Shown here: positions 1-64,000 of the stretch, in pieces | Position numbering within the stretch: position 1 is the first letter of the stretch | How the letters are laid out: every line of letters starts with the position of its first letter | NCBI RefSeq assembly: GCF_033473495.1 | Contig: NC_088939.1 | Location: 806,001 to 870,000 of the forward strand | DNA length: 64,000 bases | Source: Cercospora beticola | Taxonomy: Eukaryota; Ascomycota; Dothideomycetes; Mycosphaerellales; Mycosphaerellaceae | Direction of reading: 5' to 3' | Notes under the pieces: generated by a model | Told to the model about the DNA's origin: nothing | The model's database searches: none | Seen by the model: the letters and a program-made list of their open reading frames with translations, nothing else | Program-made: the position numbers and the translations under genes

Positions 1-1505
1 TGCTCAGGTTCTTCCACAGGTGGTTGCTCAGGCTCTTCGACTGGTGGGGTCTCGGGCGCCTCAGTTGGCTGAGGCTCGTGGTGAGATGAGGAAGAGTGAT
101 TAGGTTCAGTATGCTCTGGTGGCCAAGTGTTGTGAGTTGCTATAGGGTGATGAGGCTCATACTCTATTGGCCAAGTGTGGTGGGTATCACGGTTGCTGGA
201 AGAAGTATGATGGCCATAGCCTGAGGAGTGATGGCCGTAGGGCGATGCACTATGCGTTTCGTGGTATGTATGCGCCGATGATACCACGTAGGTTGTTGGC
301 TTGCCATATGTCGTGTGGCCGCCTCCAGGGAGCTTCTCAGTCACCGTCACAGTAGCCTGGACTGTCTGCCTGATCGTTGAGACCGAAGTGCTAGCCGCAA
401 CGGCAGCGAGAGAGCCGGAAGAAGTTGTCGATGCTGCGGAGGCCGAACTAGCACTGACTGCCGCGATGCCAGCAGAGCTTGCGCTGGATGCAGAGTTAGA
501 ACCCGATGCGGAGCTGGACTGGGAGGCAGAGCCGGAGCTAGATGCAGCGCTGCTGGAGCTGCCAGCGTTGTTGCCAGCCGTCAAAACGGTGACTGTTGCG
601 GTAGAGACGGTGGTCGACGCTGCAGCAGCTCCAGCAGGGACCGATACTACCGGAATGGTAACCATCGATGCCTGCCCGCCAGTAACCAATGTCTGCGTAC
701 TGGCGAACTGTGTTGCGGCGCCTGAAAGGACAACCACAGAGACAGACTGAAGGCTGGGGGTGACAGGCAAAGAGACCGATGGAATCGCTACGCTGGGCAC
801 TCCGGAGACAGGCAAGGAGACCGATGGTACCGCCACGCTTGGCACTCCGCCAACTGTCACTACCGAGACGCCTGCTGGTAGCTGTACGGAGCTGAGCGAG
901 GCGGGTAGGGCGACCGAAGGTGTTGCGACGCTGGGCACTCCAGGCAAGGAGATCGATGGAGTCGCTACGCTGGGCACTGCGCCGATCGTGAGTACTGGCA
1001 CGCCTGCTGCTGGTTGAGATACGGCAGAAGTGCCAGGAATGGAGACTGATGGCGTTGCTACACTGGGAAGCCCCCCAATTGTAAGCACCGGGACACCTGC
1101 TGCTGGCGCGGAGGAACTTGAAGAGCCAGATGAGGAGACTGGTGGTACCTCGACACTGGGCACCCCGCCAATCGTGATCACTGGGACACCTCCTGCTTGT
1201 TGAGCGCTAAAGTAGAAGGGTCAGCCATGACCATTTTGACGATTGAAGCTGGATGGTATACCTCGTTGTTGTTGTGCCAGCAGCAGTGGTACTCCCAGAC
1301 GTGGTCCTGGTTGTGGTCACTGGCAAAGGAAGGGGCGTCGTCACTGATAGAGGAAGGTCAGGTAGCTGACGTCGTGCTCGACGGTATCTTTCCACTGCGA
1401 ACAGTCAGTCGAGTACTCTGTCGCACTCGTGATTGACTCACAGGCTTCTGCTCCATGGGCCAAGGAGACGGCCGACAGTGCGGCCGAGATCGTAGTGAGC
1501 TTCAT
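1..1505 (-). CDS. Ser/Thr/Pro-rich secreted or cell-surface protein (partial, 3' end off window)
   Basis: The start is the ATG at 1505-1503, opening MKLTTISAALSAVSLAHG, a typical signal peptide. A confident intron lies at 1207-1261 (GTATAC donor, GCTGAC branch, TTTAG acceptor). An earlier intron ends near 1342 at ctatcag; its donor is uncertain, and the GTGAGT about 98 nt upstream keeps the frame. The mature part holds degenerate tandem units of the form GVPVLTIGGVPSVATPSVS between about 780 and 1200. A Ser/Ala-rich stretch follows, then a His/Tyr/Pro/Glu-rich tail (GHHSSGYGHH, then PPVEEPEQ repeats) that stays open to base 1. The composition suggests a heavily O-glycosylated wall protein or adhesin. 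No enzymatic domain is visible. Whether a GPI signal follows cannot be seen because the end lies outside the window. Confidence 0.7.
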
Positions 1506-2472
1506 CCTGCGACGAAGTACCTGAACAACTAGCACAATAGAGCTCAGGAAGCAAGAAAGAAAAGCAAGCAAGCCCGACCTTTTGTGTATTCAAAGTGCAC
1601 GCGCCTCAGACAGCATCAGTTGAGCCCCTCGTGGACATCTCTGGTTGCTCTGCTCCTCTATTGAAATCTTGTGATAGAGTCAAGCTGACCAAAGAAGATC
1701 TCGTTGGTTGCTTTACTCCATCGAACATGCGAGCATTTCGGAGGACATTGGAACAGACCCGCTAATGGTGTCCTCATTGCCTTGACAGGCATTCGAGCGC
1801 GAGTTGACCTTCTGCATTGACAATCGAAGATGCGAAGGCTGCGTGCTCGGAATGCTCGGATCAGCGAGAGGAGGGGAGTGAGGCATTTTGTATGTGTTGA
1901 AACTGTTGCCTTTCTGGTTGTAGCCGTCTAGTTGGCTGTCTGAATATACTGGAGTCATCTTGGAGTCATTGTCTTTGTGCGCTCTCTTCACGCTCTGTGA
2001 GAAGCAGTACAGACCAGTACACTACAAGTAACACCGGTCAATTCACAACTTGATGGCATCTCAATAGGACGCAAGGTTTGTTGTTTCCTGGCTCCGGGTC
2101 TTGCCAATGGCGGCCTGACGTCTCTGCTAAGCACGTTAAACGGCCTGGCTGTACCACAATTTGGAGCTGTCATGCTCAACCAGAATTTCTCATTCGCTGC
2201 TTGTTGAGCAGCTCGAAGCTCATCGATTTGAGCACTTCGATCATATTCATGGCGCTGAATATCGCCATGTTCCAAGGTGTCAACAGAACAATGCAATGAT
2301 GATGTTGAGAAAGCGGAGTTTGAATGGAAGGACGAGGCCAGCGCCAAGACAATCACCCCTCGCGATCTTTTGTTGACGCGGGATCAACAACACAGCAGCT
2401 TTGCGACACGCGCACCACCTCCGACAGCACTACCACAACAACATCGCACCCAGCAGCGCATACCTGCAGACG
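1506..2472. promoter_or_regulatory. divergent intergenic region, surface protein / nuf2
   Basis: About 970 bp between two genes that start outward. It must hold both promoters. The small overlapping ORFs here show no domain and no coherent protein composition. No individual motif is claimed. Confidence 0.5.
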
Positions 2473-3995
2473 ATGCCGAGTATGGACTACAATCCTAGAA
2501 TGAGCATGGCCGGCGGCAGAACAGTATCTAGCCAGCAGAAGAAGCAGAAAGAGCCGGATGAGGATGCATTCATGACACTGGTATGCGCATACACAATCGA
2601 GAGCAGTGCCGGGCAGTGCGAACTGACGAGAGTATAGCCCGACAAGGAAATCGCAGGATGCATCAGCGACATTGGAATCAACTTCACACTGGAGGACCTT
2701 AGGAAGCCCAATCCACAGCAGATACAGAAAGTGTTCGAATGGTTCGCGGAACTGCTCACGAACACGACGCGCGAAGTCGTTGCGCCCGCGATGCGCGCAG
2801 CAGCAGAAGACATGTGCGGCGACGACGCAGAGCGGATCTTCACAGCAGACACGCGCGAATTAATGGGCTTCTTCATCGTCATGCGCAAATTGCTTCTCGA
2901 GTGCGGCATCAAAGACTTCACCTTCAGCGACATCTACCGACCGACACATCCTCGCCTGGTGAAGATTTTCAGCTACATAATCAACTTCATTCGATTCCGC
3001 GAAAGCCAGACAAACGTGATAGACGAGCATTACAACAGCTCCGAGCGCACGAAGAACACCATCGAGCAGTTATACCATGCGAATCAAGACAAGGAAGATC
3101 AGCTACAAGAAATGCAACAGAACCGCAAAAACGTCGAAGCCGCGCTTCAGCAGAAAGAGCAACGATCCACAGAACTCAAAACCCGCCTCCTCGAGCTCAA
3201 GAAGGCCCAAGAACGCGTCACCGAAAAGCTCGAGCGCGTCAAAGGCGAACAGTCCCGCCTGAAATCTCTCCTCGAAGACAAAACTACATCCGTCATGCAA
3301 ACACGCGCCGAAGCCGCGAAGCTTCGTCCCTACACCGAACAGTCCCCCGCACACCTTGAACAATCCCTCCGAGACCTCAGCTCGAACCTCGCAAGCGATC
3401 GAAACGAGATCGCACGCCTCGATAAACGCTCCCGAGCACTCCAGACATCATGCGATACCTTTTCCCTCCTCCAAACCGACATCTCATCTCTGACGAGGTT
3501 ACTCTCAGATCTAGATCAAGAGCTGCAGAAAGAGGAAGAGGAGCAACGTGCAGCGGCGAAGAATCGCGATGCGTTGACAGAGAAGTCGAACAATGTGCGG
3601 GAAGTGGAGAGGCAAGAGAAAATGTTGCGGAAACAATTACAGCAATGGCAAGATCGAACGGAGAAGCTGCGGAAAGACGCGGAGACAAGGGCGCAGAATG
3701 CGAAGGGGAAAATGGAGGCTTTGCGCGCGACGCATAGAGAATTGACAGCTGAGAGGAGGGAACGAGGAGATCAGGTGGAGAAGAGGAGGGTGAGGATTGA
3801 GCAGACGGAGAAGAAGGTGAGTTCGAATCTGTCTATAGAGTGTTTGGTGGAGTCCGAGATGCTAACTTACCTGTGTTCTAGATGGCCGACTTGAAAGAAC
3901 AGATCGAGCACGAGGTACAGGCTGCGAGAGAGGAGTACATGAAGATGGAAAGCCATATTCGGCTGTACATCACGGAGATGGAGCAGAACCTCTGA
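2473..3995 (+). CDS. nuf2: kinetochore protein Nuf2 (Ndc80 complex)
   Basis: Three exons (introns 2581-2637 and 3817-3881, both phase 0) give 466 aa, the normal Nuf2 size. Residues about 30-150 match the Nuf2 calponin-homology head: [16 protein letters not shown], then the [13 protein letters not shown] and [15 protein letters not shown] segments typical of the family. The rest is a long heptad-rich coiled coil (Lys/Glu/Gln-rich) ending in EMEQNL. Nuf2 pairs with Ndc80 in the four-subunit complex that links kinetochores to microtubules. The start at 2473 ([12 protein letters not shown]) is the first ATG before the conserved head; in-frame ATGs at 2482 and 2500 are alternatives. Confidence 0.95.
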
Positions 3996-4579
3996 GAATG
4001 ATGATGATTTGCATCTGGACATTGAAGCGCAAAGCAGAGAGGCTGCTGGTTGTACATATTTTGACGATACCCAATGACTCTTTTTCTGTTCGACACACTG
4101 CTGTGCATAGCTACTCTGCTTGCGATGTTACAATTTCCAGAGTTCACGAGTCCTGTTATACAGTCAGCGACCACTCTTGTGATTGAAAGCTGCAATAAAT
4201 GGTAGAGAAGATTTCGTGTTCAGATATAGAGATCGTGTCTCGTGCAAAGCTAGTCCGCAGCAAAAAGAGTACAAGTCTTTCTCAGACTGGTGCCAGCTGG
4301 TGTATCATCATGAAAGGGCGACGAAAGGATGGGACCAATACTCACATTCTGGTTGTCGAATTGTATTAGGGAAGCTGAAGTGCATATGTTTCTGGTATCT
4401 GCTTTGAGCTTGTTAGCATGAGTACAAGCAACGAACATGTTCAGCGAATGCGTGATGATAGACGTAGTCAGGAATAATAACGTATTGCTCCACATGATTG
4501 TTAGGAACAGGTCTGTGAATTTAACTGTTGTTCTCATCATGAAAGTTAGTGCAAGAGAGAATAGCAGACTCACCAAGAA
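3996..4579. other. convergent 3' intergenic region
   Basis: About 580 bp between two convergent genes. AATAAA at 4194-4199 could serve as the nuf2 polyadenylation signal. Nothing else is recognised. Confidence 0.4.
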
Positions 4580-5254
4580 TCAGTAGCGCACAGGCTGCGG
4601 CATTTGTTCGAAAGTGCACCAGCGCTGAGCAACTGTTCGAGCTTTGACAGTCCGGCCGACTGATAGGTCACCTAAGCGCTTGGTTGTCATGTTAAGTATT
4701 GGAAGTTCTTCGTCCCATGGGCTCGGTTGCCTCTGGCCATGTGAACTGCTGAGGTCTTCGGTCTGCGGTTGCCATTCGGCTAGGATCAGCTTGCTGTTCG
4801 TGCTGTGCGCCGCCTCGACAGCGTTAGCGAAGGTCCTGTTCAGCCCTTGTGCAGAAAACGCTGAAGTCGGTCGATGCAACTCGAGAGGGTTCAGAATGGC
4901 GAGGATAGGCTGTGCATCTTGTCGACGCAAAGCAGTGTCCGTCTCTCCAGCTCGTTTCGCCACGTTGACGCCGTAGACAGCCAGATAAGCGCGAAGATGC
5001 GTTATATCTGGACAGAAGGCCAATTTGAGCGTGCGTGAAGTCGATAAGAGCCGGAGAGTCGGTATCTGCAGCCAGTCGTCAAGGCCATCCATGCTCCTCG
5101 AGGTCGTCGCCGGTGGCTCTCTGAAAGCCGTCAAGAACTCTTCTTTGGAGGAGCAGATAATCAGAGTCGATGGCGGAGCATGCGACTTGAGAATATGCTG
5201 TACAAACTCCTGCACATTCTGGATCTCCAGCACGACGTGACGCGAGGATGCCAT
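4580..5254 (-). CDS. conserved-looking protein of unknown function
   Basis: A single exon of 224 aa from the ATG at 5254 (MASSRHVVLEIQNVQEF). The frame stays open upstream to 5461, but that part (Arg/His/Ala-rich) looks like leader sequence. The body alternates hydrophobic strands and helices, for example STLIICSSKEEFL and LRLLSTSRTLKLAFCPDITHL, which gives the impression of an alpha/beta fold. No Walker motif, metal site, signal peptide or membrane span is visible. The family was not identified and no function is assigned. Confidence 0.7.
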   Translation of the reverse strand: MASSRHVVLEIQNVQEFVQHILKSHAPPSTLIICSSKEEFLTAFREPPATTSRSMDGLDDWLQIPTLRLLSTSRTLKLAFCPDITHLRAYLAVYGVNVAKRAGETDTALRRQDAQPILAILNPLELHRPTSAFSAQGLNRTFANAVEAAHSTNSKLILAEWQPQTEDLSSSHGQRQPSPWDEELPILNMTTKRLGDLSVGRTVKARTVAQRWCTFEQMPQPVRY

Positions 5255-6639
5255 CTCTGGTGCCGGTTCGCAGCTCAACTGGGACCCATGCACGCGTTTA
5301 TGATGGGGCGCAGACCATTGCGTAGTACGAGGTGCTGCGACATGTGCACCTGCCGTCTGAGATGTAGCGTCGCGTCCTCGCACGACATGCGTGTGAAGTT
5401 GGTAAACAATTGGTGCAAAAGCTGAGATCTGAATCGGAAGCTTTTTCTCTGTCTTGCGCACGAGCCTCTAATCCTTGGCATTGCCGGCCCGATGCGCTTG
5501 CCTCCAACCTCCGTTTCTTTGTATCGCGGTCTTTATTCTGATTCTCATCACATCACATTGTACAGTGCGATATCGATCCCGGAAACAGCTACTATACTCA
5601 CCAAAGACTCCAATACCACGCCGTGACTTCATTTCACGTGCTCGGCCGCCATCAGCGCCGCCTTGTTCCAAAGACCAGCGTTTCCGGGCGACAGTCAGTG
5701 CTGCCGCTGTAACGCGAGACAAACGGGGCTGGGTCCGAGATGTATTTTCATGAATACATAGTACTTTACACATGCGCAGTGGAACGCGCGAAATTGCCCG
5801 GGCATTCGTCTGCAAAATTTTGAACAGCCTATATACCTCTACGAACCCCCTATATTCGTCATGGCCAGACGCTTCTGCGGCCCTATACCGAACAACATGA
5901 GATCTGACGAAAGCATGGCAAGACTACTAAGCTATCTAACGGGCGCAAATCGCTACTGATAGCACTCTTAGCTGGCGACACTCTTTGATCGCAATAACTG
6001 TCCAGTCGACATCGAAAAGTCGGATACATGTCGGCAATATCAGAGATGATGGGGTTAACGCGAGCAGCCCTGCATCACTGGTTGATGTGCCATCTCACCT
6101 CCGCTTCACAGTCAAAGATGATGCAAGACGAGCCACTGCGCCAATATGCGCAAGGTTTAGCCATCTCTTGCTCTGATACGACCAGAGTATGAAGGAGTGG
6201 TACTCGTCAAACTTCAGTTCGAAGTTTCGCACCTTCGCATGATACCGACCCTTTTCCATAACGGACAAAGTTCTATGTTACAAGGCGTTCGTCCCTATGT
6301 GACAATTCACGTGCTGCCTCGTCAGTCCACTGAAAGGAACAATGCGATTATCCGTCTTTGTCTTCGTGTTGGTCAATATGGGTGTGTCAAAAATGTCACG
6401 GAGACATGACCAGCAGACAATGTGATTATGGAGGCATCTGCTTATAGCTGGTCTCCAGCGTCCGCTGCGGAATACATGCCAGACGCTTCATCTCCCTCAC
6501 ACTCGACTCGCAAATCTCGGAAGCAATTGCACAAGCATAACAAGCACTCGACACGCGCTTCGCCAACACTTAAAACGACTAGCTGCAGGACAGCAGTTAC
6601 CCCGAACACAAACGTGTACACCAAAACAGACTCGACGCC
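5255..6639. promoter_or_regulatory. divergent intergenic region
   Basis: About 1.4 kb between two outward-facing genes. It contains only short overlapping ORFs without recognisable domains. It presumably carries both promoters and 5' UTRs. Confidence 0.4.
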
Positions 6640-7815
6640 ATGAATCCGACACTTTCAAGAGTTGTCCTGTTCAACGAAGAGGATTCGTTTCACCGTATGG
6701 AGCATTTCAACTCTAGCGATGTACGGGGTCCGGATCTCACTTTTCCAATCCACCCGCTCTTCCAGACAATTGAGGGAACAAAGGACGATGAATATCGATA
6801 TCCTGTCACGGCCTGTCGATTGGCATCCTTGCTGCTGGAAAAGGCTTTACCCTTTTTCCATTCCATTCTCGTGGTAGGCGACTCTGTCGTAAACTGTAAC
6901 AATGGTACACTCAAGCACATTTGTCCCGAACCAAAAGCTTCGCTAACCATTGTCGAGCAGCAGATGACACGCGCCAAGTTGAATGAACTTGCCACTGGTG
7001 TTCGCATCATCCCTAGTCCACCGGACAAGAGCAATGTGGACGCATTGTGCGATCCACAGAGCCTCGTCACATTTCGGCAGCTGCCCGGCCCGGGTAGTGT
7101 CATTCTTCTCAACGTCGACAGGCTCGATGACATTATGGAAGCGGAAGACGATGGACACTTTGTCGCCATGCTTTGGTCTACGATAGTTCTAGCCACCACT
7201 CTCGTCCACGAGCTGGTCCACGCGGCAGTGTACAGCATGCACACATGTCGCTGCACCGGCATATTCGTCGGAGGATCGCAAACCTCGGAAAATGGCTTCG
7301 ATCCAGAGACCTTTCTATTCGGTGGTATTCTAAATCGGTTCGGAGTAGCGGATGACCTGCCTTGCTACTTTATCGATGAAGAACCAAGCTCTTTCCTGGG
7401 CATGATCTGTTGCGAAGAGTATCCAAACTTCACCAGAATGAATAATCTTGCACCGGGGATTCAAGCAAGGTTCCGAGGCCCTCCGCTCGCTGACACCTAT
7501 GTCTATTGGAGTACGCCTTTCCCTTGGGTCCATGACCTGTTGCAGCAAAGCTTCTGGGACAATGCACTAACAGGTGGTAACAACGCGTTGCATCCGCCAC
7601 GGACTTCTGGGGTGATCATGGCAGAAAGTGCAGATCCAGCGGTCAAAGCGCAACAGCAGCAAATTCGTGCTATACAGCTCATGGCAAGTGGTGAGTACGA
7701 GGTCAACGAGCGTGGCATTATTTCCCTGAGCTCAGCCGCTACTGAACCAGAAGACGATGACAGTGAACGGATCACGACCTCGTCTGAAGGAGAAGAAGAA
7801 GAGCAACAGGAGTAA
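6640..7815 (+). CDS. putative zinc-dependent metallopeptidase-like protein (HExxH)
   Basis: An uninterrupted 391-aa ORF. Residues 190-194 are HELVH inside a hydrophobic helix (LATTLVHELVHAAVY), the HExxH zinc site of gluzincin/metzincin-type peptidases. About 23 residues later SENGFDPETFLFGG offers Glu217 or Glu223 as a possible third ligand. The N-terminal half includes an Asn-Val-Asp segment (VILLNVDRLDD) before the HExxH helix. The C-terminus is a disordered acidic tail (EPEDDDSERI, then a Glu run). There is no signal peptide, so the protein is probably intracellular. The motif is seen; peptidase activity is inferred. The family was not recognised by name. Confidence 0.75.
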   Translation: MNPTLSRVVLFNEEDSFHRMEHFNSSDVRGPDLTFPIHPLFQTIEGTKDDEYRYPVTACRLASLLLEKALPFFHSILVVGDSVVNCNNGTLKHICPEPKASLTIVEQQMTRAKLNELATGVRIIPSPPDKSNVDALCDPQSLVTFRQLPGPGSVILLNVDRLDDIMEAEDDGHFVAMLWSTIVLATTLVHELVHAAVYSMHTCRCTGIFVGGSQTSENGFDPETFLFGGILNRFGVADDLPCYFIDEEPSSFLGMICCEEYPNFTRMNNLAPGIQARFRGPPLADTYVYWSTPFPWVHDLLQQSFWDNALTGGNNALHPPRTSGVIMAESADPAVKAQQQQIRAIQLMASGEYEVNERGIISLSSAATEPEDDDSERITTSSEGEEEEQQE

Positions 7816-8415
7816 GAGATCCGATGGCAGCTGACTCAAACACAACCATCTTCTTCGAGCTTAGGCCTCAGATAAGCCGGACAGGATCACCTACCAAAGG
7901 CTAGCGTCCATTATCAGAAGCGCAACGACTCAAAACCTTCAAGCTAGACAGATGCTCACCATGTTACAATCAGAGATTGCTATTCACTTCCAAAACTCTC
8001 TCTTTTCGCTTTGTATCCCCGCTTCCTTCGTTGTCGACCACGACTCCATGCAGGCCGACATAAATAGCCTTAAGCGTACACGTATGTTTGACGAGCGCCC
8101 GCCCTATGTAGTGTTGATCGATTTTAGGTAGATACGACTCATCGATAGCGCCCAGAACCTCGCTCCTGCAGCACCGCGAAGCCTCCAAGTGAGCACCTCA
8201 CTTCCTTCTCCAACAAACTTCAAACCCACCAGATCCTGCCTGATATGATTCGAAATCGCGAGAGCACTCACGGTCTTAGACAAAGGACTGCGACTGCCTT
8301 GCCGCTCAATGACGATTAGCAATCGCAGCAAACACATTTGGTACATAAAATTGCACACGAACCATAAAGTTTGCACATCCGATCTAGCATCACTATCTGT
8401 CGCTCAATCACTGTC
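7816..8415. other. intergenic region
   Basis: 600 bp between two genes on the + strand. It holds the 3' UTR of the HExxH gene and the promoter of the F-box gene. Nothing specific is recognised. Confidence 0.4.
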
Positions 8416-9331
8416 ATGAAGACGAAACTGCGCTGGGAATCCGACAATCCTTTCGAGAGTCTCGATGGGAAGGACGGTGAAGGCAACGAGGTACGTGAGC
8501 CATTTTCTGTTCGTCTTGGAGAAGATGATCAGACTGACTACTGGACAGATCGAGATCCCTCTCAGCCCTGCCGAGAAAGTCTTCAGCATCTTTGAACTCG
8601 CCCAGCATATCTTCCTCGATCTTCCACCACGCGATATCCTCGTCAACATCCAACGCACTTGCAAGCAATTTCAAGCAGTCGTAGACGGTTCTAGATCACT
8701 CCAACAAGCACTCTTCTTCGAACCGATTTCCAGCATCCGACTCCAAGTCGCTCGTTGTTACAAACGAAGTCGATGCGAGGGCAGATGGATGCTTTCTACT
8801 CTCAAAAACCCATACTGCGGAACGAAAGGCGATTCTTACTGCATCTGGATCCACCCAATGATCGGTAAAATCAGAGAAAATGACCCAGATTACGAAGCTC
8901 GATGCACTTACATCAAAGCTTCATGGAGAAGGCAACTGGTCGCTCAACCTTCAATCTCATCGTGTGCATTAATCGATGACGACGTTGGCGGGGTTGTAGA
9001 CGACGAGGAGGAAGTCGTCTTCGCAGCAAATTCGAAAGGCATGCTAGTCAGTGAAATTGCAAAGCTTTGCACTGGCTTTGCAAGGGAGAGAAATGTTTAC
9101 ATGGACGGTGTGGCATATCGGTATCTTGACCAAAGTTGGGCGTGGCACCATCTGCCTGCAGGAGAGTTGCTGGAGGAATTGCATGCCAGTCTTGACCATC
9201 ATGATGGAGATGCGATTAACCGTTGGTGCGAGAGTGGAGGACATTATAATCATTCTTTCTCGGTTGCGGCGAGGGATGAGAGGGAGGCAAGGCTTGCTAA
9301 GCTCAGAGCGGGCTATGCGGGCAGAGTATAG
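8416..9331 (+). CDS. F-box domain protein
   Basis: Two exons: 8416-8490 and 8549-9331, with an intron of GTACGT donor, ACTGAC branch and ACAG acceptor, phase 0; 285 aa. Residues about 32-62 (KVFSIFELAQHIFLDLP, then DILVNIQRTCKQF) form the F-box helix pattern of a large fungal family. It continues into the family's RSLQQALFFEP segment. The F-box would dock to Skp1 in an SCF ubiquitin ligase; the C-terminal part should bind substrate. No LRR or WD repeats are visible. The family is expanded in Dothideomycetes and individual members are usually uncharacterised. The substrate is unknown. Confidence 0.85.
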
Positions 9332-9764
9332 CTGCGCTTACACCACTCGTAAGGGGAATCGAACGCCACCTTTGTTGTCGAAGAAGTTCCTCGCAACCAT
9401 TACATATACTTTTCGGACTCCGTAAATGTGGAGTCGGGCGAATGGCGCTGAAGTAATTGATGCATATGTCTCGATGATGGGCGCAGAAATATGCGCTCCA
9501 TCCTTACCACTACCATCATTTACGAAATGACGAATCGAAGTCGGTGTAATCGAAGTCTTACGACAACAGCTACAAGATCATACAACTTGTCGCATTTCCT
9601 GTCGATACATACTTACAACCGTAATTCTGTAGAACGAGCTCTACTGATCAAGTAAAACTCTCCATACCCGAAGCACAACCCTTTAAACTCCATATATCCA
9701 TGTCCATATCCATGACTGCGCCACATCTCTTCGTATACAGATCTCGTCCTCTACCTTCTGTCCT
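9332..9764. other. convergent 3' intergenic region
   Basis: About 430 bp between the 3' ends of the F-box and Pmp3-like genes. No feature is recognised beyond the expected UTRs. Confidence 0.4.
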
Positions 9765-10300
9765 TCATGGCCCTTGAATCTTATTATCCCCAGTAGCCTG
9801 CTGATACGATGGCGGTGGAGCATCATCTGTTCCATTACTCGGTCCTGCCTGCGACGTCGATGCCGGAGGCTGCACATCAGCCGGTGCAGGACGTGGCTGA
9901 GGCTTCGTCTGCTGTTGCGGGAACTGTGCATTCGGCGTGCTGGCGTTCACTGTTCCATAGCCTTGCTGTCCTTGCTGTGGTGCAGCATATTGTGGCTGGC
10001 CGGTGGTTTGTACGTAGTAGTATGTGACATTGCCGCGCTCGGCGTCCTGTTGCGCGACTTGCTCGTAGGTCGGGTCGGGGGAGATGGAGATGATGTACCA
10101 GGCGTGGAGGAGACCGGGGAGGTATGCGAGACCTGGTGGGACTGTCAGTAGGGGACAATCGAAGTGGATGCGAGTGGAGTCTTACAGCAGAGGGCGATGT
10201 TGATCAGACTGTCTGCCGAGCAGATGCCCCGCTTCACCCACACGGCGATGGGTGGGAAGAGGATGGCGATGAGGCCGAGGAAGATGTCGCTGCCGCACAT
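9765..10300 (-). CDS. Pmp3/Sna-family small membrane protein with a PPxY tail
   Basis: Two exons: 10186-10300 and 9765-10132, intron 10133-10185; 160 aa. The N-terminus, CGSDIFLGLIAILFPPIAVW followed by KRGICSADSLINIALC and LPGLLHAWYII, is the two-helix Pmp3/RCI2 proteolipid domain. Unlike 55-aa Pmp3 itself, it carries a Gln/Pro-rich cytosolic tail of about 100 aa ending near DDAPPPSYQQ. PPSY is a PPxY motif. In yeast Sna3 and Sna4 such motifs recruit the Rsp5 ubiquitin ligase for endosomal sorting, so a Sna3-like role is more likely than plain Pmp3. It shares a 266-bp divergent promoter with mtr3. Confidence 0.9.
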
Positions 10301-10566
10301 TGTGGGTGTGCAGTTTCGTTCTCGTCGTGTGTGTTGGTGGGAGAGGAGTGAGAGAGAACAGAATCGAAATGTCGCCGCCTGGGATCAGCAGCTATCGAGG
10401 TCTCGTGAGTGTGAACCGCACAGCCACAAACCAATGACGCATCTGCAGGAACAACCAATCGAACCCTTGCGGCGTTTGTGGCGTTCCATCTCCAGCCAAA
10501 CTTCACCTCTAGAAAGTCCATGCCAAGCATCAACATCAACACCTCAAGAAACAGGCAACAAAAACA
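10301..10566. promoter_or_regulatory. compact bidirectional promoter, Pmp3-like gene / mtr3
   Basis: Only 266 bp separate the two outward-facing start codons, so both core promoters must be here or overlap. No specific transcription-factor site is claimed. Confidence 0.6.
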
Positions 10567-11568
10567 ATGCAATCCGATCGCCGCCGTCTCAACCCTCCAG
10601 CAGGAGGCACAGCCCCTCCGATCTTCGAATACCCATCACACATCACAAGACCTTCAAGGACGCGACAAGCAGAAGAACACCGCAAAATCTTCCTTCGCAC
10701 TGGCGTAGTCCCCTCAGCAAGCGGAAGCGCATATTATGAGATCTCGCCTCAAGACGTGTCATCAAAATCGAAAGACGCCAACGCCCTTCTGATTCCTTTG
10801 ACTTCTTCTCTCAAAATCATCTGCACAGTCCACGGTCCTCGGCCCCTCCCTCGCACCGCAGCTTTTAGTCCCAATCTCCTCTTGACAACACATATCAAAT
10901 TCGCGCCATTCGCGACACGAGTACGGAGAGGCTATATTCGCGATGCAAGCGAGAGGGATCTAGCGCAGCATTTGGAGACTGCGTTGAGAGGTGTGATTAT
11001 TGGAGAGCGATGGCCGAAAGCTGGATGTGAAGTTGTCGTGACGATTTTGGAAGGCGAGGAGGATGGATTTCCGGAGATCGGAGGCGAAGGACGGAGTGGA
11101 AAGGGAACAGGCTGGGGTCTCATGAGTGTTCTAGCGGGATGCATTACAGTGGCGAGTGCGGCATTATGCGATGCGGGAATTGATTGCGTGGATCTGGTGA
11201 GTGGTGGTGTTGCGGCTTTGGTTGAGCGAAAACCTGCATCGACTGGAAACAGCGAAGGAAATGCCGAATTCGTTCTGGATCCTGCGCCACCGGAGGAAGA
11301 CATTCGAGCGGCGTGTGTGGTAGGATACATGCACTCACGAGACGAGATTTCAGAAATGTGGATGAAAGGTGATGCTGGGGTGGAGAGCGAAAAACTAATT
11401 GACAGTGCTGTCAAAGCTGCTGTACTGACAAGAACGGTACTTGCGGAGGCTGTGAAGGAATCTGCTGAGTTGAAGCTCAAAAAGCTGCCCGAGGCGGCGA
11501 ATGGAGCACCACCTGCTGCGGCTGCAGCTGCGAAAGGAAAAGGCAAGGATGTTACCATGACGGGATGA
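10567..11568 (+). CDS. mtr3: exosome complex RNase PH-like subunit Mtr3
   Basis: A single exon of 333 aa. The N-terminal RRLNPPAGGTAPPIF and the RKIFLRTGVVPSASGSAYYE segment are typical of fungal Mtr3. An RNase PH fold follows: the KIICTVHGPRP strand, then WGLMSVLAGCITVASAALCDAGI helices, then VSGGVAALV. Mtr3 pairs with Rrp42 in the catalytically inactive six-subunit ring of the RNA exosome that feeds 3'-5' RNA decay. The C-terminus is an Ala/Lys-rich low-complexity tail. The long insert around EGEEDGFPEIGGEGRSG looks like a surface loop. Confidence 0.9.
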   Translation: MQSDRRRLNPPAGGTAPPIFEYPSHITRPSRTRQAEEHRKIFLRTGVVPSASGSAYYEISPQDVSSKSKDANALLIPLTSSLKIICTVHGPRPLPRTAAFSPNLLLTTHIKFAPFATRVRRGYIRDASERDLAQHLETALRGVIIGERWPKAGCEVVVTILEGEEDGFPEIGGEGRSGKGTGWGLMSVLAGCITVASAALCDAGIDCVDLVSGGVAALVERKPASTGNSEGNAEFVLDPAPPEEDIRAACVVGYMHSRDEISEMWMKGDAGVESEKLIDSAVKAAVLTRTVLAEAVKESAELKLKKLPEAANGAPPAAAAAAKGKGKDVTMTG

Positions 11569-12059
11569 GTGACTGCTGGACTTCGAAAGTATGAAGCCTT
11601 GTCTGGACCTAAGCCTCTGCGAAACATTGTCATCGCCAATGCAGATCTGTTCGGCTCGACTTCACCTTTTCCAGTGAATCTCAGCTGGCGTGGAAAGCTG
11701 GGTTACGCTCAGATTTCTGAGGCGACCCACTTCAGAAGGATACCAGGAATCATTCTCACTACCACTATCACCGGTTGACATGCAGCCGACGAAGACGAAC
11801 TTACGAGATGTTTTTCTCCAATTCAGGCCGCGAATGCGCCATCGGGCAAGCAGGAGATGACACCAGAAGGCAGCGAGTTCCTGTCAATGAAAGGGAAGCA
11901 CGCTGGTCAGTAAACAATAAAATCCAGAGGACTCTCCGCAAGTTTGGAAACCGCACAAAGTTCCTGTGCGTAGCGTCGACGATGCAACATCGAGTGGTCA
12001 TCAGCATGTAACAACATATGCTGCCTACTCGGCATAGCCAAATACAACATTTTCGATTG
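11569..12059. other. convergent 3' intergenic region
   Basis: About 490 bp between the 3' ends of mtr3 and the AP-3 beta gene. Nothing specific is recognised. Confidence 0.4.
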
Positions 12060-14649
12060 TTACGACTTCACCAAACCCGCTCTCTCATCCTCCTCGCTGT
12101 CTGTCTCATACTCACTCTCCTCCTCCTCGTCAGTCTCCTCTTCACTCTCCGTCTCCTCTTCCTCCTCAGTTTCCTCTTCACTCTCACTCTCCTCATCCAA
12201 CCACGCATCCAATGTTTTCTCCTTCTTCGGGCCCCCGATCATACTGCTCTTATAGCCAGGATCCTTCTCCAACCCCTCGTCCAATCTTTGTGCAGCAGTC
12301 AGTTCTCGCTCCGGAACATATGCACCCTTCTGTGTCGCTCGGTCACCATCGTCTCGCAACTTGGGATCAGGTTCGCGGCCACTTTCCACCCATTCAGGCA
12401 GAGGCTCGTATCCTCGCATTCCCGTCGTGCCAGCTTCAGATCCGATGACCAAGGAAGTCGTCCCAAGCAGTAAGGTCTTCCGACTTTCGGAAGGAGAGGG
12501 CGCTTGAGGGACAGGTTTGGGTGCTAAGAGTAGTAGAGAAGCAAGTTCTGTGCTACTTTGCACTGATAGCAGAGATCGAAACAAGCGTGCGCGGTCCCGA
12601 AGGGAGTATGAGGGCGTGTATCGTGCAAGGAGCATAGTATACTGGTAGAGGACTTCGATGGGATGCTTTGATTCTTGGTCTTCTTGAGGCACGGCTTCAT
12701 TCTGTGTTGAGAACGCGTTTTCTCGGAAGCCGTCGATCTCTTCTTCAGTCGGCGAGAGTACAGTACTGGAAGAGACCGGTTTCTGTTCCGGGTTCAACGC
12801 ATCCATTGCTTTCTGCTTCTCATTCTTAGCATTCAGGTAATGCAAGTAAACTTTCGCCGCGAGCAGAATGGTCTGAGCGCGCACTTCGTCGCTCTCTTCG
12901 GCATAATTTTTGACCAAGATGCGCAACACATCCGCAGCGATGTTGTTCTCCGGATCGACTCCAGCGAATTCTCCAATCAGCCAGACAATGCTTGCTCGTG
13001 CAGAAGGCGACGTGAGAGTATCGAGGTTCTTTGCTAGCCTTATAACAGTCTTGCGATGTTCTTCAGGTGCTCGTTGGATGAGATGTCGAACGACTTCCAT
13101 CGCTTCGCCAACCAGATTAGCATCCGGACTGCGGATCTGCTTAAGCAGGAGGGACAAACATCGGCGAGATGTTCTATCACTGGATGCCTGCGCGCATCGT
13201 CCAATAGCTCGAACACTTTCACGGACTAGATTCGTGTCGTGACCTTTCGAGAAATGCTCCAGCTCGGCCAGTATAAGCTCCTGTATTTCTTTGCCGCTAT
13301 GCGGGAACATCAACGTCAAAACTTCCAACTTCAGCCGCCAGATCTGGGGAGCTTCTGTTGCGCGAACCAGGAAATGTCGAAAGTATGGTACGAACTGAGC
13401 AGGGTCGATCAGACACACTTGAACGATATTGTACAGAGCCACCTGTCGAATGTCCTGAGGTGATCGAAGCAGCGCCATCAGCGGACCGACTGCTTTTGCA
13501 AGGTGTGTTGAAGGAGCGAGATAGAGGTATGCCCGGGTGACAGCGAGAATGACGGCCGAGTTGCGAGAGGATAGAAGCGGCTGGATCGATTTCAGGAACA
13601 ATTCGAGATCTGGATCCATCGCTTCGACTTCCTCATAATCTTCCTCTGTCTCCTCCTGTGGCTCCAGATCCTCGTAAAAGTCCTTCGCTCGTTGCTCCTG
13701 GGTCGCCGCACGCTTCACTCGCGTGGTGCGCTTCGGAAAGCACTTGCGCGAATATACCGTAAATAGTCGAATCACAGCCAGCTGACCCCACTCGTCCATA
13801 TCGACAATCATCTTGCACAGCCTGCGATAGACAGGATGTATGAGGTCCAAGCGATCCGGGCAAATCTCCATTAAAGCCTGCACAGCAGCGCCTGCAACAT
13901 AATATTGTTGATCGCCGAGCAGAGTTGAAATATAGTCCTCGATCTGCGGCCGCGTGCTCTCATCAAGCTGTACGCATTTCACACAAGCCAGCGCTGCGGC
14001 TTTCCGCACGAGAGGCGAAAGATCATTGACGCCCTTCTTAATCGCCAGGCTGATGATTTGTGCGATCATGGGAATGCGGATCCCAGACATGGTCTTCAAC
14101 GCCATAGCTCGTACTCTCGGGTTAGTATCTGACAGGGACTTCTGTATCGTATTGATTGCCAGTAACGCAGTATCCGGATCTGCCTCAGCATGATGGATCA
14201 AATAATTGTATACCAATGGTCTCGTTGACGGATATGGATTCGACAGAGTCTTGAGGACAGCGGGAAAGAAAGTAAGAGTCGGTTGCGGAGGATTGGCATA
14301 TTGCATCTACATCTCTTATTATCAACTTGTGTCGCTCCAACGTGTATGTACAATTGATGGTCCTGGCCTACCGCAACCACTTTCCGCAGCCCATCGAGCA
14401 CCTCTCGCTCGTGCTTGCTATCCAACATCTTTTTGATCTGCGCCGCCGGCAGCGCCTTCGTGGTCCTTCGTGGTCCGGCATCGCGGGCGGCTTCGAGCGT
14501 GAGGTCGCGTGCTGTACGGCGTCGATCAGTCAGGGTACGTATGTGTGGTCGCTTCGTGCTGGGGAGTTCGCTGTCCATGTTGTTGAGGTGGTGTTGATCA
14601 GGTACATACCTTGCTCCAGCAGCGAGCTGATTTTGCTGATGGACTCCAT
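12060..14649 (-). CDS. apl6: AP-3 adaptor complex beta subunit (Apl6)
   Basis: Three exons: 14610-14649, 14372-14511 and 12060-14306; introns 14512-14609 and 14307-14371. They give 808 aa starting MESISKISSLLEQ. The adaptin trunk of HEAT repeats is clear: LDGLRKVVA, NPYPSTRPLVYNYLIHHAEADPD in two parts, LSDTNPRVRAMALKTMSGIR and LSPLVRKAAALACVKCV. The C-terminal hinge is an extreme acidic run of Glu/Ser/Asp, which makes a low-complexity antisense ORF at the gene's 3' end. AP-3 sorts cargo from Golgi or endosomes to the vacuole. The first two exons are short; they were recovered because the phases join exactly. Confidence 0.93.
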
Positions 14650-15227
14650 CGTGCCACAGCCAGCTCGTGGGCAAGTGCAACCTGCTGCTCTAACCGTGTA
14701 TCTTTCCGTGGGAAGTGACCTGCTGTGAGCTGTGAGCTGCCTCTTCCCGTGATGATGATGTGGGGAGTGAAAGCTGACTAAGCAGTACTTGGCTCCAGGT
14801 TCCACTGGCAGTTCACTTTCCTGACTCCCATTTGCTTTTCTCCCTAAGGTACTATCTATCCTGGGAACGAGAACCCTTGAACATATCGTCTGCAATTGAA
14901 ACAATTTGCTCTCTAACCACATGAACTCATTAAAAGCGATTTCCAACAGGCGGAAGCAACTCCAGCATGTGAACAACTTACAGAAAACACATCTGCCGCC
15001 TATCTTCCATTGAAGTGGAGTCACTAGATGAATCGACAGAGTTTCCGAATACAAGAGCAAAGAGCAAGAAACATACATTCAAAATAATCTCACATCAATT
15101 CGTAAAGCGCATGAATCCTCTCATTGATCATTTATCTTCATCCCATAAAGAAACTAACATCGTCTCACTCTCCCCTTCCCCTTCACTCTCTCCATTCCTC
15201 TAACCCCCCAATTCAATCCCGATCTCC
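14650..15227. other. intergenic region
   Basis: About 580 bp between the apl6 start and the lipase stop, both genes on the - strand. It must contain the apl6 promoter and the lipase 3' UTR. No feature is recognised. Confidence 0.4.
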
Positions 15228-16674
15228 TTAAGCCCCCGCAGGAACATCCCCCCTCGCGTACGCTCTAATCGGCGGCTCATTCGCAACCTTCTCCGGATAA
15301 GCCACAATCGCCGCTCCCGCAATAGGAATCAAAGCCTCCGTCGCCAAAATATCCGCAAGCGTCAACCCGGGCGCAGCAAATTGCGAGCAAGCCAGCTTTG
15401 TATCAATGCGATCCAACCTTCCAGGTCCGCCATTGACAATTGCATCTTTCGCCAAAGCGTATGCGAGAGAATTGTACAGTACGCCTTCGTGGTTGACGTT
15501 AGGCCCTCCACCCGGCAAAAGTGCGGTGCAAACATTTTGAATCTCAGTATTAGAAACGATATTTGGACCTCCGAGAAGGGCGCCAGAGGCATTTGGGTCT
15601 TGTTGCGGTTGGACGATTTCGTCGAAGATGCTGTAGATGTTTGTTGTGGGGACGTAAGCAGAATCTCCGCCGCGGTTACGGAGGGTATTGATGAATGTGC
15701 TGTTGTAGTTTTGTTGTGCGACGGCTGGGACACAACCTGGGGTTGGGAATCCTGGACAGAGGATTTGGGCGAGGATTGTGCCGTGGTAGTCGCCGGAGAT
15801 GCTGATTTTGTTGGCGACGTTGGGGCGTGTGGAGGGCCAATATTTGAGGGCCCATTGGGCGTCGACGGAGCCGGCGGACCAGGAGACTGTGTTGACCTGG
15901 GAGGAAAGGGTTAGTACTGATCAATTGGCAGGAGGCGAAAGAATTGAATGAACGTACCTTGCGGTTTCCGCTGATGCGGGAAATGTAGTTGATCGCATAA
16001 GCGACATACTCAGCGGCGTTCTGAATGTCGTCCAAGTTCTCAGCTGGCAGATTCACGAATACCGGATCGGCAACATTCTGCTCTCGGAACAGCTTCGCGA
16101 TGTTAGGACCAAAGTTAGATCCGGCGCGTGCACCAGTGCCTGGGAGGAACAGAACCGGTGGCTTGCGGCCATAGGTGTAATCCGGTGGGATGTAAATGGC
16201 TCGTCTGAGCTGCGATTCACTCAAAGAGTATGGCGCATCGTTTGGACCGTTTCTTGGGTAGACAGGTGGGAAAGCTGGGCGCAGGTTGATATTGTTGGCA
16301 TTGCTCTCAATAGTATAGGCTTTGGCGATCGTGAGGAAGTCTCCTGGACCAGCCAGACCTCCGAGGAGGATCTCAGCGCCGTTTTGGAAGATATCTCGTG
16401 GGTTGGTGGCAGAGATCTTCTGAATCTGAGCAGCGAATTCTGGGATACTGGATGGACCTGGGGCCGGGACGATGTTGGTCAAGATGGCCGTTCCGACAGT
16501 TGCACCGGCGCTGAGGCTTCGGAGAGCAGCATCGAGTTGGTTCTGGTTGGTGATGGGAGCATTGGTAGTTCCTTGTCGTGCCTCGATCTTTGCAGGCTCG
16601 TTCTCCGTTGGTGTTGGGCTTGCAAGCACAGTGGCCGCGAGGCAGACACCTGCCAATGCCTTGATGATGGCCAT
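15228..16674 (-). CDS. secreted lipase, Candida antarctica lipase B type
   Basis: Two exons (intron 15897-15957, GTACGT donor, phase 0) give 461 aa. The start is the ATG at 16674 with signal peptide MAIIKALAGVCLAATVLA; a few codons upstream are open but lack ATG. An N-terminal helical domain precedes the alpha/beta-hydrolase core that begins LRRAIYIPPDY. Seen features: oxyanion segment PVLFLPGTGA; nucleophile in SWSAGS (Ser246) followed by VDAQWALKYWPS; acid in FDEIVQPQ (Asp331), as in CALB; candidate histidine in NVNHEGVLYNS (His375). It probably hydrolyses esters outside the cell. The N-terminal extension of about 150 residues is longer than in CALB itself. Confidence 0.92.
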
Positions 16675-17786
16675 TCTCGTCAATAGGAATATGACTTGGC
16701 GAAACTGTACTACAGCAGGCCGGGCTCAATACAATATATATCTTCAGAAGATGCAGTCAACATATACCACCTCATCCGGCTCATCACACGTGTGATTTCA
16801 ATAGCCTCAACAATAGGTCCATGGTCTGGAGTGCATTAGCCATTCCTAACTATCAAATCACCTGCGTGATTTTCCTCTTTCCGTGGAGGCCGAGGCATGT
16901 CGCTGTCTATAGTGTGTGATCGACATGCAGAAAAAGGCCACTATGGTTCTTCAGTCAAGTTGGGTGTAGTCACTAGCGGCTGAGGCAGTATGGTTGACTT
17001 CTTCGATCAGCAGGAACACAGCTCTGAGTTGTGTAGTATGGGGCAAGCAGTGCGACCGTGCGACCGCACGAGGCTTTGAGTTGGTTTGCATAAAGCACTA
17101 GGGAACGAGCCTGCCCATAGCCTCGTCGTGGTTGTGCCGCCCAGAGCAAGTACATAACTGTATTGGCCTCAGTGTGCTTCAGTTGTGCTTCCTCTTTCGT
17201 CGCCAGCCCTTCTTCGTCGAAGTTCATCCTTGCCGGCATCCGAGAAACAGGGCCGTTTCTGGTTGCCTTCGACAGAGCTTCGAAGTATTGCTTTCCCGAG
17301 TGCCTGGTCAGTCGTTCTTGGACGGGATGAGAATGCAGCCACTGACCAGTGATCGACATGGTAAAGCAAGAGAAGCCGCGGTTCGAAGGCAAGTTCCACA
17401 CATGAAGTATAGTGGTGGTGCGGGGCTCCCGCAAGCTTGGCCAAGATGCTTCATCAATTGTTATCAGATGTTCGCATTTTCGGAGATGAATGCACTGCGT
17501 TGTCGTAGAAGGCATGTCGTGGCGTGAATCCCCTGAAAGGACCAGACTGGCAAAGTCCACCACCTTTTGCTAGACCAGCGCGGCTTCCCTGCAATGCAAC
17601 TTCGCTCGCCCAAAACGCAACGAGCAAGTTACTGCCACCACGCTGCTCAAGAACTAATGCGATACCACACGTCTCAGCACATCCAGACCACCGCAGTCGT
17701 GGTCTCGAATTCTCTCGCAAACCGCGCAAAGTGTATTAATTTGGAATTCTATGTCTGTACAAGTTCCGTGCACGATTCGTTTCTCT
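16675..17786. other. intergenic region
   Basis: About 1.1 kb between the lipase start and the GNAT stop, both genes on the - strand. A 196-codon antiparallel ORF pair here begins on GTG, overlaps an opposing ORF and shows no domain, so no gene is called. Confidence 0.35.
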
Positions 17787-18752
17787 TTAATTCGTTAGTC
17801 GTCGTTTCCCTCCCTTCCGCGGGCTGGACTCCATCAAATCGTGTAATTGCTCTATCGCCTTGGCCTCGTAGTGGTTCAAGGTACCATTATACAACTTCGG
17901 AAGCACACGCCGAGAGTCTAAACATATGTCAATAAAAGCCTCACTGCAAAGATGAGACAGGGAAAACTTACTCGCATGGTCTTCTGCGAATTCCAATGAC
18001 TCGGCACCTTTCTTCTTCGCGGCGCTCACGGCATCTTCTAACAGTGCTGCTCCCACACCTTTGTGTCGATATTTTAGTCGCACTGTCCATGCTCTTACGA
18101 AACCTTTCCATGCCTTTTTTTTCTTTGTTCGACTCTCTCCAGACACCCATTCCACGATCACCGTTCCTATTACTTCGTCTCCAAACTTCGTGACCAGGAT
18201 ATCCGCATCGCCTAACCAGTCGAAGTTGATATCCTCCGCAGCACGAATATACTCTTGCGTCGCATAGCGACACCCTGCCATGGCAGTCATCAAGATGCCC
18301 ATACAAGTTAAAGTCGTGGCAATCCAATCGTAGCGTGCATTCTGCATGTATCTCGCCAGGAACGCCAACGACCCAACGACGACAGCCACATTGAGCGGAT
18401 GCGACAGCAGTGCTCGGTTGGCTGCTTGCCGCTGCTGTGCCACACTGTCTGCCACCAACTTCAACGCCTCCCTCTTCTCGAACTCGTCAGTCGCGACATA
18501 CGACGATAACTCGGGCACGCCTGCCAGGGGATTGTCTTGCGGTAAAGGCGTGTCCGGAGCGTCCATGTCGACGGTGAGAACGGGACCAGCAAGAGGTGAA
18601 GGCGGCGGCAGCAAGGTTGTGGTCGATCCTCGCATGGAGTTTGGCGTGGAAAGTGGGCTTGCGGGTGGAGAGTCGTGTAACCTCAAATTCGTACGAAGCG
18701 AGGCGAAGAAAGCTGAAACCAAAGCCATTGTTAGAGACACTCCGTTATTCAT
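17787..18752 (-). CDS. membrane-anchored GNAT-family N-acetyltransferase
   Basis: Two exons: 17972-18752 and 17787-17917. The 54-nt intron (17918-17971, GTAAGT...TTTAG) has no stop and is a multiple of three, so a naive ORF reads straight through it. Splicing gives 303 aa and joins EFAEDHA to NSRRVLPKLYNGTL. Two hydrophobic spans (NVAVVVGSLAFLARYM and WIATTLTCMGILMTAMAGC) precede the acetyltransferase domain. The latter has VIGTVIVEWV and the acetyl-CoA loop YRHKGVGAALLEDA. The substrate is unknown. The start is uncertain: ATG 18752 or 18728, or an upstream exon spliced at a CAG just before FFASL. Confidence 0.85.
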   Translation of the reverse strand: MNNGVSLTMALVSAFFASLRTNLRLHDSPPASPLSTPNSMRGSTTTLLPPPSPLAGPVLTVDMDAPDTPLPQDNPLAGVPELSSYVATDEFEKREALKLVADSVAQQRQAANRALLSHPLNVAVVVGSLAFLARYMQNARYDWIATTLTCMGILMTAMAGCRYATQEYIRAAEDINFDWLGDADILVTKFGDEVIGTVIVEWVSGESRTKKKKAWKGFVRAWTVRLKYRHKGVGAALLEDAVSAAKKKGAESLEFAEDHASKFSLSHLCSEAFIDICLDSRRVLPKLYNGTLNHYEAKAIEQLHDLMESSPRKGGKRRLTN

Positions 18753-21700
18753 ACATCTTGTTCTGTTTCTTCGAACATCCCAAAAAGAGGATTGAGTAGA
18801 AGTCACGATAACAGCAAGGAGGATAGCAACGATATATATGATGTTATCATGCTCAACGGCGGCACAGCGCCGGTCCCGTGCTCATTGGAGAGCCAAGGTG
18901 GGAGGATCGAACTTGCGAAGCCTCGCGTGATGAGAGATACGAGCGGCGTGGAATATCGGGAAAGGATGCTTACCAGCAGAGGTTTTGAGGCCGGGAATGG
19001 AACTCGTGCTCACCAGCGTCTTTGCATGCTGTTCCTGATACCGTTGTCGCTGGAGAGAGATGCGGGTCGTTTCCTCCCTCGGCGCTAGTCTCAAAGGAGT
19101 GATGTAGCTCGTCGAGGCCGAGTAGATGTGTGAGTGAGGCTGCCAGGTAGTTGTGGTGGTGGTGGTGGCGGTGGTGGAGGAATAGCCAGCGTTGGCATGG
19201 TGGATGTCGAGGAAATGGCCTTTCGAATGGAAGCGGCCCATGATCATCTCTGCATTCGCTTCCGGAAGCAGCAGAAATCTCGGACAGTCGGCTGGGGCGG
19301 CATCTATGGGCTGTGGTTGGAATCAATTTGAGGATCTAGAGTGTAGTGCGCACTCTCCCAAAACAGCGAGCAGCGACAACGTGGGTATTTGAGTGGTGGT
19401 GAAGCGGCACAGGTGGTCAACTAAAAAAGGGCGCAGTTGGAGGCGGCTGGAGGTTTGGCGGCGTCCGTCGGATGGGGCCTCGATCAGCGCCAGACTTTGT
19501 AAAGAAAAGCCATATGCATGCACAGCGCGCGAAAACGGCTGGTCGTGTGGACGAGGGGAGGAAAGAACGACGACGGGCGTGCGGTAGGCGCCTTTCTTGT
19601 TCTCTGAGCCGCGCGCTGCTGGATGTGTTGCAGGAGGAGAAGTATCCATTGCTTATCGCTGGCGCAATGCATCATCATCATGGGCCGCATTCGCCGCATG
19701 GGAGCTCTCCTTCTGCAACACGCAACACGCACGCCCGCGATTTGATAACGGAGTGAGCAGAGTGCACGAAAAGACTGGTCCGTGCACAGCCAATCGATGC
19801 GGGCGATTCGCTTGTGCATCCCAGCAACACATCATCACCACGACAGCCGGCGTGCAGGCCTCTCGACGATCTCTGCCCACACCACCTCACCTGTCGTTCG
19901 CTCGCCCGTTTCATCAAGTGTTGCAGCCAAGCTTGACTTGACGTATGGATACGAAACAAGACACACATCATCCCTCTCCCAGGTCATCATCGTCGTCGTG
20001 TACGAGCAGCCGGTGGGCGGAAATCTTCTCGAATCACGATGCGCTGCAAATCCAGACCTCTCACGCGCCATCCTTCCTGCTCGGCCACGCCGTCGGGTGA
20101 AGTCACACATGACACTCTGCAAAAGGCAAAGAAGCTGCACTTCTGAAACACGCTGTCTGAAGCACAATGACAGCTACCTCCTACACGCTCACCTATCGAA
20201 CCTCGAGGGGTTTGCCGAAGCATGCGTAAGTCTCCGGTCATTGGTTCGTGTGGGCCCGGTCGAGGAGGTGTTGGTCATGTTGCTCACTCTCATCATCTTT
20301 TGCATCAGTCGGTGGTTGAGGATTTTCATCGCTTCTTTTTGCCCGTGATGGACTGTCCACTCTGCACATCCAATGCGGAATGCAGTACTAATCAGCACCA
20401 CGAGCACAACAAGCTTTTTCCACTCCGCTCTCCGCCAAGCCCAGCCATATCTATCCTATCAACACGCGCACTTCTCACCTCTAACCTAGGGAGAGGATTC
20501 GGTACTTTGTGACTCCAACAGATAGCTCACACCCGATCCTCGTACAGCACTGCAAGCAACGACTCGCTATCAACGCACCTCCCCCAATCCATCCAACACT
20601 CTCATGTGAAAGGAGACGAAACGAGCAAGGCTGGCATGATTGTCTCGCGCAACAGCTCCGTATCTGTATCATGCATATCATACGCCGCACGGAAACTTTC
20701 AGCGTCTAGGCCTTCAGCCCATTGGTGCTGATAGGAGGTAGCACGCCACGGCAGCTCCCAGCTACCTAGCTCCAGCTATGGGATTTGCACGTTGTCTTGT
20801 GCCACATACTCACGCAAGCATCACAGAGCACTGCCCAACGAAGATCACCATCAAATCAAATGTTGCCAACAGTAGACAACACACAATAAATCTCCACAAT
20901 CGCCAAAGCAACGAAATAACATCTCCAAACCGGCACCCAAAGAAGGTAACTGCAAATACAAGTACAACGTTTGCAACTGTCCAACTCAAACGGCATCGTA
21001 GAGAAAACGGCCGCTCGAGCTCCCAACCCTACATATACCCTTGCAACAACCGCTGCACGACGGCGGTTCCGACAATTCATGGAAACAATCCGAACACCTG
21101 CTCGCACAATCCCCACTAAGTCGTTGAAACACCAACCACTTCATCGCGTTAGTCCTAATGAGCATGATGTGCGTAGTCATTCGCCTAGAACGCAGATACA
21201 ATACTCCCGTCCAGCGCGCGCAGCACGCCTTATCACGCCAAGTCAAGCAAGAATCCGTCTACACGTACTTCATGCTCCCACATTCGTGCCACGCGCAAAT
21301 CTCTGTTTCACAGCATAATCTGAAGACCCGAATGCTCAAACAAACCACACAATCGCCAGCAAAAATGTCAAGCAACTTGAAGTTCGAGCAAGTCAAGTAT
21401 CGAGTTTCTTTTACATTCTTTTTCTTTTTACATTCGCTGCATGAAAACATCACGGAATTCGTCCTCTCCTGCCTGCCCTCTTCGCCTTCTCGAACTTCCA
21501 TTCTCCTCCACCACTTCCTATCCCACCACAATTCCATTACCCAAAACCCAACGCAAAACAGATGCATCACCGGCCGTCGCTCCATAGTTCATAATCCCAT
21601 CACTTGCATCCCATCAATTGCATGCTTCCTTGCGTGTCGAATTTGTCTCAAAAGCGGAGTGTAGAGTCTTCTTCCAAAAACCGAAACCCACGCGCAAAAG

Positions 21701-22076
21701 CTCCTTTCTTTGAATCTTCAATCATTCTGGCGGAATAACCCCAGGAACAAGACTCACTAACCCTCCTTCAAGTATCAATCTTTTGGCAAGACGCCTCTTG
21801 CTTTCGCTTCGCTGTTGTTGAAGCTCAGCCAAATTTCACGCGGAAAAATAATATAAACAAGAATTTTGTGTCATTTTCTCTCAACCCCGACAGGTTGAGT
21901 CGGAATGTGATTTCGCTGCCCGTTCCAGAGCGCAGTCATCCGTCTGCGCATCAGAGTAAGCACTCGAAAGTGAGCGCTTCATAGGCTACGGCCCGAAGAG
22001 GTGAATTGGTCAAAGCTGCCCGCTTGTCTGAGCCAAGCACGGTCACAATCATCGTTTTCATATGCGTGCTGCACGC
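18753..22076. other. long gene-poor stretch
   Basis: About 3.3 kb between the GNAT start and the kinase stop, both genes on the - strand. Many short ORFs overlap on both strands without recognisable domains. The sequence holds pyrimidine-rich blocks (for example around 21410-21480) and a GGT microsatellite. It could hold long UTRs, a promoter or a non-coding transcript; none can be proven from sequence alone. Confidence 0.4.
19151..19180. repeat. GGT-type trinucleotide microsatellite
   Basis: A short imperfect GTG/GGT run (ttgtggtggt ggtggtggcg gtggtggagg) upstream of the GNAT gene. Confidence 0.8.
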
Positions 22077-24469
22077 TCACCCACTCGCATTGCTCGGTTG
22101 CAGTGCATGTGTGTGATTCGGCGCCTTGATGATCACGCCATTTTCTTCTTGTCGACACACCAGCGCGTTCGCCACCCACGGATCGGCCAGGATCTCATCC
22201 ATTGTCGCTCGCTTCGCCGGATCAAGCTCAAGCATGCGGCCGATGATATGCCTCGTCTCTCGTGGGAGTAGTCGGAGCAATCGGATTGGCCCCTTGATTG
22301 TCGGTTGCTCAGATGTCGAAGTCCTGCTGGCAGGAGCACTCTCCGCCGTCGTCTCTCGGTGATGATGGTGATGATGATGTTTGTGATCCTTGTGGCCATC
22401 ATTCCCGTCTTCGTCGTTCCCACTAGGATTACGCGAAGGCGGAGCTGTCGCCGCTTTCGAAGCCACGGACCGTCGATGCTGGTCGAGCAGCTTGTCCTGG
22501 TCAGGGTCTGGCGGAGAGACAAAAAGTCTGTAGCTGTTGTCGGACAGCCTCGGAGCTTTCCACGGGAATCTGCGAAGCGTCATACAACAGAAAATAATGG
22601 CTATTGACCAGATATCCGCCGGACGAGGATCGTATCGCGAGTGATCATATACCTCAGGCGCAAGGTAGGGATCAGATCCAACAACACCTGAAACGAGTCA
22701 GCTTCTCATCATTTTTGTCACTTCTTCTCGCACTTACCTGTCGCCAACACGATGTCCTCCTCAAACGGGTATCTGAACACCACTGCAGAACCGAAATCGA
22801 TCAGCTTCATGATGCCGTGCTCGTTAATCACGACATTGTCCAGTTTCAGATCTCGGTGCGCAAGACCCATGCTGTGCAGGTAAAGCACACCGCTTAGAAT
22901 CTGGAGCGTTGAACATGTCACTTCCTCTCGTCCCATCTTCCCCGTCATGACCGTCGCAAAGAGATCGAATGGCGCATACTCCATCACCTCGTACCATTTG
23001 CCCTTCTCTTGCACGATATCAATTGTTTCGATGACGTTTCCGTGGTGCAAGGTGGATCCGATGCAGAACTCGGCCGTGACCTTTTTGTTGTACTCTCGTT
23101 CGGATTCGTAAGCGTGTCGGTCGCGGAATTGCTTCACGGCGAAGACTGTTCCATCGCCGCTCCTCTTCATCAATCGCACAGATCCTCCGGCTCCAGAGCC
23201 CAACATTTTGCCAAATTTACCATACTTGGACTGAATGCCGTGGTCATCCGCGAACGGTACGCTGGGGCCATCGCCAGTAGTACTGCGCGAGGGTGTCTTC
23301 GTTCCGTCCTTTGAGCCTCTATGTGAATCTTTCTCCTCCTTCTCATGCTTGTCCTTTCCGCCAAACTTGAAAAATCGCTTCAAATTCGACTTCGAACTGG
23401 AATGCGAGTGGCCCTTCTCCACGAGCGTGGATGAGCTATCGTTGCTGCTGTGGTCTTTCTTCCCGCCGAAGAAGCTGGATCGTTTGCTGCTGTTGTCGTC
23501 CGCCAAAGCGTGCTTTGCTTGGTCTAAGGTCGTACCTGATCCCGATCGTGCCATGGGCATCGGGTTCGCGGCGCCAGGCACAGCGGGCAATGACGGACCA
23601 GTACCGGAAGTTGTGAAACCGACAGATGGATCTCTGTCGCCGAATCTGAAGCTGTTTCTCTTCGACTGACCACTCTCTGATTGTGCTAGCTGCGATTGAC
23701 GTAGGCCTTGCGGCTTTCCCTCTGATGGTGTAAAGGGCCGTGGAGTGCCGGGAGCAGTGCTCGCAGGGGTGCCATTAGGAGAGACGTCCTTTGACGTAGG
23801 CTGTGAGTCGCCAGAAGGGCCAAGGGAATGAGATGGCTGTTGCTTTGGATGACTTGAGACGGGACCGGCGATATTCTCGTTCCGTGCTGGCGATGCTGAC
23901 CGCTGAGGAGTCATGATATCACCAGGCGGCCGCACAGCGGGGGCGCTTGTAGGAGCTCTACCGCCATCTCGAGAGCGACTGGCAGCTGGAGTCAGCGGCG
24001 GCGAGTGCACAGCAGATGTCGGCGGCGATGGCTTGGGGGAGGCCTCTACGGAGCCTGAGGCAAATCGCCGGGAGGGAGTCGCGGAGCCCGAAGGGACCTG
24101 TTTGCGGAGGCGTGCCGTCAGCTTCCTGAGCCACGACCATGTCATAGCACGCTAGGTGGATGAAGAGATCAGAGTTCAGAGGGAAGAGGAGATGGTGCTT
24201 ACTCGTGACACTGGTTGCGAGCCGGGCAGGGATAGCGGCTCAAAGGCATGATGCTGCATGCGCGACGACTGGATGTTGTTCTGCAGCGTATTTCGCAGTT
24301 GTGCCAACTCTTGTTGCGCTTCGGGATGGAGGTCGTCCCGTTGCTGTGCGCGTTGGACGTCTTTCAGGTCGGCGTCAGTGGGCTGACTTGGACTTCCCTG
24401 CAAGCTGCCCTGCACTTGGGCGTGCTGCTCGGCGGCATCGGCCTTGAAAGCTCGTTTGATCGAGTTCAT
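22077..24469 (-). CDS. Hal4/Sat4-type serine/threonine protein kinase
   Basis: Three exons: 24203-24469, 22738-24151 and 22077-22687; introns 24152-24202 and 22688-22737. They give 763 aa. The first ~390 residues are a disordered Ser/Pro-rich regulatory region. The kinase domain then shows the Gly loop [14 protein letters not shown]-type FAVKQF, catalytic HRDLKLDN (Asp about 523), DFG (Asp about 541) and activation segment [24 protein letters not shown] and the late [11 protein letters not shown] are typical of the fungal Npr/Hal family. A His run ([11 protein letters not shown]) lies in a C-terminal insert. Hal4/Sat4 kinases stabilise plasma-membrane transporters and control potassium and sodium tolerance; that role is assigned by family. 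Confidence 0.9.
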
Positions 24470-26178
24470 GGCGCTTCCGGGCTCGGATAAGGTTGTCTAA
24501 GGTTGTTTCTGGTGGTGTGCCTGCAGAGGCACGGGATATGGGCTCCCAGCGCCAGTCCACGTCCAACTGGCGGCCTCTGAATGCGCTGGCGGTCGACGCC
24601 CGGCGGTGGTGTGCCTGCTGCGCAGCTGCACCACTGCTGTTTGGCTGGCTTTTTCCCGGTCTCGGCGGGCGCGTTCAATGGCGGTGTCGAGTCGAGCTCA
24701 ACCTGGTCCGGCGATCGTGGGTAGGGCGGCAGTCGTGTGCGCGCGCGGGAGGATGATGTCCAGGAGTGCAAGTGCGCTTCTTGCAGCAACGGAGACTGTA
24801 TGTCTACCGAGGCGTGAGCGGCCGGCGGATGAATGGCGCTGATGCTGCACACTGGGTGGGCTCTGACTCTACGGAGGTAGCTGACAGAGCGTCCTGCGAG
24901 CGAAGGGGACGTCCCCGCCAAAGTCAACGACGTCGGCGAACAAGCTCTCAAGCAAAAGTTTCCAGCTCCTCCGGACGGGCCACACGTGCTGCAACGGCGA
25001 TCGATGGCTTGCAGGGCGTGCGTGTCAGCTTATAACAATGCGCGGCGAAAGTGGTTTGCGTCGAGGAGAGGGGATGGACACAGAGGAAAAGATGTCTTCC
25101 CGTCGCACTTCCACGAGCAGATTGAGTTCACGATGACCCACGTACTGTGACGATGGTTGATCGTCGGGAGACTCAATTTGGTAGTTCCAGAAACCTCAGA
25201 GGCAACAAAGTTCTCTCTCTCCTCTCCCTGCAGCTCTCTGTACGACACGTCGTCCCTTCTTGTTCGCTCCTACCCACGCGCTTCGAACAAAGCATCCCAC
25301 GACTTCCGCTTACTCAACCACGAGCTGAGCTCGTTCGTGTCGCTGCGACAGTGACCATCCATCGCCCCTCGGTTGAGACCACGGGCCACGACGGCAGCCT
25401 GTGACAGAGCGAAATTTCCTTCCGGTTTTTCACCTCGCTCAACCCGATCACTCTTCGCAAGACACACACGCCGCGTACACGTGCTGGGCGCTTTGCGACC
25501 ACGATGCAGGGACTGTTCTCTGCTCTCTCAACGTATAGTCTGGCCCTACTGGTGTACTACTATTCTCGGAACCTGTCACCGCTTGCCGCTACTGTACTTC
25601 ACGCGCGTTCTGTGTACCTGGCACTAGAAGCTTGATTCTCGCCTGAAGTGGCAGGAATGCCCGTTGGTGGTTGTACCGCCTTGGCTACAGAGGTCTCAGA
25701 GCCCCTCAACTGTCACAATCGGATCTGGTTGAGGCTGTGCTACGGTGGACGTGGTGAAGACAGGTGCCACAGGTGCTAGTCCTGATCTCGATTTCGTGCA
25801 GGCTGGCTGTACATATGCGAGTCCTGTCCTGCATCCTTTGTTGCCATTGTGCTCTCCGAGAACAGTGGTTCTCTCCACCATGGAACGTAGTGCTTTACAT
25901 GCAACGTTCTTTTCTACAGTCACACCGTTACCCCTCAATTTCGCGAAGAGGAGCCAAATGGTTTAGTGAAACATGCATTACCGTGCCTTGATGGACTTCA
26001 AGGACTTTCCATTGTGAGCTACTGTTACGCTCAAATCATTCGACCATGCGAGACGTGTAGACATCCTTGCTATGCAACGCCAGACCCAGCGACCTGAACT
26101 CCACCTTCACTTCATAATGCCCAAAGCAACAGATCTGCATAAGACCCTCTTCCCCAGATTGCACCATCGCTCTCCCCA
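24470..26178. other. intergenic region upstream of the kinase
   Basis: About 1.7 kb between the kinase start and the pol delta subunit stop, both genes on the - strand. Only short overlapping ORFs without recognisable domains are present. It probably contains a long kinase promoter and leader. Confidence 0.4.
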
Positions 26179-26895
26179 CTACGTCTCAATGAACCTTGAG
26201 CTCATCAGCTCATCCACATGCGCACGCTGGCTCTTTGTGACCCCGCCATCCATCTCCTTCAACAGCACAGCCAGAACCTCAATCGGTGGCTCCAAGCCCA
26301 GCATGTTTGCCCTCTTCCACCTCTTCAGCCTCGCGATGCCAATACAAGGCCCGTAGTGACTCTGCATGTCCCACTCTCGTAGAATCTTCTCATGCAAACT
26401 CAGATCTTCCTGATGTACTCTCGGTGCCTTGCGCTCTTGCTCTTTTGCTCTCCAGTACCGATTGATCTGCGTCTGCGGGATCTTGCGCGCTCGAGTCTCT
26501 TCGTCTCCCAGCCAGCCGTCATTGTTGGTCCCGCTGGTAGCTCCAAGTGAAGACTCTGAGGCGACTCCGCCGAGAACGTCTGAGGTCTTGGAAGCGACTG
26601 TGTCAAGAGCGTCTGCTTCTTTCTCCGCTTGCTGCTGGATAGCCTTTTCCGCTGTTGTAGGTTCTGCAAGTTCCGGTTCCGGGTCCTCGACTTTGACATC
26701 CTGCGCTTCAGGCGCAACAAGATCTTCTAGTAATGCGGGGTCCTTCTTGCTCGATTTCGCTGCTCGAGGCGATTGCGCTTTGGTGACTTTGTTGCCCTTG
26801 TTGTTCTTGCCGTGGAAAGAGAGTGTCTGCTGTTGCGAATTGGTGCGCTGTGGGCCGGCGCTGCGCGGCGCGGTGGATCGACGTTTGGGAGGCAT
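26179..26895 (-). CDS. DNA polymerase delta subunit 4 (Cdm1/PolD4)
   Basis: A single exon of 238 aa. The C-terminal ~90 residues are the PolD4 domain: LHEKILREWDMQSHYGPCIG, then RLKRWKRANMLGLEPPIEVL. The N-terminus MPPKRRSTAP is basic and is followed by QQQTLSFHGK, which resembles a PCNA-interacting (PIP-like) peptide. The middle is disordered and acidic. This small subunit stabilises the polymerase delta holoenzyme in lagging-strand synthesis. It is absent from budding yeast but present in fission yeast (Cdm1) and filamentous fungi. It is divergent from the GNAT gene across 255 bp. Confidence 0.9.
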   Translation of the reverse strand: MPPKRRSTAPRSAGPQRTNSQQQTLSFHGKNNKGNKVTKAQSPRAAKSSKKDPALLEDLVAPEAQDVKVEDPEPELAEPTTAEKAIQQQAEKEADALDTVASKTSDVLGGVASESSLGATSGTNNDGWLGDEETRARKIPQTQINRYWRAKEQERKAPRVHQEDLSLHEKILREWDMQSHYGPCIGIARLKRWKRANMLGLEPPIEVLAVLLKEMDGGVTKSQRAHVDELMSSRFIET

Positions 26896-27150
26896 GCTGA
26901 CGATAGGATGCGATCGGTGTAATTGTGCTGTGCTATCGCTCGGTCGTGGCAGATATGTGGTGCATTCAACTGTGACGTTCTAGAAGAGAACCAGGGACGG
27001 GTGAATGGTCAGTGCTTCACACTCACGTCACCAGGGAAACCGCGAACGCGTTCTGTGACGCGTGGGGCAGGCGCGTGGCGTTAAAGTGGTATCTTGGCAC
27101 CGATACGAACACCACATCTCTCCGGCTTCCTCTTTCTCCACTTATTCGTT
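26896..27150. promoter_or_regulatory. compact bidirectional promoter, PolD4 / GNAT
   Basis: 255 bp between two outward-facing ATGs. An in-frame extension of the GNAT ORF to 27094 begins with TTG, not ATG, so it is left as promoter or 5' UTR. Confidence 0.5.
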
Positions 27151-27747
27151 ATGGACAACATGTTCCACACAGAGCGCCTGGGCTTCCGAGCCATAGAAGA
27201 GGCTGACGACGCTCTCATTCTGCGTCTCCATCAGGACCCTGAGATTGACCAGAATACCGGCCTCTGGCTACCAGTGCCCTTTAGCAGAGACAGTGCAAAG
27301 AAACGACGCGAGCAGTTGGTTTCAAAATGCATGCTATCCGCAATAATCTATCTCCCTGCTACCGATGGTGACGAAAATTCAAATGGCACATCCATCGGCA
27401 TGTTGTCGATCAGAGACAACAACATAGAAAATGGACGTTTCTCACGCCATGTGAGTCTGGGCATTGTCATCGATCGCGAGCACTGGGGCAAAGGCTACGG
27501 AAGAGAAGCCGTCAAATGGGCTTTGAACTGGGCTTTCCGTCGCGCTGCAATGCACAAAGTCAGTTTGAGAGTCTGCGGGTACAATGCGAACGCCATCAAG
27601 CTGTATGAAAGTATGGGGTTTGTGCTCGAAGGGAAGTTAAGAGACGAGGTTTGGCATGATGGGAGATATTGGGATTATTACGCTTACTCGATGCTAGAAG
27701 GGGAGTGGCAGCGACTTTACGGCCAAGAGGAGGGTGAAGAGGTCTGA
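27151..27747 (+). CDS. GNAT-family acetyltransferase (RimJ/RimL type)
   Basis: A single exon of 198 aa from the ATG at 27151 (MDNMFHTERLGFRAI). The order of motifs is that of Acetyltransf_3: TERLGFRAIEEAD at the N-terminus, SLGIVIDREHWGKGYGREAV with the acetyl-CoA binding WGKGYG loop, and the C-terminal NANAIKLYESMGFVLEGKLRDEV. No signal peptide or membrane segment is seen. The substrate may be a protein N-terminus or a small amine; sequence alone does not decide. It is not closely related to the membrane-anchored GNAT at 17.8 kb. Confidence 0.9.
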   Translation: MDNMFHTERLGFRAIEEADDALILRLHQDPEIDQNTGLWLPVPFSRDSAKKRREQLVSKCMLSAIIYLPATDGDENSNGTSIGMLSIRDNNIENGRFSRHVSLGIVIDREHWGKGYGREAVKWALNWAFRRAAMHKVSLRVCGYNANAIKLYESMGFVLEGKLRDEVWHDGRYWDYYAYSMLEGEWQRLYGQEEGEEV

Positions 27748-28055
27748 ACACGAATTTCCGAGTGCCTCAAGGCTGGAGCTGCAGGTAATGGTATGTTCCC
27801 GAAATATGCGTGAACGGGACCGGGCTGTATGATCCGCGATCGATCGCGACCTTTACAGGTTCAGCCAGCAACGATGTTCCTCTATCATGACTTACCAGTG
27901 ACGTGCAGCAGGGAGAGGCAGAAGGACCGACGATGATAACGAAGCAGCTTCCATGGCTACCAACAGCTACATTCCATCTATATGACAACTTCGCAGAGCG
28001 ATGGTTCGTCCCCTGTGTCTTACCAACGACACAGCCGATTCAATCTGATCACAAG
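27748..28055. other. convergent 3' intergenic region
   Basis: About 310 bp between the GNAT and the small secreted protein gene. Nothing specific is seen. Confidence 0.35.
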
Positions 28056-28667
28056 CTAACCAGTACGGCCTCCAAGCTCGGAACTGCAAGTGAAAACTCT
28101 CACACCAGTCGCCGTCTGGATATTAGTCGTGCAAGTAAAATCATCTCCCGAATCTCTCGTGCAGGTTCCACCATTTGGACCACCGCCAGCCTCCTCCATG
28201 ACATATCCACGATCCTCTGCGCACGCAGGCCAAATGGTTAGCTCGATCACGACAACGACAAAAGGAAGCGTTTCGAAAGGTAGTCGAAGCCTACTGTAAA
28301 TAGTGTAATGTCCCCAGTCACCACCGATGTTCAACTCTAGCTCCTCGATATCGTAGTCCGCGACAGGAACTGCAGTATCGGCGATCTTGTAACGAGTTCC
28401 GCCACTGGAAGCGTCGTCGGTAATGCTGATTGGGATGGCATTTCCTACATCGTTGCAGTCTGGTTCACCGTTGAGGACGAATGTGTGTTCGGTCACGCCC
28501 TGTTCGATGTTGAAGATGTCGACCATCTGGTAGCAAGACATGTCAGTGGCGCGGATCCGGTGCTGGGGGGAAAGTGGACTTGTTATGCTCACGTAAATTT
28601 GGAAATCTGCTTTGGCGAGGACTGCAAGGCCGGCAATGGCGACGCTGAGAGGGGAGGAGAGAAGCAT
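28056..28667 (-). CDS. small secreted protein, effector-like, unknown function
   Basis: Three exons: 28593-28667, 28295-28526 and 28056-28216. The introns are 28527-28592 (66 nt, GTGAGC...CCAG) and 28217-28294 (78 nt, GTAGGC...GCAG). Both introns are multiples of three without stops, so the unspliced ORF looks intact but contains implausible sequence. The spliced protein has 155 aa: signal peptide MLLSSPLSVAIAGLAVLAKA, then DFQIYMVDIFN. The mature part has four cysteines (GEPDC, GGTC, DFTC, VFTC), so up to two disulfides. No known domain is recognised. Size, secretion and Cys content fit an effector-like or apoplastic protein, but that is only a class, not a function. Confidence 0.75.
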   Translation of the reverse strand: MLLSSPLSVAIAGLAVLAKADFQIYVSITSPLSPQHRIRATDMSCYQMVDIFNIEQGVTEHTFVLNGEPDCNDVGNAIPISITDDASSGGTRYKIADTAVPVADYDIEELELNIGGDWGHYTIYSRLRLPFETLPFVVVVIELTIWPACAEDRGYVMEEAGGGPNGGTCTRDSGDDFTCTTNIQTATGVRVFTCSSELGGRTG

Positions 28668-29478
28668 GATGGTTATGTTGTTGGAAGAGCTTTTGTCGTT
28701 GGAGAAGATTCTGTTTGGTTGATGTTGTAGGACTGGATCGCCTTGCTGACTTGTTGTTCCAGATACTGTGTGCCAACAAGCCCATACTTATACTTTGACA
28801 GCATGCTCAGCTCGACCATCGTCCTCTTCCTCGATCGAAGATCTCGAATACCAACATCAATCCTCTTTCCAATTCTCACCTCAACAACGAACAATGACGC
28901 ACAGGTGTCCATCGCATTGCATCTCAAAGCTCGTATTGAGCAATACAGGATGCGTGGTACATTAGTCTCTCTTCACGCTAGTTCCAATGAGTTCGTGGAC
29001 AGGGGTATGCGTCTCCATAGTATGGACCCACATGTTCCTTCTCATATCTATATGATCCTTCGCCAAGGACCATAACCGATATACCGCGATCACAGGCGAC
29101 ATACCGTCCAGAATGAGTACGAAGCAGCTGAATTGCATCCTGAGGCCCACATCATGCGTCCATCGTGTGATGGCGTGCTTGCATCAATGTTCGATTAGTA
29201 GCGATGTTGGCGATGGACAATGTTCATTGCGCTTGGCACCGGTCCGAGAGTGAAGTGTTAGGATTGCGGATAGATTCAGGCCTTCTACGTGCGGAACGCA
29301 GTATCCGTCTCGGGCTTGCACATGTTCTGTGCTGAAATCTAAACAAAGAGATCAATACATTCGTACAGGAGATCAAGAGAATCAACAAGCAAATGCTTTT
29401 ATGCAGCCTCTTCCGAGTGGAACCAAGCTGTATGCCTGAACACCAATGCTTCCTCCAAATCAAGGGGATGCTGCCGTC
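28668..29478. other. intergenic region
   Basis: About 810 bp between the small secreted protein start and the alpha-glucosidase stop, both on the - strand. No feature is recognised. Confidence 0.35.
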
Positions 29479-31686
29479 TCACATGCACCACGCATACGCA
29501 CTCGTCTTCGCCTTACTGCTCACCTTCTGATCCTGCACCTCACTAACCTTTTTCGTCTTCCCCTCTTTCGCCTCCAAGCCCTCTCTCACAATATACACTC
29601 TTCCCTCCCAAGCCTGCAACTTCTCCTTCGGCTCCTGCACATTGCTCGCGATCAAACGGTACGTATGTCCCAAGAGATGCCTCTGTGGCGTATTCAATGG
29701 CAACTCCTCGTTCGAAAAGTTCAGGATCACCAGCGCCATTTGTCCGTCCTCAGCCATCTTTGTATACGTGAACGTCTCCGCATTGTCGTGATCGTAGAGA
29801 GCGAAAGTCCCAAACATGAAAAGTTCCTTGAACTCCTTGCGCATAGCAATCCGAGCTCTCCAGAAATTCCAGATACTGTCCGGATCAGCTTTCTGCGCTT
29901 CGACGTTCAACCAGCCGAAGTTATCGTTGACTTTCATCCACGTTGGATTACTGCCAGTGAAGCCAGCATTGGCTTCGTTGGACCATTGCATCGGGGTGCG
30001 AGAGTTATCGCGGCCGACTTTGAAGACGCCGCGGATGGCATTCTCGCGAGCGTTGGGATCAGTGTCGCGGTAGTTATTGCAGTAGTCTTCAACGTAGATC
30101 TTTGCGTCCGGGTCACGAAATTCGGAGACGCCCCAGCTTTCGGGCATGTTGAGCATGCCAATCTCTTGACCTTGGAAGATGAACTCTGTGCCGGAGAGGG
30201 TGGTTTGGAGGAGTGCGAGGAGCTTGCCGGCTTTGCGCCAGTATTTGAGCTCGGGTGTGGCATATCTGGCGATGCTGCGTGGTTGGTCGTGGTTCTAGGA
30301 AACGTTAGCAGAAAGACTTCACAGGTAGAGCTTAATCCTTACCTCCATAAACACTGTTCCCCAAGCGCCGCTATCTGTGATCAGGGACTGTGCCTTGCCC
30401 AGTGCATCCTTGAACTTTGGCAGAGTATAACTGTCGTTCTTGTCCATATAGTTGCTGACTTCGTGCTTCGCATACTCATCTGGGTTGTCATTGTTTCCAA
30501 GTTTCACCATGTCAAAGTCGAATACCATACTCAGCTCCTTCTGAGTTGGATGCACATACTTCAGCAATTCCTCATACGGTGTAAGTGGGAGCTCTCCGAC
30601 GATCATCAAGTCCTTGCCGTTGCTGTCCCGATCCATTTTCTCACGAATTTCTTTCAGCCATTTGTGCATCTCAGGCCCGTTGATGTAGTGTTGGCTACCA
30701 GGTTGCCACTTGCCTGGAACACTCACTTCGACATCAGGATACTTTGGGTTCTTGCAGAAGCGGTTCGCCGTGTCCAAGCGGAACCCATCAACTCCACGAT
30801 CGATCCAGAATTTAACAGAAGATTGGTAGATTGCCTCGCGCATCTCTTTGTTGTGCCAATTCAGATCGGGCTGCGACTCCAGGAACAAGTGGATATAGTA
30901 CTGGTCTCGAGCAGGGACATACGTCCATGCGCTTCCACCAAAAGCTGCACGCCAGTTTGATGGCTCTTCGACAAGCTGACCTTTGATCATATTTCCCGGC
31001 CGCTTGTCAGCCCACATGTACCAGTCTGCTTTTGGGTTGTCTTTCGACTTAGCGCTCTCCTTGAACCACGCATGTTGGACACTGGTGTGGGTAACCACCA
31101 GATCGAGAATGATCCTCATGCCACGAGAATGGACCTCTTTGATCAAGATCTCAATATCTTTCAGCGATCCGAACTGTTCGTGCATGTCTTCGTAATCGGA
31201 AATGTCATAACCCCAGTCGTCAAGCGGCGACTTGTACGTTGGTGACATCCAGATCATATCAATGCCCAAGTCTTTGAGATAGTCAAGCTTGGAGATGATA
31301 CCTTGCAAATCGCCAATGCCATCACCGTTGCTGTCCTTGAACGACATGGGCCAGACTTGGTATGCAACCACACTCTTCCACCAGGGCCGACCTTTGTCGT
31401 CAAGGTCCTGGATGGCGACGACCTCGGTGGTACTGGTCGAGCTGGATGAGCTACTGGCCACATCATAGCTGCTCGCAGTGGTCTCTCGAGAGACATAGCC
31501 AGATTCAGGAGGTGTGGAAGACGCTGAGCGATCCTTACTTTTGTCCACCGAACGGTTTTGCGGGACGCTGCGCTCCACTCGGCCTCCGAGGAGGGACTCA
31601 ATGGTTCTGGGATGCATCGGGGCCTCAAGATCAAGATGCTGGGAGTCGTCGTCGAGTCGTTCGAGATGCTGCTGTGAAGTAGACAT
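29479..31686 (-). CDS. GH13 alpha-glucosidase / maltase-like protein
   Basis: Two exons (intron 30295-30342, phase 0) give 719 aa. The GH13 oligo-1,6-glucosidase/maltase core starts at about residue 102 (PWWKSVVAYQVWPMSFKDSN, then GDGIGDLQGI). Catalytic residues are present: nucleophile Asp305 in GFRLDTANRF, acid/base Glu365 in MIVGELPLTP, and Asp451 in NHDQPR at the exon junction. Region I reads DLVVTHTS (195-202), with Thr199 where the family almost always has Asn. A Ser-rich extension of about 95 residues without a signal peptide precedes the core, so the enzyme is probably cytosolic. It likely cleaves maltose or isomaltose-type sugars, with specificity possibly altered by the Asn-to-Thr change. 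Confidence 0.9.
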
Positions 31687-32082
31687 TGGTTGATGATAGA
31701 CTGCAGTGAAGGTGGCTAGAATGGTGAAGTATCCTGCTCTTCACGGTGGGGGCTTGTGATGGGGTAGAATGTGCATTTGTGAAGCGTCCTCGTGGTCAGG
31801 TTATACTGCAGTTTCTGACGCTATATCATGATGATCGCTCACCAATATTGGCATTATAGACTCCATGTCGTATCGTATGCAGCAAGTAGTACTTCGCGCA
31901 GGATTTCATGGTCGCTGTGAATGTGTTGTTGCTCTATGTGGCTCCAGATGACATGATTGCTTGCCCAAACATGTGTCCAGGCGTACAAGATTTCGTGACC
32001 CGATGTCCTTGGGGTCGGTACTGCCGTGACTCTATCGTGGCCAGGGTCGTGGTAGCACTAAACGATGCCATTTGATAAGTCT
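31687..32082. other. intergenic region
   Basis: About 400 bp between the alpha-glucosidase start and the DcpS stop, both on the - strand. It contains the glucosidase promoter. Nothing specific is recognised. Confidence 0.35.
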
Positions 32083-33108
32083 TCAAGCGCCCACGGTTGG
32101 TTCTCGGCCCTCCTTGAGCGGCAAGAAGATCTGTTGCCACAGCTCACTCGACTCCCCAATCGTGTAGCTCAGATCCAGCAGATGCATCCCAGCTTCCTCG
32201 CCTCCCGCCATATTCTCCAACTGCGAAATGACTCCATCCAGCCCCAAGGCCTTCCCCACAGCCTGCGTTCCCGTAGCATCCAAATTCACATGCACAACGT
32301 GCACATGAAAATGATAATACGTCGGCTGATAATGCACATAAAACTTGAGCATATCCCTCTCCACCCCAGGATACAACCCTTCCACCGCCTCGGCAATCGT
32401 GCTCCTCAATTTCTTCAACCACTCCACATCCTTCTTCTTCAAATCCCTCACAGACCAAATATCTCTCCTCTCGACGAGAGCTAAGAGATGCAAACTTCCC
32501 AAAGTCCTGCGATCCCAATTCAGATCCGGCAATAACAGAAAATCATCATCGCCCTTCGCAGCATCCAATTCCGAACTCCGATACAAGACATCCTCCTGCT
32601 CCTTCCTTCCCTCAATAATGTTAAACACCCAATTCAATCTCCCCTCTTCCCGACAAATCTCCATGTACTTCCTTACCCACTTTTCATAAATCTCCTTCGT
32701 CTCCAGAACAACCCGCGTTTGCTGGAAAGCATATTTTCGAAAATGCTTTTCCGTCGCAGGCCAGATCAAGTTAATCTTCAAATCCGGCGGCGTCGGCTCA
32801 TCTGCGCTGTTTTCCGGGAGGGAATGGGCGAGGTACCAGCGATAAATATCATTTTCGCCAAGGAGTTGGACGTGGCTGAGGAGTCGGGAGAAAGAGGAAT
32901 AGAAGGCTGTGATGGACTTGTTTGTTTCGTCTTGGTCTGAGGTGGCGGTGCTTGGAGTGGGGAAGGCGCCTCTTTCTGCGAGGAGGAGGGCTGGTTCGCC
33001 GGAAATTGTGCCTTGAAGGATGATGCGGCGGCCTTGTTGGTCGGTGTTGAGGACCTTTTGGAATTTGAAGCGGGTGAGTAAGGTGGAGGAGGACGAGGTC
33101 TCGGCCAT
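32083..33108 (-). CDS. scavenger mRNA decapping enzyme DcpS
   Basis: A single exon of 341 aa from the ATG at 33108 (MAETSSSSTLLTRFKF). An in-frame ATG at 33234 would add 42 residues but reads as leader. The N-terminal domain has the DcpS swap fold (FKFQKVLNTD; LIWPATEKHFRKYAFQQ; ETKEIYEKWV). The C-terminal HIT domain carries the histidine triad at 266-270 in YYHFHVHVVHVN, preceded by LPDLNWDRRTLGSLHLLALV. It hydrolyses the m7G cap left after 3'-5' decay, downstream of the exosome whose Mtr3 subunit is encoded at 10.6 kb; the linkage is coincidental as far as can be seen. Confidence 0.95.
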   Translation of the reverse strand: MAETSSSSTLLTRFKFQKVLNTDQQGRRIILQGTISGEPALLLAERGAFPTPSTATSDQDETNKSITAFYSSFSRLLSHVQLLGENDIYRWYLAHSLPENSADEPTPPDLKINLIWPATEKHFRKYAFQQTRVVLETKEIYEKWVRKYMEICREEGRLNWVFNIIEGRKEQEDVLYRSSELDAAKGDDDFLLLPDLNWDRRTLGSLHLLALVERRDIWSVRDLKKKDVEWLKKLRSTIAEAVEGLYPGVERDMLKFYVHYQPTYYHFHVHVVHVNLDATGTQAVGKALGLDGVISQLENMAGGEEAGMHLLDLSYTIGESSELWQQIFLPLKEGREPTVGA

Positions 33109-33429
33109 TTTCTCGTTCCCAGTTCTTCGTGGGCTTCCGTTATTTGTTCTTGATGGTGTGTGGTCAATGGCGAAGGTGCAATGTGAAGTTGAACAGATTC
33201 CGAAGTGGGGCCACCTTGCCGATGAAACCGCCATGCACGCGCATCATTATCGAAGTGAGCAAAGCAGCAACGTAAAGGGAATGCGCTGAAATGTGATAGT
33301 GAAGCAAGACTTCAATATATGCAAATCCTTTTCAATCATCTACTGGGTATCCAATCGCTTTTCTAGCCTACTCTATCACTGTTTGCCAACCCGCATTCCT
33401 CTATGTAGATTCGCAGCTCAACAGACCAT
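33109..33429. other. intergenic region
   Basis: About 320 bp between the DcpS start and the epimerase stop, both on the - strand. It includes an optional in-frame extension of DcpS to 33234. Nothing else is seen. Confidence 0.35.
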
Positions 33430-34706
<1,277 letters not shown>

Positions 34707-35164
34707 GTTGCTTGCAGTGAGAGTGTTTGAATAAGGAGCGAGTGGATCGCGATTAGACAGCGACTGCGGGGAGCTCAATGGAGATGATTATTTATCCCAC
34801 CACCACCTCACCACCGCAACTTTCCCGCCAACGTTTCGTCGGTGGGGCGCAGGGCTGAACCGCCGCGACTTCGGGATGTGGACCATTCGCCCGCGATGCT
34901 TGCTAGTCCCCTCACCATCTCACCACCTCCGTCGTCTACGCCGACGGCTCTCGCCTCAATGAAATGCGCTGGGCAAGACAGAACGGGCAGCGAAATGGAA
35001 GTCAGCACGAAACGAAGGTTCAGAAGGTCCAGCATGGTGCCGAACACTCCCTGCGGAGGACTCGCCCTCGGCCAAAAGGTCCACGACCGATTTATAGAGG
35101 ACAGAGGCGTGTCTGATCACCACTGCACGAATCGACCTAGCGCGACACCGACTCACGACTCGTT
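34707..35164. promoter_or_regulatory. divergent intergenic region, epimerase / subtilase
   Basis: 458 bp between outward-facing start codons. It contains both promoters. No specific site is claimed. Confidence 0.45.
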
Positions 35165-37990
35165 ATGATTTTGCATCACTTCATATCTGCCCTGGCGGCC
35201 GTCTTTATTTCATTCGCCAAGACTGCCACTTGTCTACGCCTGATTGTGGAAGCATCCCGGTCGGCAGGAGATGTAAGGCAAGACGTGCGGTATGGCGACT
35301 ATTCTGACGCCAAGTAGGACCTGAGCTCATTGCAAGTCGCATTGCAGAATGCATTCTCTGAAGACAACGTTTCCTGCTCCGTCCGGCGCCAATTCATCAG
35401 CACTGTTTTCTCAGGCTTCTCATTGGAGATTGACAATCCACCGCAGGATCTGCAAACTGTGAAAGAGCGCATTGAGTCCGTTCCCGGCGTAATTGCTGTA
35501 TGGTCGGCACCTACTTATCGCCTGTCTTCCATTTCTTCATCACCTGCTGCTGCCGGCCGTGAGTCGGAGGGGCATGCGGTCCCAGACCACAATGAGACTA
35601 GCAGTCATTCTAGCATTCCCATCCCAATCGAGACTCTGCCACACAGCTTCACGGGTGTGCAGCAGCTTCACGATGCTGGCATCAATGGCCAAGAAGTGCG
35701 AATCGCCATGATTGACAGCGGCGTCGACTATCTACATCCGGCTTTTGGTGCTGGTCTTGGTCCCAACTACACTGTGACCTACGGTGTCAACCTCGCGAAT
35801 GTCACGGAAGAAGCGACTGCGGCGGCGAACATGACCGGCGATCCATTTTCAGAGTGCACGTTTCACGGCACTCACACTACTGGCATCGTTGCTGGGAAAC
35901 ATCCCGCACTTGGCTTCGTTGGGGTGGCCCCCGGAGCACACATTGAACATTATCGCATCTCAGGATGCGATAAGAACATGCACGTTGATATCGACGCTGT
36001 GATCCAGGCCATTCTCGCTGCTCATGAACGGAACGTCGACGTTATATCCCTCTCTCTGGAGACTAATGGCGGCCCTTATCCGGACGAAGCGGTTTCGACT
36101 ATTCTCACTCGCATCGCAGCCGAGGACAACATTGTCATCGTGGTCGCCATGGGTAATAATGGCCGTCAAGGGCCATTCTCCTCCGACTCTCCCGGTTCTG
36201 CGACTGGTGTGCTCGCCGTCGGTTCTGTCAACAATCATATGGTGCTGCAATCTCAACCTCGTGCCCAGTTCTCCACCTCCGGAGAGTCTCTCCCGCATGA
36301 CATACCCTGGTCGCCAGGGACTCCATCGCGATTTCCAGAATCTCTTGAGCTCGCTGCACTCTCGTCGAATGATTCCATTGACGGGGAGGCATGCCACAAT
36401 ATCTCGCAACATGGCGCTTCTCTGCGGACCTCTGCCCTGCTCGTACGTCGCGGGGGATGCACTTTCGATCAAAAAATGTCGCACGTGGTCGCAGCAACGC
36501 AGGTGCAGTATGCGCTCATCTATGACAATGAGCCAACAAGCGCCGAGAAGCCAATCTTCGAATTCGACAACGAGTTCCCGGGCATTCGCGGTATCGGCGG
36601 TGTCTCGGCAGACACTGGCAAAGAGCTTGTGGATGCTTTGAGATCTGGTCATGAGGTCAGCATCTCCATGGATTCCAACTTCACTTTGATGCCGTACATC
36701 GCAGCGCAGAACAACGATCGTCCCAGAGGGGCCGTGTCTCCTGGTAGCTCTTGGGGACCCACAGGGCTGCTCGACATCGCGCCGCACATCATGGCACCTG
36801 GGAATGGAATCTGGTCAACAGTTCCTCGAAGCTGGGGTGGTTATTCAACCAAAAGCGGCACTTCTCAAGCGTGCCCTTACGTTTCAGGCTCAGTCGCTCT
36901 TCTGAAGCAAGCCCATCCCGAACTCCGTGCTTCAGAGATCCTGCGCCGTTTGAAACTTTCTGCAACACCAATTAGGTTCAATGACGGCACTGAAAAGGCA
37001 TACAATGTCCTTGCTCCGGTATGGCAACAAGGTCATGGTCTGTTGAATGTGTCTGCTGCAGCCGCTCTACAGACAGACGCTTTCCCGGTGTCTTTGCCTC
37101 TCAACGATACCGAGCACTTTCGCAAGACATCACATATCACGATTCGAAATAGCGGGGACTTCACGGCTAAGTACAACATCACATCAATCTCTGCAGCCAC
37201 TCTCGCCATATATGGAAGAGGCAATAGAAGCTCTATCATCCCTTGGCATGTCGCCAATGACACTGAGGGCCCGCGCACTTCCACCTTCGCGTCTCGTGGA
37301 TTCTTGGACAACATTCTTCCGATGCACGCTGCCATCACCTTGCAACCTGAAACCATTGAGATCCCCCCGCACGAGTCTAGGAACATAAGCGTCGTTGCAG
37401 ACATTACGGAATTCCGGAGTTCACGTGATCGTTGCCCGCTTTACAGTGGCTTCATCAACATCACAAGCTCTCGCGACGAATCACTTATTGTTTCGTATGG
37501 CGGCCTTGCCTGCAATCTCGAAGACGTTGCCCCTCTCCCTGATCCCGGCACCTACTTGACCGCAGGGAACTACTCCACTATTGAAGTCATTGGCAACAAC
37601 TTCAAGCCCGTTCACGCCGACACACTATTCAAGCTGCCTACTGCCAATACTTCGGTTCCAACACTAGCGTCGAAGACCATCTATCCTATTCTCAACGTAG
37701 AGTTGGCCATGTACAGCCCACGGATCAAAGTCTACGTACTTCGTGAGGACGATGCAACAGGATCCATGGAAAACACCGAGATACAAGCTTATCCAGCAGA
37801 CGAAAGCACGTCACAGCCTGGTGGTATGAGTCGAGCGGACTCGAAGCATTATCTTTGGCGCGGTCAGCTAGCAGATGGATCCTGGGCCGAACCCGGAAAA
37901 TACACCTTTGAAGTTTGCGCTGCTAGGGCGTGGATGGCCAAGATGGACTGCCAGAGAACACTGAGATTCGAACTGCAATATCAGGATTGA
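35165..37990 (+). CDS. secreted subtilisin-like serine protease with PA insert (Vpr-like)
   Basis: Two exons: 35165-35272 and 35318-37990; 926 aa. The 45-nt intron (GTAAGG, CTGAC branch, AAGTAG) contains an in-frame TAG, so the gene is intact when spliced. Order: signal peptide MILHHFISALAAVFISFAKT; I9-like propeptide (residues ~37-105, VFSGFSLEID...VPGVIAVWS); S8 domain with Asp169 (IAMIDSGVDY), His222 (FHGTHTTGIVAG) and Ser552 in GTSQACPYVSG; a protease-associated insert at about 380-490 (LLVRRGGCTFDQK); then a C-terminal beta-rich Fn3-like region. GTSQACPY differs from the usual GTSMACPH but keeps the serine. It is secreted and probably vacuolar or extracellular. It lies 122 bp tail-to-tail from the UstYa-like gene. 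Confidence 0.93.
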
Positions 37991-38112
37991 TTCGGTGGAT
38001 TTCTATATCGATTTATCGCAACCGAAAATTGCACTTCAAGCAGACAATCTCTATACTCTCATCTAGGTTACATGACAAATGGCCCCAAGAAAAAACCGAA
38101 TTGCCCCATCAC

Positions 38113-39311
38113 CTAAAATATCCCATTGTATTTACGCTTCTGGACTGCTTCGCTCCCATTGAACCTCGAAGTCGACCATTCTCGGATCATCTCAAAATTT
38201 CTGCACTCGTGGTATTGATCGGAATCTGTGAAGGTTCGATTCGCGGATTCGAACCATTTCCATGGTATTGGAGTCAGTGAACCATGGCACATGACGGTTT
38301 GTCTGATCATATCGATGCAGTGATCTACAGGCGTGGTCGTTAGTTCGGCAAAACGGCAATTTCACTTAGGTCTGACGAATGCAATGGGTCTGATTTTGAA
38401 GACGCTGCGGTTCGTACACGACATACCGACGTGATATCTTTCCCATTCGCGATTCGTGCCCTGGGGAAAATAGTATTCGGGATCCAGGAGCTTTCGGAGC
38501 ATGTTCTGGGGCATAAGTGGTCAGTCGGAATTGACATCGAGTGCAGCACAGGCAAGTTTGGAAGTGCTTTTGCTTACCGTGCAATGCAAAACATGGAACA
38601 AATCTAAGCTATTGACGAATTCAAAAGTAAGCAAACGAACGAACCTTTAACTTCTATTGTTGTGATCAACCTGAATACTGTACTCACCCTACCATATACC
38701 CAGTATAGAAGTCTTTCTCGACATAATAGTCTTTGTAGCGGGACCCAAAGGCCTCTTTTGCTTCCTGCTCCGTTATGATGAAATACCGTCCTGAATACCG
38801 AGGAAAGGAAACCAAAAGTCAGCCAAATAAATCAAATCTCTCCAACGCGCAGCCTTACCTGAAAGCAAGTATTCCCACGCAGAATCAATCTCTGCGGTCG
38901 GAGGTCCGACGTACTGCACAGAGCCTTCGGGAAATGTACGATAGGGCACACCATCCTCATCGAAAGCAGCTCCTCCAGTGAAAAGTACCGTCTCTGTTGC
39001 AAGAGCTTTACGTGCCGGGGCTATCGGCAAAAATCTTGAAATTAGATAGTTGGACTTTGTCATTAGATCTTTCTGTCTCTCTTACCGAAGTCTGTTGATC
39101 TGTAGAGAGTCTTGTCGGAAGTGATGTCGAGTTTTGTGGTTTTACGCCTCATTGATGCTCGCTCGTGTCTCAGGGACCAGAGCGATAGTGCGAAAATTGC
39201 AACTACGAGGAAGTAACTAAACGCGATCGAAAAATGTCCTCGATTATTGCTATTCCGGCGTTCATAGCTGGAACTGGGCGTGGTCCCTTTGGTTTTCGAT
39301 GAGAAATACAT
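38113..39311 (-). CDS. UstYa/DUF3328-type oxidase-like membrane protein
   Basis: Six exons: 39086-39311, 38859-39020, 38688-38790, 38578-38608, 38427-38505 and 38113-38324, with all junction phases matching; 270 aa. A single N-terminal membrane span lies at residues 27-46 (HFSIAFSYFLVVAIFALSLW). The lumenal part has the DUF3328 pattern PPTAEIDSAWEYLL, then two HxxHC motifs: HVLHC at 169-173 (followed by NMLRKLL) and HVDHC at 199-203 (followed by IDMIRQTVMCHGSLTP). In ustiloxin, asperipin, phomopsin and related dikaritin clusters, UstYa-type proteins oxidise and cyclise Kex2-released peptides. The repeat precursor at 43.0 kb is 3.7 kb away, which supports that role here by inference. One exon codes for only 31 nt. 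Confidence 0.88.
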
Positions 39312-40420
39312 TGTTTGCGTATCGAAAACGATCAGTGCTTGCGATGTGATGTGTTGGAGTGCCTAGTAAACAACGCGCTTTGACGGGGTGTAACGGGGGC
39401 ATTCTACCTCACACTCTACAATCGCATATGTCGCCCGCGGACTACACGACCGCAAATGAGGGCAAGATCCTTGGGATCAGGCTACTCAATTCGAACGCAA
39501 TGAGTAATATCAGCATGGTCTGTAGAAAAGTATATGTATATCACGTCAGAGTGACAGAGGACCAGGCTCGGGATACCGGGCGCTTCAAATTCTCCGGTCA
39601 GTTCTGAAGTTGCACGGTAGGTTTCGATGAACAAGGTTGCTTAGCTGTGGCTAGGATCTAAAGACCTACTTCTCTCACCGACCAGGATAAGCGCCTGTCT
39701 GACTCAGGAGGCATGGTCACGAAACGTTTCTCGCAAGAACTTCGGCCGCAAAGGCTTAATGCAACTTCGATGTATAAAGTCGTTGATGGAAACAGTGGCT
39801 ATACGATCTATGCGGGTCAAAGGTGTGTGCATTCACCTTTATACGAATTTCATTGAGAGACACGGGGCTGTTCTGTGTGAGAGGAACCAAGGAGAAAATC
39901 GGAATATTTTGACTTGGTTATTTCGTGATCCTGCGAACGCGTGATGATTGATACGACAGAACGTTCAGACCACCTCTGAAGGTCTACTCGATACTTGTCA
40001 TCATACAGCCGATCTAGGGTCACCATCTAATCGTCAATCCAGCATCCATTTTACAGAAGACTCTTAGCAACTAGCGTTAGCGGACAATGGTTGCGAAGGA
40101 GGTGAAAAGGCGATGAACACTTCGTGATCACCGCGGCGAACCCACGGCAAGGATGTTTACAGTACTGTATTACAGTGTGTCACCTGCATACGGGAAACGG
40201 CTCGCAGGGTACCTCTCGATTTTGAGGCATTTGCAACCTTTTTGGCAGTCGATTCGAGGCAGCTTATTGGCAGGAGAGCCTCGAGAGGACCTTGACCTTA
40301 TATTCCTTGAATCCGCGTATGCTAACCCACGCGCCGGCTTCATTGTGCGTGGGTTCACCCACGTCTTTGGTAGATGTCCGTAAGGGGTAGATGGACAAAA
40401 TTCTCCCCAGTCTCTCCATC
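39312..40420. other. intergenic region within the candidate peptide cluster
   Basis: About 1.1 kb between the UstYa-like start and the stop of the next gene, both on the - strand. No gene is recognised. A perfect 9-bp stem (40324-40332 with 40347-40355, 14-nt loop) lies about 70 bp downstream of the following gene's stop and could be part of its 3' end. Confidence 0.4.
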
Positions 40421-41077
40421 CTAACACGCAGGGAAAATCACCAGCGCCCTGGTCTTGATCTCATCAGGGTCAAGATATGAACTCTCCGTCAAGACTTTGG
40501 AGCAGTGCATGGTATGCTGATAGCTCAACCCCGAATGATAAGGTTTTCCAGCAAGAAGCGATCGATGCATTCTTTTCCAGGAGTAAATACAATGAAGCGC
40601 ATGGTTGGCATTTGTCAAGTATGTTTTGCTCTCGTCTTGTGAGAAGTCATGGTCTGATTTCGTGATGGTGCCTTGAAGGTTTGCATGTAGTGTCCAATTT
40701 GTTTTGGTGAGCAGATCGTGCGCAAGGTCCTTGTCCAGGCATCGTTCGGGAAGCCATGCAAAGCTCACGGGATCCCAGTGGCAGCCTTTGAGTCTGGCCT
40801 CAGATACCGAGGACCCGCATTCATGCTTGCGGAGGTCGATCTCGTCGTAGGTATATTGCGGTCCTGCAGAGAAGGTGGATTGTCGCCAGGCGAGAAAAGC
40901 CGTGGTCCAGGGAAGAACCATTAATATTAGCACCACAATGGCGTTCCTCCAATTAGTTAGTGGAAGTGGTGCGGTGTTTTGGTCATGCTTAAGAGTATCC
41001 TTGAAAAGCAGTGGCTTCTGATGCTCCAGATCATGACTGTTCGCATTCCCCTCCATGTGCGTCACTTCTTTATCCAT
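40421..41077 (-). CDS. single-pass membrane protein with two HxxHC motifs (distant UstYa-like)
   Basis: A single exon of 218 aa. It has a membrane span at about 46-64 (AIVVLILMVLPWTTAFLAW). The lumenal part begins with HECGSSVSEARLKGCHWDP (CGxS-SEAR-GC block, 85-103). Two HxxHC motifs follow: HALHC at 159-163 (then IYSWKRMHRSL) and HTMHC at 188-192. The topology and the motif pair are those of UstYa proteins, yet the surrounding sequence is not DUF3328-like. The gene is divergent from a homologue at 41.6 kb that shares the SEAR-GC block and both motifs. It is probably a metal-binding or oxidase-like protein acting in the secretory pathway; this is inference. An ATG at 41056 is an alternative start. 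Confidence 0.8.
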   Translation of the reverse strand: MDKEVTHMEGNANSHDLEHQKPLLFKDTLKHDQNTAPLPLTNWRNAIVVLILMVLPWTTAFLAWRQSTFSAGPQYTYDEIDLRKHECGSSVSEARLKGCHWDPVSFAWLPERCLDKDLAHDLLTKTNWTLHANLQGTITKSDHDFSQDESKTYLTNANHALHCIYSWKRMHRSLLAGKPYHSGLSYQHTMHCSKVLTESSYLDPDEIKTRALVIFPAC

Positions 41078-41573
41078 CTTTCGTCTCCGTTGGATCTGTG
41101 TCTATGATAATGAGAATGCAGTACCAGCTATCTAGCTGATACATGCCTGGTTGTCGACGAACCTTCTCTTGATAGCTTTTTATTAGCGAGGGGCCGTGAG
41201 AAGTGGAACGGAGTACACGTTTCGGTCCTCCTTGTTGTCAACAGTCCCCGGTTGAGGTGTTCCAACTCACGTAATTGAACCCAGGACTTGCCCGCGCGAG
41301 CTTGTCGGATAGCGACTTGTCGGAGTTCACCAGTCAAGATTACTTCGGTCCTATAGATCAACTTCGGAAATGAGTCTTCGAGTAAGTGGCTTGATGCAAG
41401 TGGAAGTCGGACAGTTGATGATGATGGACTCGTCGCGGCTTTGTGAAATTATACTTTTCCGCAGAGATCTCGTATGGGGAAAAAGTCACCAGCTTGCATG
41501 CAGATCAAACCATCATCAACTTACGACATCTCATCCGCGAAGGCCGTATTACAACTTGGCACAGAGGACGAAT
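41078..41573. promoter_or_regulatory. divergent promoter region of the paired HxxHC genes
   Basis: About 500 bp shared between the two homologous, outward-facing genes. The 41574 gene's frame is open back to 41370 with an ATG, but that stretch looks like leader. A shared promoter would allow co-expression. Confidence 0.45.
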
Positions 41574-42359
41574 ATGGGGGACCAAAAAGCAAATTACTCT
41601 AGACTGTCGATGGCAGAGCCCTCTCCAGAAGAAGAGCTGGGAGGAAGTGGAATGTCTAGCTCTGACGAGCCCTGCACCGCAAGCTCTGGACGATATCGAT
41701 CGATCACGCAGCGAGCGACAACGGTCTTTGCGGGAGGCCTGATTGCAGGATGCCTGCTTCTACTTTTCCTGCACTGGATTACAGCCAGCATCGATGATCG
41801 ATTGCTCGCAACGTCTATCGCTTCTGAAGCTTCATACAGTCCTCAAGCAACCATTCTTAGTTGTGGAAGGACAGCATCAGAAGCCCGCTCTCTAGGCTGC
41901 CGATTTCAACTATGGTCGTATTCCTGGACGCCATTACCCTGTTACGACGCCGACCTGGATCAAGATTTCCTCGAGATGTACTCCCGCGAGCATGAACGGC
42001 AAGGCTGGGGCTACTTTACGAAGCGAATTGCGCCAACCTGGGACGACGCTGTGCCCCTAGATATTCTGCTGAAAGGGGAAGGAAATGGTTTGTGGAGCAC
42101 GCATGGGCAGCACTGGTGGCATTGTGCGTATTACCAAAAAAAATTCTTCCGTACTCTGGGAGGGGCAGCCTACACTGGCAGCTCCAGCGGCGTCGGGTTA
42201 CTGGCTGATAGAGATCTGAATTTTACTCATGCGAACCATTGCCAACAAGTGGTAGCAAATGGCTATACGGATCTGAAGAAATGGGACGAGCTGGACTTTC
42301 ATTTGACCGTTGGGTTTCAGTCTTGTAGCATTCCTTTGCAAGCAAGGAGAATGCAGTAG
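41574..42359 (+). CDS. single-pass membrane protein with two HxxHC motifs (paralogue of the 40.4 kb gene)
   Basis: A single exon of 261 aa from the ATG at 41574 (MGDQKANYSRLSMAEP). The membrane span is at 51-71 (VFAGGLIAGCLLLLFLHWIT). Shared with its neighbour: LSCGRTASEARSLGCRF (96-111), the CYDADL block (123-128), and two HxxHC motifs, HWWHC at 180-184 and HANHC at 219-223. Spacing between the two motifs (about 35 residues) is close to the 25 in the neighbour and in the UstYa-like protein at 38.1 kb. The protein would lie in the secretory pathway with the motifs lumenal. A role in modifying the repeat precursor encoded 660 bp downstream is proposed, not shown. Confidence 0.8.
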   Translation: MGDQKANYSRLSMAEPSPEEELGGSGMSSSDEPCTASSGRYRSITQRATTVFAGGLIAGCLLLLFLHWITASIDDRLLATSIASEASYSPQATILSCGRTASEARSLGCRFQLWSYSWTPLPCYDADLDQDFLEMYSREHERQGWGYFTKRIAPTWDDAVPLDILLKGEGNGLWSTHGQHWWHCAYYQKKFFRTLGGAAYTGSSSGVGLLADRDLNFTHANHCQQVVANGYTDLKKWDELDFHLTVGFQSCSIPLQARRMQ

Positions 42360-43021
42360 CTAGGTTGTGTGATCACCGATTTCGGCAGCTGAAGCAAATG
42401 ATTCGTACAATCTAGAAGACTAGGATCGTAGTCGTGACCCCCATTACTCGGAAGCGTTGTTGCCCATTGAGAGCTCTGTGCTTGGACGTGATGTCAGTTG
42501 GTTTGGCTTCGGAGACAGATGTCGTGATGGTCGGTCTCCGTTGGCGTGTGTCTTGTGTCGGAATCAAGCACATACGGATCTGAACCACTAGTACGTCAGC
42601 ACCAACGGAAATGGTAGCCTCTGCTTCCACTATACCAAGTCGGCCGCGCTCGCGCCCCGATGTCTTCGCTCTCCCGCAGCGACCGGGCTCCGTTCGTACG
42701 CTGCCGTAAGAGTGCATAGCGATAGGTTCACATGCTTGCCAAATCTGGGTTGTCTGGGTATCCCAATCGAGTTCAAGTGCCTGAAGGAGCGTGCGGACTC
42801 CGGGTTGTACTTGGTCTGCTCTAGCACCGGCTCAGTGTCTCGTCTTGCACAGAGGATCGCACAAGTTGAAACGTGCGATGTACAATATATAAGAGCAGAA
42901 GTGAACCACATTGGTCTCCTCCATCTACAGCATCCAAGCAAACACAACAAAGCTCGATCTCACTTCTGCACCATTTTCCACAAACAACATCATAATTTTT
43001 CCGCTAGGTCAAGCTGCTACC
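42360..43021. promoter_or_regulatory. upstream region of the repeat precursor gene
   Basis: About 660 bp. It ends in a classic core promoter and a C/A-rich 5' leader (ccatctacagcatccaagca). No gene is recognised in it. Confidence 0.5.
42885..42893 (+). promoter_or_regulatory. TATA box of the repeat precursor gene
   Basis: atatataag lies about 130 bp upstream of the ATG at 43022, with a CA-rich leader between. The clear TATA suggests strong or inducible expression. Confidence 0.6.
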
Positions 43022-43972
43022 ATGAAGACTTCTACTTTCAGCATCTTCACACTCCTCGCCGCTAGCGCTCTGGCAGCGCCCGTCCAGGAGGTAAGTCTGT
43101 CGCTACTAAGTTGCGGATGTCCACTGATAAACGATTCATAGAGAGCCAACGGAGGAGCGATCGCCCTTCGCTCTAACATGGTGCCTTATGAGCGTCGGGA
43201 TGGAGGCGAATTGTCCACTGCTGACCCTGAGGGTGATCAAAGTGCCGACGCGGTTGAGAACAACAAAGTCCATTACCGTGTTCGCCGCATTCGTCGTGAT
43301 GGAGGAGAGCTGTCGACTGCGGACCCAGAGGGCGATCAAAGCGCCGATGCGGTTGAGAACAACAAGGTGAACTACCGCCGCGACGGTGGCGAGCTGTCGA
43401 CTGCGGACCCAGAGGGCGATCAGAGCGCTGATGCGGTTGAGAACAACAAAGTGAACCACCGCCGCGATGGAGGAGAGCTGTCTACTGCGGACCCTGAGGG
43501 AGACCAGAGTGCCGATGCTGTCGAGAACAACAAAGTGAACCACCGCCGCGATGGAGGAGAGCTGTCTACTGCGGACCCTGAGGGAGACCAGAGTGCCGAT
43601 GCTGTCGAGAACAACAAGGTGAACCACCGCCGCGACGGTGGCGAGCTGTCGACTGCGGACCCAGAGGGCGATCAGAGCGCCGATGCGGTTGAGAACAACA
43701 AAGTGAACCACCGCCGCGATGGAGGAGAGCTGTCCACTGCGGACCCAGAGGGCGACCAGAGTGCCGATGCGGTTGAGAACAACAAAGTGAACCACCGCCG
43801 CGATGGAGGAGAGCTGTCCACTGCGGACCCAGAGGGCGACCAGAGTGCCGATGCCGTGGAGAACAACAAGGTGCACTTCCGTGTGCGCCGTGACGGTGGC
43901 GAGCTGTCCACTGCGGACCCAGAGGGCGATCAGAGTGCTGATGCGGTCGAGAACAACAAGGTGCACTACTAG
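43022..43972 (+). CDS. secreted nine-repeat precursor with Arg-Arg (Kex2/KexB) sites; candidate RiPP/KEP precursor
   Basis: Two exons: 43022-43090 and 43142-43972 (intron GTAAGT...CATAG, phase 0); 299 aa. Signal peptide MKTSTFSIFTLLAASALA is followed by a short leader (APVQERANGGAIALRSN, then MVPYERR). Nine units follow. Each starts DGGELSTADPEGDQ and ends VENNKV plus two variable residues, and is bounded by RR. Units 2-7 are 28 aa (84 bp). The terminal dipeptides are HY, NY, NH (five times), HF and HY. Units 1 and 8 have expanded basic linkers (RVRRIRR, RVRR). Kex2-type cleavage would free 26-residue acidic peptides. This is the architecture of Kex2-processed repeat proteins, including UstA and GigA dikaritin precursors. 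Nearby UstYa-like genes support a RiPP role. A signalling or wall peptide is the alternative. Confidence 0.9.
43199..43969 (+). repeat. nine tandem 84-bp class coding repeats
   Basis: Units start at 43199, 43298, 43382, 43466, 43550, 43634, 43718, 43802 and 43892. At DNA level they fall into pairs: units 3/6 and 4/5 differ by one base in 84, and 7/8 share the same codon set until their ends. All DNA differences in the first 25 codons of every unit are synonymous. Confidence 0.95.
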
Positions 43973-44856
43973 ATGTACCACGCCTGGTAAATGCCTCTCG
44001 GCATACGGACCAGGTGACCAGGTAGCCAGAATATTCTTCAGGGACTTCGTGGATAACATGCTGGATAGGAATATCGGACACCAATAGAAGTGCGAAATGA
44101 GGGCCTCACACCTCGAACTGTTTGTGTAGAGATAAATTTCCTTTGTCAGGATAGATGGACTAAGATTGTTGCGCTGTTGACTTTTTTCACCTCCCTTCCG
44201 AACACGCTATCTTCTCAGTTTGCTCGCGCGCCAGAACTTCCTGTGACGAGGTAAGTGGAGCGCAGGTAATGCCGCGGCTTTGCCAAAGTACTCCTGCCTA
44301 CCCAAAACTGTGACGCGGCTCAAGTCATTTGCGGGGCCCTGCTTTGGCAATTCCAGTTCGCAGGCATGGAGACCGTTCCATACACATATTATGATATATC
44401 TGCCATCCGGGCCCGCCTCGAATTGCGGGCGATTGCTAACACTTTCTTTATGTTCGAAACGTGCTCATCGTTCGAGCGTGTCGGGTACGTACAGTTCCCT
44501 GTATGCCAGTCAACAGCTTCCGAAGTGTGACCATCGCGGATTGGATCACCTTGAAAGTCCTTGCTCTCAGGAGGCGTCGCCGCTTCACAGGCACAGATGA
44601 AAGGTGGACATACGATGAGTTGATGGGATCAGATCAGTGATTCGGTGTGATATTGCCCACGTTTCGTGACAACACATACGTACATACAAAGCCTACCTGT
44701 GGCTCTCAGTCCAGTCCCGCTAATTGCATGTGTATCCTTGATGCGCCTGCGAATGCATATCTCCCTGTTGGCGGCCCTGGGTTCAGTGCGATTGCTTTGT
44801 CGAAGGCACTGCGACAGCGAAAGACGCCGCAACATCTTCCTTTCCTATACGGACAT
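43973..44856. other. convergent 3' intergenic region
   Basis: About 880 bp between the repeat precursor and the V-ATPase gene. Only short overlapping ORFs are present; no further cluster gene is seen. This is the apparent right edge of the candidate cluster. Confidence 0.4.
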
Positions 44857-45678
44857 CTAGTTGCTACCAGGCGCTGTAAAGGGGTCGGCGTTTCCGCTGA
44901 GAAGCAGTCCAATGATGAGGCCAAACAGCCCAAGTACGGACGAGAAGATTTCGATGACCAGTACTTTGACGAATCTATGTAATGTTAGTAGAGCTTTCTG
45001 GTACCCAGGTCAAAACGAAACTTACAAGCTCGCATCTGCAGCATCGGCGAGCGCTGCACTTGAACCGTTGATGCCTACCGATACGCCACAGATCAAATTG
45101 CACGCGCCGACCAATAGCCCTGACCAGAACAGTGCGTATCCTGTGAAGTAGTTGCCAGCAGAGTATATCCCGGGCCCTGACACGTTCTCCAGCTTCGCAG
45201 AGAACACGATGCTCATGATGACGCCGTAGATGGCCACGACTTCGCAGAAAATGATCGAGATCAAGTTCTTCGTCCGGATTCGTGGTGCCTTTACGCCTCC
45301 TCCGAGGATCGATGTGCCTGTGATAAAAATTCCCCTGTTGCTCGCGTCTCAGCAATCGTCCATGATGATGTTTTCCCACATTTCTCCTTCGCGCGACTCT
45401 TTGCGGGCGTCCACCAGATGTACTGACCATGCTGCTCCCACGACTGATAACCCGATGCAAAGCCCAATGCCCGTTGAAGCCCACGCGTACGGCGATATCG
45501 ATTCGAGGAAGGCGCCGACATTGAAAGCCTCTCCTTCGCCCTGGAAGAGCATATCTGTATTCCCATCTCGTCAGCTTCGCCTCTTCCGCCTCCTGTAGCG
45601 CTCTGTGCTTCGCGTACATAGCCCAATAACGGTGAGGGCGGTGCTCGCGCCAGTGGCGCCCCAGTATAAGCCGCCCAT
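44857..45678 (-). CDS. vma16: V-type ATPase V0 subunit c'' (Vma16)
   Basis: Four exons: 45618-45678, 45428-45554, 45336?-bounded third exon 45026-45334, and 44857-44974; introns 45555-45617, 45335-45427 and 44975-45025. They give 204 aa, the usual c'' size. Splicing joins GLSVVGAAW to [18 protein letters not shown]. Hallmarks are [20 protein letters not shown], then [18 protein letters not shown] with the buried Glu that carries protons, then [21 protein letters not shown]. The C-terminal helix is [19 protein letters not shown]. The subunit is part of the membrane rotor that acidifies the vacuole. The start ([12 protein letters not shown]) is the first ATG in frame. It is divergent from the TFIIA gene. 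Confidence 0.94.
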
Positions 45679-46014
45679 TGTTGTCGCTCGTCCTCGGTGA
45701 TGGATCAGGTGAAAGGCACGTCGAAGATTCACTTGCACGTTTGCCTGTGAGAGCTGTGTGGCTGCATGACATCGGCGAGCTCACAACCTGCGCTAAACCC
45801 TTTTCGGATCGCGGCTCCGCCCCGCCTGGCATGTGCCGCCCTGTATACTCACTTCCAATCTGCCCTTTGTCCTGCCTTCTTTCGCCCCAGACACCTCGAC
45901 AACGATATTTGCTAGGGGGGATCTCACGAACGTCTCATCCGCTCTCCGCGTTCGCCGACAGTAGCGGCACTAGGATCGCTCGACTACGAACACCGCTCGA
46001 AACCGCGATCAAAG
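45679..46014. promoter_or_regulatory. bidirectional promoter, vma16 / toa2
   Basis: 336 bp between outward-facing ATGs of two housekeeping genes. No individual site is claimed. Confidence 0.5.
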
Positions 46015-46481
46015 ATGGCGCAACCGGCGCAACAGGGCTTCTATGAGCTCTACAGAGGCACATCGTATGCGCATGAAAGAACAGGTAGGGGCATAATCGC
46101 TGACCGCTTCACGCAGTATTGGTCTCGCTCTCGCCGACACGCTGGACGATCTGATCAGTTCGAGGAGGATTGAGCCGCAACTTGCTATGCGCATAATGGC
46201 GAACTTCGACCAGCACATCGCGCAAGTTCTCGGAGAGAAGGTCAAGGCACGCATGACATTCAAGGTACGGCATTCAATAGCCAGAGGAGGACAGTTCAAT
46301 ATTGGTTGGTTTGGAGCAAGACTAACGCATCTGATAGGGACATCTCGATGTGTACCGGTTTTGCGACGAAGTCTGGACCTTTGTCATTAAGGACGTCAAG
46401 TTCAAGATGGACAACTCCCAAATGATGGAGGCAGAGAAGGTCAAGATCGTGGCTTGCCAGTCCAAGGACAAAGCGCCGTAG
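46015..46481 (+). CDS. toa2: TFIIA small (gamma) subunit, Toa2
   Basis: Three exons: 46015-46064, 46117-46264 and 46338-46481; introns 46065-46116 and 46265-46337. They give 113 aa, the normal length. The N-terminal four-helix part reads YELYRGTS then [18 protein letters not shown] and [17 protein letters not shown]. The C-terminal beta-barrel strand is [20 protein letters not shown] and ends [15 protein letters not shown] stabilises TBP on promoter DNA. None of these exons exceeds 150 nt, so the gene is nearly invisible to simple ORF scanning. Confidence 0.95.
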
Positions 46482-47071
46482 AAAGACGATTTCAGGTGTG
46501 ATGGCAGACGCGAATCCTTGCATCAAAACTGGCCTAAATTCAGATGGGAACATGAAGCTCGAGTGAAAGTGAAACTTGAAGAGGATTGCAAGGCCTTTCA
46601 TGACACAGTACAATCCTGCAGCCTGGGAGAGGTTGCAACACGATATCCACGAGAACGGAATGACAAGAAACACAAGCGTGCTTATTGAGAGTTAACACGT
46701 CAATGCGCGTGCTTGAGAGGGCGCATAAAGTCGAGAGAGAGTGGCCATTGGGATATGGAGGCACAGACTAAGGCTTTGGTGGTTTTAGAGGCATGCATGC
46801 GGTAGCAGCCATATCACAAGCCCAGATTCGGAAACAGCAGACCGAACGTAGACATGCAGCAATGTCAAATACGCGGAGCTTTTGAACCCAATCTAACAAC
46901 CCTCTGCCACCATAATTCGTCTGTAATGTGCTTCTCAGCAACCTGAATGAACAGTATCGCATCACTCGACTGCTGCCAAGACATAGCACATGCCAAGCCA
47001 CCCCTGCACCTCACTCCATAGCATCGCTTCCATCCTCCTCCTCTATTGGCACTTAGATCTTCACATCCATC
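46482..47071. other. intergenic region
   Basis: 590 bp between two + strand genes. Nothing is recognised beyond the expected 3' UTR and promoter. Confidence 0.35.
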
Positions 47072-47911
47072 ATGGCATTCCGTCCAACTCCTCAGTGGCT
47101 CACATACGCCATCGCATCCGGCGGCTGCGCAGCCCTTAACGGCGTCTTCGCAAAACTCACCACAACCCAATTAACCACAACCTGGGCAACAGCCATCTCA
47201 CACATCCTCGGCATGAGAGACGAAAGTGTAATTGTGGAAGGTCTCGTGCGTGGTGTAAGTAACAATGCAACCCATGGAGTCAGGACTCAAACAATCTAGA
47301 AAAAAACAAGAAGAGAAGCCTCGAACACTACAAGCACCGGCGTCCTATTGCTGAATTATTCTCTATCACAGTTCTTCTTCCTAATGAACCTCGCCTTCAA
47401 CGCCGTAATGTGGGGTCTCTTCACAAACGCCCTCCGTCTCGCATCAAGTACTGTCCGCGTGAGCGTGATCAATACAAGCGCGAATTTCATGCTTACGGCG
47501 ATTTTGGGATGGGTAATTTTTAAGGAATCTCTGCCAGGTAAGCACAATTCAGTTCTTATGCCCAATAACGAATCATGTCGAGCTGACGATTTTTCGTGAT
47601 TGGTAGGTCTGTGGTGGCTCGGCGCCTCATTCCTCGTAGCAGGATCGGTCATCATTGGGAGACGAGAGGAAGGGAAAGATGCTGAGACTGTTGCGGAGAG
47701 AGATCCTACAACCGCGGCCGCTGCTGGCGTGGCCGTAAATTTAGAAACATATACTGATGAGCCGGATGCTCCTCCGCCGAGTGTAAGCAGAACTCCGACC
47801 AGTGCGAATTTGGAGACTGGTGGGGCTTATGCTAGTGATGATAGCGACAGCGAGGCGCCCGAGACGATGGACCTGCTGCGACAAGGCGCAGTACCAGACG
47901 CAAGTAGATGA
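47072..47911 (+). CDS. TMEM42/EamA-like multi-span membrane protein
   Basis: Three exons: 47072-47254, 47372-47537 and 47607-47911; introns 47255-47371 and 47538-47606. They give 217 aa. Four hydrophobic segments form a half-size drug/metabolite-transporter-like unit: WLTYAIASGGCAALNGVFAK; FFFLMNLAFNAVMWGLFTNA; VINTSANFMLTAILGWVIF; and LWWLGASFLVAGSVIIG. TTWATAISHILG lies between the first two. The order and the SSTVRVSVINTSANF block match a fungal family related to vertebrate TMEM42. The C-terminus is a cytosolic acidic Ser/Thr-rich tail ending LLRQGAVPDASR. The transported substrate is unknown. Confidence 0.83.
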
Positions 47912-48441
47912 AAGGATAGCATTGGAAGTGAACTATCACTCTCAGAGATTTTGCCCTTTCGAAGAGCATGCAAGTCTTACCCATTGGCACGAACCTGGTA
48001 AACCCAAGGGCTGACCGAGCGTGGTGAAGCATCGATACTTTATTCACTACCTATGGCAACGCAGGAAGTATGCAAAGAAAGCGAGTGGAATTTGTAAGCA
48101 GGTACTGCTGATTTTCATTCAGTAATGCTTTTTAGCTGAGTATCTCCTCTTCTGTGCTGCATCATCCATTTCATGCATCGTCATCTCATCATAGTCTTCA
48201 CAAAGTCCTCTGCTCTCGGTGCCAAATCCTTGCACTGCTTTCACTGGTCCTCTGTATACTGCAGCTGCAGTTTCCCGTCCTTGTCCTTGAATGACCAGCC
48301 AATGACGACTGGACCTTGCGAGGCATCGGGATCTGGCGATGAAGCTCGACTTGAGGGTGGGAAACCGGACACAGCGGAGTCGCTATCATCGTGTCGCTTC
48401 GCCGGAACGGCAACACGCTCTCCCAAATCCATCGCAGTCTT
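47912..48441. other. convergent 3' intergenic region
   Basis: 530 bp between the TMEM42-like gene and the arc1 gene. No feature is recognised. Confidence 0.35.
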
Positions 48442-49834
48442 CTATCGTACGCTGGCGTTGATCAGAGTTGGCACGGTACACTCGCCCTGCTTGGTTCTCA
48501 ATTTGGCAATCTCGGTCTTGCCGCTGTCTTTGAGCTTCTCGACCTTGGTTGGTTCGTAGGCAACAACCTTGTCCGCAGTCGTCGTGAAGCCGACCTGGTT
48601 GTCTTCCCAGACCTTCTTCTTTGGGTTCAACACAGCGTCAGGCTCGCCCTCGAATCCCTCAAAGTAGACACGCTCACCGGCCGGAGCGTCAGCTGGAGGG
48701 TTGACGAGCTCGACAGGACCAGCATGGTCGTCATCGCCCCGTGGTGAGGCAGCGAGGACCATGGCACATGACTTGATTCCACGCATAGTGACAGGTTTGA
48801 GATTGCAGACTGCCACGATCTTGCGGTTCTGCATCTCCTCGAGTGGGATGAGTCCATTCAAGCCAGAGCACACCGTTCGCACGGTCTTGCCCTCGTACTC
48901 GGATGTGTTGTCTGTGCCCGGAGCATCTCCACAATCGATTGTGCTGACAAAGAGCTTCTCAGCGTCTGGATGTTGGATGGCCTTCAGAATATGCCCCACC
49001 CGGAGATCGATGAGAGCAGGGCCGAACGGCTTGTCTGGGGCTGGGGCATTCTTGGGCTGCTTCGGCTGCTTCTCCTTCTTGGGCTTCTCCTTCTTCTCAC
49101 CAGGTGTTGCTGCACCTACAGCATCTGCCACTTTGTCGCCAAGGTCCTTCTTCTCTTTCTTTGGCTTCTGGTTCTCCGCTTGTTTCGTCGCGTCGCTGGC
49201 TGCGGACGTGACTGTCCCTCCTGCTGCTGCTGCACTGTCTGCACCTGCCGCGGCCGCTGCTGCCTTCTCCTTCTTCTTTCGCTCCTTCTCAGCCTTGGCG
49301 TCGATTGGCTTGATCGGCGACACGACATTGCTGGCGTCGATCTCAACCTTCTCGCTGTCTTCCACCTTCAGGCCGAACAATTCAGCATTCTGGAGGAAGT
49401 CGACGAAGCGTGTGATATGGTGATAGCCTTGTTCTCCGGTGCGCTGCTCTGGTGTCCAGCTCTTCACCACGGGAGCAAGCTTCGTGTAAAGCGCAATGTC
49501 TGCGACACTAGGTTTGCTGCCGAGAATGGTGGTGCGCGATGCGAGGTGGGTGTTCAGGTGGGATAAGCGCTCGGCCGTCTTCGCAGCGTCTTCGTTGGGT
49601 GATGCAATGTGGGCGGCAGTGGTGGACCACTGATCGATGTCTGTCTTCTCGGCGGGCGAGTACTAAACTCACACGTTAGCGATGCTGGGTAGCGCAATTG
49701 ATCGTGTGCCGTACTTCGATGGTTGTAAAGATGGCTGAAGTCAGCTTAGCTGGATCGCTATCTGCTCCCTTGGCCTGAGGGTATGACTTTTCGATGAGGC
49801 TCTTGACCTTGTCGTCCAGAGGTGTTGCTGCCAT
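48442..49834 (-). CDS. arc1: Arc1-type tRNA-binding cofactor of aminoacyl-tRNA synthetases
   Basis: Two exons: 49715-49834 and 48442-49662 (intron 49663-49714, phase 0); 446 aa. The N-terminal GST-C-like domain starts MAATPLDDKVKSLIEKSYPQ and includes GSKPSVADIALYTKLAPVV and HHITRFVDFLQNAELF. A Lys/Ala/Pro-rich linker (EKERKKKEKAAAAAAG) follows. The C-terminal OB-fold tRNA-binding (EMAPII) domain reads LIDLRVGHILKAIQHPDAEK, then VCSGLNGLIPLEEMQNR and NLKPVTMRGIKSCAMVLAAS. Yeast Arc1 binds MetRS and GluRS and delivers tRNA to them. Upstream codons to 50056 are open but begin outside any conserved domain. Confidence 0.93.
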
Positions 49835-50352
49835 ACTGACTATTCGGCTGGACCCAAAACTTCGAGATCGGAATTGTTGTCGTTGTGGGCTATTTCGCTC
49901 TATGCGTTGAAGGGATGTGGGTCGTTTTGTCGCCCTCGCGAGCAGTCGAACAGAGCGAAGAGTCTTCAGTTTGGCGGCCAGTGCAAGTGCTTTGGAAATG
50001 ACGAACGATGTCCCTCTCAAGAAAACAGCACTACAGTCATTGAAGAAGCAGCCCACCAGGAATCCTTGCTAGCGCCTCGGCTCAGCTTCCGAAAGTCAGT
50101 TGCCGTCTCAAGTCTCGTCCCCTTTCTTCCTTCTACGCGTTTGTCTCACGACCAGTATGATATGATTACATTTCTTGCAAGACGTTCTCGTTGTGATCTG
50201 GAATCGCCCAGTTTGAATTTTGCTGAGCCAGCCCAGCCTCTGTTCATGTACGCTACGAAATAGTATGCTAAGCTCCAAACGAGGGACTCGTAAATCGATC
50301 ATCGTAAACGAAAGTCCAACTGACGTAAACCAGCCTCGTATTCCTTCCAGAC
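49835..50352. other. intergenic region
   Basis: 518 bp between the arc1 start and the GH5 stop, both on the - strand. It includes an in-frame extension of arc1 that is judged to be leader. Confidence 0.35.
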
Positions 50353-51587
50353 TCATGCGAACGCCTTCAAAATCGGCGTGTAGGTACTATAAGCCGGACC
50401 ATCCTTAGGCTCAAGGGAGAACATGTAGTTTCCCCACCATGGACCAGCAGACCACCTAAATAAACCATCAGCATCATTTCACGAGTTCACTTTTAGAATA
50501 CGACAACGACTTACCAAGCAGCTCCAGTCCAAACATCCGAATTCTTAACCATATAATTCAACATATCCTTAACAGCAGCCTGACACTGTCCATTAACACC
50601 ACCAGCAAACTCGCCAAGGAAGCCCTTTTTCTTGTTCGCTCGGAGCCAGTTCGTTGCGGCGACGAGGCGTTCGCTACCGATTGTGGCGCTGATACAATTT
50701 GGTGAGGTTCCGCTTCCGTCGGTGTCGAGGTATTGATGCATTTGGTAGATGAGTTTGTTTTCGGTGTCGGTAAGATTGCCCATTGTTTCGGCGTTGGTGA
50801 GGCCGTCGGTGCCTTTGGCTGTTGTCCAGGTCCTGGGTGGTGGGGTTAGTATGGGGATCTTGTATGCGGTGGGTGAAGGGACGGTGCTTACCAGGCGCCG
50901 GTCCAGGCGTTGCCTTCGACGTGGATGGTTTGCTTGGCTCCTGCGGCCTGAGAGAACAAAGGATCAGCAGATTGGTGACGAAAGTGTTTTCGAGACTTAC
51001 CCGGATGCCGTTGATGGCCGCTTGGTTCATATCTGCTACCACACGTCCGGACATGCCCCAGAATCTGTTTATCGAATTAGCAAATCCATGGCAAGACTGT
51101 TTGGATTCAATCCATACTCATTGTTAGTATCATAGATAACCTTATCATTATTCTTATACACCGCGGCAACATTCCTCCACCACGTCCCAAAATCACTCGT
51201 CGAAGTCATGATTTGCCCGTAAAATCTTCCGTAATTATGTGGCTGAATCATAGCATACGCGCCCTTGGAAGTGATGGCATTGATGGTCTGAGTCAAATTC
51301 GCCAAGTAGTATTTTTCGAAGCCAGAAGTCAACCCGCCGGGGGTCAGTCTTTCCTGCTGGATGTTGATGCGAAAGACATTGAAGCCTGAGTCGATTTTGC
51401 CCTGGATCGTGGAGAGATCTGGCCAGATGTAGTCTTTGTTGTAGAGACCTGGGAGAGCTGTGCCGAACTCGGGACCAGCTTCGTTGATTCCAAGATATTG
51501 GAGTTTGCGGCCACGGCTTTCGAGAGTTGGGGCGCTGGTTGCTAGGCCAAGGAGGGCCGCCAGGGCTAGGATGTGGGTGGAAAGCAT
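50353..51587 (-). CDS. secreted GH5 endo-beta-1,4-glucanase
   Basis: Five exons with introns 51065-51117, 50948-51000, 50833-50891 and 50456-50514; 336 aa. It starts at ATG 51587 with signal peptide [19 protein letters not shown]. The GH5 barrel shows [33 protein letters not shown], the acid/base in YDTNNE (Glu157, split across the first junction), [29 protein letters not shown] and the nucleophile in LGEFAGG (Glu271). It ends [20 protein letters not shown]. No cellulose-binding module is present. It cleaves internal bonds in cellulose or related glucans during plant-wall degradation. Confidence 0.94.
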
Positions 51588-52136
51588 TCCGAAATGATTG
51601 TTGGTTGTAATGAGCGAGATGGCTGTTCGTGTTCGAAGCTTGCTGAGGAGAGAAGGGCTGTCGAGCAGCAAAAGGTCAGACATATATGCTTCCACGGTTT
51701 GGGCTCTGTCAAGAGCAGGTCACAGCCATGAGTGCCTTCGTTGGACGCGACTCCGCATTTGACAAGCCAGTGTTACCTCTGCGGATCTTTTGTCTCCGTA
51801 GCAGAGATGGCGTTGTGTCTCCACAGCCTGCGTGGTGCTCCAGTGACACGCCCCAGTTCAGAAATCACTGTACTTCTTCAGCCTGAAATTTGCCAACTAG
51901 CACTTTGAAACGAAGCCACAGGGCTAAGCGAAGAACATAGATGTTCGGTGTCACGGTCCGCCAGGCCATACTATACTTTGGTCAGCTAGCTACCTCAGCC
52001 CTAGAGGAGAGTATAGGACCTTGCACGGATTAACGAGACGATTCGATGCTTCAAAGGCTTATTCGTTCCAGTAATCAGGTGTGACAGGTCGCAAAAGGCT
52101 CGGTTGTATGCCGATGGGACATCCTCCACAAGGTCA

Positions 52137-52188
52137 GCGCGAGCCCTTCTAAGGAGAGGGGGAAAATTCGACTAGGGAGAGGGGGAAA
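52137..52188 (+). repeat. left terminal inverted repeat
   Basis: Pairs with 52475-52523; contains a 3-nt insertion (tct) relative to the right copy. Confidence 0.85.
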
Positions 52189-52474
52189 TGTAATCCACGT
52201 AATGCTCCACGACACTCGACCTGCACGACACTGCCGCCTCTCTCGATACTCGCCTTCGGCTCGGTCTCGTTCGTTGCCTAAAAAGAAATATGCTCGCTAC
52301 TTCGAACGACGTGCTTGCCTTACGCGCTCGGGTATCGTACGTCGTCGCTGTGCTCGTACCTCGCTGCTCCGAGTACTCACTTCGCTCGCAAGCTCGCCTC
52401 GCTTGTCCGAGCATAATGTTAAATCCTAGGGGAGTCAGAACTATGCGGCACTTCCGCTTTGAGGATATGTTTGT

Positions 52475-52523
52475 TTTCCCCCTCTCCATAGTCGAATTTT
52501 CCCCCTCTCCTTAGGGCTCGCGC
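52475..52523 (-). repeat. right terminal inverted repeat
   Basis: Reverse complement of 52137-52188 with one substitution and the 3-nt gap. Followed at once by the target-site duplication at 52524-52530. Confidence 0.85.
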
Positions 52524-54202
52524 AAGGTCAGTTGACCCTGCGCTTGATTTAATATATCTGATGCGATTTGCTGGTCGGACTGGGTCGTTTCCGAATAGCT
52601 TATATGCATGTTTAATTGCACGTCTTCGATCCTTCCGGGATCTCGTTCCAGGGAGCCTCTGGCTCTCGTTGTTCTTTCTATACGAGCGGTATGCAGCATA
52701 GTCATCAAGACGGAGTCTTTGGTTCACGGGGATTTAGGCTGATGTGGAACACGTGAGCTGGTGGGTACTCCCCAATATGGCACCTTCCTGGCGGTAAGTC
52801 TTCAGATCGATTTCGTGTTGTTGCTCTGCCTTGTAGGTGTGATAGGTGGCGGTCTGTGTATGATGCAGTCAGTTGATGGAACAGCTTCCTTCGTGCATCA
52901 TCGTTGTCCCCCAAAGCGTTGCGCTTCAGCATAGTCTGTGGCCAGGCTAGGCCGGGCGTTCATGTCCCAGCAAGTGTCCTCGGACATCGGATCCTACGAT
53001 TTCTGCAGATTTGACTCGGAACAGCAGTCTGGACGCCTGCGTCTACACAGAATTAGTAAATTAGATCACGGCGATTTCTCCGCCATACAGCATAGTTGCT
53101 GCGAGTGACGACTGTAGGCGCCTCGCGTGGTAGGGAACACGTGTTCAAAGACATCTGCGGGGATTCATTTCACGGCCAAGCAGAGTCTCGAACGCATCGC
53201 TCAGCTCAGTCGCTTGCGAGATTGCTGTGGCCATCGTGTGTATCTCACGCCCCGACGGCTTCTGTCTCCGGTCCGGAGTGTGCTTCAAGCGTCGCCCAAG
53301 GTCGACCCCATATGGCGCTGAGTCGGCAAGTGCTCCGTCTGGCCCTTTCTGTGCGCTCGAGTGATGGCGACAGCTTGTCTCGATTTCGAACCTACTCCAA
53401 ACTGCTCTTCTTCGATCACACCGGACGCACCCGCTCTTTCCAGAGAGCCCCGCTGCTCAACCGCGGAGATTGTGATTTGTTCGATACGCACCGTGCTGTA
53501 ATTCAGCTCCCGTCTCCTGCTACAATCAATGTGGCCTTGGGTGATGCTGTTCAGTCCGGGCTGTGAGTGGATGCTCTTTCAGTGGTTCAGCTGCCAAGGC
53601 AGGCACCCCTCGATCGGGGCCTTGCAAACCTGAGGCAACAACTACTCACCTCCAACGACAACCACGGGACAAACCCAAATATCCTTCATCACTACCTCCT
53701 ATCTCACGTTCCATTGTGCCATCGCATAGCCCACGATCCTGTTCCCGCCGATTCTCCTTCCACAGAGGTCGACTCGTCGCTGCATGTGAACGGAAAATGT
53801 CCATTTGCGCTAGCCATTGGCGCTTCTTATTATGCTTCCTGCAGCTTTGCATGTCATGCCTATGCATGTCTCTCGAAGCTATGCTACTGCAGCCATCGAC
53901 CTCGAGCGTCTACCGTGTAAGATGAGAGGAAAAGGTAAGCACAAAGCTACCAATTCTTCATTAGTACTGCCGCAACCTGCTCTTAAGCCTCGACCCTCAG
54001 ATCCCATTGGACGACTCATTCTGGCATCAAGTAGCTCTGGAGCTGTAACTTTTCTGCAACCACACCGCAAAGTCTCGAGTGACCGTAGCCTGCGTCATAG
54101 TGCAATAACCCTTTTAGGTTTTAGGTTTCACATATATCTGATCGGTCTTCACATTTCAACTTCACCATACAGCCAGAAAGCGGCGGAGGACCTCATGCTA
54201 TT

Positions 54203-55876
54203 ATGCCAGGACAATCGACAAAGTCAGAAGACTTCGGTGGCGAATCAGAGCCTTATCCCGACTCATTGTGGGAATGGCTCTCGGATGAAGGGTCGAACAA
54301 TCGCACTCGGCCTGCGTTCTATGCGTACAATGGTCAAACGAGAGAGGTCACAACATCTCTGGAATATGGAAAACTTCTTGACCGCGTTGAGATACTAGCT
54401 GGTGCGTGTACCAGCTCCGGAATTGCAGCTCGCGACACGATTCTTGTCATCCTGGACAATTCCGCCGCAGAATACTGGACCGTATTGTTTTGGCTGGCAG
54501 TGAGACTGGGTTTAGCGTTCGCGCCTCTGGATACCAGTATCTTCAGGCGACCCGAAGAGCTCCAGTCCATGGTCGAGTTACTCGAGCCGAAGGTAGTTGT
54601 AGTGCAGCATATGGACTGCGCTCGGGAATGGGACAAAATGGCATTCGAACAAACGCCAGTGTTGCGGCTCGTATGTGAGACGCCGACTGAGCAGTCTCCG
54701 ACCTGGACAATACTGGATACATTGGGAGCCGCGAAAGAATCCGCACCTTATCCGGAAGTTCATCTCGATGATGTTGCCATGATCGTCAACACGAGTGGGT
54801 CCACAAATCTGCCCAAATGCTGTCCCATAACTGTACGCATGCTCATCTCCGAGATCCGGCAGTACCACTCTATGCATCTTTCGAGGTTCACCCCCTCGGC
54901 AAAGCATCTTATCTCAATATCGATATCACGTCCAATCGCCTATCTGGCGTGTGTTAACACCTGGAGAGGAGGTGGCGCGACAGTCTTCGTCAGCGGAGGT
55001 TTCGATGCCAACACAACTTCTGCAGCAATTCAGGATCTGGCTTGTACACACGCATGGTTTGTGCCTGCGATGATCAATATCCTACACGCTGCCAAGGATC
55101 CCACCACTCTGGAAAGTCTCCAGACCGTGTTTATGTCAGGAGACACAGCTGGCAAGGAGGCTATTGAGAAAGCGAGAAGTCTGTTGCCTTCCGACTGCCA
55201 TATGATCCCGCATTGGGGTATGTCAGAAGGAGCTCCACTTTTTGGATACACTAAATCCGAGGAAATCAGTTTCGAGAAGAGTTCGGCCATTGCTGGCATC
55301 GGACGTGCATTACGTGGAACAAGAGTGCGGATCTGCAAAAGCGGCTGCGTTTCAGTTGTTCCACAAGGAGAGCAGGGTGAACTCCATGTCAATTCCGATT
55401 CAATGATAGACCACTACCTTGGGAATCGAAGCGAAGAAGACTTTTACGATGACGATGCAGGGCGATGGTTCAAAACGGGCGATACTGCCGTTATGGATGC
55501 TTCTGGGATCATCTACATCGTTGGCCGAACGAAGGATATCATTGTCTACAGAGGCAGGAACATTGTTCCCGCTGTGATACAGAGACACCTTCAGGCAAAA
55601 TTTCCTGCAGAATGGGTAGTCGTTGGACTCAAACATGAGTTGAACGGTGAGGTACCTGCTGTCGTCACGAAGGAGCTCCCAACAACAAAAGACGATGTAC
55701 TAGGGTATGCGAAGCACGCCAACATCGAGGATTCTCATCTGGCAGGTGGAATTCATACATTGAAAGAGCTGGGATTTGAAGATTGGCCTTACAATGCGAC
55801 TAACAAAATACAGAAGCGAGATTTGATTACCGCCATCGAGAGTATGCGGTCGCAGAATCGCGAGCAGGCGATCTGA
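54203..55876 (+). CDS. stand-alone adenylate-forming enzyme (AMP-binding, acyl-CoA synthetase-like)
   Basis: A single exon of 557 aa. The ANL-superfamily motifs appear in order: phosphate loop NTSGSTNLPKC (about 196-206, Asn and Cys replacing the usual Gly residues), WGMSEGAPLFGY, hinge WFKTGDTAVMDASG, GRTKDIIVYRGRNIVP, and the C-terminal lysine in NATNKIQKRDL. There is no carrier-protein or reductase domain, so it probably makes an acyl-CoA or acyl-adenylate on its own. The next gene, on the same strand 545 bp downstream, is an AtuA-family protein, and the two may act in one catabolic route for a branched or terpenoid acid. The substrate is not predictable. Confidence 0.88.
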   Translation: MPGQSTKSEDFGGESEPYPDSLWEWLSDEGSNNRTRPAFYAYNGQTREVTTSLEYGKLLDRVEILAGACTSSGIAARDTILVILDNSAAEYWTVLFWLAVRLGLAFAPLDTSIFRRPEELQSMVELLEPKVVVVQHMDCAREWDKMAFEQTPVLRLVCETPTEQSPTWTILDTLGAAKESAPYPEVHLDDVAMIVNTSGSTNLPKCCPITVRMLISEIRQYHSMHLSRFTPSAKHLISISISRPIAYLACVNTWRGGGATVFVSGGFDANTTSAAIQDLACTHAWFVPAMINILHAAKDPTTLESLQTVFMSGDTAGKEAIEKARSLLPSDCHMIPHWGMSEGAPLFGYTKSEEISFEKSSAIAGIGRALRGTRVRICKSGCVSVVPQGEQGELHVNSDSMIDHYLGNRSEEDFYDDDAGRWFKTGDTAVMDASGIIYIVGRTKDIIVYRGRNIVPAVIQRHLQAKFPAEWVVVGLKHELNGEVPAVVTKELPTTKDDVLGYAKHANIEDSHLAGGIHTLKELGFEDWPYNATNKIQKRDLITAIESMRSQNREQAI

Positions 55877-56421
55877 AACTACAACGCTATACGATTGTTT
55901 ATTGAGCGCGCTAGTCGATGGTCGAATTGAAGGAAGGACCGGCATGCCTTACAAAGAGTGCCTTCTGTTGCCATACACATCTTCGAGTGCTTGCAACCGT
56001 CTATCATGGGAGGATGAAGACGTGCACACTTTTTAGGGAGCATGTCGCGACCACGCTGCATGTCCACCATCTGACATCGCATTCAGGGTGTCGCGCTTGG
56101 CGTCACGACTTCACCTTGAACTTTCCCTCTGCATTTCATATCACAACATCATCTCCAATCAATAGCGACTATACCTGCGCTTCGCTCCCCATCGAATTGT
56201 GATCACGGAAAGACTATGCATCGATTTCATGACTCGCCAGCTCAATGTCTGCTGCAGGTGACCCCGCAATTGGCGTCCGCCGCTGTACCTGCATCCTTAG
56301 TCTAGGCCGAGGGCTACGACGGGCCTCCACATTAGACTTCGGATACTTCGGTTCTCTTCTCTAGATCTACAATATGTCTAGAGAGTCACCTTGCCTAGGC
56401 AGTCCTCTCGAATATTCCATC
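55877..56421. other. intergenic region
   Basis: 545 bp between two + strand metabolic genes. No feature is recognised. Confidence 0.35.
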
Positions 56422-58436
56422 ATGGCGGCAGATTCAACCCGGCCCATTCGCATTGCTAGTATGCTTGTCCGGGAAATGTTCTTGCGAACTCCAAGCTCAC
56501 ACTTGAACAGGTGTCTCCGGCTCCGTATCTGACCGCCGACATGCTATGCTCATGTTTGCCAAGAATCATCCCAACGATCCTGTTGACGTTATCATTGGGG
56601 ACTTTATGAGCGAGGCAAACATGAGTACGATCATCCGCTGTCTCGCAGCAACAATTACTTACGCGGCTTATAGCTTCTAGAGGTGCCCTGAAAGCAGAGA
56701 GCGCTGCAATTGCAGCATCCGAGACTCGTGATACCGATCAACATGTCACGAGCCTACTTTCATCAGGTGCCACAGATGCATATGAACCAACATTTCTGGA
56801 AGCTCTGGCCCCAGCGCTCCCGTATATCGCCAAACACAAGATCAAAGTTGCAGTCAATGCTGGTGCTTCTGATACGGAGAAGCTTCATCAGGTCGTCATG
56901 GAGATGTGCAAAAAAGGGTCACACGATCTGAAGGCGGCTTGGGTCAGTGGTGATGAGGTATTTCCAGCGATTCAGCGAGCCCGCAAAAATGGTTCCAGCA
57001 AGTTCGAGAATGTTTGCACAGGAGAGGTACTGGATGAGTGGAAGCATAGACCAATCTACGCACAGGCCTATCTCGGAGGACTAGGAATCGCAGCGGCTTT
57101 CGCAAAGGGTGCGGACATTGTGGTTTGCGGCCGTGTTAGCGATGCATCTCCGGTAATTGGTGCAGCATACTGGTGGCATGGCTGGACACGAGATATGCTT
57201 TCTGAACTTGCGAATGCATTTGTTGCGGGCCACATGATTGAGTGCAGCAACTACGTCGTTGGCGGAAACTTCACGGGGTTCAAGTCACTGGAATTCAAGA
57301 ACTGGAAAGACATCGGTTACCCGATCGCTGAGATATCAAGAAGTGGCAACGTTGTCATCACGAAAGGTCAAGGCTGGGGCGGAGGCGAAGTCAGCGTCCA
57401 GACATGCTCAAGTCAACTCTTGTACGAGATCCAAGGACCTTGGTACTTCAACAGCGACGTTACCGCCGTCCTCGACGAGATGTGGTTCGAACAAGTGGGC
57501 ACAGACAGAGTGGCGCTACGAGGCATACAAGGCGACCTCCCACCTCCCACCACGAAAGTTGGCCTCACAGCAAAAGGGGGCTATCAAGCAGAGGTCCACT
57601 GGCTCCTCGTCGGTCTCGATATCGCTGAGAAAGCGCGCATGATGGAACTGCAACTCCGCCACGCCCTCGCCCCGTACTCATCCAAATTTACCCTTCTCAA
57701 CTTCAGCACCAACGGCACAGCAGCGGAGAATCCAACAAACCAAGCTTCAGCCACAGTCGACTTCCGTGTCTTCGCCCAAGCGAAGGAAGAAGCTGATCTC
57801 GCTCCAAACAAATTCCTCCGCGTTTGCATCGACTGCATCATGCAAGGATACCCAGGCGCGACTTTCCAACTGGACATTAGACAAGGTTTTCCGAAGCCAT
57901 GTTACGAATATTATGTGACTTTGTTACCGCAGACTGAAGTCGATCACAGGGTACATGTATGGGATGGATCGAGTTTGGAAATTCCGCCTCCGGAGAACAC
58001 GAAGGCGTATCCCAAGAACCAGCCGGATTCTCCTTCGACGCCCTTGGAAGAGCAAGTCAACCTCTCATCAAACCCATTCGGTCCCACAACACCCGGACCC
58101 CTCGGCTGGGTCGTTCACGCTCGCTCAGGAGACAAAGGCTCGAACGCTAATGTCGGGTTTTGGGTGCGGTTCCGAGACGAATATGCTTGGTTGCGGAATC
58201 TGCTTTCTACAGAAAAGGTCAAAGAACTGTTAGGAGAAGAATATGATAGGAAGAAATCTATTGAGAGATTTGAGTTGCCGAATATGCTGGCGGTACATTT
58301 TGTGCTCAAGGATCATTTGGATCGTGGGGTGAGTTGTTCGAGTAGTTATGATGTTTTGGGGAAGAATGTTGCGGAATTTTTGAGGGCGAGGTGGGTGGAT
58401 TTGCCGAATAAGTTTTTGGGGAGGGGGAAGTTGTAA
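56422..58436 (+). CDS. AtuA / DUF1446 family protein (acyclic terpene utilisation-like)
   Basis: Three exons: 56422-56458, 56511-56624 and 56674-58436; introns 56459-56510 and 56625-56673. They give 637 aa. The N-terminal domain matches the DUF1446 family: RIASVSGSVSDRRHAM, VDVIIGDFMSEANM, ALPYIAKHKIKVAVNAGASD, YAQAYLGGLGIAAAFAKGAD and VVCGRVSDASPVIGAAYWW. The C-terminal DUF4387/AtuA-like domain has VHARSGDKGSNANVGFWVR. Bacterial AtuA belongs to the acyclic terpene (citronellol, geranyl-CoA) catabolic cluster. The fungal members' reaction is not established. No targeting signal is obvious. Confidence 0.92.
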
Positions 58437-58667
58437 GAGTAGAGAGAGAGAGCTGAGCGAATTGTCAAGATTTCAGAAGCTACATTTCTTTTCGCTGCAT
58501 GGCAGCGCAGCGATGTTGATCTATGCTGATTGCGTCTCGCCCTTGAGGCATCGGCCGCCGCAGAGCGGTCTAACGATACAAAGTACCATGCTGAGCGTTG
58601 ACCATGACCAGATCGTGGCCGACAGTCCTGTGACCCAAGCAAGGGCTGTTAGAGAAGCTGTGCGGCT

Positions 58668-59925
58668 TCAATAAAGGGATGAACCATCTCGGCGCAGTCC
58701 GTCAAATTCACCTTTGCGTGACTTCGTGTAACTCAGGTCGAAGTTGACGCTCCCATCAGAGCGTTGCCTCTTCTCCACGTAATAGCCGTCCTGGAAGTCG
58801 AGCTCCTTGAAGTCGAGCGACTTCAGTGCTTTGCACTCCTTGAACAAGGCTGTGCTTACTTGCACGCAAAAATCTTTGAGCGCGCTGTTCTTGTCTGGTC
58901 CGAGAGGCGCACGCTGAGGCTGCGGAAGGTTGTTGTAGAGTTCAATCGTGCTGCTTAGATAGAGCTCTCTCAGGTTCGGAAAGCGCGCCAAGATAGGAGG
59001 GAGGCTGTGGATCGGGTCACCGTATCTTGACAGGTTTAGAACCTCGAGTTGAGGAGCTTTGCGGGAAAGAGTTGAGACCATGAAATTGGTCCAGTAGATG
59101 TGCAGATTGAGGTTTCTTAGGGAAGGCAGCGAGAGCAATGCTCTGTCCCCAAGCAGCTCCAGTGACTCCTCCCACGATTCAAGGTGTATGTCCTTTATTG
59201 GGTCAGTAGTGACTCTGCAAGGCCAGCAGCTACACAGAAGCCTCCAGGTGCCGGAAGATGCCACATATAAATGAAAGTGGATGTACTGCGGTGAGGGTGG
59301 GAGGAACGCACCACCACGATGTACTTACCTGCAATTGTGGGCACAGATCGCAGATCCAAGATCCCATCCAGACGCCGAGGGTGACACGCTTAATCGAGAG
59401 CTGATCCAGGGCCGTTTTTGGCACATTTTCCTCGAAAACTTTCCAGGGCTCTACGGCCAAGGCCAAATCCTCGAGATTGGCCATCTTGCGCAAGGCAGTG
59501 CCAAACGCTAGTGCAAGATCGACACTTGGCTTCGTAGACTGCTCCTTGCGGCTTATGAAGGTTCCTCCGTGCTTGTTCACACGCGTCGTGTGCTCAGCAC
59601 CGGTATCAAGAACGAAAGTCGTGGCATATTTCGCAGCCGATGAGTTCTCAGAAATGTCGACTAGTGCGCGACCTACCCGATCCCATTCCCAGTTGTGGCC
59701 GATTCTGATACCTTTGAAGACGAATGGCGACGAAACGCGTCGCAGGCGCTTGCAAGTGACGGAGAAGCACTTCAGTGCCGTGAAAGGGTTTGCTTGTTGA
59801 TCGTTGACGATTATAAAGGACGACTTGATTGGGATGAATTCCTTCGTCTGCAACGCGCGATAAATCTCGGAGAGACAGTCATCGTTGAGGTCGAGGAGTG
59901 TCTTCTTGATTTGCATGGCGGCCAT
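58668..59925 (-). CDS. F-box/LRR-like protein
   Basis: Two exons: 59329-59925 and 58668-59192 (intron 59193-59328, TACTGAC branch, phase 0); 373 aa from ATG 59925 (MAAMQIKKTLLDLNDDCLSEI). The N-terminus resembles an F-box (LNDDCLSEIYRALQ, then CFSVTCKRLRRVSSPFVF). The C-terminal half has irregular leucine-rich repeats: LLSLPSLRNLNLHIYW, APQLEVLNLSRYGDP and FPNLRELYLSS. It is a likely substrate receptor of an SCF ligase. The frame is open upstream to 60174 with a hydrophobic stretch (SIAFLFTLATVGIS), so a longer N-terminus is possible. Confidence 0.8.
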
Positions 59926-60642
59926 GAGTAGAGGTGTCGAGGCGAACAAGCGCGACGCCCAAGAAGATGATCGCAACGTCCTCTTAAATCGTGCTATAGA
60001 GTTCTTGTCGCCGATCGCGAGAACCTCGAGTTGCTGTAGGCTGGTGGTAAGCAGACAAGTGGCGAGCGCACGGAACAGAGATTGGTGTCCGTGAAGCAGC
60101 GACCGACTGATGCCGACTGTTGCGAGAGTGAAGAGAAATGCAATACTTGACCAGGTGCAGCGTGGAGTGAACACTCGCTGGGCTGCTTCCTCTTTTACAG
60201 TGGCTGCCTAGAGAGCCTTCCGCTGCGTTTGCGCGGCCGTTGTTGGAAAGTGCCGCGTCTGTTTGGTGTCGGAGTGGAAGGCGAGGACGAGCGCGACTGA
60301 GATACCAGAAACGCGGGACCGGCGCTAACCGTTTCAAGTAAGAGGCAAGTTTGCCGAGTTGGGAAGTCGCGACTTCGCGTGTCGCTCATCCAAGAAATGG
60401 AAGTTCATCAACAACACCACCCATCGAACAGTCCTGAGGCACCACTCGCTCCGTAACGATTCCGAAATACCCCCCTTCACCCCAGCGAGGTGCGACCCAA
60501 CACCACCTCCCACGTACCGCCCCTACAGTCCACGACTGGCCGATCGACCCCTAAGTGAACACCCTCCGCCAAGAAGAAGAGAGCGGAACAACCAAACAAA
60601 ACACCCATGTTGTCCACTGCAGCGCGGCGGTAATCTTTGACC
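59926..60642. promoter_or_regulatory. divergent intergenic region, F-box/LRR / dynein
   Basis: About 720 bp between outward-facing starts, including the optional upstream extension of the F-box/LRR gene. No specific motif is claimed. Confidence 0.4.
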
Positions 60643-63600
60643 ATGGAGGACCCTCTGGTCCAAGGGGTCAATGGCGTGGCCAACGGAGCCCCGACCGCCC
60701 CTGCTTCGTCCGGCATGCCGAGCGCAGTCGACCCGCAGGCAGTAGTGAGCTACTTGACCAGCGTGCTGGAGGTCACCTTGGGTGCAACAGAGGAAGAGTT
60801 GCGTGGACCTGGCAGTCTGTTACATGAGACTGCGCTGGAGGACACACTTTCACGATGTCTGCGATTCGCCATGGAGTCCCAGGTGGCACTCTACGTGCTT
60901 AAGCAGGCTGGCTCTGCGTCAAGCTCAGACAGTCAAGAGAATGGCACACATGTGAATGGCGATTCGGAGTCATATCAGGACACATATGTGCTCAGTGCAG
61001 AAGTCAGCTATTCCAAGCGAACGATTGGTTGCGTAGCCTTTCTCAAAAGGCCGAGTGCGATCGCGCCTGAGCTGCCTATCAGCAAGCAAGTCTCTGTCGT
61101 CAACTTGACACTACCTGGCCTGGGAGGTGCGGAGAGTGCAGGCAGCACAGTTTCCCCATACGAAAGTCTCCATGCCTTCGTTCGTGGCGCCCTTACGCCT
61201 TTCTTCGAAGCCGCTGCACGAGGCTCCGATTCCGGACAGGAAAAGCCACGATCTGATGCTGAGGCTCGTACTGGTATTTCGGGAGCGAGACGAAAACTGG
61301 CAGACCTGGAAATAACGCTACAGAACTTGCAACAGAACATCGAAGTCGAAGCGCCGAGATTACAGATTCATGAAGCAGTGCAAGCACAGCTAGCAGAAGC
61401 CGGTGGCGACTGGCAGGCGGCAGCGGTCGCCATCCCAGACGGTCTAGTAACGGACAGCGCGTTGCTCAACCGATTACAGACAATGGCGAACGAGTGGATC
61501 AAGCAGATCCGCGAATTCACCAAGATCATGGACGATCGGGCTGTTGGCACAACATCACAAGAGAAGAATTTCTGGCTTGCCATGGAGACCGCGATAGAAG
61601 GAATAGAGGCACAGCTGAACAGTGGCGGCGTTCAATTGACGATGAAGATCTTGGAGAAGGCGAAGCGACACGGTATTACAGCAAGTTTCACATCGGACAC
61701 TCGCCTGAAAGAAACGAAAGAGAAGGTCGTCAAATACAACCAGGTCTTCCACGGCTTCCCCATCGAAGAACTGCTGGCCGCGCCAAACGTCGAGAAGCTG
61801 CGTGAGGCACTTGACGATGTGTTCTCGCACTTGACAAAGAAGCTTCGGATATCTCCATATCCCATTCGCAGAGCTCTGCCACTCGTAGAAGCTATCTCTG
61901 CCGATGTTGATGCTCGTGTGCATCAACACCTGCACGGTCGGACGCTCATGCGATTGAGCTTTGAGGAGTTCCGCAAAGTGATCGAGCAAGTGCAAACCGT
62001 CTGGATGTTCTGGGATGATAATGTCAAAGAATTCACCAACGTGGCTCGTGATGTCACTCGTCGACGGAATGACAGATTCATCCCCATCAAAATCAACAAA
62101 CGTCATGACAAGACCCAGGACCGAATCAGCTATATCTACAAGTTCCGTGACGACCACGAGCAATTGCAGAACACGATTGCGAACGTGCTTGGACCCGATG
62201 ACGATACTGGCGAGCTCACCGACGGGGCGAGGGCTCCCGTGATTGTCGAGGAGATGGGCGATGTCGATGCTGCAGAAGAAATTCTGCAAGCTTACGAAGT
62301 GGTCAAAGATGTCGACGTGCTCGACATTTCTCCAGAAGGCGAGCGCCTCTGGACGCAAGCAGAAGCAGCCTACAATGAACGCACAGCCAGAGTCGAGAAT
62401 TCGATCATTGCACGATTGCGGGATCGCCTGGCGGTAGCGAAGACAGCGAACGAAATGTTCCGGGTTTTCTCCAAATTCAATGCTCTTTTCGTGCGACCCA
62501 AGATCAAGGGCGCCATTGCAGAATACCAAGTTCAGCTGATGAACAACGTGCGGGAGGACATCGATGCCCTTCAGCAGCGCTTCACTCACCAGTATGGTCA
62601 AACTGAGGCACACGGCATGGCTCAGCTCCACGACTTGCCACCGATATCAGGGGCCATCATTCGTGCCCGGCAGATCGAACGCCAGCTCAACAGCTATTTG
62701 AGCAAAGTTGAAGACATTCTTGGAGCCAAATGGCGAGAACATATCGACGGTCAACGGCTTGCACAACTAGGCGACGGCTTCAAGAGAAAGCTCGACACCA
62801 AGCCCATATTCGAAGACTGGCTGCGCGATATCGATCGCCGGCATCTCTCGATATCCGGCCGCCTATTTTCGGTCACTCAAAACAGAGCTCGAGGTGGCGT
62901 GCTTGAAATTCACGTAAACTTCGACTCACAAGTGGTTGTGCTTTTCAAGGAAGTGCGCAATCTGCTGTGGCTCAATTTCAACGTGCCGCATGCAATCACC
63001 AATGTTTCCAAAGAAGCTCGTCGTGTGTACCCTTACGCCACAAGTCTGATGGAGAGCTTGAACACCTACAGCCAGACCAACTCGGTCATCGAAAACATGT
63101 CGGAAGTGACCACTTTGATCAGTGGATATCGCAATGACGTACAAAGCTTCATTGGAAAGGGCACTTCGCTCCGATGGGACACATTCGTGCTGGCCTACGA
63201 TGTTCATGTGCCGCGTATCGGAGATGGCGGTATAGGGTCTGGGGACGACAAGCTACACGTACAGTTTGTGCGAAACTTGGGCGGCTCCATCGCCACGTTG
63301 TCACAGAAGGTTGCGACGCTACTCTCAATCCAGACGACAGTTGAGCAGGCACTGCGCGAGCTCCAGACATGTCAATTCACACACGAAGCCTTTAGCACAC
63401 ATCTTGAGACTTTGCAGAGAGCGATTGATCAGCTGAATCTTGAAGCGTACTCGAATATTGCGTACTGGGTTGAAAAGACGAACGAGAAGGTGGTTGAGAC
63501 GCTCCACGCACGTCTAAGGCAAGCACTCAAAGACTGGACAGAAGACTTCGAACATGGCTACGGCGCAGACCAACAATCTCCTCGCGAGATTGGCGCACCC

Positions 63601-64000
63601 AACATTGAAACTTCCGCGCACGACATTGTGATGCAGAGTCAACTTATTCAACTCGACCCGCCGTTGGAGGACGCCAAAACGGGCTGGCTTGAGAACCTCA
63701 ACACATGGCTTGCTATCGTATGCAGTCTGCCCAGACTGCAAGCCTCTCGTTTTGAAGCCGCCTTGGCCGTCCAATCGTCGACTTCAGCCACCACATACTC
63801 GGAACTGCCGATCATGTGCATAGATACCCTGGCTGAGCTGTATGAGCGCATCGAAGCCAAATTGAACGTCGCCCAGACCTATGTGGACGAATGGCTACAA
63901 TTTCAATCGCTTTGGGATCTGCAGCTCTCTCAAATACAGGGCGACCTCAACGAGGAACTCGACTTGTGGCTCCAGTTGATCCTGGAGATCCGGCAAAAGC
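60643..64000 (+). CDS. cytoplasmic dynein heavy chain, N-terminal part (partial, runs off window)
   Basis: From ATG 60643 one frame stays open for 3358 nt (about 1119 codons) without intron to the window end. It opens MEDPLVQGVNGVANG and contains the dynein heavy chain N-terminal region 1: VSYLTSVLEVTLGATEEE, YVLSAEVSYSKRTIGCVAFLK, IPIKINKRHDKTQDRI, ILGAKWREHIDGQRLAQLGD in the tail, and VNFDSQVVVLFKEVRNLLWL. This tail dimerises and binds intermediate chains and cargo adaptors. The motor AAA+ ring lies beyond the window. It corresponds to fungal nudA/dhc1. The minus-strand ORFs opposite it (for example 61555-62631) are shadows. Confidence 0.95.
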   Translation, partial: MEDPLVQGVNGVANGAPTAPASSGMPSAVDPQAVVSYLTSVLEVTLGATEEELRGPGSLLHETALEDTLSRCLRFAMESQVALYVLKQAGSASSSDSQENGTHVNGDSESYQDTYVLSAEVSYSKRTIGCVAFLKRPSAIAPELPISKQVSVVNLTLPGLGGAESAGSTVSPYESLHAFVRGALTPFFEAAARGSDSGQEKPRSDAEARTGISGARRKLADLEITLQNLQQNIEVEAPRLQIHEAVQAQLAEAGGDWQAAAVAIPDGLVTDSALLNRLQTMANEWIKQIREFTKIMDDRAVGTTSQEKNFWLAMETAIEGIEAQLNSGGVQLTMKILEKAKRHGITASFTSDTRLKETKEKVVKYNQVFHGFPIEELLAAPNVEKLREALDDVFSHLTKKLRISPYPIRRALPLVEAISADVDARVHQHLHGRTLMRLSFEEFRKVIEQVQTVWMFWDDNVKEFTNVARDVTRRRNDRFIPIKINKRHDKTQDRISYIYKFRDDHEQLQNTIANVLGPDDDTGELTDGARAPVIVEEMGDVDAAEEILQAYEVVKDVDVLDISPEGERLWTQAEAAYNERTARVENSIIARLRDRLAVAKTANEMFRVFSKFNALFVRPKIKGAIAEYQVQLMNNVREDIDALQQRFTHQYGQTEAHGMAQLHDLPPISGAIIRARQIERQLNSYLSKVEDILGAKWREHIDGQRLAQLGDGFKRKLDTKPIFEDWLRDIDRRHLSISGRLFSVTQNRARGGVLEIHVNFDSQVVVLFKEVRNLLWLNFNVPHAITNVSKEARRVYPYATSLMESLNTYSQTNSVIENMSEVTTLISGYRNDVQSFIGKGTSLRWDTFVLAYDVHVPRIGDGGIGSGDDKLHVQFVRNLGGSIATLSQKVATLLSIQTTVEQALRELQTCQFTHEAFSTHLETLQRAIDQLNLEAYSNIAYWVEKTNEKVVETLHARLRQALKDWTEDFEHGYGADQQSPREIGAPNIETSAHDIVMQSQLIQLDPPLEDAKTGWLENLNTWLAIVCSLPRLQASRFEAALAVQSSTSATTYSELPIMCIDTLAELYERIEAKLNVAQTYVDEWLQFQSLWDLQLSQIQGDLNEELDLWLQLILEIRQK

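Follow-up and report, generated by a model that had tools for sequence, protein, structure and literature searches.

Within a 64,000-nucleotide stretch of the Cercospora beticola genome (the whole of which we call the window), a gene for a repetitive, secreted-looking protein lies close to genes for three membrane proteins carrying HxxHC motifs, which raises the question of whether these genes together make a modified peptide or are simply neighbours. An earlier note on this DNA took them to form one RiPP pathway. We consider it probable that these genes form a RiPP cluster of the UstYa (dikaritin-like) type, in a new variant, with a predicted product. The features on which the argument turns are as follows.

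35318..37990, + strand: open frame of 890 codons for an S8 subtilase (Peptidase_S8 and fn3_5, by Pfam)
38113..39311, - strand: gene A, UstYa/PF11807, 270 aa (splice reading, Pfam match, partial public model CB0940_07019)
40421..41077, - strand: gene B, 218 aa, single-pass membrane protein with HALHC and HTMHC, without a Pfam family
41078..41573, no strand: B-C intergenic stretch of 496 bp (from the gene positions)
41574..42359, + strand: gene C, 261 aa, single-pass membrane protein with HWWHC and HANHC, without a Pfam family
43022..43972, + strand: precursor P, 299 aa, nine 26-aa units with RR between them (exons 43022-43090 and 43142-43972)

The precursor, the UstYa gene and their neighbours

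The earlier note described a secreted-looking precursor with nine 26-residue units bounded by Arg-Arg, and the spliced reading of P bears this out. Translation would run from the ATG at 43022, across a single intron (43091-43141), to the stop codon at 43970-43972, and the N-terminus, MKTSTFSIFTLLAASALAA, is signal-like as judged by eye. Each unit consists of a constant DGGELSTADPEGDQSADAVENNKV followed by a variable two-residue end (in order HY, NY, five times NH, HF and HY). At the protein level, variation among the units is confined to these last two residues, and a dibasic site is kept at every unit border, with RR or RVRR after eight units and the stop codon after the ninth. Nucleotide variation occurs at 18 sites in the 24 constant codons; each of the 22 inferred changes is synonymous, a pattern that has a chance of 7e-15 to 1e-12 under random changes. 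Thus, we conclude that the repetition is maintained at the protein level.

Tyr and Phe are absent from five of the nine units, a feature that the earlier note did not mention; Y or F stands in the other four, at the place where these five have His. A tyrosine ether should therefore not be taken for granted in the main peptide; a dikaritin core has a cross-linkable aromatic residue, usually Tyr. Of the 7994 candidates scored in the protein collection, none is a homolog of P at E≤0.01, and in the genome P matched only itself; a match to DUF4222 (E 0.011), below the curated cut-off, was taken as chance.

Gene A is, judged by its sequence, a true UstYa, matching PF11807 at E 1.2e-43 with a score of 150 bits, where the cut-off is 25. 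Our reading joins six exons (39311-39086, 39020-38859, 38790-38688, 38608-38578, 38505-38427 and 38324-38113) across five introns, and gives a single hydrophobic stretch (residues 24-48) and exactly two HxxHC motifs, HVLHC and HVDHC, the second of which is created across an exon junction. The public model CB0940_07019 (168 aa) matches this reading over exons 2-5, starts inside exon 1 and does not include the last exon, so that the second HxxHC is missing from it. With this partial model as the query, the two nearest paralogs of gene A were found at C1:580 kb and C3:161 kb, and no repeat precursor was seen in the ~20 kb around each.

Genes A, B and C all lie no more than 5 kb from P, the starts of P and A being 3.7 kb apart with two genes in between. 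B and C are divergently arranged, and the 496 bp separating them probably serve as a promoter region common to both. A motif common to the promoters of A, B/C and P did not emerge beyond chance: one 8-mer is shared against 0.36 expected and no 9-mer, the control being simple base shuffles. The S8 subtilase, which does not appear in the earlier note, ends 123 bases from gene A and is a probable cluster member; it is given here as an open frame, whose true start and possible 5' exon are not settled. Outside this set of genes lie a DcpS gene at 32-33 kb and a V-ATPase gene at 45 kb. A literature search by locus tag returned no paper.

The earlier note also reported that tyrosinases, methyltransferases and transporters are missing nearby, and we found the same: none of the genome's 25 matches to tyrosinase (PF00264) falls within the window, and no methyltransferase or transporter occurs among the 20 other window frames scanned, which are a subset of the window's genes. 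Ustiloxin and phomopsin clusters do have a tyrosinase, but not all dikaritin clusters require one. For asperipin-2a, the portions of two sources that describe it name one UstY and no tyrosinase (PMC12048977, PMC7329392), so the absence of a tyrosinase from the window is not disqualifying.

Genes B and C and the CGxS-HxxHC family

That A, B and C are single-pass membrane proteins with exactly two HxxHC motifs each, as previously claimed, was confirmed by hydropathy and motif count. The one hydrophobic stretch spans residues 44-65 in B and 47-74 in C. In 100,000 composition shuffles two HxxHC motifs arose 0 times for A, 19 times for B and 0 times for C, and among the 548 window frames of at least 60 aa they occur only in the frames of B and C. 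Gene B carries CGSSVSEARLKGC and gene C carries CGRTASEARSLGC, the common layout being CGxSxxEAxxxGC...W...CxD and then two HxxHC, which is UstYa-like.

The assignment of all three proteins to UstYa/DUF3328 that the earlier note implies holds for A and fails for B and C, neither of which matches the PF11807 profile at E≤1 or has any Pfam family. Among 24 relatives, four match PF11807 at E≤1 (best 2e-5), and a single one of 21 public protein matches is labelled PF11807. Aligned with UstYa by hhalign, a five-sequence family profile did not place motifs on motifs (probability 1%); a 24-sequence profile aligned both motifs, at E 8e-4 and 2.4e-4 with probabilities of 25 and 43%. Our conclusion is that B and C appear to constitute a separate family, at most remotely similar to UstYa.

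An AF2 model of B (mean pLDDT 82) has helices at 40-70, 156-176 and 186-199, with the two HxxHC on adjacent helices; for C, one membrane helix followed by two HxxHC is read from hydropathy and motifs only. Foldseek returned no solved structure close to B (best E 3.2). A match of B by sequence to chain sc-CC-6-95 (E 0.009) was without any passing stretch and was rejected, and matches to a herpesvirus family (E 0.09) and a release-factor family (E 0.13), both below curated cut-offs, were taken as chance. The published comparison is CctR, a copper-dependent DUF3328 enzyme acting on a non-ribosomal peptide, which has one membrane helix and a lumenal HxxHC(x)nHxxHC whose motifs bind two copper ions per monomer and are essential (PMC12435403). 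B and C resemble CctR in their single membrane helix and two HxxHC, and B also in the modelled placing of its motifs on adjacent helices, but they lack the PF11807 signature and have an N-terminal CGxS...GC...C block.

Members of the CGxS family were found in Cercospora, Septoria, Fulvia, Colletotrichum and Macrophomina, and C is poorly resolved in the family tree (a long branch and weak forks). At six of the eight CGxS loci found, a PF11807 match is no more than 10 kb away, for which the chance is about 2e-9 (five of seven when the window is left out). Apart from the window and the C9 locus described below, the 3-5 kb scanned around each CGxS locus showed no repeat precursor.

The same kinds of gene on C9

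The strongest support for reading the window genes as a cluster is a locus at C9:78-92 kb of the same genome, where a subtilase, a UstYa, a divergent CGxS pair and a repeat precursor (five DVAKPDYQYLV units) lie together. These are the same five kinds of gene as in the window, with no close copy among them, which makes a chance neighbourhood in the window unlikely. We rejected the idea that C9 is a recent duplicate of the window cluster, given that the nearest paralogs of A are on C1 and C3, the CGxS genes are 25-32% identical between the loci, the precursors are unrelated and the subtilases are 33% identical. Three precursors other than P that adjoin UstYa genes in the genome have dibasic unit borders (KR or KK/RK). 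It is important to note that a precursor scan demanding KR/RR and at least three units misses three real precursors, which wider scans recover.

The predicted pathway and its alternatives

In the pathway that we propose, P would enter the secretory route through its putative signal peptide and be cut at Arg-Arg by Kex2, the neighbouring subtilase or both, so that each P molecule would release an acidic peptide of 26 residues some nine times over. A, B and C would sit in the membranes of the same route, their HxxHC domains facing the lumen, as their sequences and the CctR case suggest, and may be copper-dependent oxidases, or oxidase partners, that hydroxylate or cross-link the peptide. The likeliest target would be the tail K-V-(N/H)-(H/Y/F), the sole part that differs between units, with the acidic constant part as a putative recognition segment.

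Support for a cluster comes from the PF11807 match of A, the silent-only changes in P, the proximity of CGxS genes to PF11807 matches, the C9 locus, the CctR-like placing of B's motifs and the published proximity of Kex2-processed repeat proteins (KEPs) to DUF3328 genes. In the available text of the KEP survey, 1758 of 7878 have a DUF3328 neighbour, on average 3.09 genes apart (PMC7329392), and a UstYa near a dibasic repeat precursor with a signal peptide figures in excerpts of two sources as the dikaritin-type hallmark (PMC9632046, PMC7329392). Against a cluster stand the lack of a Pfam match for B and C, whose link to UstYa reaches at most 43% hhalign probability, the lack of a homolog for P, the five units without Tyr/Phe, the lack of a promoter motif beyond chance, the lack of a precursor seen near A's closest paralogs and other CGxS loci, and the presence of UstYa proteins in non-RiPP pathways. 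The single pathway of the earlier note is partly supported, by its UstYa beside a dibasic repeat precursor and by the recurrence on C9, but not in B and C as UstYa/DUF3328 proteins by Pfam.

Like the dikaritin/ust-RiPS systems (ustiloxin, phomopsin, asperipin-2a), the window has a putative signal peptide, dibasic repeat units and a PF11807 UstYa nearby; unlike them, it has two non-PF11807 HxxHC proteins plus a subtilase, RR rather than KR in the precursor, and long acidic units whose main form is without Tyr. In another leaf pathogen, Venturia inaequalis, repeat effector candidates have been reinterpreted as dikaritin precursors beside DUF3328 genes, and the portion of that account available makes no mention of CGxS-HxxHC proteins or a subtilase (PMC9632046), in which it differs from the window.

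It seems unlikely that P is a Kex2-processed repeat protein whose peptides stay linear and unmodified, as signals, pheromone-like factors or effectors, while the adjoining HxxHC genes act elsewhere. Such an origin would suit the absence of Tyr/Phe from most units, the promoters without a common motif and the 6120 of 7878 KEPs listed in the available survey text without a DUF3328 neighbour; however, P adjoins a PF11807 gene, a second precursor sits in an equal gene setting on C9, and pheromone-type KEPs (alpha factors included), whose precursor layout P shares, are in the same text almost never beside DUF3328 genes (PMC7329392). Less probable still, we think, is that the HxxHC genes serve a non-peptide or non-ribosomal pathway with P as an accidental neighbour, as DUF3328 proteins do in NRPS and other non-RiPP pathways according to the accessible parts of two reports (PMC12435403, PMC12048977). 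The 20 other window frames scanned contain no PKS or NRPS domain, their lone AMP-binding frame lies at 54-56 kb, past the V-ATPase gene, and the gene set recurs with a precursor on C9. It is very improbable that P escapes cleavage and works intact, as a surface protein or an effector built of repeats. In favour of this, all eight inter-unit sites are RR, whereas Kex2 is generally held to favour KR; against it, every unit border keeps its dibasic site, and the three other UstYa-adjoining precursors are dibasic at theirs.

Beyond the cluster itself, we regard it as possible, though on balance somewhat doubtful, that the CGxS-HxxHC proteins are a second, unnamed fungal copper-oxidase family or obligate UstYa partners, able to work as a divergent pair, and that they mark a new RiPP subclass (UstYa, CGxS pair, dedicated subtilase and repeat precursor), with the window peptide modified at its short variable tail, mostly without tyrosine. 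The gene set yields testable predictions in the form of named genes and exact peptide masses, and the C9 cluster, with its Tyr-containing units, provides an internal comparison within the same genome. For the unmodified units of the window the calculated monoisotopic masses are 2668.148 Da (NH), 2694.153 Da (NY), 2717.169 Da (HY) and 2701.174 Da (HF). If the reading is true, the window peptide, whose main form is without Tyr/Phe, would test for links beyond the tyrosine ethers of ustiloxin. An HxxHC family without its own Pfam entry would then be a marker for peptide-modifying clusters that escape present mining rules, and PF11807-based surveys would undercount the enzymes that modify fungal repeat peptides.

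Gene content of the proposed cluster in the window

The source genome comprises 36 Mb in ten contigs, and the window is C5 bases 806001-870000; positions without a contig prefix are those of the window. The earlier note described a repeat precursor beside three membrane proteins with two HxxHC motifs each, and this observation is right: nine precursor units can be read, and the second motif of protein A is formed only by splicing.

35318-37990 (+): subtilase frame (Peptidase_S8 and fn3_5), ending 123 bases from gene A
38113-39311 (-): gene A, six exons, UstYa
40421-41077 (-): gene B, one exon
41574-42359 (+): gene C, one exon
43022-43972 (+): gene P, precursor of 299 residues (exons 43022-43090 and 43142-43972)

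The note's UstYa/DUF3328 label for all three proteins holds for A, a plain UstYa (PF11807 in Pfam, 150 bits), and fails for B and C, which match no Pfam family. The public model of A, CB0940_07019 (P0022, 168 aa), lacks the last exon and hence the second HxxHC. Given that an epimerase-type frame and DcpS lie left of the subtilase and a V-ATPase proteolipid gene right of P, the unit lies at ∼35-44 kb. No motif is common beyond chance to the promoters of A, B/C and P. At the window edge, 3-1220 (-) is open for ∼406 codons and encodes Ser/Val/Pro-rich repeats (GVPVITIGGVPSV...); it may be part of a repeat protein that continues past the edge.

P begins with a signal-like N-terminus and a ∼23-residue stretch ending in ERR, followed by nine units of DGGELSTADPEGDQSADAVENNKV plus two variable residues (HY, NY, five times NH, HF, HY). 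The borders are RVRR-IRR after unit 1, RR after units 2-7 and RVRR after unit 8, with the stop after unit 9. Units can differ at as many as 16 of their 78 bases. Nonetheless, within the first 24 codons every one of the 22 inferred changes is silent, against 23-29% expected for random changes (probability 7e-15 to 1e-12); replacements fall in codons 25-26. Therefore the constant part is kept by selection on the protein, and the variable tail is the putative core peptide. No homolog of P was found in the protein collection (E≤0.01, among 7994 candidates scored) or elsewhere in the genome. The 356 open codons opposite the array (43136-44206, -) arise from the repeat itself and are probably not a gene.

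Relation of B and C to UstYa

B and C belong to a family that we term CGxS-HxxHC (CGxS). Three further full-length single-frame members occur in the genome (L010, L016, L021), with intron-split or partial members at C9:85-87, C5:293, C8:305 and C3:3708 kb. The five full-length members have in common CGxSxxEAxxxGC (loosely), a Trp, Cys-x-Asp and two HxxHC. A 24-row alignment comprises B and C, two more members from the genome and 20 of the 21 public matches; P0005 (RHO25_012421, a truncated model) and L021 (nearly identical to P0001) were left out. It has ten invariant positions, and two HxxHC stand in 23 rows and none in P0020. The relatives of B (P0007, P0010-P0019; 48-69% local identity) include proteins of Colletotrichum somersetense, Macrophomina phaseolina and Fulvia fulva, and six of them group with B in a 16-row tree (support 100/98). 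B, C and P themselves are not among the public protein matches, and public annotation may lack them; that none of A, B, C and P appears among the matches in C. kikuchii and C. berteroae is therefore weak evidence.

By the membership rule B and C are not UstYa, as neither matches the PF11807 profile; by form they are probably distant UstYa relatives. In the AlphaFold2 model of B (mean pLDDT 82, with block means of 86-98 for residues 91 onwards), a membrane helix (40-70) is followed by a helix (116-125), a short helix (142-146), a strand (152-155), HxxHC helices (156-176, 186-199) and a strand (207-211). A similar order is seen in the UstYa homolog P0023, modelled poorly (pLDDT 60): a helix at 126-136 and a short one at 145-151, a strand at 162-167, HxxHC helices at 168-183 and 195-214 with an additional short helix between them, then a strand at 220-226 and a C-terminal extension. 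When profiles were compared, the motif pairs of five CGxS sequences did not align with those of UstYa; with 24 sequences they aligned motif to motif (E-values of 8e-4 and 2.4e-4, with probabilities of 25 and 43%). Four of the 24 members match PF11807 at E≤1, the best at 2e-5. In CctR, a copper-dependent DUF3328 enzyme acting on a non-ribosomal peptide, two copper ions are bound by the two HxxHC motifs, which the enzyme cannot do without (PMC12435403); by analogy, those of B and C may bind copper likewise.

Five genome searches, with the best candidates scored, gave at least eight CGxS loci.

Nearest PF11807 match to each CGxS locus
Window: 1.8 kb
C9:449 kb: 0.4 kb
C4:739 kb: 1.2 kb
C5:293 kb: 3.5 kb
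C9:85-87 kb: 4.4 kb
C4:722 kb: 8.7 kb
C8:305 kb: 42 kb
C3:3708 kb: >3 Mb

The CGxS family travels with UstYa genes: six of eight loci lie within 10 kb of a PF11807 match, compared with 2.0% of the genome (binomial 1.8e-9), or five of seven with the window excluded (6.7e-8), although the two C4 places, 17 kb apart, may count as one. A tyrosinase match (C3:3716347-3717021), the best of 25 in the genome, is 8.6 kb from the C3 fragment (3707.6-3707.8 kb, two HxxHC); the C8 place has no such neighbour.

A second locus and other precursors

The strongest evidence that the window genes form one unit is the recurrence of their gene kinds on C9, which gives two loci in a single genome. Besides itself, the window subtilase found two matches in the genome, one of them in the C9 cluster.

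C9:78402-80627: subtilase, 33% identity to that of the window
C9:85.5 kb (-) and 86.6-87.1 kb (+): divergent CGxS pair adjoining the subtilase (genome searches)
C9:90326-90631 (L005:333-638), -: repeat precursor, 101 residues, signal-led
C9:91494-92045: UstYa, PF11807 match

The C9 precursor has five DVAKPDYQYLV units separated by KK or RK, and changes inside the unit are only silent. Five gene kinds are common to both clusters, and the CGxS pair is divergent at each. A recent duplication is rejected, as the members are not close and the gene set alone is common to the loci: B and C show 25-32% identity to the C9 pair (45% between its two members), and the nearest paralogs of A lie at C1:580 kb (44%) and C3:161 kb (42%). 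The other subtilase match, C2:709656-711944 (-), is a degenerate copy interrupted by 35 stops and located 18 kb from a UstYa match.

Two Tyr-rich precursors were also seen. One, intron-split, lies at C9 ∼620.9-621.5 kb (L003 ∼400-975, +) beside UstYa matches, with EVPYEVGLTYADYGREGAAKAEKR units at ∼621.1-621.4 kb; the other, a candidate at C2 ∼4615.1-4615.5 kb (L047:640-987, +), 2 kb from a UstYa match, has two ESYQWASDGGYVSFY units (∼4615.3-4615.5 kb) and KR sites. No CGxS gene was found near either, so UstYa clusters do not all need a CGxS pair. In a sample centred on UstYa genes, no further precursor was found in L030-L049 (ten UstYa match groups of roughly 20 kb) and in short stretches at other places, by A's two closest paralogs in the UstYa regions scanned, or within the 3-5 kb scanned around other CGxS loci.

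A probable variant of a known cluster kind

A survey of Kex2-processed repeat proteins counts 1758 precursors, out of 7878, that have a DUF3328 neighbour, on average 3.09 genes away; within this set 65.6% of the repeats contain Tyr (PMC7329392). Nine dikaritin clusters were called in Venturia, one with a precursor that was formerly a repeat effector candidate (PMC9632046). Of the 11 DUF3328 genes reported as higher in infected leaf in Mycosphaerella fijiensis, nine lie in four clusters; none was higher in culture (PMC5006380). No CGxS-HxxHC family separate from PF11807 turned up in listings of papers on UstYa, DUF3328 and the HXXHC motif, a weak result given thin coverage of subscription journals. 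Dikaritin-like clusters are already known; the form seen here, which adds a CGxS pair and a subtilase and has its gene kinds again at a second locus, looks new and is worth testing.
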